Shown here piece after piece: positions 1 to 64,000 of a DNA stretch of 64,000 nucleotides. Position numbers and translations under genes: made by a program. Positions within the stretch are counted from its first letter, which is position 1. Every line of letters starts with the position of its first letter. The notes under the pieces were generated by a model. The model did not search any database. It saw nothing but the letters and a program-made list of their open reading frames with translations, and was not told the DNA's origin. Source of the stretch: Marchantia polymorpha subsp. ruderalis (taxonomy: Eukaryota; Streptophyta; Marchantiopsida; Marchantiales; Marchantiaceae); contig AP031354.1 in NCBI GenBank assembly GCA_037833965.1, positions 2,458,001 to 2,522,000 of the forward strand, read 5' to 3'.

Positions 1-2400
1 GGAACTGCGGACTCAAAAAATGGCACTAAACTGAGAAAGCTGATTGTTCCAAACACACGATGGAGATCTGGGAATGAATTTGAAGAGAACAGCGTATGAC
101 AAATAATTCTTTCACGAAATTCCATAATCTGCAACTGTCTTTTGATCTGTCCATGATACTGTTCCAAAAGGACATCGTCAAGAGCCAAGCCTTTCAAGTC
201 CAGGGGTAAGACACGACCACCACCCCAGAGACTTCTGTCGCTATGACAGACTTGTTATTATAATCCTATTTTGATGTAGTGGATACAGCTATGACAGAGT
301 AGCTGTAGCTAGGTGGTCGCCTTGCCTGCTCATGTGTGCTTCATTTCCCACTTTCAGGGCAGTTTCAATTTTTGATATACAGACACAAGTATGTATATAC
401 TTAAACTCACCATATCAAGAGGTTCACTGAGGTCCTAGTCGCCATGATCATAAGGCTGAAATGATGCATATACAGGTATTTCTGAAACGTTTGCATAATT
501 AGTTTTTTTTTTTTTTTGGGTACTCTTCCTTTCATCCTGTTAAATATACGCTCCAGAGGAATGCAAAACAGAAGAGTTGGAAATGAATAGTATCAAAATA
601 GTCAATGATAGAGAACCATGGTCATAAATTCGAGACTTTTTCATTGAAAACAAGAGACTTTCATGTAGTGCATGATATTTTCTATCGTAATTTTCTAGAC
701 GACTTTACTAATATAGATAATTTATTTTATCATGAATATCATACAGTTGGTTTTGTGTGACGTGTTTTCGTTAGCAAAAGAGTTAATCTTTGGATACAAC
801 TTTGGTTTCATCGTTGTAATACTAAATTAGAAAAAACTTTTGGTATTTGATATAGTACCAAGTTTCCCTTCTCTCCTCCGGTACCTCATGGAACCGAGGA
901 GGGTCGTTGGGTTGTCATAGTAGTGGTTGGTCGTTTGGCTAACATTACAAAGTATTCGCGCTAATCGAAATCTTTATCAGTGTGCTTCCGTGTCTGTGGC
1001 TAGAATATTCCCTGCCTGTAAGGGTAACGCCGGGATGAAGAAAGTCCTTTGATAGTGGGAAACAATGCAGCTGAATTCAAGTGAGTAATCATTTGGGTCA
1101 CAACAAGATATAAGCCATGTGAGGGACACGCAGATGGGATGGGTGCGAGCTCCATGACCACACGTGGTGCCTTTTAGCAGACCAGCGGTAGCCTGTGAAT
1201 GCATCACGAATCTACTTTGTGTAAAGGGTTTCATCAGTTCATTGGACTTCAGTAACCTGCAGTTCTCATGGCAACAGGCTCCTAGACCTCTGACGATTAG
1301 TCTGTGGTCGAATGGGAATCCAAGTAACCTGGGTCTGCTAGCGTCCGTGCGCACCGCTTTTACATCGTACTGTAACTCCTGAAAATGAGGAGAATTTCTC
1401 CCGAACAGACATATACAGCCTTATCAACTGCTCGTACATGTGTGTCAAGAATAAGGGGAATCTACGGTGTCTTAGATGTGATAGATAGTATCAGTGGGCC
1501 GCCAATCCATGACAAGCAGTACTGTGCAGGTTCAGCATGCCAGCTAGCTTGCATCTATCTTTTACTTTTACGCTCTCACGATCTGATCTCGCCAGGAAGT
1601 CCCACAGTAGTTGGGGTCACAACTACGAGGAAAACCTCACAAACGAAAACGCAAATAAATGCACGCGTTGGAATGCTCGCGGGTGAGTCCCACAATCTGT
1701 ACACAGAAGGTTCTTTCCAGTGTTCCAAGCCTTTTTCCACTGAGGTCTTGTCACACAAACTTTGTCTCCCTCGCTCTCTCTCTCTTATGTCAGTTCTCCT
1801 TGCCCAAATTACAGGCAATGCATCGCTTTAAGACACGAAATTAATTGCTTGAGTTATGGTGAGAGTCTGACTAGGGTCCAAATCCATTCGACTGAGAAAC
1901 GAAAGGTCTAGGTTCGACACAAAGATGATCATTTCTCTCGTGAATCTTTCCTATAATCTTCACTAGATGATTAATGAAATAGATACATATGGGAAGCTAG
2001 ATTCCATTATCATTCCTTTCCAACTAATAAGGGTACGTTGTTCACTTTCCATGACGTGTTTAATTCACCGTATTGGGACACCCTTTAATTCTAGTGTTAG
2101 GTAAGACCGGCATAGTTCATCACGGCACATGTGTGTTTGGCTTTACTCCGACGCCTAGCCTAGCAATAGATTTACCTATGTGGTGGGAAGTTCAATATTA
2201 ATACTGAACGTGTTCTTGCCTTCATTAACTTCCATCACCGACTGTGCTACAAACATCTCACCGAGTTGTCTGAACCTAGTGGAGCTGGAAATCAATCATG
2301 AGGCGAGAAGGATGAGGTTTTAGGGTCTAGCCCGGTCTTACTAAAATCTGGCAAGTGCCAGGTTTGCCAGAAGCATGGTAAATTTTTCTACTTAATTTTG
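1..2400. other. Intergenic, no supported gene
   Basis: I see no convincing gene here. The stretch has a T15 run at 503-517. Between about 1000 and 1850 base composition is more balanced and several short open frames overlap on both strands, but none shows a recognisable domain or a set of splice borders that joins them. A weak tRNA-like string near 1850-1915 was considered and rejected. Confidence 0.5.
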
Positions 2401-2439
2401 GCATTAACACTAATTTAGTTACTTTTCATTGGAAGTTGA

Positions 2440-2900
2440 CTAAAACAATTTCTTGTTTTTACAAATGCTTAACATGCACAATGACTGCCAAAGAAATGCT
2501 TGTTGCTTTGTGAATGAATCATCTTTATCCCATTTGATAATGGAGAAGTCGTTTTCACCTAAGGTATTATTTGGAAACCCCGTTGCTAGGCTATCTTGAA
2601 ACTGTTGCGAATGCAATAACCGTCGAGTTATACCATCCCATGCCTCCTTGAAGAAAGTCTTATTGTTGTGTTTGTCAATGGTCTCCTTCACAGCTCATGC
2701 CCCTAGACAACAAGTAGGTCACAATATTCATTCTTTGCCTTGTCGATCATGTTAATGCTCGAGTGCTTGCCCAAGTGTGCAAGGTATTGATCCACCACCT
2801 CGTTGATAAACAAGTCAATACGCAATCGTATACTCCAATGCATGTTGTTGTTCAAATTTAAAAACTCATAATACAAATCACATGCCCACGGAGCTTATCT
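2440..2900 (-). pseudogene. Decayed transposon-like coding remnant
   Basis: On the minus strand an open frame at 2440-2691 reads like the C-terminal part of a mobile-element protein, with motifs such as SQQFQDSLATGFP and IIKWDKDDSF. Upstream in the transcript sense (about 2697-2900) protein-like text continues, including VVDQYLAHLGKHS and NMIDKAKNEY, but is separated by stops and probably a frameshift. There is no start codon context and no partner exon. I infer the remains of a transposase-like or other repeat-derived protein, but I cannot name the family with certainty; it could also be a dead host gene. Confidence 0.3.
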
Positions 2901-2949
2901 AGGATATGCATGATAATAAAAAATTTAGTTACAAACAAACAGTCTTACT

Positions 2950-5900
2950 GAAGGATTGTGATGGAATCAATGGCGTTTAGTGCAACATTCGAAATAGAGC
3001 AAATGTCCAAACTATACTCAATGTCTAGATGAGTGCTAGAATCTAGTCCTCATCCTTTCATATATACTTTGTCATACAAATTGCAACACACAATTGCTTC
3101 TTATTTGTTCAATTATTTATACGTATAATAAATTTTGACGTGATATTTGATCAAATATAAACATTTTATATATTTTTCAAGCATGGTAAAAATCTACACA
3201 GATATTGTGTAGATTTTGTATGCAATAAGACGTACATGAATAATAGCATTTTAAAAACGTTTGTTCAAAATTATAGGTAAATTACTATTGTAATTTAATA
3301 ATAAGATTACATGTTCATCTCGCTGATTTTACATTTTAAAAATTATAAATACATGCATTTCTAATAATTCATTTTATAAACCTCGTTACAAGTCGTATTT
3401 TATCAAAAAATACCACCTTTGCAACAATTAAAATTTTTTCTATAATGATTCTAATTGAATCTAAAAGATACTTTACAACGTAGATTTGTAAAAGTTTGCA
3501 ATCACTACGTAAAAATTTATGAAGTGAACGATTGACAATGAATAAATATGATTTTTCAACAAAGAAAGCATTAGACCACATTGCTTGTGATTAGGAAGAA
3601 AATCCTTAGATTGTTGTTTTTGAGCCAATTATAGATTGAAATTGAAGTAAAGCATGATCAAATGATGGTTGTAATTTTCAAAAAAAAAGATTATTACATA
3701 TATCACGAATTTTTTTTTAGAACCCTAATGCCATAATATATTGATGTTGAACCAAATTTCTCTCCAATCCTAGGATTGAAGACAGTTCATGTCACGCATC
3801 TTTGATTGAGGTTTGAAGTAATAATACATTTCACGTCTCGTGGATTTGGAAGTTGGAAGTCTAATATACTCATTGTTAGAATGAGTAACCTAAAACTCAT
3901 TTATTCTCAAAGTACTAGCATTCTGTGCTTTGAATATATTCATAGTGAATGATCATGACATCTGTTCATGGACTCTTCTAATTTTTTGTGGATATTGATG
4001 GCTTTAGGTGTAAGTTGAACATAAAATGAGGGCAGAGCCTAACTCAGCCATAACGGAGAAACAATACTACATGACGTTCTCATGCAATAGACTCAATTTC
4101 TTCTGGTTTCAAGACTGTCACACAATCTTTTCAACATATGTGTCACAAATGCCACTTTTCAGAAAATTTGGGTGCCAAAAATAGCAAAAAGGTGGCAAAA
4201 GTGACAAATGTCACTTCTATTGAGGTCTGCATTACAAGCTTAAATAAAAAAACAATTATTTCAAGAGTTCTAACAAATCATACTTTTGGGAGCTGTCCCG
4301 GTTTCCTTCTCACCTATAATGCAGATAACTCTTACTGTTCATTTACTTATACACTTCTGCATCTACTAAGTATAATTCATTATATAATCTATGAAGTTTA
4401 TTACACATGATTTCTATCATAATGTACAACTCTTATCCATAATAAATCTTTAAAGTTAGATTCTAATACACAGTCGTTAATTTAGTACAACAATCATTCT
4501 TAGAAAAATATTTGCGTTGGGTTACAAGAAGAGCTCAAGTTAGGGCCATAACTCTCTAATTTTCATCCGGTGGTCAAAATTTAGTTATTCATCTAGAACA
4601 TGACATGAACAATTTCATGAACTGATACTTTACATCAAACCGTCAAAAATCAATGCAATATTATTATGAGCTCATAATTATAATATATATAAATATATAT
4701 ACATATATATGATAGTATTTTCTATATATCCATAAAAGATATAAGATTTAAGTTGATAAGCTACAGATTTATCAATCAAAAAAAGAATGCTAGTTAGCAT
4801 GAACAAACATCACTTTCACGAATAAACTAAACATATTGTTCTAGTTTAATTAAGAAATTTATCAACTCTAGTTTGTATGAAAAAAGTTAGTTGACTTTAA
4901 AGCATATGATGTATAACAGATTTGGCATAATTGTTAACTCTGTTAAACTTTGGCATAATTGTTAACTCTGTTAAACTATGGTGTATGGCTTTGTCTCTAA
5001 ATAATCTTGAAGCATAATTGTAACAAGTCTTAATTATCATATGGTTGTGCTTAACAACAAATTTTACATTTCTCACCAACTAAAAATTTTTAGTTTACTT
5101 TTATGTTAATAACTATTAAAATTTCTTCATAATCTAGAAGTTATATATATCAAAATAATAAATAAAACATGATTATACTATTCATATATAGATTCAGATG
5201 AATGATATTTCGTTACATTTTGTTAATTTTGATTTAAAAATCAAAATTGAAATTATAAATTTTATCTTTATTTCTTACTATAATAATTTTATAATTTAAT
5301 ACTTTCTTATATATTTTATAATTTCTTCACCTGAATTTTCTTTATAATTGTTAGCTAAAGAGTATTTTTTAACTAAGAAAATATTTATGTACTCGTGTAT
5401 TCAATACAAATATTTAAATTTTTAGCTTTAAAAATATCATTGTATTTTTATTTCTAAAAAAATTACTTTGATAGCATTGCAATAGTAGGATAGAATACTC
5501 AAATTTATTTATTTATTAAAATGAAAGAAAAGTACTAAAAATTAATAATGGAAATAAAATTTTATGAAAATGTATTTATATGAAACAAAAAGAAACTGAA
5601 ATTACAAAAAATGTTGAAGAAAGAAAACCACAAGCAAAATATGTTAAAAATAATAATTTTAAAACAAATCTAATAAAAAATTTCATGAAATTTTGATATT
5701 TATTATTAACAAAATCACATGAAATGATAAATATTATTTTTTATCTAAAATATTATTTTTTACCTTAAAGCAATTACTCTATGTTGATGATATTTTTATA
5801 TAGTATAGCTAAAAGTATAATATAAGTTTTGCATTAATTTTTGAAACTTTTTCATATTGATATTAAGATATTTTTGTTGACTCTTACTTCAATGAATGTG

Positions 5901-6432
5901 AAAGATCAAAAAAATTATAATATCATGAAAAAAATTTAACAAAAATTAAAATCAAGTATAAATATGATATCTAGGATTAATCACGGCTTGGCTAATAGCT
6001 AGCCTGTTAATACTTTTACTAGTCGGGTATACATAAAATTAACTGTCGACTTACCAACTCATTGAGTTTTTTTATTAATCTCAATGGACCGCAGCTTCAT
6101 GGTAATGCATATGGAATTGTCGCACAAATCGGAACGTTTTGTAATAACAATAGCAACTCTATTTGAAAACGGAATTTCAGACTACATCAAAGATCTTATG
6201 TTTAACACTAGGATTTAGTAGAAACTCATTTGAAGATGAAACATAAACTCTAAAGATGAAATACTTTAATTGATTTTCATTTTCTTTATATAGATACTTC
6301 AAACACACACGAAGATAACATATTCTTTCCACCATTCAATCTACTTTTGATGAATTGCTGACATGGCGGAGATATCCAATGAGCACTCGGATTGCATGCA
6401 TGTCGCTCTTAACTAACACATCAACTATCACA
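2950..6432. other. AT-rich intergenic tract
   Basis: Very AT-rich DNA, extreme between about 5100 and 5960, with homopolymer runs and TA-rich microsatellite patches (for example 4679-4712). The few open frames have AT-driven composition and no domains. It contains the 28-bp tandem duplication listed separately. Near 4193-4216 there is a small palindrome (AGTGACA/TGTCACT). No gene is supported. Confidence 0.6.
4921..4976. repeat. Perfect 2 x 28-bp tandem duplication
   Basis: A 28-bp unit beginning TTTGGCATAATTG is present twice head to tail without a mismatch, at 4921-4948 and 4949-4976. The perfect identity points to a recent local duplication, such as replication slippage. Confidence 0.9.
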
Positions 6433-6440
6433 CTCAATCT
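6433..6440. repeat. Left 8-bp target-site duplication of hAT element
   Basis: CTCAATCT lies directly outside the left terminal repeat and is repeated exactly at 9439-9446 outside the right terminus. Eight-base target duplications are the hallmark of hAT insertion. Confidence 0.92.
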
Positions 6441-6453
6441 TAGAGATGTCAAC
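6441..6453 (+). repeat. Left terminal inverted repeat of hAT element
   Basis: TAGAGATGTCAAC, an exact 13-bp inverted match to 9426-9438. The next base differs between the two ends, so the perfect repeat stops at 13 bp. Confidence 0.92.
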
Positions 6454-6590
6454 GGTTCGACCCGAACCGGGTCAAAACCGGTTCAACCGGTTCGAACCGG
6501 TTAAATCAAACCGGTTCGGCTCGAACCGGTTCCAATCAGTTCGGCCCAGCGACGGACCCGGTTAGAACCGGTTCGAGGAGCGTGATCGAA
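6454..6590. repeat. Left subterminal ACCGGTT repeat array
   Basis: About eight full or near copies of ACCGGTT/AACCGGTTC occur in about 130 bp, several as overlapping palindromes. The right end carries a matching array (9298-9425). In characterised hAT elements such clustered subterminal motifs are transposase-binding sites; that role is inferred here. Confidence 0.8.
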
Positions 6591-6714
6591 ATAGCAGAAC
6601 CGTTAATGCACTGATGCACGCTTGTTACCGTCCGTAGGAAGGTGCATACGCTCTTAAACGACGTTGTATTAAACCGCCGTCCTGCCGATTATCGGTCCAT
6701 TCGCTCACGAATAA

Positions 6715-8817
6715 TCAGTCATGACGTCGAGATTTCGCGTTGAACGCCAGTAGTGATTGCAGCTCGCATATTGCCTGCACAACGTCATCGCCAAGGCGAG
6801 CACGACGTTTGTTGATAGTCGTTCCTGCACGCGAGAACGCGCATTCACTCGGCACTGACGTTGCGGTCAGAGCCAGATAGTCGCGCGCCATAAGCTGAAT
6901 GCGCGGGTACATCGCCTGATTGACCGCAAACCATGAGCAAACATCACGACTGCTTTGCTTCATGTTCATCGGCGCGTGAGCCATCCATCGGTTCAGTTCT
7001 CCAGCAAAAGGCTCGTCAGCGATTTGATCGTGCTCCTCGAGCAGGTTGAGGAACGAATCCGATGACGGCCTCGCTAACGACGATTGCAACACCTGACGTT
7101 TCGCCTCGTAGTCCTGCTGGTACTCAGCCTCGTAGTCGTTGGTGATCAGCGTCATGACTTCCTTGACGTTGACCCCAACGTTAACGAGGACGCCTTTAAC
7201 ACGCGAATCCAACGCAGCGGCAATCATGACCTCACTGCGCTTGACCAACGCCTCATAATCCTTCAGCTTTTCTTCAACTGCCGTTGCAAATAGCATAGCG
7301 TGGCGCGAACGGAAGCCCTCGTTGGCAACGATTGCTCGGTGGATGTGCTGTAGAAGAATGTGCATCACTGTTATCACCATTCCCAGCGTTGGATACTCAG
7401 ACGCGGACATGAGCGCGGTCGCGTCCTTGAAGGGCTTCAGGAAGTCGTAGAAGTCATGCATGGCATGCCAAGTCACTTCCTCGATGCGTTTCGCAAGGTC
7501 GTCACATGGCTTGATCGAAAACGACGTGAAGCCGTCGTGGCGCTCTCGGATGCGATGCAACAGTTCCTCGAGCGGCTTTTTCAGCATTAAAACCGAATTC
7601 AGCATGGCCCAGGTGCTATTCCAACGCGTTTCGCAATCTAGCTCCGGCGTTCTCTGAGCGATCTTCAGGCTAGAGCAAATCGAGGCAAGCGATTCGAGTA
7701 GCTTGGGCGAGTCGACGATCTTCTTCATGAGCTCTCGGAAACGCCCAATCGCATTGTCCATCATGGGACAGCTCTTCAACCCATGCTGGACAGCCAGCTG
7801 CAGGACGTGCGCGATGCATCGCAGCTGAAAGACCGTGCGTGCATACCCGACGACGGCAATATCGTTATCTTCAGCAGCGCTCGATGCGACCTGTTCCGCC
7901 TCATAGTCATGAATGGCGTTTGGTAGTTACATGGTGTTCATCTCAGTTATCATTGTTGGATTGGTCGACGCATTGTCCGCTATGATCGACCACAGGCCAT
8001 AGAGTAGTTTTGGCGACATTTCGGCGACGGCATTAACGAAATGGCTGGCCAGCCTCTCGCCAGAATGCGGATACAGCACACGTTTGAATGCAATTATCAC
8101 AGATCGCATACACCACTTGTCGTCGATGTAGTGCAAGGTGACGACCATGTATCCGCGTTTCGCCGCTGAGGTCCACATGTCACTGGTTGTACCGCTGCGA
8201 CGCGTACCACATTCATCTTCAATTGTCACGCGGGCGCGATTTTTCTCATCCGTCCATTGCTGGATGACACGATTGCGCAGCGTGTTTCGCGTTGGCAGCG
8301 AATAGCTTCAGCGCAATGTCGAGCAAAACTCAACGAAGTCGGCGTGTTCAACAACAGTGAATGGCTGAGCGTGATTGACTATCCAATTCGATAGGACTCT
8401 ATCGGCGAGAGTCTTGTCGGCGATGGTGAAATCATTCGAAGACATCGTCTTGCGTTTGCCTGGTTGCCCTTTGAATCCATGATGACGTAACGTTGTTTGC
8501 GTGGGATCCTGCGGCGTGTAGATGGCGCTGTGATGCTTGATCAAATGCTTGCGAAAGTTCGATGTGCTCCTGTTGCGCCACACTTGCTTCTCATTCTTGT
8601 TGTGACAGGGCGTGCATTCGAACATGCCGTTCGGACGCTCCTTGATGTGCTTGTAAACGTCAGCGTGTGCACGGCCACCGCTCGCCGAGGATGCAGACGC
8701 AGCTTTGCTCGCCGCATCCTGCTCATCGTCAGACGGCGGCTCCTTCTCATCATCGGAGTCAAAATCCTCGCTGCCATCGTCACTTGAGACGACAATGGGT
8801 TCTTCCGCAGCGCTCAT
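6715..8817 (-). pseudogene. hAT transposase with two in-frame stop codons
   Basis: The frame runs from an ATG at 8817 to a TGA at 6715-6717, 701 codons in one register with no frameshift. It is interrupted by TGA at 8308-8310 and TAA at 7927-7929. Part 1 (8308-8817) has an acidic Ser/Asp-rich head followed by a BED-type zinc finger (CTPCHNKN, then HLIKHH). Part 2 (7927-8229) carries hAT core motifs such as TSDMWTS and IADNAS. Part 3 (6715-7779, with readable in-frame sequence back to 7926) includes CETRWNST and ends with the hATC signature SVPSECAFSRAG and KRRARLGDDV. All functional regions are still readable, so mutation after insertion has been slight. The protein would bind the terminal repeats and catalyse cut-and-paste transposition. 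Codon use is GC-rich compared with the surroundings. Confidence 0.9.
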
Positions 8818-9297
8818 GATGTCAATGAAGATGTCGAGGCCACCTACCGTGCTGCGCCTTGAAGTGCGTGACGATGTCGATTCCTGGACTGGCGCGGATG
8901 ATTGACGACAGCAAGCGAGAACGACTTGCCACTATGAGGGAGGGCGCCGGCACACCCGCACACGCCGGTGTCGGATCGGCAACAGTAGTCACGCGCGCAT
9001 TTCCCGTCACGACTGGTAATCTTAGCGCCCAAGCCTTCATATATTAATAGTGCAGCAGTACCATTGCAACTCCATTATAACTCATCAGTCTGCAGAAGGT
9101 TGGAGCAATTCCGTCGTCGGCTCAGCCGACGACGGAATTGGCTCAGCCGACTTCTCAACCGTCGCCACCGACGACGGCTCAGCCGACTCGGCTGTCAAGA
9201 CAGCAATTGTCTTCAAACATGTCGACTGTCGTATTTGATTCTAGTCGGTAACTTAGTTTTGGATTCCGTGTCTGATTACTCCATATAGATACGATGC
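8818..9297. other. hAT internal region upstream of the transposase
   Basis: This 480-bp segment lies between the transposase start and the right subterminal array, so it should hold the transposase promoter and 5' leader. It is GC-rich and contains the perfect 35-bp palindrome listed separately, followed by further GCTCAGCCGAC repeats to about 9200. The open frames here are short and overlap on both strands; none is convincing. Confidence 0.55.
9106..9140. repeat. Perfect 17-bp inverted repeat inside hAT element
   Basis: Two 17-bp arms (CAATTCCGTCGTCGGCT and its exact reverse complement) are separated by one base at 9123. Partial copies of GCTCAGCCGAC recur at about 9140-9150 and 9176-9187. 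The palindrome sits between the transposase start and the right terminus, so it may be a regulatory or protein-binding site; this is inference. Confidence 0.9.
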
Positions 9298-9425
9298 TGA
9301 CCCGGTTCTAGAACCGGTTCGACCCGGGTCAAACCGGTTCGACATCGAACCAGTTCGGAAACCGGTTTGAACCGGTTCCAATCTGATCGCTATCAAGGCC
9401 GAACCGGTTCGAACCGGTTCGGATG
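9298..9425. repeat. Right subterminal ACCGGTT repeat array
   Basis: Dense ACCGGTT/GAACCGGTTC motifs, often overlapping and in both orientations, mirror the left-end array. The terminal inverted repeat follows immediately at 9426. Confidence 0.8.
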
Positions 9426-9438
9426 GTTGACATCTCTA
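9426..9438 (-). repeat. Right terminal inverted repeat of hAT element
   Basis: GTTGACATCTCTA, the exact reverse complement of the left terminus, followed directly by the target duplication CTCAATCT. Confidence 0.92.
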
Positions 9439-9446
9439 CTCAATCT
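9439..9446. repeat. Right 8-bp target-site duplication of hAT element
   Basis: CTCAATCT, identical to 6433-6440. Confidence 0.92.
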
Positions 9447-12180
9447 TTACCTAACAACCACAAACATTGATGGCGTATTGCTCCCAACTAACACACAGAT
9501 GACTGAAATGACACTATAGATTTTCATTATCATCTTCTCTACTCAATCTTAAATGATCTCTACTTTAGTTTTAAGTACCTAAAGATGATTACATTATGCA
9601 TATTAATGTGTTGTGAAAAGCGTATGCAGCCAATTTCTGACTATCACACAACTACATTGTTGCATGATTCTTCGTTCCTCTCGATGACGTGCAAAAAGTA
9701 CATGATCTTTGTTGAATATTTCATTTATTTAATGTTGATTAATTTTTAATTCAAACATAGAAGCTCAGTAGCTATAACCATGCTTTAGATGTTATTTTAA
9801 GCATAAAAGAGATAGCTCGTTCATGTGTGCATTCGATATCATGATGTTGTAGAATAATCCAAAGTCTTGTCGTAACCTGTTCTATTTTTTCAACGGTTTT
9901 TGAAATTGTAACTTTGATTATTATCTTATTGATGATCAACTCTTACTTGATTGGCTCAACACTAATGTTGAGCCAATCAAGTGCTCTTGATACTTCTTGA
10001 GCTTTGGCATCAACACTTTTGTGACTTACTTTGATTTTGATGTGATGAAACAATTACTCATACACCATTAATGATTACTTGGTAATGCAACTTTAGCCAC
10101 TCATAAATCAGAGGTTAATTTAAGTATGTTGATTATTGTCTGTTAAATTTGATATTCATCTTGTAGAGAGAGCAAAAAAACCTTTAAAGTAATTCAATGT
10201 CTTTCATCCAATCAAGCTCAAAGTTTTAATCTTATCGTAATGTGCGAGCATGTTTGATAAAGATTAGAAAATTAAGTCACCCTAAATGAATAATGCTAAA
10301 TATAGTTTTTCACCAAGTCTCAACATCAAATTCATGACATTATTTAGTTTTGTGTTGTAGCGCCCCGACAAAAATTTAAACATTCTTGGATTTAACTCAC
10401 AATTCATATGATAAGCGAATAGTCTTGAGCATTGGTTGAAGTTTTTACTTTTTGATATAATGATTGCTTCATTGTCAATTACTACATGATACATTTTATG
10501 GCATACATAGCAAAATTGGCATCTATTGTCAAGATTTATATCAAACTTGTTGTTCATTTTGTCTTGTAGATGTTGTATGCAAGAATCATTTCACTAACAT
10601 TGTCTGTGATCGCAGCAGATATCTTTGTATGCACATTTGCTACAATTAACAATTTCACAACGGTGAAAAATATTTGAAATAGAAACCGCAATTGTATAAC
10701 ATCCACAAATTATCTATACAATGAAGCGTAATGACAAAGTAACTTGCAATGTTCTCGTGTATCATTAGACGCAAATAAATGCAATTCATTCCGGAATCAA
10801 CTCAACAATTTTGCAAAACTATTTTGTCGCGTCAATCATCTCTTAAGTTATGGCACGAGTAAGAGTTGAGTGCAAACAGACAGGCTAGAAAGAATTTTGA
10901 AAGCTTGTCATTCGCCTAAACGAAGCTACATGCATTAACAAAAAGCTTTGTTTTGTGTCAATCATCCAATCTAGCATGTTTGTCGTGATCTTTGTTGATG
11001 TTTCTTCATCCAAACATTGTGCATTCTTTTTCCAACTACAAATTGCTATTTGAGAAGGTACTCCGGAACGGATTATGCAACAATGCAACTTTAAGTGATG
11101 TGATAATTGTTTTTTTAATGAAAAACAAGGTTTGATGTAGTTCAACTACTTGAGTAGGTTTTTGAACACAACTTGTTTGCAACGGAAGCGAGTCAATTGT
11201 ATCGTGACAAAACTACAAAGTATGAACAAATCTAAAATGTTTGTTTCCATTTTTTTGATGCGTCGCCCTCTGTACGATATTGCCACTTACGACGACGGTG
11301 CAGTAAATGACAATGTCATCGACATTGTCGTCAATGCTACGGTTATTAGAATCGTCAACCGTTGTCAATATTAGCATAAACACATACTTGTCTTCCATAG
11401 CCCCAAACTTTCACTATTAGCTTTTTGCAGATTCGCAAACGCCGTCTCGAACTTGCCACTATAGTCAATTAGCCAACAACTAGCTGGCAAAATTTGAGGT
11501 TCTAATCGGCTAGCTATTTGTATCAACTAGCCGGATAGCCAAAAATTAGTTGGTCACATGATCATGTTTGATATTATTTATCATGATAAATTTTTATATA
11601 CATTTTTCTCGTTAAGTCATCACTAGATTATAATGCGAAAAAATTCAACTCTTAACATGTGTTGCATAAATGAGATTTCTTAAAAAGTGGTCTAACCTCG
11701 TACATCAAGTCTTTAAAATATATTCATCAGCCTTTTGATGTATGGTATAATTTAGACATCATTGTGATTATTAGTTATCGAAGAATTCATTGAAAATCAT
11801 TCACATAATGACATGTAAAACTATCAAGTGATAAATTTTCGGTGTCAAGTAGTTTTTCTCAAAGTCATAAATGATAATTTTTCTATAACTCCTACCAATT
11901 GCAAGATTTCAATCGTCTATCACCTTATATGACAAAACATTCAAAATCGAATCACTAAGTCCATCATGACTTTTAAATAGGATTCTCATATTTCTTAGAC
12001 CAGCTTTCAATAAAACCAAATAAATTTAAATATTGAAAGCAGAATCAGTGTCATATGTTTGATTTGAGCAAAGTTAATGTTTACACTGAAATGTCAATGA
12101 TACGTCTATATATATTTCCGGAATACTTTATTTAAATGAACGAAAATTATAAATTCACTGTGGACTTTAGAGAAAATATT
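9447..12180. other. AT-rich intergenic tract
   Basis: No gene is supported. The stretch is AT-rich with short frames lacking domains. It holds a 17-bp-arm hairpin (listed) and, at about 11460-11550, a cluster of TAGCC/GGCTA motifs resembling those near 5980 and 49390-49750. Confidence 0.55.
9945..9982. repeat. Perfect hairpin, 17-bp arms, 4-base loop
   Basis: ACTTGATTGGCTCAACA (9945-9961), loop CTAA, then the exact reverse complement (9966-9982). It lies 500 bp beyond the hAT element in AT-rich DNA with no nearby gene. It could be the core of a small foldback element. Confidence 0.9.
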
Positions 12181-13511
12181 ATATCACAACGAAAATTGTA
12201 TGATATGCCACGTGTGTGACACTCGATTCATATCCGGTGTCCACCCGTTCCTTTTGCACTTTTACACGCTACTCACTACTATCCAAAGCAGTCATATCCT
12301 ATGCTATGAGCGTGTTTGGAAGAACTCTACACTTGTGAGACGAACCAAATACTGCTTTGCATACGATATACTTGTATCGTACGATTGTATGGTGTATCTG
12401 ATTTTCTTTACAAAGTTCAATGAGACGTCGGCACGTTAATTTCTGAGGAATATCAGTAGATATAAATAAATATCTGATTTAATGATGATTGACACTGCAG
12501 ATACCGAGACACATTTCCATTTCGATACTGTTGGGGCTAGACTCTATTTCATACTTGTACGGTTTGATGGTTCTCCCGTCCTTTTTGCTAGTCACTTGTT
12601 TCACCGCCTCCTCTGCGATACGGAGAGATATATCAACGTGTTGCTAATCGACCTGGAACGGCAGGTTGTGAGAAATATCTTCTGATGAAAGTGCAAGATC
12701 TTTTGTTGCAGAAATCTTGTCTACTTCATGACATAATGCCGTACAGTGAGTTGTTGATAAAACATCGCCAGCTGTTAGGCTGACGATGTTGAGCAGTACG
12801 TTGGTTCCTTGAAATCAGTGAATATTATCCTCGAAATCAACCTTGTCCGTAGCTCTCTGACGTCTACAATACACAGTATGTTAGACTTCAACGTCAGGCC
12901 TACGAACGATCGACGATATCGACGATTCGAGGATCATATACAGTCCAGCTACATGGCATCGTTCCGGATTCTTGAATGCAGAGTTTAGCTACACGTCTTC
13001 AGATTGGACGAGGTCCGTGAGCTCACATTCATTAACGAGACTGTGTATCAACAAGAAGGACATAAGACATGTGTCGAAATACGTTCGAAGACTGATGTGG
13101 CTCTTGGTCCGCAATTGCGCACATTGCTGATTCTTTGCTGACTCGACAAACTTTTCGAAACTTAGGTTTTGGGCTTCCATCGTCTTCCTTATCTTGCTAC
13201 TTCCAACACTGTCGGAAACGATTTGTCAGATTTTCTAAATTTGCTTGTTGTACTTTCCACCAACGAGCAGCACTGTTTTCAGGTGATGTAAGTTTACTGC
13301 CGTCATCGACGCAGATTTCGAAGTAGAATTGAGGTCAGTACATACTGTATCATTGGCGCCATCTGTCCCCATCCCTACGTTCCTTCAAAGTTCACGAACA
13401 ATCTCTTCACGAGGGAGGGATGAGAGAAACGTTCGTGGATGGAGTTGGAGGATGTGAAAGGTGAAGCATTGACGACTGGAGCACTGGAGCATCAACCGGT
13501 GGCATAACAGC

Positions 13512-13890
13512 TTTGTGACATGCAATAGTAAACTACATGGAGGAGCCGATTTTCGATTCCACACGGCGATGTTTCCCCTTTCACCTTTTTCCTGAGCATC
13601 TTGGGTTGCATTGTACACTTCAGCTCAGGTCCTAAGTTTTACTTTTCGTGCCGATTGCTTTCTGACACTTCCAGGTTCCTTTTACGACAGTGAAGAGGTT
13701 TGAGGTTTGTGACATGCAATAGTTTACGATAAGGATGAGCTGATTTTGCATTCTACAAGGTGATGTGTTTCCTTTCATCTATGTCCTGAGCATCTTGGGA
13801 TGCATTACAGACTTCAACTCAGGTCCTAAGTTTTACTTTTCGTGCTGAATACCCTTTGACACTTCCAACTTCCTTTAAGGTACGGAAGAC
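13512..13890. repeat. Diverged tandem duplication, 194-bp offset
   Basis: Copy 1 starts at 13512 and copy 2 at 13706, both with TTTGTGACATGCAATAG. Both go on through CCTGAGCATCTTGGG, CTCAGGTCCTAAG and TTTTACTTTTCGTGC to TGACACTTCCA. Similarity persists over nearly the whole unit with scattered substitutions and small gaps, so the duplication is old. No coding meaning is apparent. Confidence 0.85.
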
Positions 13891-16222
13891 TTGAGCGCTT
13901 CGGTAAAGCCTAGTGAATTATTCTTGAAAATGGGAAGGCTTTTGCTTTACCTTCTAACTTCATAGCCATGGCGGAGTGGTTAGACGCATTCGTTAATCGT
14001 GTGACAAGTTATTGCGAAGGGTGATGTTAGTTTTACTTCAATTATTATGTCCTTTTACTTTTAAACATTTGTCGCATTTCGTCGGTGTATCCTAAGTAGG
14101 GAAGAGCATCGTCGTGCATTATTTTTGTGAAATTTTGCTTGGCGTTAAACCTGGATAGAAGGATTGATTCTTCGTGCAGTCCTTAATCAGTATATTGATC
14201 TACACCTAAAGAAGGCAAGCTCACCGTCATTCTACGACCCACCTCTCCTGTAATGCATATTCTTCGGTTCTCTTTCATCTGTCTAGTCTCTACAAGCTGA
14301 AAGGGTCCGCGACAGCTTCCTCTCCTGGTTGAAGCTCAATCAAGAGGAGTTAGTGATGCAATCTACTGATATGTCACGGATGTCTGATGTCATTATGTCG
14401 AGTAAATCGACCTATGTTCAAATATAATTGATCACACAATCACGTCGAGAACCACTTTATCTCAACAGAAACGTATGACATCTGTGAATCCACATACTTT
14501 CATATGAAAGTGAAGCTAAACGTGGAAGGTTACGGACTACAATCATTCAGTTCTGTGATCTCGTTCGATTGCACCGACATCCTAGCCCCCAAAGAGTTTG
14601 ACGACGAGCTGGAGAAGGTGAGCTGCTAATTTTTAAAGCTTATTAAGCTTCAACAAAGTATTTTGATCTTATACTGTAAAAAGCTATATAGTGGTTACAT
14701 CGTGATTATAGTAACAGAAAGAATATGGCCACCTCAGCTAGATCACTTTGTTGCTATGCATGTCTTTGACCTCTTGACTAGAATTAAGAATTCACATATT
14801 ATAGAAATCTCTTACAGAAGTCCAAAAAAAAATATTTTCCTCTTGAGGAGGTAGAGAAACACCTATTTGTAGTAACCTGATAGCGCTTTGAGATTCTGGA
14901 GAAGCGTCTCTCTGTCGCTCTTCGGAGTCTTATCTGCATTCAGCTATCAGGGGTCTCAGTCGCTCATCCTAGATCACCTGTACCTTTTCGCCGATGTCCA
15001 TAACATACTCATGTTGGGCTCATAGTCCCAAATATTGTAATTTTGACCCTAGAATGGGGTTTTGCCTAACGTTGAACTGATAGCATAACAGTGAAATCAG
15101 GGCTTTGTTTCAGGGTAACGAGTTGAGAGTATACCGTTTCTTGTAAATTATCTTCCCTGATATTTCTTTGACACGATGCATTTTATAAGTTCTCACCATG
15201 GTTGTTACAAAGGTAGTTTCTGAATGATTTTGTCTTTTTTCCCCTAAGAGAATTTACTTGACGGTCAACCGTGAGCCAATATGACTTTACTATTAATTTT
15301 AATAACTCTGACGGGATTTATGATACCCCGGTCCAAAATTGCCTTCAAGTATCTACACTCTCAAGAAAAGAATCCTCGTAGCAACATATCATACCATCAT
15401 TATACCTTTGACATGGGAATTTACCTGATTCAGATTTAAATGTGGAGATGTGTCTCCTACCTATCCAAGAGCTGTTGCAGGGGAGATCTCTTGTGATGAT
15501 TTGGTAGCTCTGAACATGGTGTGCACGCATGCGTTATCTAAGAGCTCGCTCCCGTTGAGACATGATTGAGATTGATGCAAGTTGTGCAGCGTCCGCAAGC
15601 TTATCAATTTTGTTGACAGACGATACAATATTTGTGGCGTGTATGCGTCAGACTCTCTTTATATGCCAGATCATCGGTCGTCAAGTAGTTCAAATTGGTG
15701 GCACGGAAATTCGGAACATATATTCTTAGATTCCGCACAATTATAAAGCATCGATCCAGAGGTCGTCCATGCTTTTACGGAACAAAGAACGTCGACTTTG
15801 GTCAGACAGGACAATATGTCGTTGAATCTCTGCAGTCAAGGGACGACAATATCCTTTCCGATTCAGGCGCACGCCGAGTGAATGACTGTCTCCGCAGTCT
15901 TCCTTTCTACAATATTGACAGTATTCAATTTTCTCTGATGTTGAAGGTGATTTCACACCTCCATCAGAGTGCTTCCTCGTTGAGGACCAGATAGGTGATG
16001 TACCTCAAGAGTTTATCTTCGAGTTACGGATCCGAGGGGGTTCAATGGATCAACGATATTCACTTGCTTTCCTCCTGCAGTGATTGCTAGCAGAGAGAAA
16101 CGTCAAGTGGATCCCCTGAGCAGATGTTAAAATCTAGGATACACTCAATCACCGTTCTCCATGCGGTTACTCGTAATCTCCTTGGTTATCAGGCGTTTAC
16201 CTTCAAAAACCATCTAAGACTT

Positions 16223-16587
16223 GCCCTCGGTGCCATTTTTGGTATTTGCTCCCAAGTGCGACCTCTAGAGGCTGCAGTCGAGGAAAATTGTTTCATCATA
16301 GGGCATGACCTTGCAGGTTTTAACTGTTATGTGGAGAAACAAGGTTGAAGGAAACAAATTTCAAGTTCCAGAAATCCACGGCATTTGTTAACTGGTCTAC
16401 AACCGGAGAGAGCTCACGCTGCTCAGAGAACTAGCTGAGGTGAAGACAACCCTGCGATTGAAACCTACTCAACACATCCTGTGATATATCGTGTCCTTTC
16501 GCAGCCCTCAGTGCCATTTTTGGTATTTAACTCCCACTCGCCGCTGAGCGGCAGTCGAAAGACATTGTCATTGATCCATCATAGGGC
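16223..16587. repeat. Pair of diverged direct repeats (~82 bp)
   Basis: Copies at 16223-16304 and 16504-16587 share the phrase TGCCATTTTTGGTATTT near their left ends and CATCATAGGGC at their right ends, with diverged sequence between. The offset is about 281 bp. They may be two remnants of one repeat family or of a larger tandem unit. Confidence 0.7.
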
Positions 16588-18674
16588 GTTCACATGAAAG
16601 GTGTTTCCAACAGCTGCGATGGGAGGCTACGAATTCAGGAAACTTCTCTCCCCTCTGACTGACCTGCGAGGTACTTGGAGTGTATGTTTGAGAAGATGTA
16701 TCGCGCGTACACGCTAGATAATTCTTCTCAACCGCGCTCTCGAAGCACCTGCAAATTAAACCTTCTCGACGACTCTCTTTCGGATCCCTGTCGATCTCGC
16801 GTATCACTATTTGTTCGAGTAAACACAAGACACGTGCTAGAACTTGAGGTCCACGAATAACGAAAGACACCTACATCAAGAAAATGAGAGCACGAGATTG
16901 GACTTAAAATCAACAGAAAGACTTGACAGAACGAGTTGACCAAAAACTACAATGTCCCATAATTCTATCAATCTCGACAGAAAGACTTGACAAATTCGTT
17001 TCTCTTACAGGCTGAAAGGTAGAATAACTAGAATTGATCGACGGGACCGTCTCTTCGTCGTTCACCTTCTGCCACTTAGGAACGCTACGCTAGACTTGAT
17101 GAGACGTGATCGTAGTAAACATCTATACTGCAGAAGGAAGCAACAGCCCGAGGGAAAGGAGTGACTTAGGGTTGTGTCTGGCGGCGCCGAAACTCTCACA
17201 AAAGGTTTCACTGGCTTCAAACGACTGGCCATGACCTTGGAACTTTCTCTGACTCACGTAAGCAGATGTCCAATCCTGTAGTAGAACGTCGATGTTCGTT
17301 CACGGCCTGTGGCTTCTGCACCTGTAGTTACAAAGCTGGCGTATCCAGGTACACAATTTTGCCCTCAATATTTTCGTCATTTTATTAATTATAATCTTTG
17401 GATGTAAGATTGTATTTGCTGACAGAAAGAAACGGAGGACAGTAGAGCTTGAGCGTAGTGGCGAAACCCTGCACGCCCCCAGCTACCTGTTGCTAACTAA
17501 CCTAGACTGACTACTCTGGCGGCCGCGCTGAGATACGAGACCACTGTGTGCCAGACGCTCGGATTATATCCATCCTGACCGGCTAGTTTGGTGCTACTAC
17601 TATATGTAGCTGCCTGTGAGTCTTGCTCGAGGTTCTGGTTGTGTGATTCTTCAACCTTATTTCCACCCCTTGTTCTAGCCCCGTGACCTAACTCTGACCC
17701 TCCTTTGACTCCATCTAGGGCTGCGCTCCTTGTACTCTGTTTTCAATTTCATTTGTTACGGGCTTGAATCCATTGCTATGCAGCAGCAGCACAAGAAAGT
17801 AATATTAATAGTAGTTAACAAAGTTGATTATTCTTGGAATAGTCCAATTGTTTCGTATGGAAAATTAAGATTTCTTTTGCAGTAGTACATATTTTTTCAT
17901 CTTTACGCTATTGGAACCTAGCCCCTCTTACCCCTAGATTTCATCCATGTAAGAATTGATTCAGTATACGGATCATTTTTTTATATTGTTTGGCCCTTTC
18001 ACTTTACGAAAATCACAAGCCTAGATATACACCCTTCGTGTGTAATACTAAATTATATATGTTGATACTGCTTGCATTGTTCTAAGAAAACAACATATAA
18101 TGTTCCAAGATGAATTCGTCCCAACTGAAACAGAGCATAGAACATTATGCATGGCCAAAAAACGGACACAACATCACACGGTAATGTCCCAAATCCACAT
18201 GCGACATCCATGATTGAAGAATGCTTTTTCCAAACCTAAGTCTGCACAAAGACAAGCAAGTAAATAAACACAAGCAACCCACTTTGTACACTACTGCCCC
18301 CTTGTCTTCATCAAATACATTCTCATACTGTCTTTGTGCCCAATCATGCCACTTATCTTTTGCAAGATAAATATCAGTTTGTTAGCGCGTTGCATGATGC
18401 TCTTACGCCTCGTCCACTGGATTTAGAGTTTGATGCCATGCATCAGATTTTCTCAGGATTGTCTAAGTTACCTCCTTCGTAACCGATCTCTTTGGTGGTG
18501 CATTACTTTTTTTTATTAAGAAAAGAAGTAAGCAACATGGTAAGTACAGTAACCTCCCAGTTAAGTACTCATCTCCAATAAATACGCAAGTTTTTTCCAA
18601 AAAGGCACGGATCAAGTTTAGGATTTATAATGTAAACCCTACATATCTGTGTAAAGTTTACACTGATATTCCCA

Positions 18675-19100
18675 GTGAGCATCGTAAGAATCAATACTAT
18701 TAAGAAGTTTTTAATTGAACTTATTCGGGTTTCTGCCCCCATTACTAAACGTTTTTACAAGTTAAAGAGAGAAATGTTGTGTGTTAGTTCTAGCCTTGAT
18801 ACAAAAGTCCATGTCCAGTTGACCGTAGAAATTAGAACCTTGGCATTAAGAAATGTAGATCCTCATACGAGCGCGTATCACTCCAAAGACACAATTCCGG
18901 TTCGCGACTATTCTCTCAAACCTTTACTTCGTGATTGTATAAATTTTTTACCACAAACCATTTTCATAGTTAATTTCACATCCTTTATGAAATTTGAGGG
19001 TGTCTTTGCAACTACTATTTTCTTACACAATCTCGCAACACACAATTTTACACAACATGTCATGAATTGTTGTCTGAAGTTTCAACTAAGACAACTCTAA
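18675..19100 (+). other. 141-codon open frame, status unknown
   Basis: This is the longest open frame in its neighbourhood. The predicted protein is basic and fairly hydrophobic with no motif I recognise. There is no obvious homologous family, no partner exon and no clear promoter. Its AT-rich surroundings make a chance frame of this length possible, so I do not claim a gene. Confidence 0.15.
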
Positions 19101-19666
19101 AGATAATAATATAAAATTAGAACCTCTTCCATAACTTGGTTTTTATGCTCCCCTGCTCCATACTTGGAGGTGGAATAGTCTTGTGATGAAAGGGAACTCT
19201 CTAGACTCCAGGAATATATTTGCTTCCATGACTTTGGTGTAAGAAAACAAACTTCAAAGGTTGAACTCTTTCAACAAGAGGAAAAATACGAAGTCTGTAG
19301 AAGGTTACTAAATCTGTTGGAAGTCCAGTCTTGGAAGCGCAAGTTGAAACTAGACCCGCTTTCTCCCACATCCAACTTCAGTTTCCAAAGTGACAACACG
19401 AGTTTGGTATGGAAGTACTTGTTTCTTAAGTGTTCATAATCTTCTTGGGATCAATTCGCGTACTTGACCGAGAGATTGCCGTAATGATATTTTGAATGAT
19501 CTTGTTAAATGAATCAATTTTATCACATAACTTTGAGATGTGAAGCTGATAAGATAATTGATGGATTTGTAAAAATTAAATAAATATCAAAACACAATTT
19601 TCAATATGAGATTAAACTTACACATGCTCAATTATATTCATTCATAAAATATGTATATTTCAAATC

Positions 19667-19708
<42 letters not shown>

Positions 19709-21050
19709 GGATTTTACTTCTAATAATCTAATTTTTTGAATTTCAAAGTGATGAGAATAATTATAGGTTTTGAGAAACATTCATGTGTAAGTTTACTATT
19801 TGCTTTGATGTTTTCTTTGATGAGTTGAGAATCAACTAGCAAAGAAAAAAAATCTCAGATTCCTCAGATTAATAATGAAACCTTTCTTTTGATAATATTT
19901 TTTAAAAATTCAAATATAAAAATAGTTATGATTAGTCACCAAGTTTGTTCATGCAAAATAAGAAGTTACTTAACTTTGTTTAGTTCAAAATCTTAAAAAG
20001 ATTGGCAAACTTTGAGACATGCTAGCATATAAAGATCTAAACAAAATCTAGACAATTTATTTGTGTTCGTCAACATTCTGTCAAATAGTATGTTGTACGT
20101 CGTTAGAATTTTATAATATTTTTTAAGATAATAATTATATGATTTTGATGAAAATTTCAAACTATTGACAAAATGTCTATTAATTGATTTTTCAAATTAA
20201 AATAAAATCAATCATGTTAAGTTTCAATGTTGTGGATATTCATATGTAGTTTTCAAACAAAATATAGTGAAAATTTTATAAATTTTAAGATATTTTTCTT
20301 TATAAAAATATGATTCAAAAATAAATGTTTAGCTGAAACAATCGAACTGTTTTGATGTTAAAAGAATTATGTAATCAAAATATAAGCATGATTATGACAT
20401 AATAATGTGCCTAAAAATTTTGACAGAATTTTTTTTTATGCTTATAATGTTTTTTATTTGATCAAATTTTTTAGGGAAAATAATTTAAATAAAATGAAAT
20501 AAAACAATAAACAAAAAAACAAGAGTACTCTTATAATATTGAACACATATCATATCACAAGATAAATATTAAATATATCAAAGTAATCAAAATAAATGAA
20601 AAAACATCATAAATCGTATCTGCATATTTGTTGACTTGAAGTTCATTGAATTTTAATAAAATATATTTCAAATTAATCAAGAATATAAAATTTACCTTTA
20701 ATTTTAAATTTTAAAATAAAATTGGAAAACCATAATTTTATATTGAAACATAAAAAATAATTTTCTAATGATTAAAAAATATATTAAATCGTATAAATTT
20801 TCAATAATATCATGTAGGATCCAATAAAATATTGAAGCAAAAAATAATGCTGTTGATTAATTCAATTTTGCAATGATCATTTGACACTAAAAAGTATCAC
20901 ATCATAAAATAAACAAGAATACATTGTAATTTCATATCAGCGAAAATTGTACAAGCTATTTACTACGGTGACATCCAATCTATGTAAGAAAAACTTGCTA
21001 CATGATACACAAGTATAGTTTAGTATAATATAGTATATTCATCACGTAAA
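19101..21050. other. AT-rich intergenic tract with TA microsatellite
   Basis: Strongly AT-rich from about 19480 onward, with a (TA)16 microsatellite at 19671-19702. No gene or element boundary is seen. Confidence 0.6.
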
Positions 21051-22480
21051 GTGATTGCTTTCAATAAGAGGGCCATATATTAGCGTCGGGACGAAAAGTA
21101 TACACTAGACAAGAGAAGAATAGAGAATAAAAGGGGAAGACCCATTTTGAGAAATAGGCAAGAGAAGAATCAGAACTCTAGACGCTCACTTGGAGCTGTT
21201 ATAGAGCACAAGATAGTATTCAAATGTCAAGAACCGGTAGACACGTGTACACACGGGCGTGTGTTGGAATCCGAGGGAATTTACCTCGTCCGAAGTAAAC
21301 TGAATAAACCACAGCGGAGCTGAGAATTCCCAGCAGTCGGTGAATGACCTACTACCATTCAAAATTGTACACACACAATGGGAAAGAGAGAGACTTTCTT
21401 GACCGTCGCGCCGGTGACTATCCCATTTGACTGGCCATCAGCGGTGCCGACATAGCGAAGGCAACGGCATGAAAGTTACCGAACAGTGAATGCAGCCTGA
21501 AAGTGGAATATTCATCGTATAGAGTGAGAATCACGCGCAGAGCCGTTCCGTCGCTCCACGATGATTTGGTTTGAATTCGTGTAGCGTTGCAGCGCACCTT
21601 GTCTTTCCCTCTCGGATCGCCCTCTTCTTTCCCTGCCCCGTTGCAACAATCGAGACGGAAAGTACGAACTGGTATGGACTGTCGTCCCCGATGTTAGATC
21701 GAATTCTTAGCTGCAATTGTGTCGGAATAGTGGTCGTCTTCCTCTTCCTCTACGCTCGACTGCCTGCGCTTGTGATTGATCGATCAGACCACTTGTTATG
21801 GGAATGATTGTAGGACCTTTATCTTGGGATCGTTATTCTACTATTTGTCAGAGAGATCGAGTTCCAGGGTGCACGCGTGAGGTCAAATGTTGTTGTTGTT
21901 GTTATTGCGCGAGTGCTTTGAATTTCATGGGGACTTTGCTGGTCTTCGGTATCTGTCTTTGGCATCGCGGTGCCTTCTCTCCAGTCGTTCGGATGGGCAG
22001 TGCTGAAGGAGATGGTTTCGACGACTTTGTTTGACCTCTGTGAACATTCAGTCGTTCTCTGCTTTTCTTCTCGGAAGCAATTACATTCGAGAAGTGGAGC
22101 GCAGCAGTGTGTAGTGCAGAGAGCTAAAGGAAGTCTCTTAGTGCAGGCAGAACGCTGTCATTAACGGCCGATGTTTAAATACGGTGGATTGGTTTTCTGG
22201 CATTGGTTATTTGTACTCCGTGTGTCCTGAATGGGGAAGTAAAGAACTTCAATTTGCTCCTGCTGCCAAAGTACATAGTCTACAATTTAGACAATCTACT
22301 CTACATATAATGCGCGCGGTATTTTGTATTAAAGTTTATGCGGTCTTGATGTGCAGGCAGTGAAAATTGGGTGGAACGTCTCAGCGACCAAATTTTCTTG
22401 ATTGTGCTAATTGAGAATGAACTAAATAAGTTCTTAGATTTGGTGGTCTTCACACCAACTGCTTTTATATTCCATTTTGA
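21051..22480 (+). promoter_or_regulatory. Upstream region and probable 5' leader of the CDC25-like gene
   Basis: Composition shifts from AT-rich to balanced near 21050, and this island leads into the CDC25-like gene. Several short open frames occur in all phases, as expected of a long plant leader. The sequence GAATGCACAG just before the coding start could be a 3' splice site, so a leader intron is possible. No TATA box or start site can be assigned with confidence. Confidence 0.35.
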
Positions 22481-23992
22481 ATGCACAGTATGGAGGTAGA
22501 AGTGCAACAGCAACAGTCCCCGAGGCCTTGCCCTCCCGGCATTGTATCGCCTCTCAGTCGTTCTTACAGCAATATCAAAATTGATGAAAGGCACACGATG
22601 GAAATTGAAGTCCAACAATCTCCTGCTCCGCGCCAGCCTCCAAATTCTCCTCTACACGGCTCCGCTGTCAAAGGAACTCCTACTGCTGGAAAAAGTTTCC
22701 CTGTCGCTGCATGTGAAGTATCGCCCTTTAAAACTCTCGAGGATGATTCAAAGACTCTGTTTCCCTTGGTGGAGCACTGCGAATTGCCAAGCATTTCAGC
22801 AGATATTGTGAGTGACTAACTCTTGGATTTTAATACGTTTCCCTTTCCAACAAAGCAACTATTTTGACTATGCTAACAATCTGAGCACTTTCAAACCACT
22901 GCCCCGTCTGATCTTATTTGTTTCTTTGCTTGTATCATCTGCTAAGCTGTTTTCCTCTGTGGCAGATGAAGGAGATTTTGTCAGGTGAGAGAGACTTTCC
23001 AAATGATTCCGTTGTTATCATCGACTCTCGCCACAAGTTTGAATACTCTGGTGGACATATAAAGGTGAGATTAGCATTAAATTGCACTCGGTTTCCAGTC
23101 CGGTTACCAGTTCCTTTGTTCCCTTTTAATTCTGTAGACCTTGTGCAGTGGGATCACCTGTACTGAAAATCTGGTTACTCTTATTTATCGTCTTCAAGCA
23201 TGGTAATGTCGTTCAGTTGTTTCTGACACATCAGCACATGTTCAGGGAGCATTGAATCTTCAAGACCCAAGCAGTATTGAAGAGTTTTATTTTAAATACA
23301 TGGATAAAGGGAAAGAAATTGCAATAATTTTCCACTGCGAATTCTCATCCGCCCGAGCACCCAAGCTGTAAGCGCACATACTGGCCCTGCAGATTTCTCT
23401 CGTGGACTTAAATATGCCAGATTGTTGTCTGCTCAGATGAGTTGACTCTGACAACAGAATTGCATGTTCGACAGTTTCAGGCATATGAGGAATCTTGACA
23501 GGAAGCGTCACATTGAGCTGTATCCAGATATCGGTTTCCCTCACATGTACATCTTACACGGGGGTTATAAAGCTTTTTTCGAAGCCCATCCTGTAAGGAT
23601 CAACTAACACGTCCAAATTTGCCCAGTCCTCAGAGAAACTTTTTTGCGTCTCTTCAAAAAAATTCTTGTTTGTCTCGTTTGTTTGAAGGATTGACCTGCG
23701 TCCGATGCTTCAAGAAGTTAGCTGACTAACTTAAGAACGAACTGTGTTACAGGACTTTTGTGAACCCAAAGAGTATGTTCGCATGGCAGATCCGCTTTAC
23801 ACAGAAGACCTTCGAGCATCTAACAAGGTGCTGAAGAGAAGCTGGACAGCACGATCTAAGAATTCCAAGAACAGCAGACCTCGCTTGCATGATGGATTTG
23901 CGTTGTCGGACTTGTCAAACAGACAGGATGTGGATGTAAGCACACGAGATGTTAACACGCGATCGTGTTCAGTTTCCTTGAGCTTTGGGTAG
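22481..23992 (+). CDS. CDC25-type dual-specificity phosphatase (cell-cycle), five exons
   Basis: Exons 22481-22807, 22966-23064, 23246-23367, 23481-23592 and 23753-23992 join in frame through GT-AG introns to 299 residues. The start is ATG 22481, with an in-frame stop just upstream; ATG 22490 is an alternative. Residues 1-109 are a disordered head with six S/T-P sites and a repeated MExEVQQ...SP motif. Residues 110-235 form the rhodanese/CDC25 domain: EYSGGHIKGALNL (135-147), the catalytic P-loop HCEFSSARAP (172-181; Cys173 and Arg179 of CX5R), HGGYKAFF (209-216) and CEPKEYVRM (223-231). This matches true CDC25, which removes inhibitory phosphates from cyclin-dependent kinases. It does not match the short plant ACR2/arsenate-reductase relatives, which lack the regulatory head and CEP motif. 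The last exon might instead splice at a GTAAGC at 23936, giving another C-terminus. Confidence 0.88.
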
Positions 23993-25344
23993 TACCTTTA
24001 GATCTATTAGTTCTGAGAGGTATGTTGGATGTTATCCCTGGCTACTCAATTTAGACACACGACGAAGTCCTGTACAGCTGGATGTCAATCAAGGTAGCGC
24101 CTTCGCATAATGAAATAGTGATAGAAGCATCAAATTTGGCAATAGTCCTGATTATTACAATCTTAGCATCTCTCAATTGAGTTAGAATAGTAAATATTTC
24201 CTTGTCAAGTAGATCTGATCAGGAGGTTTCATATCACTGTACATGGTTCAACGAAGTTGATCATTCAGCAGCTTTTAAATCCAAAGAATCACTACCAATT
24301 GCTTCAAGTGAGACCTCAGCGCATACGAGATGGTCAGTCTCAAAGAAAATGATTGAGGTTTGAAAGCATCCCCGTGTTGCGAAGAAATTTTTATATTTCC
24401 AATAATATATTTTCGCTGCATTATCCTCACAGCAGTGTCGGTATTTTTGCAACTTACTGTTTCGAATTCAGAATTATTCAGCAAACGCTACGTTAGACTT
24501 GGCCGTGTATTTTCTCCATTTCAAGCCATATTGATCAATTGCCCATTCTAAGAGTTTAGAGCCGAGAGTAGAGAAACCTAAACAATAACACAGTTTTGGA
24601 ACTCAAACAGATAGAACTGATCTGAAATTTTTTATTGTATTGACTGCACAGAATTCGGAACTTATCTGTGAACAAGTTTGTGATTTCCAACTCCTCAGTC
24701 CACGTAATCGAATGACTAGGCTGAGGCTGATCTGGTTCAGAAATTAGTATGCAGGGTTAGAATCAATAGATGAAGTCGACGCTCGCTTACCTCAAATTGA
24801 TGTTTTAGGGTTACAAATGACCATATTTATAAACGATGTAGTTCGATCTCCTTCTAATCTATGTCTCAAAATTGTCTAATTTGCAGCTAAACATGTACAG
24901 AGAGAGTCTTTAGAATAGTGCACGAAAATCCCACGGCACTCCAAGTCTCTGTAGTAGTTAGTACTCCTTCCTCGCGCACATTCAAACGGTGGGGTAACGG
25001 AATCCGACCGATCTCAATCTCATCGGGCCCATGACACTTGTACGGCGACTGCAATGACGGTGTATAGGAGTTTTGTGCCGCCCGACTGTGTAATCATCGA
25101 CTTCTCTGACTGGGGTTTCAGATGTCAAAATCCTTTGACGATTATCTCATTCACTGGTTTTCAGGCTAGAGTCCTTAGGTGCTGTACCCGTCCAAGTGCT
25201 TTCAGCTGATTGGAAAACTTACTAAAGTGGACTGGGAGATATGAAGTCTGCGAAATAAGTGAGATTATTGAGGTGAATGTAACTCATGGGCTGGCAACTC
25301 TTTGTAGAGATAGCCTCCGCAGTAGATCTGGGCCTCGACATGAT
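23993..25344. other. Region downstream of the CDC25-like gene
   Basis: It holds the 3' flank of the phosphatase gene and then mixed-composition DNA. No additional exon continuing the phosphatase and no other gene is convincing. Short frames at 24261-24551 overlap on both strands and show no motif. Confidence 0.45.
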
Positions 25345-25383
25345 TGTCACGCTTATTCCTTCCTAGAAGGAATAATCGTGACA
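25345..25383. repeat. Hairpin, 18-bp arms with one mismatch
   Basis: Arms 25345-25362 and 25366-25383 pair with one mismatch around a 3-base loop; the core is TTATTCCTTC/GAAGGAATAA. A second hairpin lies 55 bp further on. Confidence 0.85.
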
Positions 25384-25438
25384 TGATACCCAATTTAAAC
25401 CGCACGTGCATCTTCTGACGTCGAGGTAGATCAATAAG

Positions 25439-25481
25439 AAAAATGTTATTTTAGAGGTTTAACCTCTAAAATAACATTTTT
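25439..25481. repeat. Perfect hairpin, 21-bp arms, 1-base centre
   Basis: Arms 25439-25459 and 25461-25481 are exact reverse complements around a T at 25460 (core TTAGAGGTT/AACCTCTAA). A third TAGAGGTTT copy follows at 25481-25489. Such near-continuous palindromes are unstable, which suggests either a recent origin or selection. Confidence 0.9.
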
Positions 25482-27280
25482 AGAGGTTTCCACGTTGAGA
25501 GTTCGTCCGGATACGGATATTCTAAAGAAATATCTTCCAATAACTTAATTACGTCTTTGAGTATAATGGATATATATTGTTTTATAAATATGTATTATTA
25601 TGATATTGACCACATAATTATATCTATAATTCTTCAGTTGATCGAGTAATATTTACATGATAGCATAACATCTTTTGAACCGATTGCGAGTTCTCATCTA
25701 CTTTACACGATAATATCTTTATTAACATTTCTAGAAATAAAGTTTTAATAAATAGGGTCTAAATTAATTTTGGAATTTTTCAGATAATATTTCACCTGTG
25801 TCACATCTATTACTGTTAATAGGTATTTTTTGACAGTAAATATGCAATGATTATGTAGAAAAGATGTAAGACTTAGATAGTTATCTGGATAGTTAGTTAG
25901 TGCAATGAAGCATAATGTAATAAAAGATATTTTAACCATTAAGAAACACATGTAATGAAAAGATTTCACATCAAATAACTAAATATCAGAATCTTATTGC
26001 GTGTGTTGTTTGAATTGGATAAATTCCTGTTTTAATTTTCTAAGCTTCAGGTATTAAGCAACAACACTTTTTAAATTATCAATGACTTCAATAATAATTT
26101 TCAATGTTACATTTTTAATCATAAGTATAATTCAAAACTTGTCTGAAATTGTAAAATTTGGTAAAATTAGATGACATTGGAAAAAATGATTTTTCTTTGA
26201 AATGAAATTGTTCTTTTATTTGACATAAAAGATTGCAAATCAATTCATTATTTTATTTTTAAATACTAATTCATAAAAAATCATGTATTAAAATTCTGAA
26301 AACTCTAATTAATGTATATACAGTTTCCCCAATTCATAAGGAGAAATTTTGTAGATCTTATGAAATAATTATGAGTTTCATCAATGCAAAGTGTAATCAA
26401 TCTTTTGCATACATAAAGGATAAGTTATTTTAACAAAAAATCATATCAAAGGTGAAACTTTACTAGATAGCATTACATAGAAAGATCACATATTGATTTA
26501 TAATATATATATATTTTATCATAATGACAATTTAAATTTTATAATATTTTATTTTGCAATAATGCATCAATCTACTCTGAAAAAGAAAAATAAAAAATAT
26601 CATGCATATGATAGTTTATATTATGTGTAAAGGTCCAAAAATTTAAGTGAATGAAAAAGATTAAAAAATTAAGTTTGTATTTCATTCACTTTAAATTTTT
26701 CCTTATTTGATAAATTTTAAGATATGAAATTTTTTTTGTATCATTCAATCAATGGAAAAAAAAAGTTAGTACAATCAAGCAATACGTTTGACATTGCAAG
26801 TAGGTAATGTTATTGACTTTGATAATCTCAACAAGACTATTTCGTCAAAAAAATTTAAAATTTTACTCAAAATACTAACATTTTTTGTTATCAAATATTA
26901 TAAGTAACTCTTTTGTATATAGTAATAAGCTAACTAATCAAATTAACCAGAGTTACACTTACTAAAGTAAACAAACTCCAAAAAATTTCTAACAGTTACT
27001 ACCTTTATTCCTGTTTTGTGTATATAAACTATGTTATCAATATGAATACTTTGTTGAAAATTTTAAAAGTAAATCTAAAATCATGGTCAATTAAAATTTA
27101 AAAATCTTATGAAAACATGATATAATAAAATAATATATGTGAAATTAAATTACAGATGCAATCTACTTATATTTTTCATGAAAAACAGTAGCATTCAAAG
27201 ACATAATATTGATCAATGCATCAAATCAATGGAATTTTGACTAGTTGATCAAACTACTTTCGTCAAACAAACGAAGTTTA
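25482..27280. other. AT-rich intergenic tract
   Basis: AT-rich DNA with homopolymer runs and no domain-bearing frame. It separates the CDC25-like gene island from the squalene synthase island. Confidence 0.6.
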
Positions 27281-28793
27281 AATCAATGTACCAAGCAATG
27301 CAAAATGTAAATCAAAGTTTGGTGTGTCGTAGCTTCCCAACCCGCAAGGATGGGCAACTAAAGCTTAAAATTCACATTCCTGCTACTATCTTCCTACCTA
27401 CGGATCCCAAAGAGTTGTCCAAAGCAACAGAAAATTTCGACCGCTTGATGAAGACAATACTGGAGAAAGTGGCAACATTTCTTCCTAGTATTCTTCTCAT
27501 CTTTTGTAGCATTCTCTGATTTCGGCTATTTCGTTAGTTTAAAATAGTAACATATTGTACTCCTCGTGTATATTGTCGACATGTCAAATTTCCATTTGGA
27601 ATTCACTTAGGGTTTCTCAGGTTTTGCATCTTCGAGTTGCATCGACGTTAGGACCACACACAAAATGGAATGTGAGATAAGATTTAAATTGGGTAAGCGA
27701 TGATTTCCGAAACCAGAGAGGCCCTGAGTTATTACTCATAGGAGGAAGCTTGAGAACGCCAAAGATAACAGAAACCCCCATAGCTCAGGAGAGCGTAGGA
27801 CGACGACAAGTGGCAGATGGACGAGCTGAATTATTGAAGCTAGTTGTATGGAATGAATTTTTCAGCAAAGCAGTTTGATCGTTTTCTTTAAAATGATCCA
27901 GAACCAACAGCAGGTCGTTGATAGAAGGGTTCTTACGTCCTGTCCAACTTTCTACCAACAAGACGGCCTAAAAGTTGCGCCACGATCATCCTCTGGGGAA
28001 AAAGGGATGATATCACACAACACTACGAAATGCCCTATATGATGCAACGATTCGAACTTCTGGAGGACATCGAGATTTCAGATGAATATCCACTGAACAT
28101 TCCAAAGATGTAACTAAATCCGTGAGCCAACTTGGGGAATCGAAGCCCACCTACTAGCACAAAGTAAAAGCCTCGCTGTTATTGGTATGCGAACATGCGT
28201 TATCTCTGCCCATTAACCATGATCTGCTCAACAGCTTTTTTGAATCATGTGAAGGCATAAGAGACTGCAGAGCAGAGCAAATCATGTATCCAAAAAGTGG
28301 TGGAAGATGGTGGCAACTTTGAACTGAAGTGTTTCCCCGCATGTGATCCAGATGCCAGTAGCAAAGAAAGAATCAGTAGCAAAAACGTGGACGAAGCTCT
28401 TTCAAGACGAGTGGACAGGGGCATGGATCGGTTCTGACTGCTGTTTAAAAGGTAGATTGGACCTGTACGATGTGTTTTTGCCTACCATAAGAATGTACTC
28501 CATTCCACAAGAAACTACTCTCGGCTCTGCACTGGATGACAGTTGACATAAAATGTAACAGGAAATGGCACAATAGAACCAACGTCCACTGTTAACTAAT
28601 TTCGAGTAGCGTGCGAATTCGATGTCAGGAGCTAATATACAAAAAAAATCAGACCACACAAGAATGTCCCTGAACTGGCACATATTGGCAGTCCAACTCT
28701 ACGAAAGGGCTCTAAAACTTCTCCGTGACATCCTGCAGCACACTTGAGATAAAGGAAATGCTTAAGTCGAAAGAACACATTCTTGAAAGTTCC
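27281..28793. other. 3' flank of the squalene synthase gene
   Basis: Composition rises toward balance. The plus-strand frame at 27286-27519 and the overlapping frames at 28154-28683 have no recognisable domains and no clear splice partners. The part nearest 28793 should contain the 3' untranslated region and poly(A) signals of the minus-strand squalene synthase gene. Confidence 0.4.
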
Positions 28794-31700
28794 TCAGCGC
28801 CATACTATCAGGATCATTATTAACGCGAGGAGCAATATAGCCAAAACCTGTCACAGCAGAAACGTGAAGTGAGTGCGGTTCACCAATAGCAAGCATCAAA
28901 AGCAGGCCTTCTAGCTCCCAGTTTCAAGTCACAGAAACAGTACATACCAGACATATCTCATGACCCGTCTTGCTTTCAATTGAGAAAGTTTTTCTGCAAT
29001 GAAGTGAACATCAGATAGTCAGTTTCTAAATATAGTGCTCCGCAATCAACACAGGCAAGTGTGGATGATTTTTCTCTTGGTTCTTAGTTGATCAATCGGT
29101 GGAGATTCTCTTCGAAATGGAAACTGCATACCTCTTGGTTTTGTTGAGAAAACGGGCTTTGCAAGCTGTTCGAATCTCATCAACGTATCTTTGTGTCAGA
29201 ACTGCTGAAGGATCAGACTTATCGATCTGGAAAGAATCAGGGGCAAACAGCTAATTAAAACTTATCGTTCTTGGTAACTTGTGATGACTCGTTCGTTGGA
29301 ACGTTTGTAAAACCCCAGAAGGCTGGGCCAAAATAATAAACGTCATCAGAGTAAATGTTTCATGTGGAGCAGACATTAAAATGTACGTGCCTTCGCTGCT
29401 AGAATTCCGCTAAAATCATCGAATGCAGCGTAGACATCGGACATTGTCTTGGTGCCCTCCATAATTTTTGCAGTAAGTCCTGCAAATTTCAGTATGAACA
29501 GATTCTTAGAGATGTGCAACATGCATCCACTTGGCACGCATAAATATTACTAACATGGCTGACATCGCATTGATTGATAACTTAGTTGAGCACACATGAA
29601 AGCAAGGGCGGTATCAGCGAGTTTTGCTTCTATTAGCGCATTGCCGGTTTGTAGTGGTGATGCTGCCAAAGATCCAGTTCGAGCCAGGAAACAAAAATCA
29701 AAACTCAAGATCCCAACACTATAATGACAGACTATACAACATAATTACAGATTAGACCATACGACTCTCGGACATATTGTCCGAGAACTGTATGTCCGAT
29801 AAGCAGCAACTGTATGTCACCTCGACGAATTTTGACAACTCCTCTGAAGACATGAATGTTGTTGTAGCAGAGAGCCAACGTGCCTATCGCCATAACCTGT
29901 TGCCAACACGATTCGTTTCTCGGATTCAGGGAATAAACAGAAAGCATGCACCTCAACCGAGTCCATGTCCACGGTTCGAGGTAGTTTCAATCAACTCTGT
30001 ACCCTGCATATATGTGCTGATGAATGAAAAGGGCATGGAACTACCTTTTGTTAAAGCTAGTAAAGGTCAAGTTGCCCTTTGTTTTGATCAAATGCATTCG
30101 TCCAACTTAGAATTCTTGATATGTCCGCAATCGGTGTTTCTCGTATGAAGAAGATGATCTATATTGACAAATCCATCAATCACATCCAAATGGATCTTCA
30201 AGCATGCGTTACCTGAGGAATAGCACAGAACCGGAAAATTGCAGGATCACGCAAGGCGGACATGTACTGCAAACACTCGGGACCATGCTTGAGAGCATTG
30301 GTAATCATATCATTCAGACAGCGCAGAGCATCTTCAGATCGGTCCTCCTCTTTGAAGACCTGAAAAGATGTTATTGATTCTTTGTTAAACTTGGATAAGT
30401 AGCATTTGCCTGTCGTAGTCCAAAGAAAAAGATCAATCATGATAAGAATGATAAGAATCCACGATGAACTCATTCAAGCGAACAACATAAGAAATACCAT
30501 CTCCGGTACTTAATTTTCCAAAAAAGCTTTAATCATATAAATGAAAGAACACATTTAAACTCCAAGAATCATCTTCCAGATAGTTATTTGAACTACCAAC
30601 GCATGATGGTGGCAACAAACCCATGTGTGAATGATAAGAACATAACTCTGCAGATATTCATGTACCCAGCTGATATCAAAGAACATTAGAGGGAAAGACC
30701 ACTCTTCCAGGTACCTCAAGTGCCGTCCCATATCTGCCCCAGATTTCACGAGGCCAAAACATACGAGGTGCAGGTATTTCGTTGATGTCTTCCAAGTAAT
30801 CTCGTATAATGTTTGTTTTCTAAGACAAACATAATCATAATCAACATGTTGTGTGGCGGTAAATTTGCATTCAAATAGATAAAATGATCCGATAATAATC
30901 CGATGTATACCGGGAAAACGCTGCTCTTGCGTGCCAAACGCTATTAAACATGCTGGAAGCAAAAATATCAGTGTAAGAAAAGATAGCTCTAGAGATAAGC
31001 TGACCTGGAGAAACAAACCCATAGAGTTTGAAAGTACATCCAAAGCAAAATCCTCCAGTCCCGCGGCGTAAAAGAGTCGAGTCAGTCCAAGTCCGACAAT
31101 CCCAGCCACATAATGACAGTATTCGTCATAGTCTGCGATGGTCTCTACCTGATTGGGATCACATATGAAGGTTTATCTTCAGCAGTTTATCTCAAAAGTC
31201 TCAAAGATATACCCACTTTAACAGGCAGATGTTCACACGAGAAGATGTTTTCCTGTAAAGTCAAATTGGAGAACAAAAGTACAACGTGTCTGGACAGACC
31301 TCTACTTCGATGAACTTGGCCATCCCGTTCCCCATTCGCTGTGTCATTTCAGAGATAACTTCTTGATACCTTCATAAAAACCAAAAAATCCTCAAAACTC
31401 ATGTAAGACGTATCATGAATGAAATGGAGGTATTACTAGTTAAGTATTGCTGAAGGTCCAATGATATCGGGAGTAAAATTGGCTGAAAGGACCAGGGGGT
31501 TTAGATCCATCCACTCAACCACATAATTTAGAGTTGAGAGTAAATAATAAGAAACACAATGAAGCGCTTTGTAAGGACACGAGCAAGTGGGATAAATTTT
31601 TAAAAAAACATGAAGTACAAAGATGTCTTGTCCAAAGACAATGCGAAGTCACTGTTTGATCCGAAACGAAAGTTTATGACAGACTAGTGCTGCATAGATT

Positions 31701-33335
31701 TACATTTCTGATGTTGGTTCTTCAGTCCATTTTTCCAGCCCGTCTGTTCTTTCATGAAATTTATTTAAAGATTTTGATACGAAAGACAGTAGATACATTT
31801 CAATGAAACTCTCTTCGTATGACATGAAGTTCAATTCAGAAGCAAACCATGTCCAAGAATCATTGTCATCAGGAAACTTAAAATGTGTAAAGAAGAAGTT
31901 ACCCTTTGGCAAGCGATAAGAATGCCGTGGAAACGTGATGAAAACCAGTCATTAGATCCTTGTAATCTTTCTCCCCACCTACAATAGTACAGAGAGAGTT
32001 TGATGTCAGGCAATTTCATATCGATTTGGAAACCAAAATATAACGAGAGCTAATAATCACCAAACTCCAATCACAAGTTCTGTAGAATGTGATTTGAAAA
32101 ACATCCGGACACGCATTTCAGTCAAAATTTTAATATCATGAAAAAATCTCGTAGTGAAGAGCATCGTGTCATTCTACCTCATGAAAACCACTGTTACCAA
32201 CATCCAAAGTTATACAAAATCGCAATATAGCCTAAAAGAGTAGTAAAATTGAGAGGTGTTAAAAGGCAAAGATACATACAGATGAAATGCCATGAAGTGT
32301 CATAGATGTGCTCATGAAAGGCTTTGAGAATTGGAACCTTCGTGTCGATTGGTATAGCCATATCATCCTCTGTCACAATCGTTCGAAATTTCAACCAAGC
32401 CCAATTTCTTTCCAATAAGAATTCATTGCGTCACGGAATTATTGACCAAGCTATGAACACCCGTTGGTATATACCCGTTGGTCTATCTAGCGATCCAATA
32501 CAGAAAACAGTATCTCTGATTTTCAAAATGGAATGTCATGGTGGTCTTGATTCTTATCGCAATAAAATCCAAGAAGCAGAGAAATTTACCAACTGTGTCA
32601 AGGCCTCGGAGGACGAGGTAGAAGACACAAATCTGCATACGATGCGATACAAGATGTCAAGCCAAAGGGGAAAAAAAATCAGAAGAGAGAAAGACAAATT
32701 GTATCGATATTTATTCGAGATCTCCACAGCTAAACTAAATCAATGAGATGAAATTCATGTTGATCAGAATCTAAATGACCTCAGCAAAAGTTATTACAAT
32801 GTGTTTTCCATTCAGTACATAAACAAAAAATAACATGATCAAGAAGAGTTGATGATTATGAACAGTTGACTGTCTACATCAGCCACCAAGATTATAGTCA
32901 TTGATCCTGATGTTGATCCCTGATGTATTAAGAGACAATAGATCAAGAATCTATGACAAGACGCAAATCAGACTGGCAAGATTTAGACAATAAACTTTCC
33001 TTCAGATTTTGTGCTCCTCTGAATATGGCCGGGCATAGTCACCAACAGATAGAAAGGAAAGTAGACAAAGAAAGGAAGATCTTCAACTAATCTATGAAAA
33101 AGTAAGACGCATGTGCACGGAACGAGATAATTACAGCGTTGCGTAGCTCAGGACCCAATTGGTGGATGACAATTGCGAAGCTGCGGGACACATTCTGCAA
33201 CATCTTATAGCAAAATGCCCAATGCGGTTCCGGCGGCAGGAACCTGGTTGCCTGCATAGATGCGAGCTGCAGTTTCAACAATGCTGGAAGCTCTTCTGGA
33301 TGCTTCAAGACCATCTCCATCATCCCCATCTTCAC
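28794..33335 (-). CDS. SQS1: Squalene synthase (farnesyl-diphosphate farnesyltransferase), 13 exons
   Basis: Condenses two farnesyl diphosphates to squalene with NADPH, the first committed step to sterols, at the ER membrane. Exons in order: 33335-33135, 32632-32590, 32369-32280, 31978-31903, 31369-31306, 31148-31005, 30819-30715, 30359-30213, 29896-29821, 29479-29391, 29226-29132, 28993-28948, 28847-28794. They total 1,230 nt (409 residues), the usual family length. Visible motifs: LKHPEEL and PPEPHW near the start, SRSFA (50-54), first Asp-rich motif DTVEDD (79-84), YCHYVAG (168-174), second Asp-rich motif DYLEDINE (213-220), and a C-terminal membrane anchor (393-408). All borders are GT-AG except intron 10, which needs a GC donor (AAG|GCACGT at 29390) to stay in frame. 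Start at Met1 or Met3. All key residues are present, so the gene looks functional. Confidence 0.96.
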
Positions 33336-35820
33336 TGACCTCTAAAGAGCAGAAAACAAACACCAAAACTGCGAATGTAACCCGCAGAAGCTCCTGCTCT
33401 AAAACTAATGCTACCGCTTTTGGTACAAGAGCTTCTGATGTCAGCTGTGACCAATTCAGGTACTTCTATTATCCATTCCTCTCCCTTCCAAATCGCCTGG
33501 ATCGACTAAGTGCACGAGTGCTAGCTCCTCGAGAAACAGGATGCGACACAATCTCCATAGTCACACTTTCTCGCGTATGTTCCGACTGCCGCCTGCCTGC
33601 CTGCCTTCCCTCCCCGACCTGTGGATCAAATCTAATCGCCCGGGGCCCGGGCAACTTGTCCTGTAACTCGTTACTTCACTCCTGAGCTCAATCTCACACA
33701 AGCTCACTCCACTCGGGAAATTCTCTTCCACGAGAGCTTTACAAGAACAACATCTCCGCCCCTCCACTTCGTTGTTCGAGCAACGCGTATCTCAAAATCC
33801 TCCTTTTCACTCGTCAGCCATCATCCCTTCGCTCCTCGGCCCCCTCGGCCTGCCCTCTGCTCTGCAGCCACTGGGACCGGCTCAGGGACCTCTGCAATCC
33901 GCTAACACAAGCAACTAACTCTCTTCGCCTCCGCGGTCACCCTTTCTGGACATCCTCCCCTCCCACGCCTTCCTCGAAATGGCAGCGCCTGCCAAACTAT
34001 CGACACCTCAACAACGGACACCAACAGAGTCACCCATGTTCCGTAGGTGGAGTCGCCGCCCCGGGCACGTAAAGAGGCAAAGACGTCCTATTCGCGCGAC
34101 CGTGACGGGCGTTGTCGGGCCAACGGAGGGTGAGTCGATCAATATTACCCGGGCGCGCACGCAATTCCGCCTCCCTCCGTCCGTCGACGTATAGGTATTC
34201 TTCACGTACATGCGCCAATCCAGCCCACCGATACCATCAGCCGCTTCATCACGATGTACCTTGACAGCGACTCACCTCGCTGCCCGGAATCCAAATCGTC
34301 CATGTCCAGGATCTACGGTCCACGGATCTCCCGTCATGCTCAGGCCATTCTGTTCTCCTTGATCGCGTCCCCGCTTGCAGGAGGCGGTCGTAGAGCGGAG
34401 GGCCGCCATATTTTGTGGCTGACCGTCACTGTATAAGGACAAACATACGCTTGTGCTCGACCATGCCGTATACCTGCAAGGGATGCGAGCAAAAACGAAG
34501 ACACATGAAAAGAATTTAGAGCAGGATGTGACATGCACTTGACCTCAAACACGCAATACATGGCGGAGTTATGTTACAAATGGGAAATTTAATGTTTACA
34601 CTGATGAGTTGGAATAAACAGGTAATATATTTCGGAGCACAGGCAGAATAGAAGGAGAGAAATATGTTGCAATGTAATCGCGAGAGCTATATTTCGGATG
34701 GAGATCATGCCGACTCGGAACTTTCGGAAAAGCCAGCGATGAGTCATCGGTCGAGCCAATCGACGGATCGGAAGCATTCTCGTCTCGAAGATCTCGAATC
34801 TCAACGACCGCAATCCGAATCGGCCAAGTTACTCGGTGGGAATTTGAATGGTTGACCGCGGGTAACGAGGCCAAAAGAAGGGCAAAACAGTGCGCTGGGC
34901 CGGGGATGCACAGCAGACAAAGGCACGCTGCCTCCAGCGACCGGAGCGACCGTCGTACCCATACAGCCCACAGCAAGTGGCTCGTTGCCGCGTGGACCTA
35001 TTTCGCGCTATTTCCTCTCTTCCCCATGTACGCACCACTTACTGTTACTGAACATCGTCCCGTCATTAGATCGACGTATCGCCCGATGGCCAGACAATAT
35101 TCGGCTGTTGTTCAGCTGTGCTCTTCCAAAGCAGCCCAACAGAACCCCTCTTCGGGTCAAGGCCACGTTCTCCACTAAAAAACACGTGGTTCTCCACTGG
35201 ATGGACACGTCGCCGATCTTTCTCTGGTTTGAGTTAAACTCCTCTTTGGCTTCATAAAAGATGTTAATCTTCCGGATTCTACTTCGTTTAGTGCTTTTCC
35301 TTCCCATTGCTCGCTCGCAGAGAGAGACACACACGCACAGATTACCCGCTGCTGGCTGGGTTTACGTACCTCCCGCCGTTTTGATCGTCGTTCCCAATGG
35401 TAGATGTAGGATTCCTTTTCAGCGTTATGGTTTTTTCCTCGAAAACTAGCCCTTCGCGAACCTTTTTCCTATGTGGTCTTTCCCCGATTTTCTAAAGATT
35501 GCGACGATAGGGTGACAAGGAGGATGATGGCAAGATATGGTGTTTACCCGTTTTCTGAAGGAACTTCGAAGATGAAAATCCAGTCAATGGCGTCTCTTTT
35601 CATGCTTCCCCTCTTTTCCTTCAAATTGTTTACTGGTTCGTCAAATTTTATTCGGAAAGAAAAAGTTCCCCGAGATCTTTTGGTTCGAGAGAAGCACACC
35701 AAGTGAAGTGTCAGGAGGTTGAAGCCGATGGAATCCCGTGACTATGTTTAACAGCCCGGAATTATGTCAGCGACCTAGTCACGGAGTCGTCTCGATTGTC
35801 CTCAACAGTCGCTCGGGAAT
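33336..35820. promoter_or_regulatory. Upstream region of squalene synthase; otherwise no assigned gene
   Basis: The first several hundred bases should hold the promoter and leader of the minus-strand squalene synthase gene. The plus strand is pyrimidine-rich, so the transcript sense is purine-rich. From about 33900 to 35700 the DNA is GC-richer, with short overlapping frames on both strands and no recognised domain; a CpG-rich appearance is noticeable near 34050-34180. A divergent gene reading rightward is possible but I cannot support one. Confidence 0.35.
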
Positions 35821-35821
35821 T

Positions 35822-35856
35822 AGTTGCTAAGAATCAGTAAGTGATTCTTAGCAACT
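35822..35856. repeat. Perfect hairpin, 15-bp arms, 5-base loop
   Basis: AGTTGCTAAGAATCA (35822-35836), loop GTAAG, exact reverse complement (35842-35856). It overlaps the stop codon of the unnamed minus-strand frame ending at 35848. Confidence 0.9.
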
Positions 35857-36658
35857 TATAGCCATGATCTCAGCTAGAGGACCAAGAAACTGTGACAAGA
35901 AGCCTGCGCCATTCACCTCACCACCTCCAATCTCCTTGAGATGTGCGCCGCCTGAAGACGGGCCCCACCAGCCGGTGTTGAGTGTCTCGTGGAGTTCCTT
36001 TCCGAGTTCTTGCAGAGTCCTCCAATACTTTTGCCCTTGACGTAGGACTTCCGGTCCTGTGCAACTTTTCTTACCTGACACATGCACGATTGTCCCTAAA
36101 GCAACATTTGAAAGCTCACCTCGGATTGGTACTGTCAATCTATATCTGGGCTTTTCCCGAGAGCAGCACAGATGCTGTAGAGTCTGTTCTTCCTGACTGC
36201 CAAAGACACGTTTTTTCTTAGGACCAGCATTTTCCTGAGGCGTGTATGTGAAACACGTCACGCCCATTTTGATTGCAACATTGTACCTGACTGTCGTGAG
36301 ATCGGGTCGGAGGCCAGAAGCAGTCTTGTGCATTATTATGAATTTCTTCGAATGGTTTTACATCTTGCTATAGGTTGATGCTTCGCTAGGAAGTGATAGG
36401 AATCGAGCTCAAACCTGCAAGCCAATCTGGAAGGGTCCGCTCCACTTCCCTTATATTCATCTTGGGAGGATGTGGACGATCTTCCGTGAAGTTTGGAAAC
36501 CCCTCAAAACGTGTCCGCTGCAGTCCACGGTATGTAATCATCATGTGGTACAACATTAAGCTCCAGAAGCTCAAGTACAGTCGGATTGGTATTAGGTCTA
36601 ATGTCTCACCAGCCATCAATATTGCGAAACACAACGGGTCGTAAGTATTTAAATCAAA
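35848..36658 (-). CDS. Unrecognised protein-coding segments, possibly a partial gene
   Basis: Two minus-strand segments read like real protein. The first, 36658-36415, opens after a TTTCACAG acceptor and closes at a GTTTGA donor. It includes MAGETLDLIPIRLYLSFW, a probable membrane-associated helix, then GFPNFTEDRPHPPK and VERTLPDWLAG. The second, an open frame at 36333-35848 (161 codons), includes MGVTCFTYTPQENAGPKKKR, RYRLTVPIRGELSNVALGT and LNTGWWGPSSGGAHLKE. The two are not in matching phase through any single intron I could fix, and no upstream exon is visible in the AT-rich DNA beyond 36660. I do not recognise the family. It may be one multi-exon gene with an unusual intron, or a truncated duplicate. 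Confidence 0.35.
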
Positions 36659-37392
36659 CTGTGAAACAAATTTTTAGAATGTCATAGTAAATTGCACAAG
36701 CACTAGCAAGGGTTTCTGAGGTTCAAGTGATATACTCTAACTAAAAAAATATACTTAATATGTTAAAGAAAGTGCCACCCATGTGGCATAGCATTGTATC
36801 CTCCGTGCATCAAATCAAATCATGTTAGTAAGTTAACAAATATTCAATGTATATAATGACAAATACTTTATTTTTCGATGTAGTCTCATAATTGGAGACC
36901 CTAGCTACTTCTCCATTCCCTGCTCATCTGACCCATGGTGTTGTGTCGCATTGTGGAATTTATTCTTTAAGTATCCATCCATTGTGGTATAGGAAACACC
37001 ACAATTAAATTGCATCATGGGTATCTACTTGCTTAACATTCGAATGATCAATCAATCTTATACACTCTGTTACATTATAATCACACTCACAAGATAGAAA
37101 TAAAGATGCGGATGGATGTATGAAGTCAAGACAAAACCTTATACACTTTTGTACACCCTTGAGTTTTTACACAACAGACACAAAAATATAGGCTGCATTT
37201 GATATATTCATTACCAAATCAAATCCATAACTGTGCATATTTATCTACCTAAGAATGTAGAAAAATTAAGAACCCAATTTATTAAGAAACAATATAGAAC
37301 ATGCTCAAATTTTGACATCATCCTAGTGGACAAAATTGTGATATAATCTATGAATGAGTAAATTACTTGATGGTACCCCTTGGAAACTTTAA

Positions 37393-37417
37393 GATGGGTA
37401 TCTTTAAGATACCCATC
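37393..37417. repeat. Perfect hairpin, 12-bp arms, 1-base centre
   Basis: GATGGGTATCTT, a T at 37405, then AAGATACCCATC. It directly precedes copy 1 of the 92-bp direct repeat, so it may mark the edge of a small mobile element. Confidence 0.85.
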
Positions 37418-37420
37418 AGG

Positions 37421-38537
37421 TTTCATTTTACTCCATGGGACCTCATTCGAAGGGCACCCACCTCAAGCCATGTTCTTATAACCTACTGATCTGTTCTATA
37501 CAATGGGGAGTGACGGGCATCCCTTGGAAACTCAATCCGTCTTGAAGATATCCATCAGCAGGCCTACTCTGTACATTAGGCGTTCTAAAAATAGATGCCT
37601 AATATCCCTAATTTCAAATCTATTGAATGCATAATCTCCAAATTATTTTTCGAGTTGTTTCAGAAATAAAAATTTCCAAATGGCTAAACAGCAAAATGAT
37701 CTAACATATTAGTAGATTTTGTCACTAGATTGGGTTCATTGTTTCCATATACAACGCTTGTTGATAGCGACTGCTCAATGTTGAAATTTGAAAAGAACAA
37801 TTTTAACAGGTCACTTATTGATTTTTCTCTATAAGTATTTTTCCAATGTAAACAGTATGATATGTTGTGCAACTTGAAGTAATAAAACAAGGAGAATGAT
37901 ATGTTGAGCAACTTGAAGCAATAAAATAGGGAGATAATGTTTTTTTGAAAGAATTCCTGCTTAAGATACATGCAAGAATTATTCTCGTGATTGTATGTAA
38001 CCTCGCTGATATGCTATCTGTTACGATAGCTCATAGAGACCGAGAAATTCAAAGTCATTCAGACAAGGGTGATCGTACACGGGTGTAGTGGATCAAGCTG
38101 AGGCCCCGAACTTGGGATTTGGACAAATGGGAAAAAAATAGATACACTCGCCTGAACAAGGGGTTGAGAGAAATTTATTTAGATAGGAAATTTTTTATGT
38201 CTTATTTTTTTGAGAAATTTTGGTTGAATTTGATAAAATAAATTTCGCTTAGAATTATTTTTCTATAATATCTTGCTAAAACTGAATCACTACTATGTGG
38301 AATTGAATTAAAATTGATAGAATGATAGTCTCCGATCTTTTTTAATTGATGTCTAATCGTGCTTAATTTCATTACAAATATGTGACTAATATATTTAGAT
38401 TGGATACAAATAGGCATATGCACAATCTAACGCGTGACCATCAAATTTCATTCTACTCGATGGGATCCCATTAGACGGCCACCCACCTCAAGCCATGTTC
38501 TTATAGCCTATTGATCTGCTCTATAGAGTGGGGAGTG
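37421..38537. repeat. Pair of ~92-bp diverged direct repeats
   Basis: Copies at 37421-37512 and 38446-38537 are the same length with roughly a dozen differences. They share an identical core that includes CACCTCAAGCCATGTTCTTA. They are probably two copies of a dispersed repeat family or the ends of a roughly 1.1-kb unit. Confidence 0.85.
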
Positions 38538-39780
38538 TCGGAGAGAGCATTTTGGCGACTAGTTCGTTGCCATGTCCAATAAAACTACAGGAACCGTGAG
38601 TCTGAAATACTCCGGATATGGTCTACCGTGACTTCATGTTCTACTCGAAATAACTCTAGATAGTATTGGAACATCGCTGACTGTGGGGCTCCAGTGCTAA
38701 AAAGAAGCTAGAAAATCCAAAAAATGGACATATATATATATATATCCAATCAAGCCTTTATAATAGAAATTACTAAATCATGTGTTAAAAAACAAAACAT
38801 TAAACCTATTGTAAAACTCATAATAATATTAAGAGTCTTTTGTCAAAAAATAATTTACAATTGATTTGTCTGTTGAGTAGCATTGATTTATTATAAAAAA
38901 AAAATTTCTTGTTAAATAATGACGTTTTAACTAGAAAATAAATCATGTAAGTATCATTGATAAGAAAATATGTAAACCACGAAAAGAAAATATGAAAAAA
39001 AATTCTCAACGATCTCATGCAAAAAAATTCCAATCTAATTGAATATTCAAAAATGAATCTATAACTATTGCCGATTGATGCTGATACTTCGTAAACTCAT
39101 CATAAACTCATTACATGTTTAATGTGAAATAGATTGCTATTGAGAATGATAAAAAAGTTGAAATCAAAAAATATAATGAATGATAGTATATGCAAAGAGT
39201 ATTATTATTATTTTCTTATTTTCCATCACGAACAGTCAGCATCCATATTGAAAAAAATTATACTATTTTTTGAAGATAACTCTGTTTCACATTTAATATT
39301 TTTCAAGATTCTTAGATACTTTCATAAAAGTTTTCATTTTTCTGTTAAAACGGATTATATAATTTATATTCTACAATTTATTTTTGTTAATAGTAATTTG
39401 ATATGGACAAAGCTTATATTAGGACTTAATCCTTGGATGAATGCATGAATACTCGAGAGTGTACTGTTTAAAATCTCTTCAGTAATACAAGAGGGAATTA
39501 ACTTTCATTTTTCTCTAAAAACCAACCCCACATCTCCTGAAATTATGCTTATGATACATATAATGAAATCCCAATAAATTGTATCCAATTATGTTAAATT
39601 TCAAAACTACATTTCAAAATACCAACATTAGAATATAGAAAAAATTAATAATCATCAAGAATGAAAACTGATATAAAATATTTAGACCTATAATCCTAGC
39701 GATACACATATGTTCAGATTAGGTACCAATAACATCTTGATTGAAGAGAAATTTAGTTCTTATTCTTTCTCAATCGTAAT

Positions 39781-42700
39781 TAGCAAATTAGCAAAGGCCA
39801 AAACCATACCCCCTCCCATACCCTGAACACTTCACGTTGTCACCCGTTAGAGTGAGGATGCGGGGCCGCATGGTGCTAATGTACTCCGATCGCGATCACA
39901 CGGAGAAAAAAACGTATCGTCTTCCGGGAGGGAGCGGCGGGCTTCTTCAATCTGTAGGGAGTGCTCCAATCTCCAGGGAGAAGCAAAGGCCGACAAATAT
40001 GTCACAAGTATATCCGCGGTGACGTAATAAAACGTCAATGAAGTCGACCCAGTCGGTCATGCTGAAGACCTTCTAAATGGTTCCCCTAAGGTCTGAATAC
40101 TCTGAATGTGATCGCCATGACTATGTTGTCGATTTTCATCCAATGCATAGGACTAGGATGTAACATGCTCCACCTACCGTGAGGCGAAGGTATCCCCCTG
40201 CGACTTTGCTCGTGTGGGACATTATTTTGGCATCATTGGAGTCCTGTACTCCGTTATTCCTTCGGATGATAGTACACTTACAGATAATGGTACGGGTACA
40301 GCGAGCAGAGTAGATCGATGATTCACGCCGAAGATTCACCGTTGTATTCTTCAGGGCGTGCGTGGAACCCTCGATTTGCTCAACAAGTACACGCCTCAAA
40401 ATGCTATCCTTGCGAGCATGCCTCACTTCAACGATCAACATATGTCCTACACGTGGGCGAATGGTGCATTACAGGCGTGATCCGCTCTCGCTTTTGTTGA
40501 ATTGTCCTGTATACTTTAGATTTAATATCATGGACAAAAGAGCGTAGAGTCGAAATGTGTTGGAGCCGTGATAATGAAGAACAACAGGTATGACGCCAAT
40601 CACCGCTTTGCCTTTTCGGCATTTTCGTGGCAATAAAATAATGTTCGAGATCTCGAGACTCGAGAACAAAATCTAGCTCACATTTGACCGATCATGGGGT
40701 TGTTCTTGTTCAAGCATTTCGATCATGTTATCGTATGCATGCATGGACGAAGAAATTCAGACCAACTTGGTGTTTTGCATCCAACATTCATCGCACTAAA
40801 TGCGTTCCATTCCATGGTTCCTACTTATGACAATATCGATGGCGCCTCCTTTGCTGGGGGACATCGCAGTGATTAGACCTAACCCGCCCTCCGGTCCGGT
40901 CTTACTTCTTCTGCTCGCAACCTTTATCATCATCGATTTGTAGATGTCATGATGGAGGTACACTCTGCATTTGCAGGCATTAGATTCATACCTTGTCAAG
41001 TAGCTGGTTGTCTACTGGAGTTGAGCTTTGCGTATATCATGCTCTTCCCATTTCTCGGTAGTTCAGTGTATCTGTAGTGAATTTGTTACTGACCCGCCTC
41101 CATACATACACACATAATAGAGTACTTTGCAATCCTGCAAAGTTTATTCATAGGGTCAATTCTCGCAACTTTTGATTTCACTTTGATATGTTCTATATCG
41201 GAATCTTGAGCCTTATATGTGTAAAATTTTGCTTCTCTACCATCAACGTCATGATGTTATCCTCATGCCCTTTTTAAGATACAATTGCATTTAGATAATG
41301 GGGGCTCATAACAGATCTTCCTGGATATAAGACAAATAAGATTCAGAATGATTTTATTAACTTCTTAGTTGGAATATGACAACTATTCTTTTGCTAACTT
41401 CATATTTATCCTCCACTTAATTTCTATGCCAGCCTGGATCTGGAATGGCAAACTTGGCCCGAGGGTTTGGCTGCATAGAATGTGGTTCAGAACGAAGATA
41501 CGTAAAGAAATAATACTGAAATTCGTGATTGCTTTAACTTTCTTTCCGTACGCATCAAGAAAATCTCTCAAGGCACGCATCCAGACCGTTATTCTGGAGG
41601 TGACTGTGTTTTCGAAGAAAGAAACAGGAAATCAACCTAATCAGAAAATTGAATGACAGTTAGTAACGTCGTCGTCCAATAAACCAGTACGACGATTCCT
41701 ACCGGTAGAGTATGTTTACTCCTCTGGTTTCATCATGTACGGTTTGAAGGGTTTTTTTTTTTTAAGTGTTATCTATTTCTAGGTTCCATTATGTTTACAT
41801 TATATTCCGACGTAGCTCATCACGTACCGAACAAGGAATCTGATGGTAATGTGACATGGACTATTAAATGATAGCCAAACAAAGTCAAGGGACAACGAAA
41901 CAAAGATGGTTCTTCATTAAATGAACAGAAGATGGTGCGACTTTATTCTATTTTCAAACTAACCTGTCGTATTTTCTTTCAAATCTGGCATTTTGACACT
42001 AATTTGGTATTTTAATTATGAAGGCATGCAAGGGTCAAATCCATTCATGTTTTGTTATAGGAAATCGATCATTATCTTTGAACACTCAAAACATTCATCT
42101 TTGTAAGATCTACTTTTTAGATCTACACGTTTCATCTTTCTAGCGTTTTCATCTCTGCGACGAAGATTGACTGGATTCAACAAAAACCCAAACTTTAGAA
42201 ACAGCAGAGTTGATTTTTTATAGTTAACCAGCTTCTTGTTTACCAAAAGTCACATAATCAAAATCATGGTACATGTAGCATAACTATAAACAGTGACAAC
42301 TCTTCGCTCAAATTTCACCAATCTAATTATTTCTTACAACTAGCACAACATACCAATATACTAATTGAAATTTTAATTACTCATGGTTTAGGTTGAATAT
42401 GTTCTGCATACACGAGTTATACTATGTTCAGTGTAAGCACCGTACTTCTCTGTAAAATTGGCCAAGGATGTGAGTTTAGTAAGGATAGTAAGTCCGCTAG
42501 TCCATAAGAAAATGAGATGACCAGGTTTTCTATGTATATACAAAGTGTGTCATTGAGGTGCATGTGTATACAAAACATAAGGGTCCAACTTTACTTAACA
42601 ATCCAAACTATCCTTTTAAGTTAGTGATGAGTCGATTTCTTGTTCAGATTAAGACTACCAATGTTTTTCTTGTAAGATTGTTCAAGATACACTTGTATAG

Positions 42701-44172
42701 CTATGATGGTGATATAGAGTGTGATTCTTGCATTTCCAAGGCATACATAACATAAGTTTGTAATTAATATGCTGGGGGTGGTTTTTCCCAGGTGTGGTCC
42801 TCTTGTGAATATAGCGTGATATTATGTGAGGTATAATTATTTGCATCCTTTAATTTCACGGTGTAATGCTTCCGTTAGTCTAGCTAATCTCAATGCTTGG
42901 ATGGCATTGACACATCAGAGATCACGGCTATACGCTCTTCATTGGTATAGGGGTATTGTCTCGAGCTAACCATGTCCTTTCAGCATAGTTCGAGGGGTAT
43001 GGCATAGCAGGTCAAGAATTACAGTTTATACACGTGTGTATTACGCCAAGACATGAGGACGACATCTGGGAATTTCTCAACCATATCCCTCTACAATATC
43101 CCCTTAAATAACGTCGGGTAAATCGGAGATAATTATTTGGGTTATATGTCCCGAAATTATACTGGCCATCGTGGATATCTCACTATCAAATTATTATTCT
43201 CTATTTTAAAATATAATAAGAAGAACATTTTTCTTGAGTCGACCAGAAAATCTGTATCGATAATCACCCGTCGCCCCATCAGGAACATCCGATAAAATGG
43301 GAACGATGCAAGAAGATAAGCATTGACCCTGGGCAAGGATGACACGCACAGATCCAGAAATGGTCCAGATTTCTTGCCCCTGGAAAGAAAGTCCATGCCG
43401 CATAGTTGGCAATCGTGTCCTACACTTGTGCTCGAATCTTTGTAGTTGAAGACTGAAGAGTCTACATTTCTGTCGCGAACAAACATCCCTGGCAAAGATT
43501 ATTATCACATCTACTAATCGTTTGCTTGACGGCCCAGAGGAAGATTCAATCAAGGGGAGAATTCGATTTATAACACTGGCGTTCTGTGTTCTAAAGCGAA
43601 TTCTCCCACCTTAAACGATCTACTGATGATGAGACAAGAATGGTTCAAGCCTTTATTTGAATAGGTAAAGGGTCGGATTATGAAGTCCAAGAGTTGGCAG
43701 TGTCTGAACTTTGATTCTGACAAAAGTTATCGTCGCCAGGAGAATGGGATTGGAAATGATGAGGATAGATCTTGACATTCCTGCCAAGTGCTAGAGAATA
43801 AGAGGGGATTTCAGCCAAGGGGGCTACGAAGCCAGAAAGCAGAAATAAACATGTGTTACAGGAAACACTTCTTTACCATTGACGACGAAATTCTAATATG
43901 GAGGCAGGCGATTGGAAGATCGAAGGATCAGAAGAAAAGATTGATGGAAGTAAGAAGAAACAAAACTCCGTGAGAGAGCAGGAACAAAGTTTTTAACCAT
44001 GGCTGCATGAGAAGAACGCCTGATCTTTTTAGTGGTGTTGAGTATGGCTGACGGGCCTTACCAATTCAAACGACAAGACTGGTTTTCGAAATCTTATATT
44101 TCTTTGGCGAACGATGCATGGAAGCAAAAAGTACATGCTCCTAAATTAGTTTTAATTTTGCTGCTCCACTTC
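39781..44172. other. Gene-poor region of mixed composition
   Basis: Between about 39800 and 41050 composition is balanced, with short frames on both strands but no domain. Beyond that it drifts AT-rich, then balanced again near 43150-44100. No gene can be supported. A hairpin at 43552-43611 is listed separately. A T-run lies at 41751-41763. Confidence 0.45.
43552..43611. repeat. Long imperfect hairpin, 22-bp arms plus extension
   Basis: Arms 43555-43576 and 43586-43607 pair with two mismatches around a 9-base loop. Outside them AAGG/CCTT extends the stem past a single bulged A. Total length is about 60 nt. It could be a degraded foldback element or, less likely, a small-RNA precursor. Confidence 0.75.
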
Positions 44173-44177
44173 GACTT
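44173..44177. repeat. Left 5-bp target-site duplication of Copia element
   Basis: GACTT directly precedes the 5' LTR and is repeated exactly at 48764-48768. Confidence 0.88.
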
Positions 44178-44402
44178 TGTTGTTTGATGTTACTTCGCGA
44201 GGGATATCACAGCTATGTAGTTAGGCTAAGTCGATAGGAAGAGAGTAGATCTCTCTTGTATTGTAGTCCACCTAAATAGATAGACATCTTGGCCCTCCAA
44301 TTTAGGAGTTCCACCACTACCACTTGATCTCATTTATGTTTTGTATTTAGGCGTGTTGCCTCTCCCGCTTATTACATAGTTCTACTCTTAAGTACACCAA
44401 CA
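44178..44402 (+). repeat. 5' LTR of Copia element
   Basis: Begins TGTTGTTTGATG and ends ACACCAACA. It aligns over its full length with 48542-48763. A second copy of its last ~37 bp occurs at 44559-44595. Confidence 0.92.
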
Positions 44403-44602
44403 TGATATCTGGTCTGGGATGGGTGACCACACTCCGTGGAACTTCCGCAAATCAAAAAGCTCCTAAAGTAGTCCGAGTCGGAGTCATTTTTCCTTATTTT
44501 TTTGAGAATCTAGACGCGTCCGAAGTATGCCCCTCGCGCCCGACAGGAATCTAGAGGCCGCTTATTACATAGTTCTACTCTTAACTACACCAACATGATA
44601 TC
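44366..44602 (+). repeat. Duplicated LTR-end/primer-site junction around a 149-bp insert
   Basis: A 44-bp block covering the LTR end and the first primer-site bases occurs at 44366-44409 and 44559-44602 with a single mismatch. Between them (44410-44558) lies unrelated sequence containing GGGATGGGTGACC, which matches the box-C region of plant 5S rRNA, and a T7 run at 44497-44503. The 3' LTR lacks this insert. Confidence 0.85.
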
Positions 44603-44607
44603 AAAGC
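44596..44607 (+). other. Primer-binding site
   Basis: TGATATCAAAGC directly follows the duplicated LTR end and matches the initiator-methionine tRNA primer site TGGTATCAGAGC at 10 of 12 bases. The first junction, at 44403, matches less well beyond TGATATC. Confidence 0.7.
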
Positions 44608-44734
44608 GACTTAGTTCTTTGGTCCTCTTCTCTTGGAGTTCTTGTAGTTTCTTCTAAGTTCTAGATATCTCAAGGAGTTGTCTAGCTTCCATCTTCTTTT
44701 TGCTACAATGTTTAAGTCTTCTTGTCCTCTATCT

Positions 44735-45311
44735 GACAGTGAGAAACTCACTGGCCGTGCAAATTATCACAATTGATCTATCCGTCTCCTTACCATTTTA
44801 CGTCACAAGGATTGGTAAAGTGGCGTCGTTCAACTAACCTGAGGTTCCTGCCACCAATGACGACATACTTGCATATCGCAACCGTTAGATCAAGGCGATT
44901 GCTCTAATACAATCTACAGTTCATGACGATTTACTATCTACCATTAGCGAGTGTAAGGAAGATCTCTTCGTCCTGTGGAAACATCTACAGTCCAGGTATG
45001 AGTCTCAAAATACTCAACGTCGCCTTGTTCTCACCCAAACTCTTTCTGACGTTAAAATGCAGGGCAGTAATGCTGACGAGTACATTCAACAGATTGATTA
45101 CTTCGTCTTCCAGCTTAACTCCATTGGTTATCGCACGCCCGACGTGCAGCTCATTCACATCACATTCAAAGTACTTTTCTTGACATGGTCACACTTTGTC
45201 TCCAACTTCAGTGAAGAGCTCACTCGCGATACTCCGACCACCTATCATAACTTAGTTGGCCGCCTTTATTCAGAACAAGTCTACAAAGAACAAGTCAACA
45301 ACACAATGTGA
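44735..45311 (+). pseudogene. Copia Gag remnant
   Basis: Readable Gag of the UBN2 type, broken by several stops. EKLTGRANYHN and LLTILRHKDW near the start are followed by WKHLQSRYESQNTQ, then LTQTLSDVKMQGSNADEYI and LNSIGYRTPDVQLIH. Near 45490 a degenerate zinc knuckle (CDYC) remains. The Gag would form the virus-like particle of the retrotransposon. Confidence 0.8.
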
Positions 45312-45699
45312 ACAAAGAATTCAATCTTGTGTTCCGCTTTTCTCATCGCGGCCATCATACTTTTCGTCCCTGATAGTCTTTTCAGCAGTTTTGTACTCCC
45401 TCATTTTTTGGTGAAGTGGATAATGAATCAATGCAAGCAAACTTGTAGCACTACATCAATCCGCAAGCCTACATCCATTCGACATTCATTGTGATTACTG
45501 TAGTAGAAAGAATAACCTCTCCTCCACTTGCGACTTAAGGAGACTTGACGAGCAGATAGCACAAATGCAAGTTTGCGCTCCTACATTACGAGGTGCTAAA
45601 TGTCAAGTCAACTTGATTGAGAGCGACTTAGATGTTCCAGGCAAATTGCTCCCTTATGAATAGAGCTTGAAGCTAATTTGCATGTTTGAGGCTCATATA

Positions 45700-45760
45700 G
45701 ATATTTTATAGACTCAGATGCTTCTAACCATGTGACATGTGATAGGTACACGCACTCATC
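45700..45760 (+). pseudogene. Copia aspartic protease active-site remnant
   Basis: The reading frame gives FIDSDASNHVT, corresponding to the Copia protease motif DSGAS with Gly replaced by Asp. The surrounding frame has stops. Confidence 0.65.
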
Positions 45761-46018
45761 TTTTCAGCCGACTGTCTACACTTCTAGAGTTACGAAGCAA
45801 GGATTCTAGTTGTAGGAAAAAAAATACTTCACGTTGAGGAAAATAAAAGCATCAAACTAATTTTGTACCTGCCTAGACTCACTAAGAACTTGTTATCTGT
45901 AGGTAAGGTAATAGACATTGGTCATCTAGTAGTTTTAACTTCCGAGTGATGCTTTGTTTTAGAAAAGAAGTATCCAAAGCGAGTAATACTCTTTGATGAA
46001 CTTGATCCTAAGTTAAGA

Positions 46019-47173
46019 TTGCATAGGATTAGCAATAGCTTACAACGAGCTAAATTCTACGCACACTCTACTTCACTCACGGTTCCACTTGACATTCCTA
46101 ACTTCATAGGACTCGCGGAAGACGTATCGGCTCCAACCATCAGCAAGAAGGATCCCACCAACTTTTGGCACAAGCGCATGTGCCACATCAATCATCAAAC
46201 TACGCACAAATGTCGTCTAAAAAAATATGTTCAAGGCATTCCTTACTTGCAAGTAGGCAAGGACAAGAAATGTGAAACTTGTGTACTCGCCAAGCAACAT
46301 AGATCTAGACGACATGAACATGTTGTTAGACAAACTACTCGCCCCTTTGAACTAGTGCACAATGACTTGTGTCGACAAGTTCATAAGTACACTGAGTTCA
46401 AATACTTAGTCTCATTAATCGATGATTACACGCGGGTTTCCTTTCTTCGTTTGAAAAATGTCACCTTCCAAAAGTTTAAAGAGTTTGGGAAGTTGATGGA
46501 AACTTAGTTTTTCCACAAAATGCACTCAATGATACTGAGCACAATTACTCAAACACTATGGCAACTCTAAGCTCTGACTGCAGATGGAAATACTTATCGG
46601 TCTAATTCACCAGCTTTGTTGTCCAAAAGGGAATTCAACGACAATTGACAACCGCAGATACACCACATCAAAACAAAATTTTAGAGAAAAAAAATCGGAC
46701 CTTAATGTAGTCAACACTCTCCGTTTTCAACTTGCAAAATTATTCCGCCCATTTTTGGACTATTTAATGTGTGCTCGTAACTATGTGCTCAACTGTTCAG
46801 CTACTCGTGCATTAACCTCAGGACTCCATTCGAGAAGCTATATGGCTACTAGTCCAATCTGTTTCAACTTTGAATTCTTGGGAGCACTGCATATGTCTAC
46901 GTTCCAAAAGAAAAACACAACAAGCTAGGTCACAAGGCATCCAAATGTGTATTGGTGGATTATGGTGAACAATCCAAAACTTATAGGCTATGGTGTCCAA
47001 TCCGAAAGAAGGTCATACTATCCGACGATGTGACGGTGTTTGAATCAGTTCCAGGTAATTTTCACTCTGATGCACCGTTTGTTGATCTCTTTGCGAAACT
47101 TCTTGATCAAGACAATGATCTTGAGTCCAAGGCCTCACACGCAAGCAGACATTATACCTACGGACAACGATGA
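46019..47173 (+). pseudogene. Copia integrase remnant
   Basis: An open part at 46019-46507 has the GAG-pre-integrase zinc region (FWHKRMCHINH, KCETCVLAKQHR) and the core start with FELVHNDLC and LIDDYTR. Further on, frame-shifted pieces keep LRSDCRWKY (usually LRSDNGGEY) and EKKNRTL, then the downstream module SKTYRLWCPIRKKVILS at about 46970-47020. The catalytic Asp and Glu positions are partly kept, but the frame is broken. Confidence 0.82.
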
Positions 47174-47379
47174 CATAGGATTTACATCATCAAGGTCACC
47201 ACTAACTCTTCTGAACAGTCATGTCTTGCCAATTCTACCCCGACGCATTCCTCCACATGCTATCAAGAGATTGGCCTTGCATTTTAACTTCTTGAACATG
47301 GAAGATTCAGGTTCATCTAACGAAGCACACATTGGAAGGAAGTATCATTGATCCCATCAATGATAAGTTTTTTGAATGT

Positions 47380-48480
47380 GAGGCTTAGAATGATATTCAA
47401 TGTCAAGCAGTTCGGCGTGAGGAATTTGATGCTCTCACTCAAAATCTCACTTAGAATTTAGTGGACCAACCTGTTGATCAACATGTTCTGCACTCTAAGT
47501 AGGTCTACAAGGCAAAATCAGGCTTAATCAAACTAGAATACGCCTCAAGGTCCGACTTGTTGCACCGTGATATCGAGCAAAAATGTGAAAGCAATTATGA
47601 TAAGACATTTGCACTTGTAGTTCCTTGGTTTATATTTTGGACAATGATCGCTATATCTATCACCTTAAGATGAAAGCTCAATCACATGGATGTGATCACT
47701 ACTTTTTCCAACGGCAAGCTTAAAGAACGTATCTACATGGAACATCCTTTTGGATTTGTTATATTGGGTCATGAGGATAAATCTGTCAATTGAGTCGATC
47801 GTTTTATGATTTGAAACAATCTCCTTTATAGTTGTATGAGGAGATTGACAATCATTTGAGATGACACTCCAGATCTAGGCAATCTATTTGATACCTCTAG
47901 CGAGAACACCCTCCACGTGTTTATCAACTCTAATTATTTGAGTTGCAAAAATACTAGAAGGTCGGTTGGTTTGTACATATTTAAGTTTGCCGTTGGACAT
48001 GTTTCCTATCTAGCAAGCAACAACCAACTGTGAGTGACAGTAACACCAAAGCTGAATACAAGGCGTTCTCTAAGGAAGCTAAGGAGGTTGTCTACATCCC
48101 TAGACTACTCAACGAGTTAAAGGTTCTCAATTTACTCAAGGTTACCATCTTCTGCCATGACGAATAGGTGCATTGGCACCTAGCTTCTGCGTCTACACCA
48201 ACTTTGGCCGATCTGCACTCGTCCATTGATAACCAGGGTGCCTTTAAATTAACCAAGAACCCACAGTTTCACGCTAAGTCAAAGCATATAGAGGACAAAC
48301 ATCACTTTATTTGTGAAAGGGTGCTATAGGAAGAAATTCAGCTCAAATATGTAAACTCAGACTATAATCCAGTAGACCTTCTGACTAAGCCTTTACCCAA
48401 GCACAAGTTTGAAAAGCACAGATACTTTATTGGCATCCGTTCTTTGCAAGATGTACAACATGGGCAAATCAATTGACGAT
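47380..48480 (+). pseudogene. Copia reverse transcriptase/RNase H remnant
   Basis: Reverse transcriptase pieces include NGKLKERIYMEHPFGFV and GHEDKSVN. The text then jumps from the region after the first third of the domain to RNase H (SCKNTRRSVGLYIFK, TKAEYKAFSKEAKEVV) and the usual Copia C-terminus (AKSKHIEDKHHFI, PVDLLTKPLPKHKFEKH). The part that should hold the catalytic YVDD is missing, indicating an internal deletion near 47860-47890. Confidence 0.82.
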
Positions 48481-48534
48481 GAAACACATACTCATTCGTG
48501 AGATTGTCATGCCGAATGAACCGGTGTTTTCTCT

Positions 48535-48541
48535 AGAGGGA
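48535..48541 (+). other. Polypurine tract
   Basis: AGAGGGA directly abuts the 3' LTR start, the expected place for the plus-strand primer. Confidence 0.65.
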
Positions 48542-48763
48542 TGTTGTTTGATGTTACTTCAAGAGGTATATCACAGCTGTCTAGTTAGGCTAAGTCTGTA
48601 GGAAGACAGTAGATCTCTCCTGATTTGTTGTTCACCTAAATAGATAGACATCTTGGCCCTTGAGTTTGGGGTTCCACCCCTACCACTTGATTTCACTTCT
48701 GTTTTGTATTTAGGCGTGTGGACTTCCGCTTATTACATAGTTCTACTCTTAAGTACACCAACA
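48542..48763 (+). repeat. 3' LTR of Copia element
   Basis: Begins TGTTGTTTGATG and ends ACACCAACA. It is followed directly by GACTT, the target duplication (48764-48768). Confidence 0.92.
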
Positions 48764-48768
48764 GACTT
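48764..48768. repeat. Right 5-bp target-site duplication of Copia element
   Basis: GACTT, identical to 44173-44177. Confidence 0.88.
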
Positions 48769-51087
48769 ATGCATCTGTATCTCATGAAAATATCCACATG
48801 GCATTCACAAAACCCTACGAGCCCATCTTGAGGTGGAGTGTTATGAGCAGGGCTGACACCATCAGATTTTTTGCAATCAGGTTAAATTTTTTTTTCCCAT
48901 TAACTTTTCATTTAGAAATCGGGTTAAATTTCTTTTCCTCAATTGTTTGGGGATGAGACGAAAGAGGAAAAAAAATCTATGACAAAATATGTGTTAATTT
49001 GAACATCTACATGACAAAATGCGTAGTTGAGCCTTTTATGGATTCTAAGTATGTAGAGATAGCATAAATAGCAAAGAAGACAATTTGATCTAAATAGGTA
49101 TGTCGTGGACATAAGATAAATTCGTGACTAAGATGAATTATCCTACGTTCTTATAGAGTATCACTATACCAAAATTCTTCGATGTGGACGGATGGATCCA
49201 ATGATGATAATGAAAGTCTAGAATCATGAGCTATTTGTTAGTACATTCACCACACTGTTCTGTACTGATTAATAATAGTCTAATAAAATTGATTGAAACC
49301 ATTGTTGAAATCATATTTCCTTTATTAACCCGAATTAATGTATGACAAAAATCGAGTTTTTTCAACCTGTATGCAGTCTGTAGGCATAATCACGTAGCCG
49401 GCTAGGCCTCAAATTTATCTGGCTATGCAATCAACCGAAATATTCGGCTGAAATAAATGCTTACTGGATAATTTTGACCGAAAACGTGAATTCGGTCCGA
49501 GTTTACGGTTTTTTCGTAACCTTTTCTGCAGGGCCGGGGCGATGCTAGAAAACATCTGATTGGAACTAATTACTTTCTACTTCTCTGACGTATTCTCTTA
49601 GTACAATCTGATTGATAGGCCCATGCTTGGAAAGATTTGAACTTTTCTGTCTCGGATAGCGGTGGCAATATTTATCGTCAAGCCGGCTGTATAATCTGCT
49701 AGCCGGTTTACAAAATAGATTAGTCGGCTAGCCGTTAGCCGAGCCGTAAGCATCCCTAGCAGTCTATCTTCGAGAAGCTCAATGTGTTGGATCCCATCGA
49801 GTGAGCAAAGACATGGTCCAAAATATCGAAAGATGAGTAGGTAATGATGGTATCATAACATTGTATACACCACCGGGACGCGAGATTAAATGGCGCGAAA
49901 CTACAGGGAGAGGTTTAGTTTGCCTTTGCAAGTAAAATCCAAAGAGTTCTTACTCAGTGGCAGCTAATCAAGCTTTGCAGTAGATATTCAAGGCTTATAT
50001 CTACTTAGGTGTGAAAATACATATTCAACAATATCCATACTCTACCTTTGAGTGGCCAAAGTATAACAACTGGTGACCAACCCATCACAATTTATCTGGA
50101 ACAGAGAGCCCATCACGGCCCAGATGATTCGTTGCACAGGCGGCTGTACTGATAACAAGGCTACAGAGTCAATGCCCTCTAAAAGTTGTCTACACCGTAT
50201 GTTAGTCAGGACATGAGTTTAGGCAATATCATGTGTCATATTATCAGTGTTCGATCACAATCTTTGGTCGGACTGTTTATGGACCGGAGAATGCCAATGT
50301 ACGAATTTAATGAATAGAACTTTGACGGTTCGCCTTGAATCATACTTACAAGAGTAATCGTATGCAAAGGGATGGGAAATATCCAACTGGGCAGAATTAA
50401 TCTGAGATTTGATCTGCTTTGATGAAAATGAAAGAACATAAGTGTTTGCAAACAACAACATACAATCTTCTCATACATCCACTGACAACAGTAGGTGAAG
50501 ACCACCTTGATCTCCTCAACAATACATGAAACACGACGTAAACCCTAAACAGCACATGACCTCCTAAGAGATGGCAGCGATGTGACAAGTAATGACCTTC
50601 AGGAAATCCACTTTCTTTCTTTCAGAACATTTTGCCGACTATTACCGCTGATACATGTAAGCCAGGCGTAGAAAATCGTAACGAGCAACCTCCCAGGTCA
50701 CAGGTATACCTCAGACTGCAGAGACGGGTGTGACTTAGTGCAGAAATCACTTTTGGTTAGAGTCTGCATTTCATCTTGAAGTCCACCGGCTGATCTTAGA
50801 AATATCGCATTTTGCTTTTCGGCTCGAAACCGGATCAATTTTCCATAACCGATGAGGTCGACTGATTTTACAATAGCAAGAGAGGGAGAGAAAATTGTCT
50901 CTCCTGTATATTGTTCAGAATCAGGCAGAAAATAAATGTCGGGAAAATCCTTTTGCGGCTCTAGGTTACATTTCAGACGTCAATGTGCTTGATTGTGAAG
51001 ATGGAAAAGTACATCCGTGAAGCACGGGCACTGCTGTTGGGAGTGCATTTGCTTGCCTTCATGGTTGTTATGGTACAAAATTTACAG
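48769..51087. other. Repeat-rich intergenic region
   Basis: No gene is supported. At 49390-49750 there are many TAGCCGGCTAG-like palindromic motifs ending in GAGCCGTAAGCATCCC, resembling the subterminal DNA of a small non-autonomous transposon whose boundaries I cannot fix. The part nearest 51087 should include the 3' untranslated region of the next minus-strand gene. Confidence 0.45.
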
Positions 51088-53720
51088 TTAAGTAGAAATT
51101 TCGTCGTTCTTTTTCTCCGTCTCTAATATCATAGACGGTGGTAAAGAGGGTCGTAGAAGGAGGTAAAGAGATGGTCCCAAGAGAGGCACGAAAGCAAGTG
51201 CCCACAAAGGAGATGTATTATCAGACCTGTGAAACAATTGGAGATTGTTAAATACTTCCTGGCTTTCCAATATCCGAGTAGCTGTGCTTATCAGATTGCC
51301 TATCTAGGTACAGAAGGTAAAACACAAAATTCTGATTTTGCGACCGCAGTGATGCAATGGTATAAAAATGAGGGGAGGTAACACCTGATACATACCCTTT
51401 CCTGATGGCAAGGTCGTTGTAGACCCAGAATGGGCACAAGGTTGCCAGCGTGAAGAAATCAATTGTCATTATGTGTATCTGCAGTATAGAACAGAATCCT
51501 CGGTAAGAAACATAGGAGAGGCAACTTAGAAAATAGGAAAATCGTTAGGCGTCAAAGAAAGTAGCACACTTTTCATCATTCGGTATAATATTTCTTGTTT
51601 CAAGCTGACAGTTGGGACGCCTCTTACGGCTTAGGCTTATAAATATAGAGTTTATAGAAGGATTTCTCTTGTAACCTCTTGCTGATATCACTTACAAATT
51701 TGCTCTCTCTGAAGTATTGGGAAAATTCAATCCACTGATCCGCACCAGCAACCCCCACGTATCCTAATAATACAACTGCTGAAACGACAGCCACCTGAAA
51801 CAGACAGAGAACGGATGTTTAGTTACGTTCTCGGAGTAGAGGTTTCACAATATTAAACATGAGTGCTTTCCCTCTCATACGCTCAATTCCTCCAGCACTT
51901 TCACATGAAGGGATTCTGTTGCCATGCTAATCACATTGTATGTTTTGGCTTCGAAGCTTAGCTAATATTATCATAAGCGTGAATATTTCAGAATGTTTAA
52001 GCCTGGAAGTATGATGAACCAGTGACAGTAGGATCAATAAATCATTCATCCTTACTGATCTCTCGTATTACCTATTTTCTATCTTTAATCTACCCGAATG
52101 CTCCTTACTTTCTCACTGATGAGGTGACATACAGTGTTTAAGCTCTAAGAATTTTTCTTGTCAGGCAGGGAGTCTGTGTGTGACTCACCACAGCAGTAAT
52201 CTTCGACTCCAAAATAGCTAGAGGCCACCGACTGAGCTCATCTCTGGATACAGAAGGTGGTGGCGGTCGCCAAAGCCCAAAATATGGTAGAAGAGCAAAC
52301 GCTCCTAGAGCTACTGAGAGTGCTGCAAATGGTCCGACAGGCGCACCTTTCCGACTGTCACGGCCAGAGCGAGGAAAATTAGTACTCACCTATATCAACC
52401 ATGAAGGTCTCATGAGCCATTTCTATAACATAAGTTTGTAAAAGACATGCATATTTTTAGTAATTATCGTTAAGATATGTATCCTCAAAAGCGGTAGAAA
52501 CATTAGGCCGTATTACATCCAAATTTGCCGAGTCTTATTTTCATTTGCTGTGAGACAGTTGGGTCAACTCTCTAATACGGGTTCTTCATACGATCGTGGG
52601 CAACGCTTTCATAGACAATTCTAGGACATATGCATTAAAAAGAGCCAATGATATCTTATCAATATTAGTGGTAAGTTGTTACAGTAAGAGTTGGATTAAA
52701 TCCGTACCTTCTCCCACTGGGAATCAAAAGGCAAGTGTATATAAGTGGCCATAAGCCCATCATTAACCATTCCCCGGTCAAAACTTTGTTCATAGCGAAT
52801 CCATCGTCGCCGTGAAGACCAATTAATTTCTCTATGAAGTAGGTGTCTCTGTACTGCAGAAAGTGGTATGAACAAGGAAATCGTTAGTACAAAAATAAAG
52901 ACAATCAACAAGACTTTCTACAATTCAGATAAAATACAAGATACATTAGACTACTGTACTAACAGATATCCGAGAAGGCATACAGTGACCAAAGACAAGC
53001 TGCAGCTCAAAATGCATGCCTAGAAGAAGAATTCATCGGTTTTATGAAAAAAAAATCTCGAATTCTTCCAATTGAGCAGATAGTGATCTGGTACTTGATA
53101 ATCACAGAGAGAAATGCTTAGAGGATGAACAGATGGATTACCGATGTTTGATTTGGTGCCAAAACAGCGCCATAATACAACAAACCAGCCCAGAAAGAAA
53201 AAATGAGAGCGCTAGAAATCCAGTCCACGGCGTCACCACCTCCTCTCCCACCTCCTCCGCCTCCGTCATTAGGCCCACCCATGCCTCCTCCGCCGCCCCC
53301 TTGCTCAGTCGTCACGACAGTGTTCTCCTGTTTTGTGGAGACTGCAGCTCTGGAGAAAACAGGCTTTTGAATTCTAGTCTCAAAAGAACTCGACAGGCGA
53401 TTTTCTGCCACTCTCGAGGAGACATGGATGGGAAATAAAAAATTGGACTTAAATCCTCCCGACTGAGAAGTCCAGCCAATTAGACCGACTAGTGGCGCAG
53501 AAGGAGAGACCAAGTCGGAGCTTCTCGAGCTTCTAGCAATATGCCTCTTCGGGCTCCGAGAATAATCCAGATTTCGAGCAGGGCGTGAGCTTCCTCCTAC
53601 ATGGTTGCCAACAATGCGGAAAGTGGCTTCAGCTAAACGACTGGAGGACTGACCGGGCCATCGAGGATTTGCAAACACCGATCCCGGCGGCAAGATGGAA
53701 AGCGCCTGGACACTCGCCAT
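51088..53720 (-). CDS. Predicted plastid-targeted membrane protein, six exons, function unknown
   Basis: Exons 53720-53142, 52853-52708, 52354-52189, 51794-51696, 51478-51396 and 51226-51088 join in frame through GT-AG introns to 403 residues. Residues 1 to about 130 are Ser/Arg-rich and poor in acidic residues, a typical chloroplast transit peptide. A Gly-rich tract follows (141-162), then hydrophobic segments at about 168-188, 225-240, 248-270, 293-308, 336-350 and 365-382. Recognisable conserved text includes LHGDDGF, LPYFGLWRPPPP, YFRESKF and CPFWVYNDL. I recall this pattern from a conserved family of plant and cyanobacterial membrane proteins without known function (possibly DUF2834-like; not verified). 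The start at 53720 is chosen for the transit peptide; the frame stays open further upstream. The gene looks intact. Confidence 0.85.
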
Positions 53721-54170
53721 ACCGTCTTCTGAAGCTCTCCTACTGCTACCACTCCTCGTGACTAACCATGCCCAAGGCAATTCCAGAACCAAAATGTCCG
53801 CAATTCTCCCCTGCCATCCTTCCCTCCTGCTCCATGTGGGGTGCCGTTTTCTCCTACGGCTTCGGATATGCCTTCTTCCGTTGTGAGACACTGGACAAAT
53901 TACGAGGCGAATGGAGGAGATGAACACACGCCCTCCAACGCGAGCGTTTCGACAGGTGGCACATGGACTTCGTACCTGTTGACATGTCACATATTCTGAG
54001 GAACGAACTCCTCTCTGTGTACTGGCTGCTGGGATTGAATGATTACGAAAAAAAATTCCAGCAATTCCAGTCCACTCCGTTTCTGTAAGAACATTGTGTT
54101 TTTGTTGGTGCGGTTTCATGTTGGTGACGAGGAACCTCAGTTCACTATCCAACGATGCGACAGCATATAT
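53721..54170 (-). promoter_or_regulatory. Leader and promoter region of the plastid membrane protein gene
   Basis: The coding frame remains open upstream of 53720 to an ATG at 54150-54152, but the extra 144 residues have no transit-peptide character, so I treat this as leader/promoter DNA. Composition changes sharply to AT-rich at about 54170, which marks the edge of the gene island. Confidence 0.4.
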
Positions 54171-56460
54171 GGAGTTGAATGAAGGTGATTTTCAGATCAA
54201 ACTCATTTTCATTCTAGAGCGAATTGTAAGTTTTTGTATAGACCAATAAACTAGACGTATGTTATAAGTATGTACAAAATATAATTCTAGTTCAGTATAT
54301 GATGCGAACTATACTTAAAGATGCAGAAGATTTTTGGCTTCAAAACCTAAGAATCTCTTTGAGTCTCAAGAATATGTACTACGTAATGATCATGCCATTC
54401 AATATTGGAGAATTGTAATGCCTAGAGTTTGGTCAAGTCATTCCTTAAGATATTAGTGAAACGTGAAATACTTACATGGTACTGCACACGAAGTAGATCA
54501 CTATATAAGTATAACGCCACAAAGTGTGTTGTTGTGTGGCGTTAAAAACAAATGTTTAGGGAAAAAATTGGTTTGATTGGAAAAATATATAAGCTATCAG
54601 TTAAAATTGTTTTATCATATGGCTTTAGTACTATGGATCTTTAGATAAAGGAACTTTGATTTACAAAACTGGTGTGTCACAACAACTTCTAAACGAACCA
54701 TTAGTAAAAGTCAAGCAATAACTAATACAGAGAATGTTTATGACAAAGCTATATTCATCACGTAACTTTTTCCACTGTTCAAATGACAAAAGTAGTTAAT
54801 ATCTACTCAAATGAACTATCAAAATCTATAAAGACTCAAATCGTTTGAGTCAATCTTCATTCATACCAAAAAATATGCCAATAACACCAAGGAAGGTGAA
54901 TAGTATGGACTTTTAAAATGAAAGTCCCGGACCCTATGTCTTGTGTCAAACAAATTTGAATAAGAAAGAACAACACTTAAGATTTATGACTTGAGATGAA
55001 CATTTGTATGGTGTGATCTCACTTGAATATGTGAATGTGGAATACACATTCTGGAGCACAATATGAGCTACTTTCGAGATTATTCGTCTCATCATACATT
55101 CATAGATGCCGTGATTTTTGAATTTACAAAATAATGACAATTAGTTTATAGATTAGTGGGATGATAATTATTTCCACATTTAAATTTATATACTGAAAAT
55201 AAAATTTAAAAGAATTGATGCAATAAAAAGCTAGAGGTTGGGGAAAAAATTACATGCAATCTCAAACCTCAATGTTTCAAGACAGGGTCTGGAGTTACTT
55301 GTATACATTTACTCAAAACTCAATTATACTGGCTGTATCACATGCACATACGTATACACAGTAGCTCTTATGGATGGATTGTTTGCACTAATCGTTTGCA
55401 ATGTTCACTAATACCCATCTAACGTTCTCATAACTACTCTTCCCCTTAATAACTTCTATTGTCATTTAGTCTGATTTCATTTCTATCTCTTTTCCACTAA
55501 GTTTAATTTTAGGGTTTTTAAAACTTCTTCTTTTTCTTGCTGGGAAAAATGATATCATAAACTACCTAGCTCCTATATTCTCACGCCATTTATATGATTC
55601 CTATATCGCTATATATATTGCCATTCGCTCATATCCTAATCTCATCATTTTTATTGCTCTACCCGATGCTAAATAATATCCCTTAAATTTCACTTCCAGA
55701 ATCTTCTGTGATGACGTAACCAAAATCCGTTTCATCTAAAAGCTGGCTAATAACCATCAAAATGTTTGTCATGTTATAGAAAGTATTGACACTAAAACTC
55801 ACGAAACTCCAATGTTATTCTTTCGTTCCAGGTACATTATCCTCACAATTTGTTGTGAGATTCAAAATTGAACAGGTTCATTGATTCAACGCAACACTAA
55901 GTAGTTGACACTGATATACAATAAGTGAGAGTTGAGTAAGTAAACTTAAAATCAACCGACTAAATTCACAACTGAATTTTAGCACTGAAAGACAAGAGAT
56001 CTACCTCCATTAGCCTAAACCAAAACCTTAAGGAGTTCTCTTCGGTTACAATCTACTTAGTCTTAAAACACGGCCTCACATGCTAGTCGCAATGGCCTTA
56101 CCATGTCGCTGAAGATAATGGTTGCTTGTATTAGTATGCTCGCAGATCTCCTGGACTTTCTATGTGAGATTGGTCAAGTGTGTTGTGAGCAACTGTGGAA
56201 TCTGTAAGCTAGTAGCATTGAAAGATCGCGTCCAATTGTAGGGATTGGTTGGCATCCTAGTAAATCGATCATTTTCGCAGCGGCTGATGATGGCATTGTT
56301 CGAGAGGAGCCAAGGTCATTTCTAGGTTTAGTTCGTCAACTTAGTTCTTGTGTATCAATGTGCAAGTGTTGAGATTTAGTGATTCAACTCAATAGTTAGT
56401 GTTGCGTTCAATCAATAAATCTATTCAATCTTTTATATTAGTATTCTCAATTAAAGTGTT
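54171..56460. other. AT-rich intergenic tract
   Basis: No gene is supported. It contains the inverted-repeat pair listed separately. Short frames have no domains. Confidence 0.55.
55866..56431. repeat. Inverted repeat pair, ~35-bp arms enclosing ~495 bp
   Basis: Arms 55866-55900 and 56396-56431 are imperfect reverse complements (roughly 85 % by eye). They include TTCAACGCAACACTAA on the left and TTAGTGTTGCGTTCAA on the right. The 0.57-kb layout fits an old miniature inverted-repeat element, but no clear target duplication is visible. Confidence 0.65.
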
Positions 56461-57290
56461 GTTTACACATGCGAGTATAGTTGACTTTCTTTCATGCTAA
56501 ATAGCAGGCCATGGATGATCACCACTACAATTCCGCAATTCATTTGTATCCTGAAGAAAAGCTCACCAGTCACCGGTCGCACAACTACATGAACAACCAT
56601 GCGGCTATTCTCCGTACCAAGGCCATGATAAAAGTCAGTGTTTCTCCTCACATTCTTTCATCCATGGCCCAAAGGAAATCTGCATCCATTCTTGGCGGTT
56701 TTTATACTTAGTCTTACTACTAATACTACAATGCTGATGGTTTGATTAGCTGCTGTAAATCAACAAGCCTCCAACGTCGCTCCAGATAATAGTTCTGAGA
56801 ATTCTTTTGGAACTCAGATTGTCGCGCAATGGGTAGTAGCATATGAGTCGGAGAAGACGCGGTGAATCAACGGGGCAGTCACATTTGAACGGCTTTCCCA
56901 TTTCAAATGTGGTCCAGCGTGCGCGCACAGATCATTCTCGCAGCGGGCCGTTAGGGCAACGGGCCAAGATTCCCGTGAGACATTCCCATCACCGTGCGCT
57001 TCTTCAAGCCCGTCGTTCCTTCTCTTTCTACTCGTAAGAGGGTAGCAAGTTCTTTCATCAAAAGTTAGCGTGAGATTGGTTGCATCATTAGTCGATGCTT
57101 TGCACTCATCCGCCAGCTTGTATCGGCTTTCAGGCCTGGACTAAGCGAAGTGCGTATATATCTCGTCGGAGGAATATGGACTACACGAGGCAGACAGAGT
57201 TTTATCACCCATATTGTGTGTAGAAATCGATCGGAACATTCCGTTGCAAAACTTCTTACTCGAGATCTTTTCTTGACGTTCTTCCGACGT
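56461..57290. other. Small island of balanced composition, no assigned gene
   Basis: GC content is higher than in the flanks, and plus-strand frames at 56511-56711 and 56843-57037 are open, but neither has a recognisable domain and they lie in different phases with no clear splice borders. A short gene or decayed exon is possible. Confidence 0.3.
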
Positions 57291-60200
57291 TGGACATCAG
57301 AAATATAAAAATATGATTTATTTAAGTATATCATGTATAGATTATATAATTTAAACTATGGAACGTTTTGATTAGATCATTTGAGGTTTGAAAAACAAGT
57401 TTTCAAATAAGGCCTAAAAAAAAAATCTATGCAGGACTTTCATGTCATTGTGAGGATTGATATTATGATGATTCAAAGCTGAATACTAAAGTTCAGATGC
57501 TGAATTAAATTGTTATTATTTGATTAAATGTGATTTATTAGAGTTAAAAATAATATCTTGCTCAAATATGTCTTTTAAATTAGATTTCAAACTAAAGTTA
57601 ATGATATTTGACATAAAAATAATCATACAAATTTATCTTTATAATTGCAGTGTTAATTATTTTTTATTAGCACAAATTATGAAAAAAATGAATCAAAAAT
57701 TGAAATATTGTAATTTAATTCTCAATTTCAAAAAAATTTATTTTAAAATTTACGATTTAGATTTAAAATGATTTATGTAGAAAATTAATAATTATGAACT
57801 TGTGATATAATAATTCATTTAAAAATAATTAATGAATAAATTTAAAAAATAATAAGAGACACTAAAATTATTACAATTAAATTTTTTAAAAATTAAATGA
57901 AATTTTATAAACTGAAAATAATTTATTTTAAAATATTTATTAGCAAATAAAAAGAAGATAAAATAAGAATATAAAAAACTTACATTTTATTTTACATCAA
58001 CACTCTCAAATTAGTTAACATGCTTCTACAAACATGAGTACTATATTATTTTTTGCTTTTGAAAATGAATTAAATAAGTCAATTGTGTATTTATTCAAAA
58101 AAAAATTATATGCAAATTATGATTTCATTTCATAATGGAAGAATGTTAAGTAATTTGAAGAATTAATAATGAGTTTTATGTTTGGATATTTAAATTGTGA
58201 CAAGAGTGCATTGATCCTTGAACATACTTAGCTATATGAATCATATTACAATTCTAATTTAGTTTGATGATGACTTTCCACCTAGCAATTTATCAAGTAA
58301 GTTGATTATAACAAAAAGTCAAAGAATAAAATTGTCATTGCGGACAACAACTCACAACAATACTTGGATAGTAGTATTGGGTATTATCGTTGAAAGTTGC
58401 CATCAAGTTTGGAAAGAATCAAACTGACTCTAAGTTTGAAAGCAAATCAAATCCACCATTTGTAACACAATTGAACAGAAGAAAATACTATAATTTTTTA
58501 TTGTTTGTAAATAATATCCATGAAAAAAATTTATCTTTACAAGTTTCACATTAGTCCATAACATATATTATTACATGTATTCAAAATTTGTATTAATATA
58601 TACATACATGTCGTATTTTGCCCATAGTAGTGTATGTATCTTATGTGTATCTTCATGAATTTTGTTATACATTATCTTTGTGACTCTTTAAGTTTTCTTT
58701 CAATCACATGTTATATTTTCTGTTTTAGTTGATTAAATATATCACAAGATAGAGTTAGTGTTGTTGTGACAACAGTGTGTTGTTTGTGGAACAATAATAA
58801 ACTGCAATCAAATAATTGGCAGAAAAATGCATTTCAATATTCATTTGATTATCATTGAAATTTTTTTATTATGCAATTCTCTTTACATAGAATTCTTTCA
58901 TTCTTTTACATTTTTTTTTTAACTCAACAAGCTCATAAGACTATAGTAATAAATCTCATAGCTACTGTAGAGATTTATTGGATTAGTTTGTTTTCCAAAT
59001 TTGCATTAAAATATGCTTTGAATAAAGTTTCATATTCTTTAAAAAAAATTTAGAATAAAATGACAAATTGACAATTGTTTCGATGGTGGTTTACATTTTT
59101 TTATTTTATCATATTGGTATTTTTTTCCATGATGATTTTTCATATAACATGTTTTAATTTCACAACTATGAATCTTGTAAAGATTATTTTATGTCATTAT
59201 ATATATATATATATTGTCTAGAATTGGTTTGAAATTTATATTGAAGATGTCAATGTTTAAAATATGATTAAATAAATTCAATGTTAATTGTCTTGAACTT
59301 TTTTAAGTATGTGATATTTATAGATTGAATATATAGATTAAAAATCTTCTTTCCAAATATCAAAACATAAAAAAAGAACATGAACTACAGGAAACATGTT
59401 CCTATCGTTTTGTGTTATCATTGTAACTTCATCTTCATTTTCATCTGATCTAATCAAGCTTGATAGTAGATTCAAGAGCTTATGTGAAAGGATCATTAAA
59501 TTATGTATTACATAATTTAATGATGCAACTATGTTACCAGAAAATTTGAAATAAAATCATATTTCCTTGGCAATCTTGTCAAAATGTGTACTTTTATAAT
59601 TTTGGAAGTAACACACTTTTATAAAATGCAAGCAAGTTGTAAATCTTTACATTACGATTTCACCTTGATGTATCTTTGAAATGTATGAAATTTTTTTGAA
59701 TGTAAGATATTTTTTCAAATAATCGGAAATAGTTAGCGATGTTTCACCATGAAGCTAATAATAATAGTAATTCTTAGCTTTATTATAAAAATATATTTAT
59801 TTTGTATACAAAATGATTCATAATTAAAGCGTAATTTAAACCCGCGTGTTTTAATGCATACTGTCTATATTAACCCTCTTATGCACATTGATAGATTTTT
59901 TCTTAAACATGCATTATGTGGAGATATTTTTCAATGAAAAATATACCATATTGTTATTTACATTCATTTATTCACATCTAACTTGAGATGGATGAATCAC
60001 AAAAAGTGACATGTAAAAGTTTCAAAATTATAGATTCATATAAATTTCTTTAATATGTAGATGCTCAAATGAAAGGGAATAAACTTGAATGATTTATGTA
60101 TGTGATATATACATACGCAAAAAGGATGAATCATTCAAGTGAAACATAATCAATCTGATTCTATATTCACTAAATAAAAATGTTGGAAAACCCATTTTTT

Positions 60201-60620
60201 ATGTAAATTATGATGACCTATTGTATGGTTGAAATTCATATTGTTCACATACCCTTCCACCTTATAATTTGGTGGATTTTAAACTACCTGATTCATACTT
60301 CATGATCAAAATACGAGAAAAGATATAAAAGAAAAAGGGAAAATTTATATAAATTAAATAAATTATCAATAATTATTGATAATTACTATCAATTGGAAAT
60401 AAGATTTTATATACAATTTAAATGTATTTGATTTAATAAATATGTGACATTACACCTGACAATAGCATATAACGTTATCAGAATGTTTGTTCTAATATTT
60501 TGATTTATAGATTATAACACATTTGTGTGTCAATTATTTTAAAATTTGCTTATAGAAACTGAAGGAACAAATGTAATGTTTGTGTGTTCCTTATAATATT
60601 TAAAATATAACAATTGAATA
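57291..60620. other. AT-rich intergenic tract
   Basis: Among the most AT-rich DNA in the window, with homopolymer runs and a TA microsatellite at about 59199-59214. No gene or element boundary is seen. Confidence 0.6.
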
Positions 60621-61900
60621 TGGATCTTAGCGGGAGTTTTGTCCATTGCTGACACGTAAAGCCATCAACTTAGATATTGTATCCGTGTCGTACAGTTCCA
60701 ATGTCAAAACCCCACTCTTGACCTTCGATTTCATTTTCAGTTTGAAATTGAATATCGAATTTTTAAGTACGTTCACTAAAACTTTTGGCTGATAAATGAA
60801 AAAATCACTAAACCAATGTACCTTCCATTGTCCACAGGTCATTTCAACAAGCACTCAAACGTAAAAATAATTAGGGTCAGCATTATTATTATTCGTGTTT
60901 GATATTGATTGCACTGGTGAATATTAAGCAACACATATCGATTAAATAACGAGAACCGAAATATCGCTAAAAAAATGATTTGTGCCTTCAAATTGGATAT
61001 ATGCTTGCAGAATATCTGGTGGAAAACTCAATACCTACAAGATGCGTTACATAAATGATAGGTTGCGTCGGACGTGTGCCTGCCAGCAGAGGCTCTAGAG
61101 CTATGAGCCGGCGGACTAATGGAGGGCGCAAGAAGTTCATACGGGCCGTCGGTCGGTCGGTCGAAAGAAGACCCGTTAGGGTCCAGTCTGTCGCCATTCA
61201 TGTCAGCCTTAACGACCATGTGATGAACGGAAAGTTCAACCTGGCTCCCACGTGAAGATGCTGTTTTACAACACGTACGGAAAACACATCCAGAGGCTAG
61301 AGTCCAAACCTACGAAAGGAGCCCTAAGATTCTCCACGGCCTTTGACGTTTGGATCAGCCTCCGAGACAGCCGAATTAGAGCGATTCTTGAAACACCTCC
61401 AGTCTCCTGCCGGATAATCTTGAGGTTAGTTTAGCGACTAAACCACCTCACACGGCCGCCGATTACTCGAAACCGACGGTCACACCGACCTAACCTCCCG
61501 GTAATCAGAACCCTCCCCTCTCGCACGTAAAGGGAAACTTTACGTGACCAGGTATCCGCACTCCAAGTTGCTCCAAATCAGGCCGAGCCGAGTTTAAATT
61601 AGCCGTGACTAGCGCGCCCCTTCCTAAGGGGTATATTATTTCCATCGTCGGATTCCGCATCTGACGGTACAGAACGAGAAAGGAACGCTAAATTCACGTG
61701 TCGCAGTAGAAGAAGGAAATGGCGTCGTCGCGTCAACTTGTCGGAGTCTCGACATGTAGGAGTCAAAGTTCGTCGGGGCAATAGCAGCCTGTTTGGCTGG
61801 GAGCCATGTCACATCCTGTCCAATAGCGAGAGAAGGGCCGGATATAGTAGGGGCGGACTGGCCGAACTGACCTTACTTGCCGTTGAAGCTGTCGTCGTCT
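60621..61900. other. Transition region upstream of the AG-peptide gene
   Basis: From about 61030 the DNA is GC-rich. Several overlapping frames on both strands (61028-61255) lack domains and have compositions expected from GC-rich non-coding DNA. A GGTCGGTCGGTCG microrepeat lies near 61150. Confidence 0.4.
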
Positions 61901-62535
61901 ACTAGCCTGGGCTAGGAACAGCGAGGACAGGGGAGAGTACAGACAGAGAGGACAGTGGACAGGCACTCACTGATGAAGGGGTGACAGGCTCGAGGCCGCA
62001 GCAGGGCAGAGAGGGAGCTGCGCTGCAGTCCAGTACTAGCTAGCCGAGAAGGAGACAACAGCGACGAGGCGAGGCGAGCAGAGGAGACGAGCGCAGGCGA
62101 GTGCAGAGGAGAGGTTTGATTTTGAAGGGGATTCCTCTCCGATCTCCCTCGCTGCCTGCCTCGCTTCCTCCTGGCTGGCTGGCTGGGGCTGGTCTGGCTG
62201 GCTGAGCCTCCCCATCGGTAACTTTTACTCATGGACCCAGCCGCAGTAGAAGAAATCCTTTTTGGCCAGCCTCTGGATGCCGCTATCCCTTCACCTTCCG
62301 CAAGATATATTAGGGCCTGGTTCCGAGGTGGGAGTAGAATCCTTCTCGAGTATTACAGCGTCCTTGAATTTGCGAGAGTATGCTTCCCTCGCATTCTCAT
62401 TTCCTCTCGAGAAGCGGCTGCTGCTCCTTCGCCTTGCAAGAATAAGTGTTGATTTGAACTCGTCTGCTCGCTGCTCGTCCCAGTGCAGGATTCACGTTTG
62501 CGACGAGTGGTTCAGTTCTCTCTCGTTCATCAACA
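61901..62535 (+). promoter_or_regulatory. Probable promoter and 5' leader of the AG-peptide gene
   Basis: It is purine-rich on the plus strand (AGGAGACGAG-type repeats, about 61920-62110), then a CTGG-repeat patch at 62171-62203, then balanced sequence leading to the ATG. A 73-codon upstream frame at 62231-62452 precedes the main frame and might act as a regulatory uORF or be chance. No core promoter element can be fixed. Confidence 0.4.
62171..62203. repeat. CTGG microsatellite-like repeat
   Basis: Irregular run of GGCT/CTGG units interrupted by GGGGCTGGT. It lies in the presumed leader or promoter of the AG-peptide gene. Confidence 0.7.
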
Positions 62536-62748
62536 ATGGCTCTCTCTGTGGTCGCACTCAGAAATCTTGCGGTCCTGGCCTTGGTATTGCTCCTCTCGGC
62601 AAGCATGGAGAGGAGTGGCGTGGCCGCGCAGGCGGACGCCCCTGCGCCCGCTCCGGAGCCAGGATCAGGCGTAGGATCCATTCTGCCGTCGCTCGTTGCT
62701 CCTGCATTGGTTTCGCTTCTGTCTTTTCTGGCTGTCAAGAACTTGTGA
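62536..62748 (+). CDS. Arabinogalactan peptide (GPI-anchored AG peptide)
   Basis: A single-exon frame of 70 residues with the full architecture of plant AG peptides. The N-terminal signal peptide is about residues 1-31 (hydrophobic core LAVLALVLLL, small residues VAA before the likely cut). The very short mature segment ADAPAPAPEPGSG carries Ala-Pro repeats that in this family are hydroxylated and carry arabinogalactan chains. A C-terminal hydrophobic GPI-addition signal follows (about 48-68), preceded by small residues. The product would be a cell-surface glycopeptide linked to growth and signalling. Length matches the family (about 60-75 residues). The C-terminus ends KNL after the hydrophobic stretch. 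The ATG is the first Met of the signal peptide. Confidence 0.88.
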   Translation: MALSVVALRNLAVLALVLLLSASMERSGVAAQADAPAPAPEPGSGVGSILPSLVAPALVSLLSFLAVKNL

Positions 62749-64000
62749 GGCCGCCGGCTGGGACTGACATGCAACAACAACATCAACGACAAATCACAGC
62801 AACCAGCTGAAAGGTCGCGGACAGAGAGTTACCTGAAACTTTGGAGAAGGGCAGAGGGAAGGTCATCCAGGAAAGGATGCCATGACTCCGTGTACACTAC
62901 TACGTCTTTTCGCTTCAACAAATTGTGTCGAAGCTCAGTATTCAAGATTGGGGTTTGATTGGCTCATTGGTCAAATCATTGATGTCGTTTTTTTACGACG
63001 ATGGCGAAGCATTCGAAATGGAGGACGAGATGTTTTTTTTCTTCAAATCTGTCGTCCGAGGCTATATTTCTGAGCGTAGGTAGAGAGTAGTGTAGGTTAG
63101 ATTAGTGGTTTTTTATTCGCTCAGCATCATGTTGTCGATTATAACGGAAGGAGTACTGTAAAACGTCGCTTGTGGGTTTAATTATTCTTCCATACGAAAT
63201 AATAAATCGTCCCAGACGGGACTTGATACACATTGCGCACTGTTTACATTTTCGACTCTGCTGCTTCGCTGCGTCCCACTTCCAGGCCTAAAAGTACGTC
63301 TTCTCACGAAGAGCTTGGAACCACCAATTTGGCTGCGATTCGGCGTGAGTATCAGATGTTCTTGCCGAGAAAACCACAGAGTTCAAGACTTTCAAATATT
63401 TGCGCTTCGGCGTAACTTTCGGATGTTCTCGCCGATTCATCCTTACTGTACTTGACGTAGACAACAGTTTCCTGCTCTCCGGTCTAGCAGCGCTGAAACT
63501 CCTTCACTCAAATTGCGGTTCTTGTCGTGGAGGTTGCGCAATCTCCTCTGTACCCTTTCGACGAACGATGTAATGCCTAGATCTCGCAGCGGCATTTCCA
63601 CGTGAAGGATCTAAGATAGTGGCCGCTAAAGAGTCTTTGAACAAGCGTCTACCGCCAGACAATATGTCTTACTCATTATTGTTTTCGTAGAAGACCGCTA
63701 GAACACTCTGCAGTGGAGTGACGAAAGTAGATCGTTACTGCGCTGATCAATTCACAGAAAGCCGAAATGTTGGCAGAGAAATGTCGGAGTATGTCATCCA
63801 CTGAAGTTAGCTGAAAAGTTAAGGTACGCGGAAAAGCGGAAAGATAGCTACCGACAAACAGTGATGATCGTCAACTGCTGAAAGAACGACATACATTCTT
63901 TGGCGATCGTGATTTGTGTTTCCAAAAGTTTCATAGTCTGATATGTTTTACGAACGTCCAATTTGAACTGACAACTGGTTGGTGATGAAAAGTAACGATC
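62749..64000. other. 3' flank of the AG-peptide gene
   Basis: It should contain the 3' untranslated region, followed by intergenic DNA of mixed composition. Short frames at 62882-63073 and 63233-63415 show no domain. No further gene is supported before the window ends. Confidence 0.4.

Follow-up and report, generated by a model that had tools for sequence, protein, structure and literature searches.

A single-copy canonical CDC25 gene in a liverwort genome, with a probable role at mitotic entry

Results

We identified a single canonical CDC25 gene, most likely MpCDC25;1, in the nuclear genome of the liverwort Marchantia polymorpha, or of something very close to it, and its product probably acts by dephosphorylating Thr14 and Tyr15 of CDKA and CDKB for mitotic entry. 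Whatever its role, the gene is almost certainly a true CDC25. Animals and yeast rely on CDC25 to turn on cell division; to our knowledge flowering plants lack a true form of it. The presence of CDC25 in a liverwort is already known: in their passages on the enzyme, Romani et al. (Plant Cell, April 2026; PMC13237563) describe a canonical CDC25 clade in streptophytes that was lost in vascular plants; they also give MpCDC25;1 as G2/M-specific in its transcription and MpCDC25;2 as ubiquitously expressed. The novelty implied by a preliminary description of this DNA therefore does not hold, because those passages already report the Marchantia gene.

The gene occupies positions 22481-23992 (+) of the window, the 64,000-nucleotide stretch that was analyzed (C5:2458001-2522000 in a nine-contig genome of 241.5 Mb). 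It consists of five exons and four introns, all of them GT-AG, and joining the exons gives 301 codons uninterrupted by a stop, in agreement with the undamaged, cleanly joined gene described initially. Exon 1 (22481..22807, +) encodes residues 1-109, a low-complexity head with six S/T-P sites and one RSYS site. Exon 2 (22966..23064, +) encodes residues 110-142, where the CDC25/rhodanese domain begins and EYSGGHIK is found, and exon 3 (23246..23367, +), which starts at residue 143 and has a split last codon, encodes GALNL and the active-site loop HCEFSSAR, with the Cys173 codon at 23336-23338 (+) and the Arg179 codon at 23354-23356 (+). The predicted CDK-docking helix (Arg188, Arg192 or Arg194, and Tyr199) and HGGYKAFF are encoded by exon 4 (23475..23592, +), and CEPKEYVRM, a C-terminal extension aligned with CDC25B/A (KRSW), and a basic tail by exon 5 (23753..23992, +), at the end of which lies the TAG stop (23990-23992, +). 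The introns, also on the plus strand, span 22808..22965 (158 bp), 23065..23245 (181 bp), 23368..23474 (107 bp), and 23593..23752 (160 bp).

The encoded protein has 301 aa when read from the first ATG (22481) and 298 aa when read from the fourth-codon ATG (22490), rather than the 299 residues first given. Because an in-frame stop codon lies immediately 5′ of the first ATG, and that ATG is spanned by a pyrimidine-rich run leading into CACAG, a splice in the 5′ UTR with translation from 22490 is possible. The 1 kb upstream of the gene contains three AACGG cores, compared with about 0.98 per kb across the window; the longer TCYAACGG (MSA) and E2F elements sought in the same 1 kb were absent. Promoter support is thus weak, and we do not use it as evidence.

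All four motifs of the CDC25 signature attributed to the protein are present in order: EYSGGHIKGALNL at residue 135, HCEFSSARAP at 172, HGGYKAFF at 211, and CEPKEYVRM at 225. The catalytic loop HCEFSSAR (residues 172-179), holding Cys173 and Arg179, matches by sequence the HC-E-F-S-S-x-R loop set in a rhodanese fold, and the region past the GGY loop (CEP..Y..M and the extension) is likewise present, with the phmmer alignment to CDC25B reaching residue 259. A head precedes the domain, as had been noted, and its six S/T-P sites fall at residues 13, 23, 47, 56, 66, and 81 (residues 13-82), as in the S/T-P-rich regulatory heads of CDC25 phosphatases. When exon 1 was modeled alone by AlphaFold2 without an alignment, the head received a mean pLDDT of 51.8, which is low confidence.

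Enzymes of the ACR2 type share the rhodanese fold with CDC25, and the solved structures separate the two. We take PDB entry 1t3k to be the Arabidopsis ACR2-type enzyme and 2j6p the Leishmania enzyme. In a phmmer search of the PDB (22 matches at E up to 1), CDC25A, CDC25B, or CDC25C (M-phase inducer phosphatase) chains took the first 12 places, with E values from 8.9e-34, for the top match CDC25B, to 6.8e-28, whereas the ACR2-type matches were far weaker: the Sb(V)-As(V) reductase 2j6p reached 2.5e-6, and 1t3k 0.0018. Identity was 40.4% to CDC25B, 39.6% to CDC25A, and 33.8% to CDC25C across 159-161 columns, whereas the two ACR2 rows reached 26.6% and 23.2% across 94 and 99 columns. A six-row tree of the window protein, CDC25A/B/C, and the two ACR2 proteins, which indicates only the side on which the window protein falls, split it and the three CDC25s from the ACR2 pair with 100/100 support; the remaining two inner branches are without support and leave the order within the CDC25 group unsettled. 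The window protein neither groups with 1t3k nor is a short protein devoid of the C-terminal extension. Scores, identities, and tree together bear out the initial assignment to canonical CDC25 and not ACR2, and the placement within ACR2/rhodanese proteins for which the tree was inspected was not found among the six rows. It is scarcely credible that this is an ACR2/arsenate reductase-type or generic rhodanese protein merely resembling CDC25: the sole Pfam placement is the broad family Rhodanese (PF00581, E 2.8e-13), as such a protein would have, but the gap between the ACR2-type and CDC25B scores, the 100/100 split, and the CDC25 C-terminal region all speak against it, as does the existence of a distinct ACR2-type gene in the same genome (C2:1567377), whose joined pieces match 1t3k at an E value of 3e-33. 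Searches of IMG/VR viral contigs and GTDB genomes returned 9 and 55 pattern matches, respectively, and 0 confirmed relatives; they are weak tests because the six peptide patterns used lay mostly outside the conserved motifs.

The CDC25 protein matched the whole genome at five places, and 5/5 are its own exons, making it a single-copy gene. Contamination is unlikely because this single copy lies 2.48 Mb inside a 33.15-Mb contig, and the inspection for a contaminant that had been proposed, which also took in the ordinary introns, found none; the apparent land-plant genome of the preliminary description is the nuclear genome of a liverwort, in a nine-contig assembly. Two primers published for MpNOP1 of Marchantia polymorpha (PMC5370431) have mismatch-free counterparts on C9, at 15311101-15311128 and 15310689-15310711, and span 440 bases, equal to the published amplicon. 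As printed, both lie on one strand, which is unusual for a primer pair but leaves the match as strong. The source is accordingly M. polymorpha or something very close to it, possibly a subspecies. A fungal, animal, or protist origin of the gene, by contamination or by horizontal transfer, is very improbable. The closest solved relatives are indeed animal-type CDC25s, but this carries little weight because the PDB search gave no CDC25 from other lineages, and set against it are the position and copy number of the gene, introns of the ordinary kind, and the streptophyte clade, with a named MpCDC25;1 in Marchantia, described in the passages of PMC13237563.

Elsewhere in the window, pieces of a hAT-type transposase lie in two frames at 6715-8931 (-); they match the hAT dimerisation domain (E 7.3e-16) and, upstream of it, a BED zinc finger (E 0.00024). 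At 45950-46507 (+) lies part of a retrotransposon, presumably of Copia type, in which a GAG-pre-integrase domain is recognized (E 2.4e-11). Downstream of the CDC25 gene and on the opposite strand, an exon-like frame at 30558-31172 (-) matches squalene/phytoene synthase (E 1.2e-8).

For comparison of docking residues we assumed a CDC25B numbering anchored on Cys473, which agrees with the residue letters in the docking study cited next. The CDC25B residues that dock on CDK2 are Arg488, Arg492, and Tyr497, as given in the part of PMC2764859 consulted. Their equivalents by alignment in the window protein are Arg188, Arg194 (Arg192 if a gap is moved), and Tyr199, and the position of CDC25B Glu478 is occupied by Ala178. 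On the CDK side, the genome encodes CDKA at C3:4902954, with GEGTYG (the Thr14-Tyr15 loop), PSTAIRE, and PGDSEIDELF, in which the equivalents of Asp206 and Asp210 are both present, and CDKB on C6 at about 23.42 Mb, with GEGTYG (again the Thr14-Tyr15 loop), PSTALRE, and PGDSELQQLL, in which the Asp206 equivalent is present and the Asp210 equivalent is missing.

At least two WEE/MYT-type kinases are encoded in the same genome. A WEE1-like kinase at C2:28015418 has WEE1 as its best PDB match (E 4.7e-44) and groups with WEE1 in a five-row tree (88/90). The best PDB match of a second WEE/MYT-type kinase at C5:18846601 (C5:18845000-18849500, minus strand) is PKMYT1 (E 6.7e-40), at 140.5 bits versus 129.3 bits for WEE1 (E 1.8e-36); because it has no supported placement in the five-row tree, its designation as MYT1-type rests on these PDB scores. 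The frame of this second kinase stops soon after the kinase domain and shows no MYT1-like membrane anchor. Queried with CDKA, the genome gave 136 matches (133/334 candidates scored), and with WEE1 it gave 70. Both the CDK and the WEE kinase counts are lower bounds, given as "at least," because inspection covered the loci named here, among which the three top-scoring hits of the CDKA query (one frame each, on C6, at 47-56% identity) are not included. Scanning of two further CDK-query loci (L038 and L039) found none of the motifs scanned for. Two short stretches, C8:11006382-11006507 and C2:17281175-17281300, resemble the start of the human WEE1 kinase domain (its initial 42 residues, 45% identity), and narrow motif scans of them (L041 and L042) found no motif.

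Discussion

In the mechanism that we consider probable, WEE/MYT-type kinases would place inhibitory phosphates on Thr14 and Tyr15 of CDKA and CDKB, and their removal by CDC25 would leave cyclin-CDK active at mitotic entry (G2/M). The Cys173-Arg179 loop, the residues of which are present, would perform the chemistry, and Arg188, Arg192/194, and Tyr199, also present, would dock on CDK Asp206 and Asp210, or on Asp206 only in the case of CDKB. Transcription would peak at G2/M, as published for MpCDC25;1, and the S/T-P-rich head would allow CDK feedback on CDC25. From this set of encoded parts we infer that WEE1/CDC25 phosphoregulation of CDK operates in this liverwort. Points that stand against this explanation include Ala178 in place of Glu478, a CDKB without the Asp210 equivalent, and the weak promoter support.

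Conservation of the parts falls short of proving that the switch works, because WEE1 phosphorylation of Arabidopsis CDKA;1 at Thr14/Tyr15 is reported, in the portion of PMC8431409 consulted, to be without effect on its activity level, and Arabidopsis WEE1 is described there as acting on CDKD; the liverwort loop could therefore likewise be rewired. The gene would then be a true CDC25 by descent with a minor or changed cell-cycle role, for example in DNA-damage recovery or with CDKD as substrate, following the rewiring of CDK control in plants. We regard this as the less likely course, though one to be taken seriously. Both Arabidopsis observations favor it, as does the loss of CDC25 from vascular plants described in PMC13237563, but two things weigh against it: one genome retains the residues for docking and catalysis together with kinases of the WEE family and the Thr14-Tyr15 loop, and the transcription of MpCDC25;1 is described in the same source as G2/M-specific. 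Action on CDKA and CDKB at mitotic entry is the reading that we prefer.

A broader scenario can be put forward only tentatively and is itself doubtful: liverworts may have kept the whole animal-style bistable switch, comprising WEE1, a second, MYT1-type WEE-family kinase, CDC25, and the two kinases CDKA/CDKB bearing both the Thr14-Tyr15 loop and the docking aspartate, and the joint loss of CDC25 and the second kinase in vascular plants may have freed CDK control from the loop. The passages on CDC25 in PMC13237563 contain no CDC25 mutant, assay, or complementation, and among the literature matches listed (titles and abstract starts, with subscription papers mostly outside the scope) none was a functional study of CDC25 in a bryophyte. 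Because this liverwort is genetically tractable and carries CDC25 in a single copy, plant use of the WEE1/CDC25 switch can be tested directly, and the gene is a good handle on that old question.

Among known systems, human CDC25A/B/C resemble the window protein in the catalytic loop, the GGHI, GGY..FF, and CEP motifs, the three CDK-docking residues, and the C-terminal extension, at 34-40% identity. The liverwort protein differs from them in having a head of about 97 residues ahead of the aligned domain, Ala178 for Glu478, a docking Arg-to-Tyr spacing that is longer by two residues, and a four-residue gap in the alignment before the catalytic strand. The Arabidopsis CDC25/ACR2 enzyme (1t3k; MpCDC25;2 type) shares the rhodanese fold and the C-X5-R loop, in which Ser replaces Cys in the solved chain, but it falls on the other side of the six-row tree, and the docking Arg/Tyr positions and the C-terminal extension are unmatched in it. 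Ostreococcus tauri encodes a functional green-alga CDC25, cited in the passages of PMC13237563. The nearest counterpart is MpCDC25;1 of Marchantia polymorpha, which is likewise placed in the canonical CDC25 clade in those passages, in a genome that also carries an ACR2-type copy, and the window gene is most likely this same gene.
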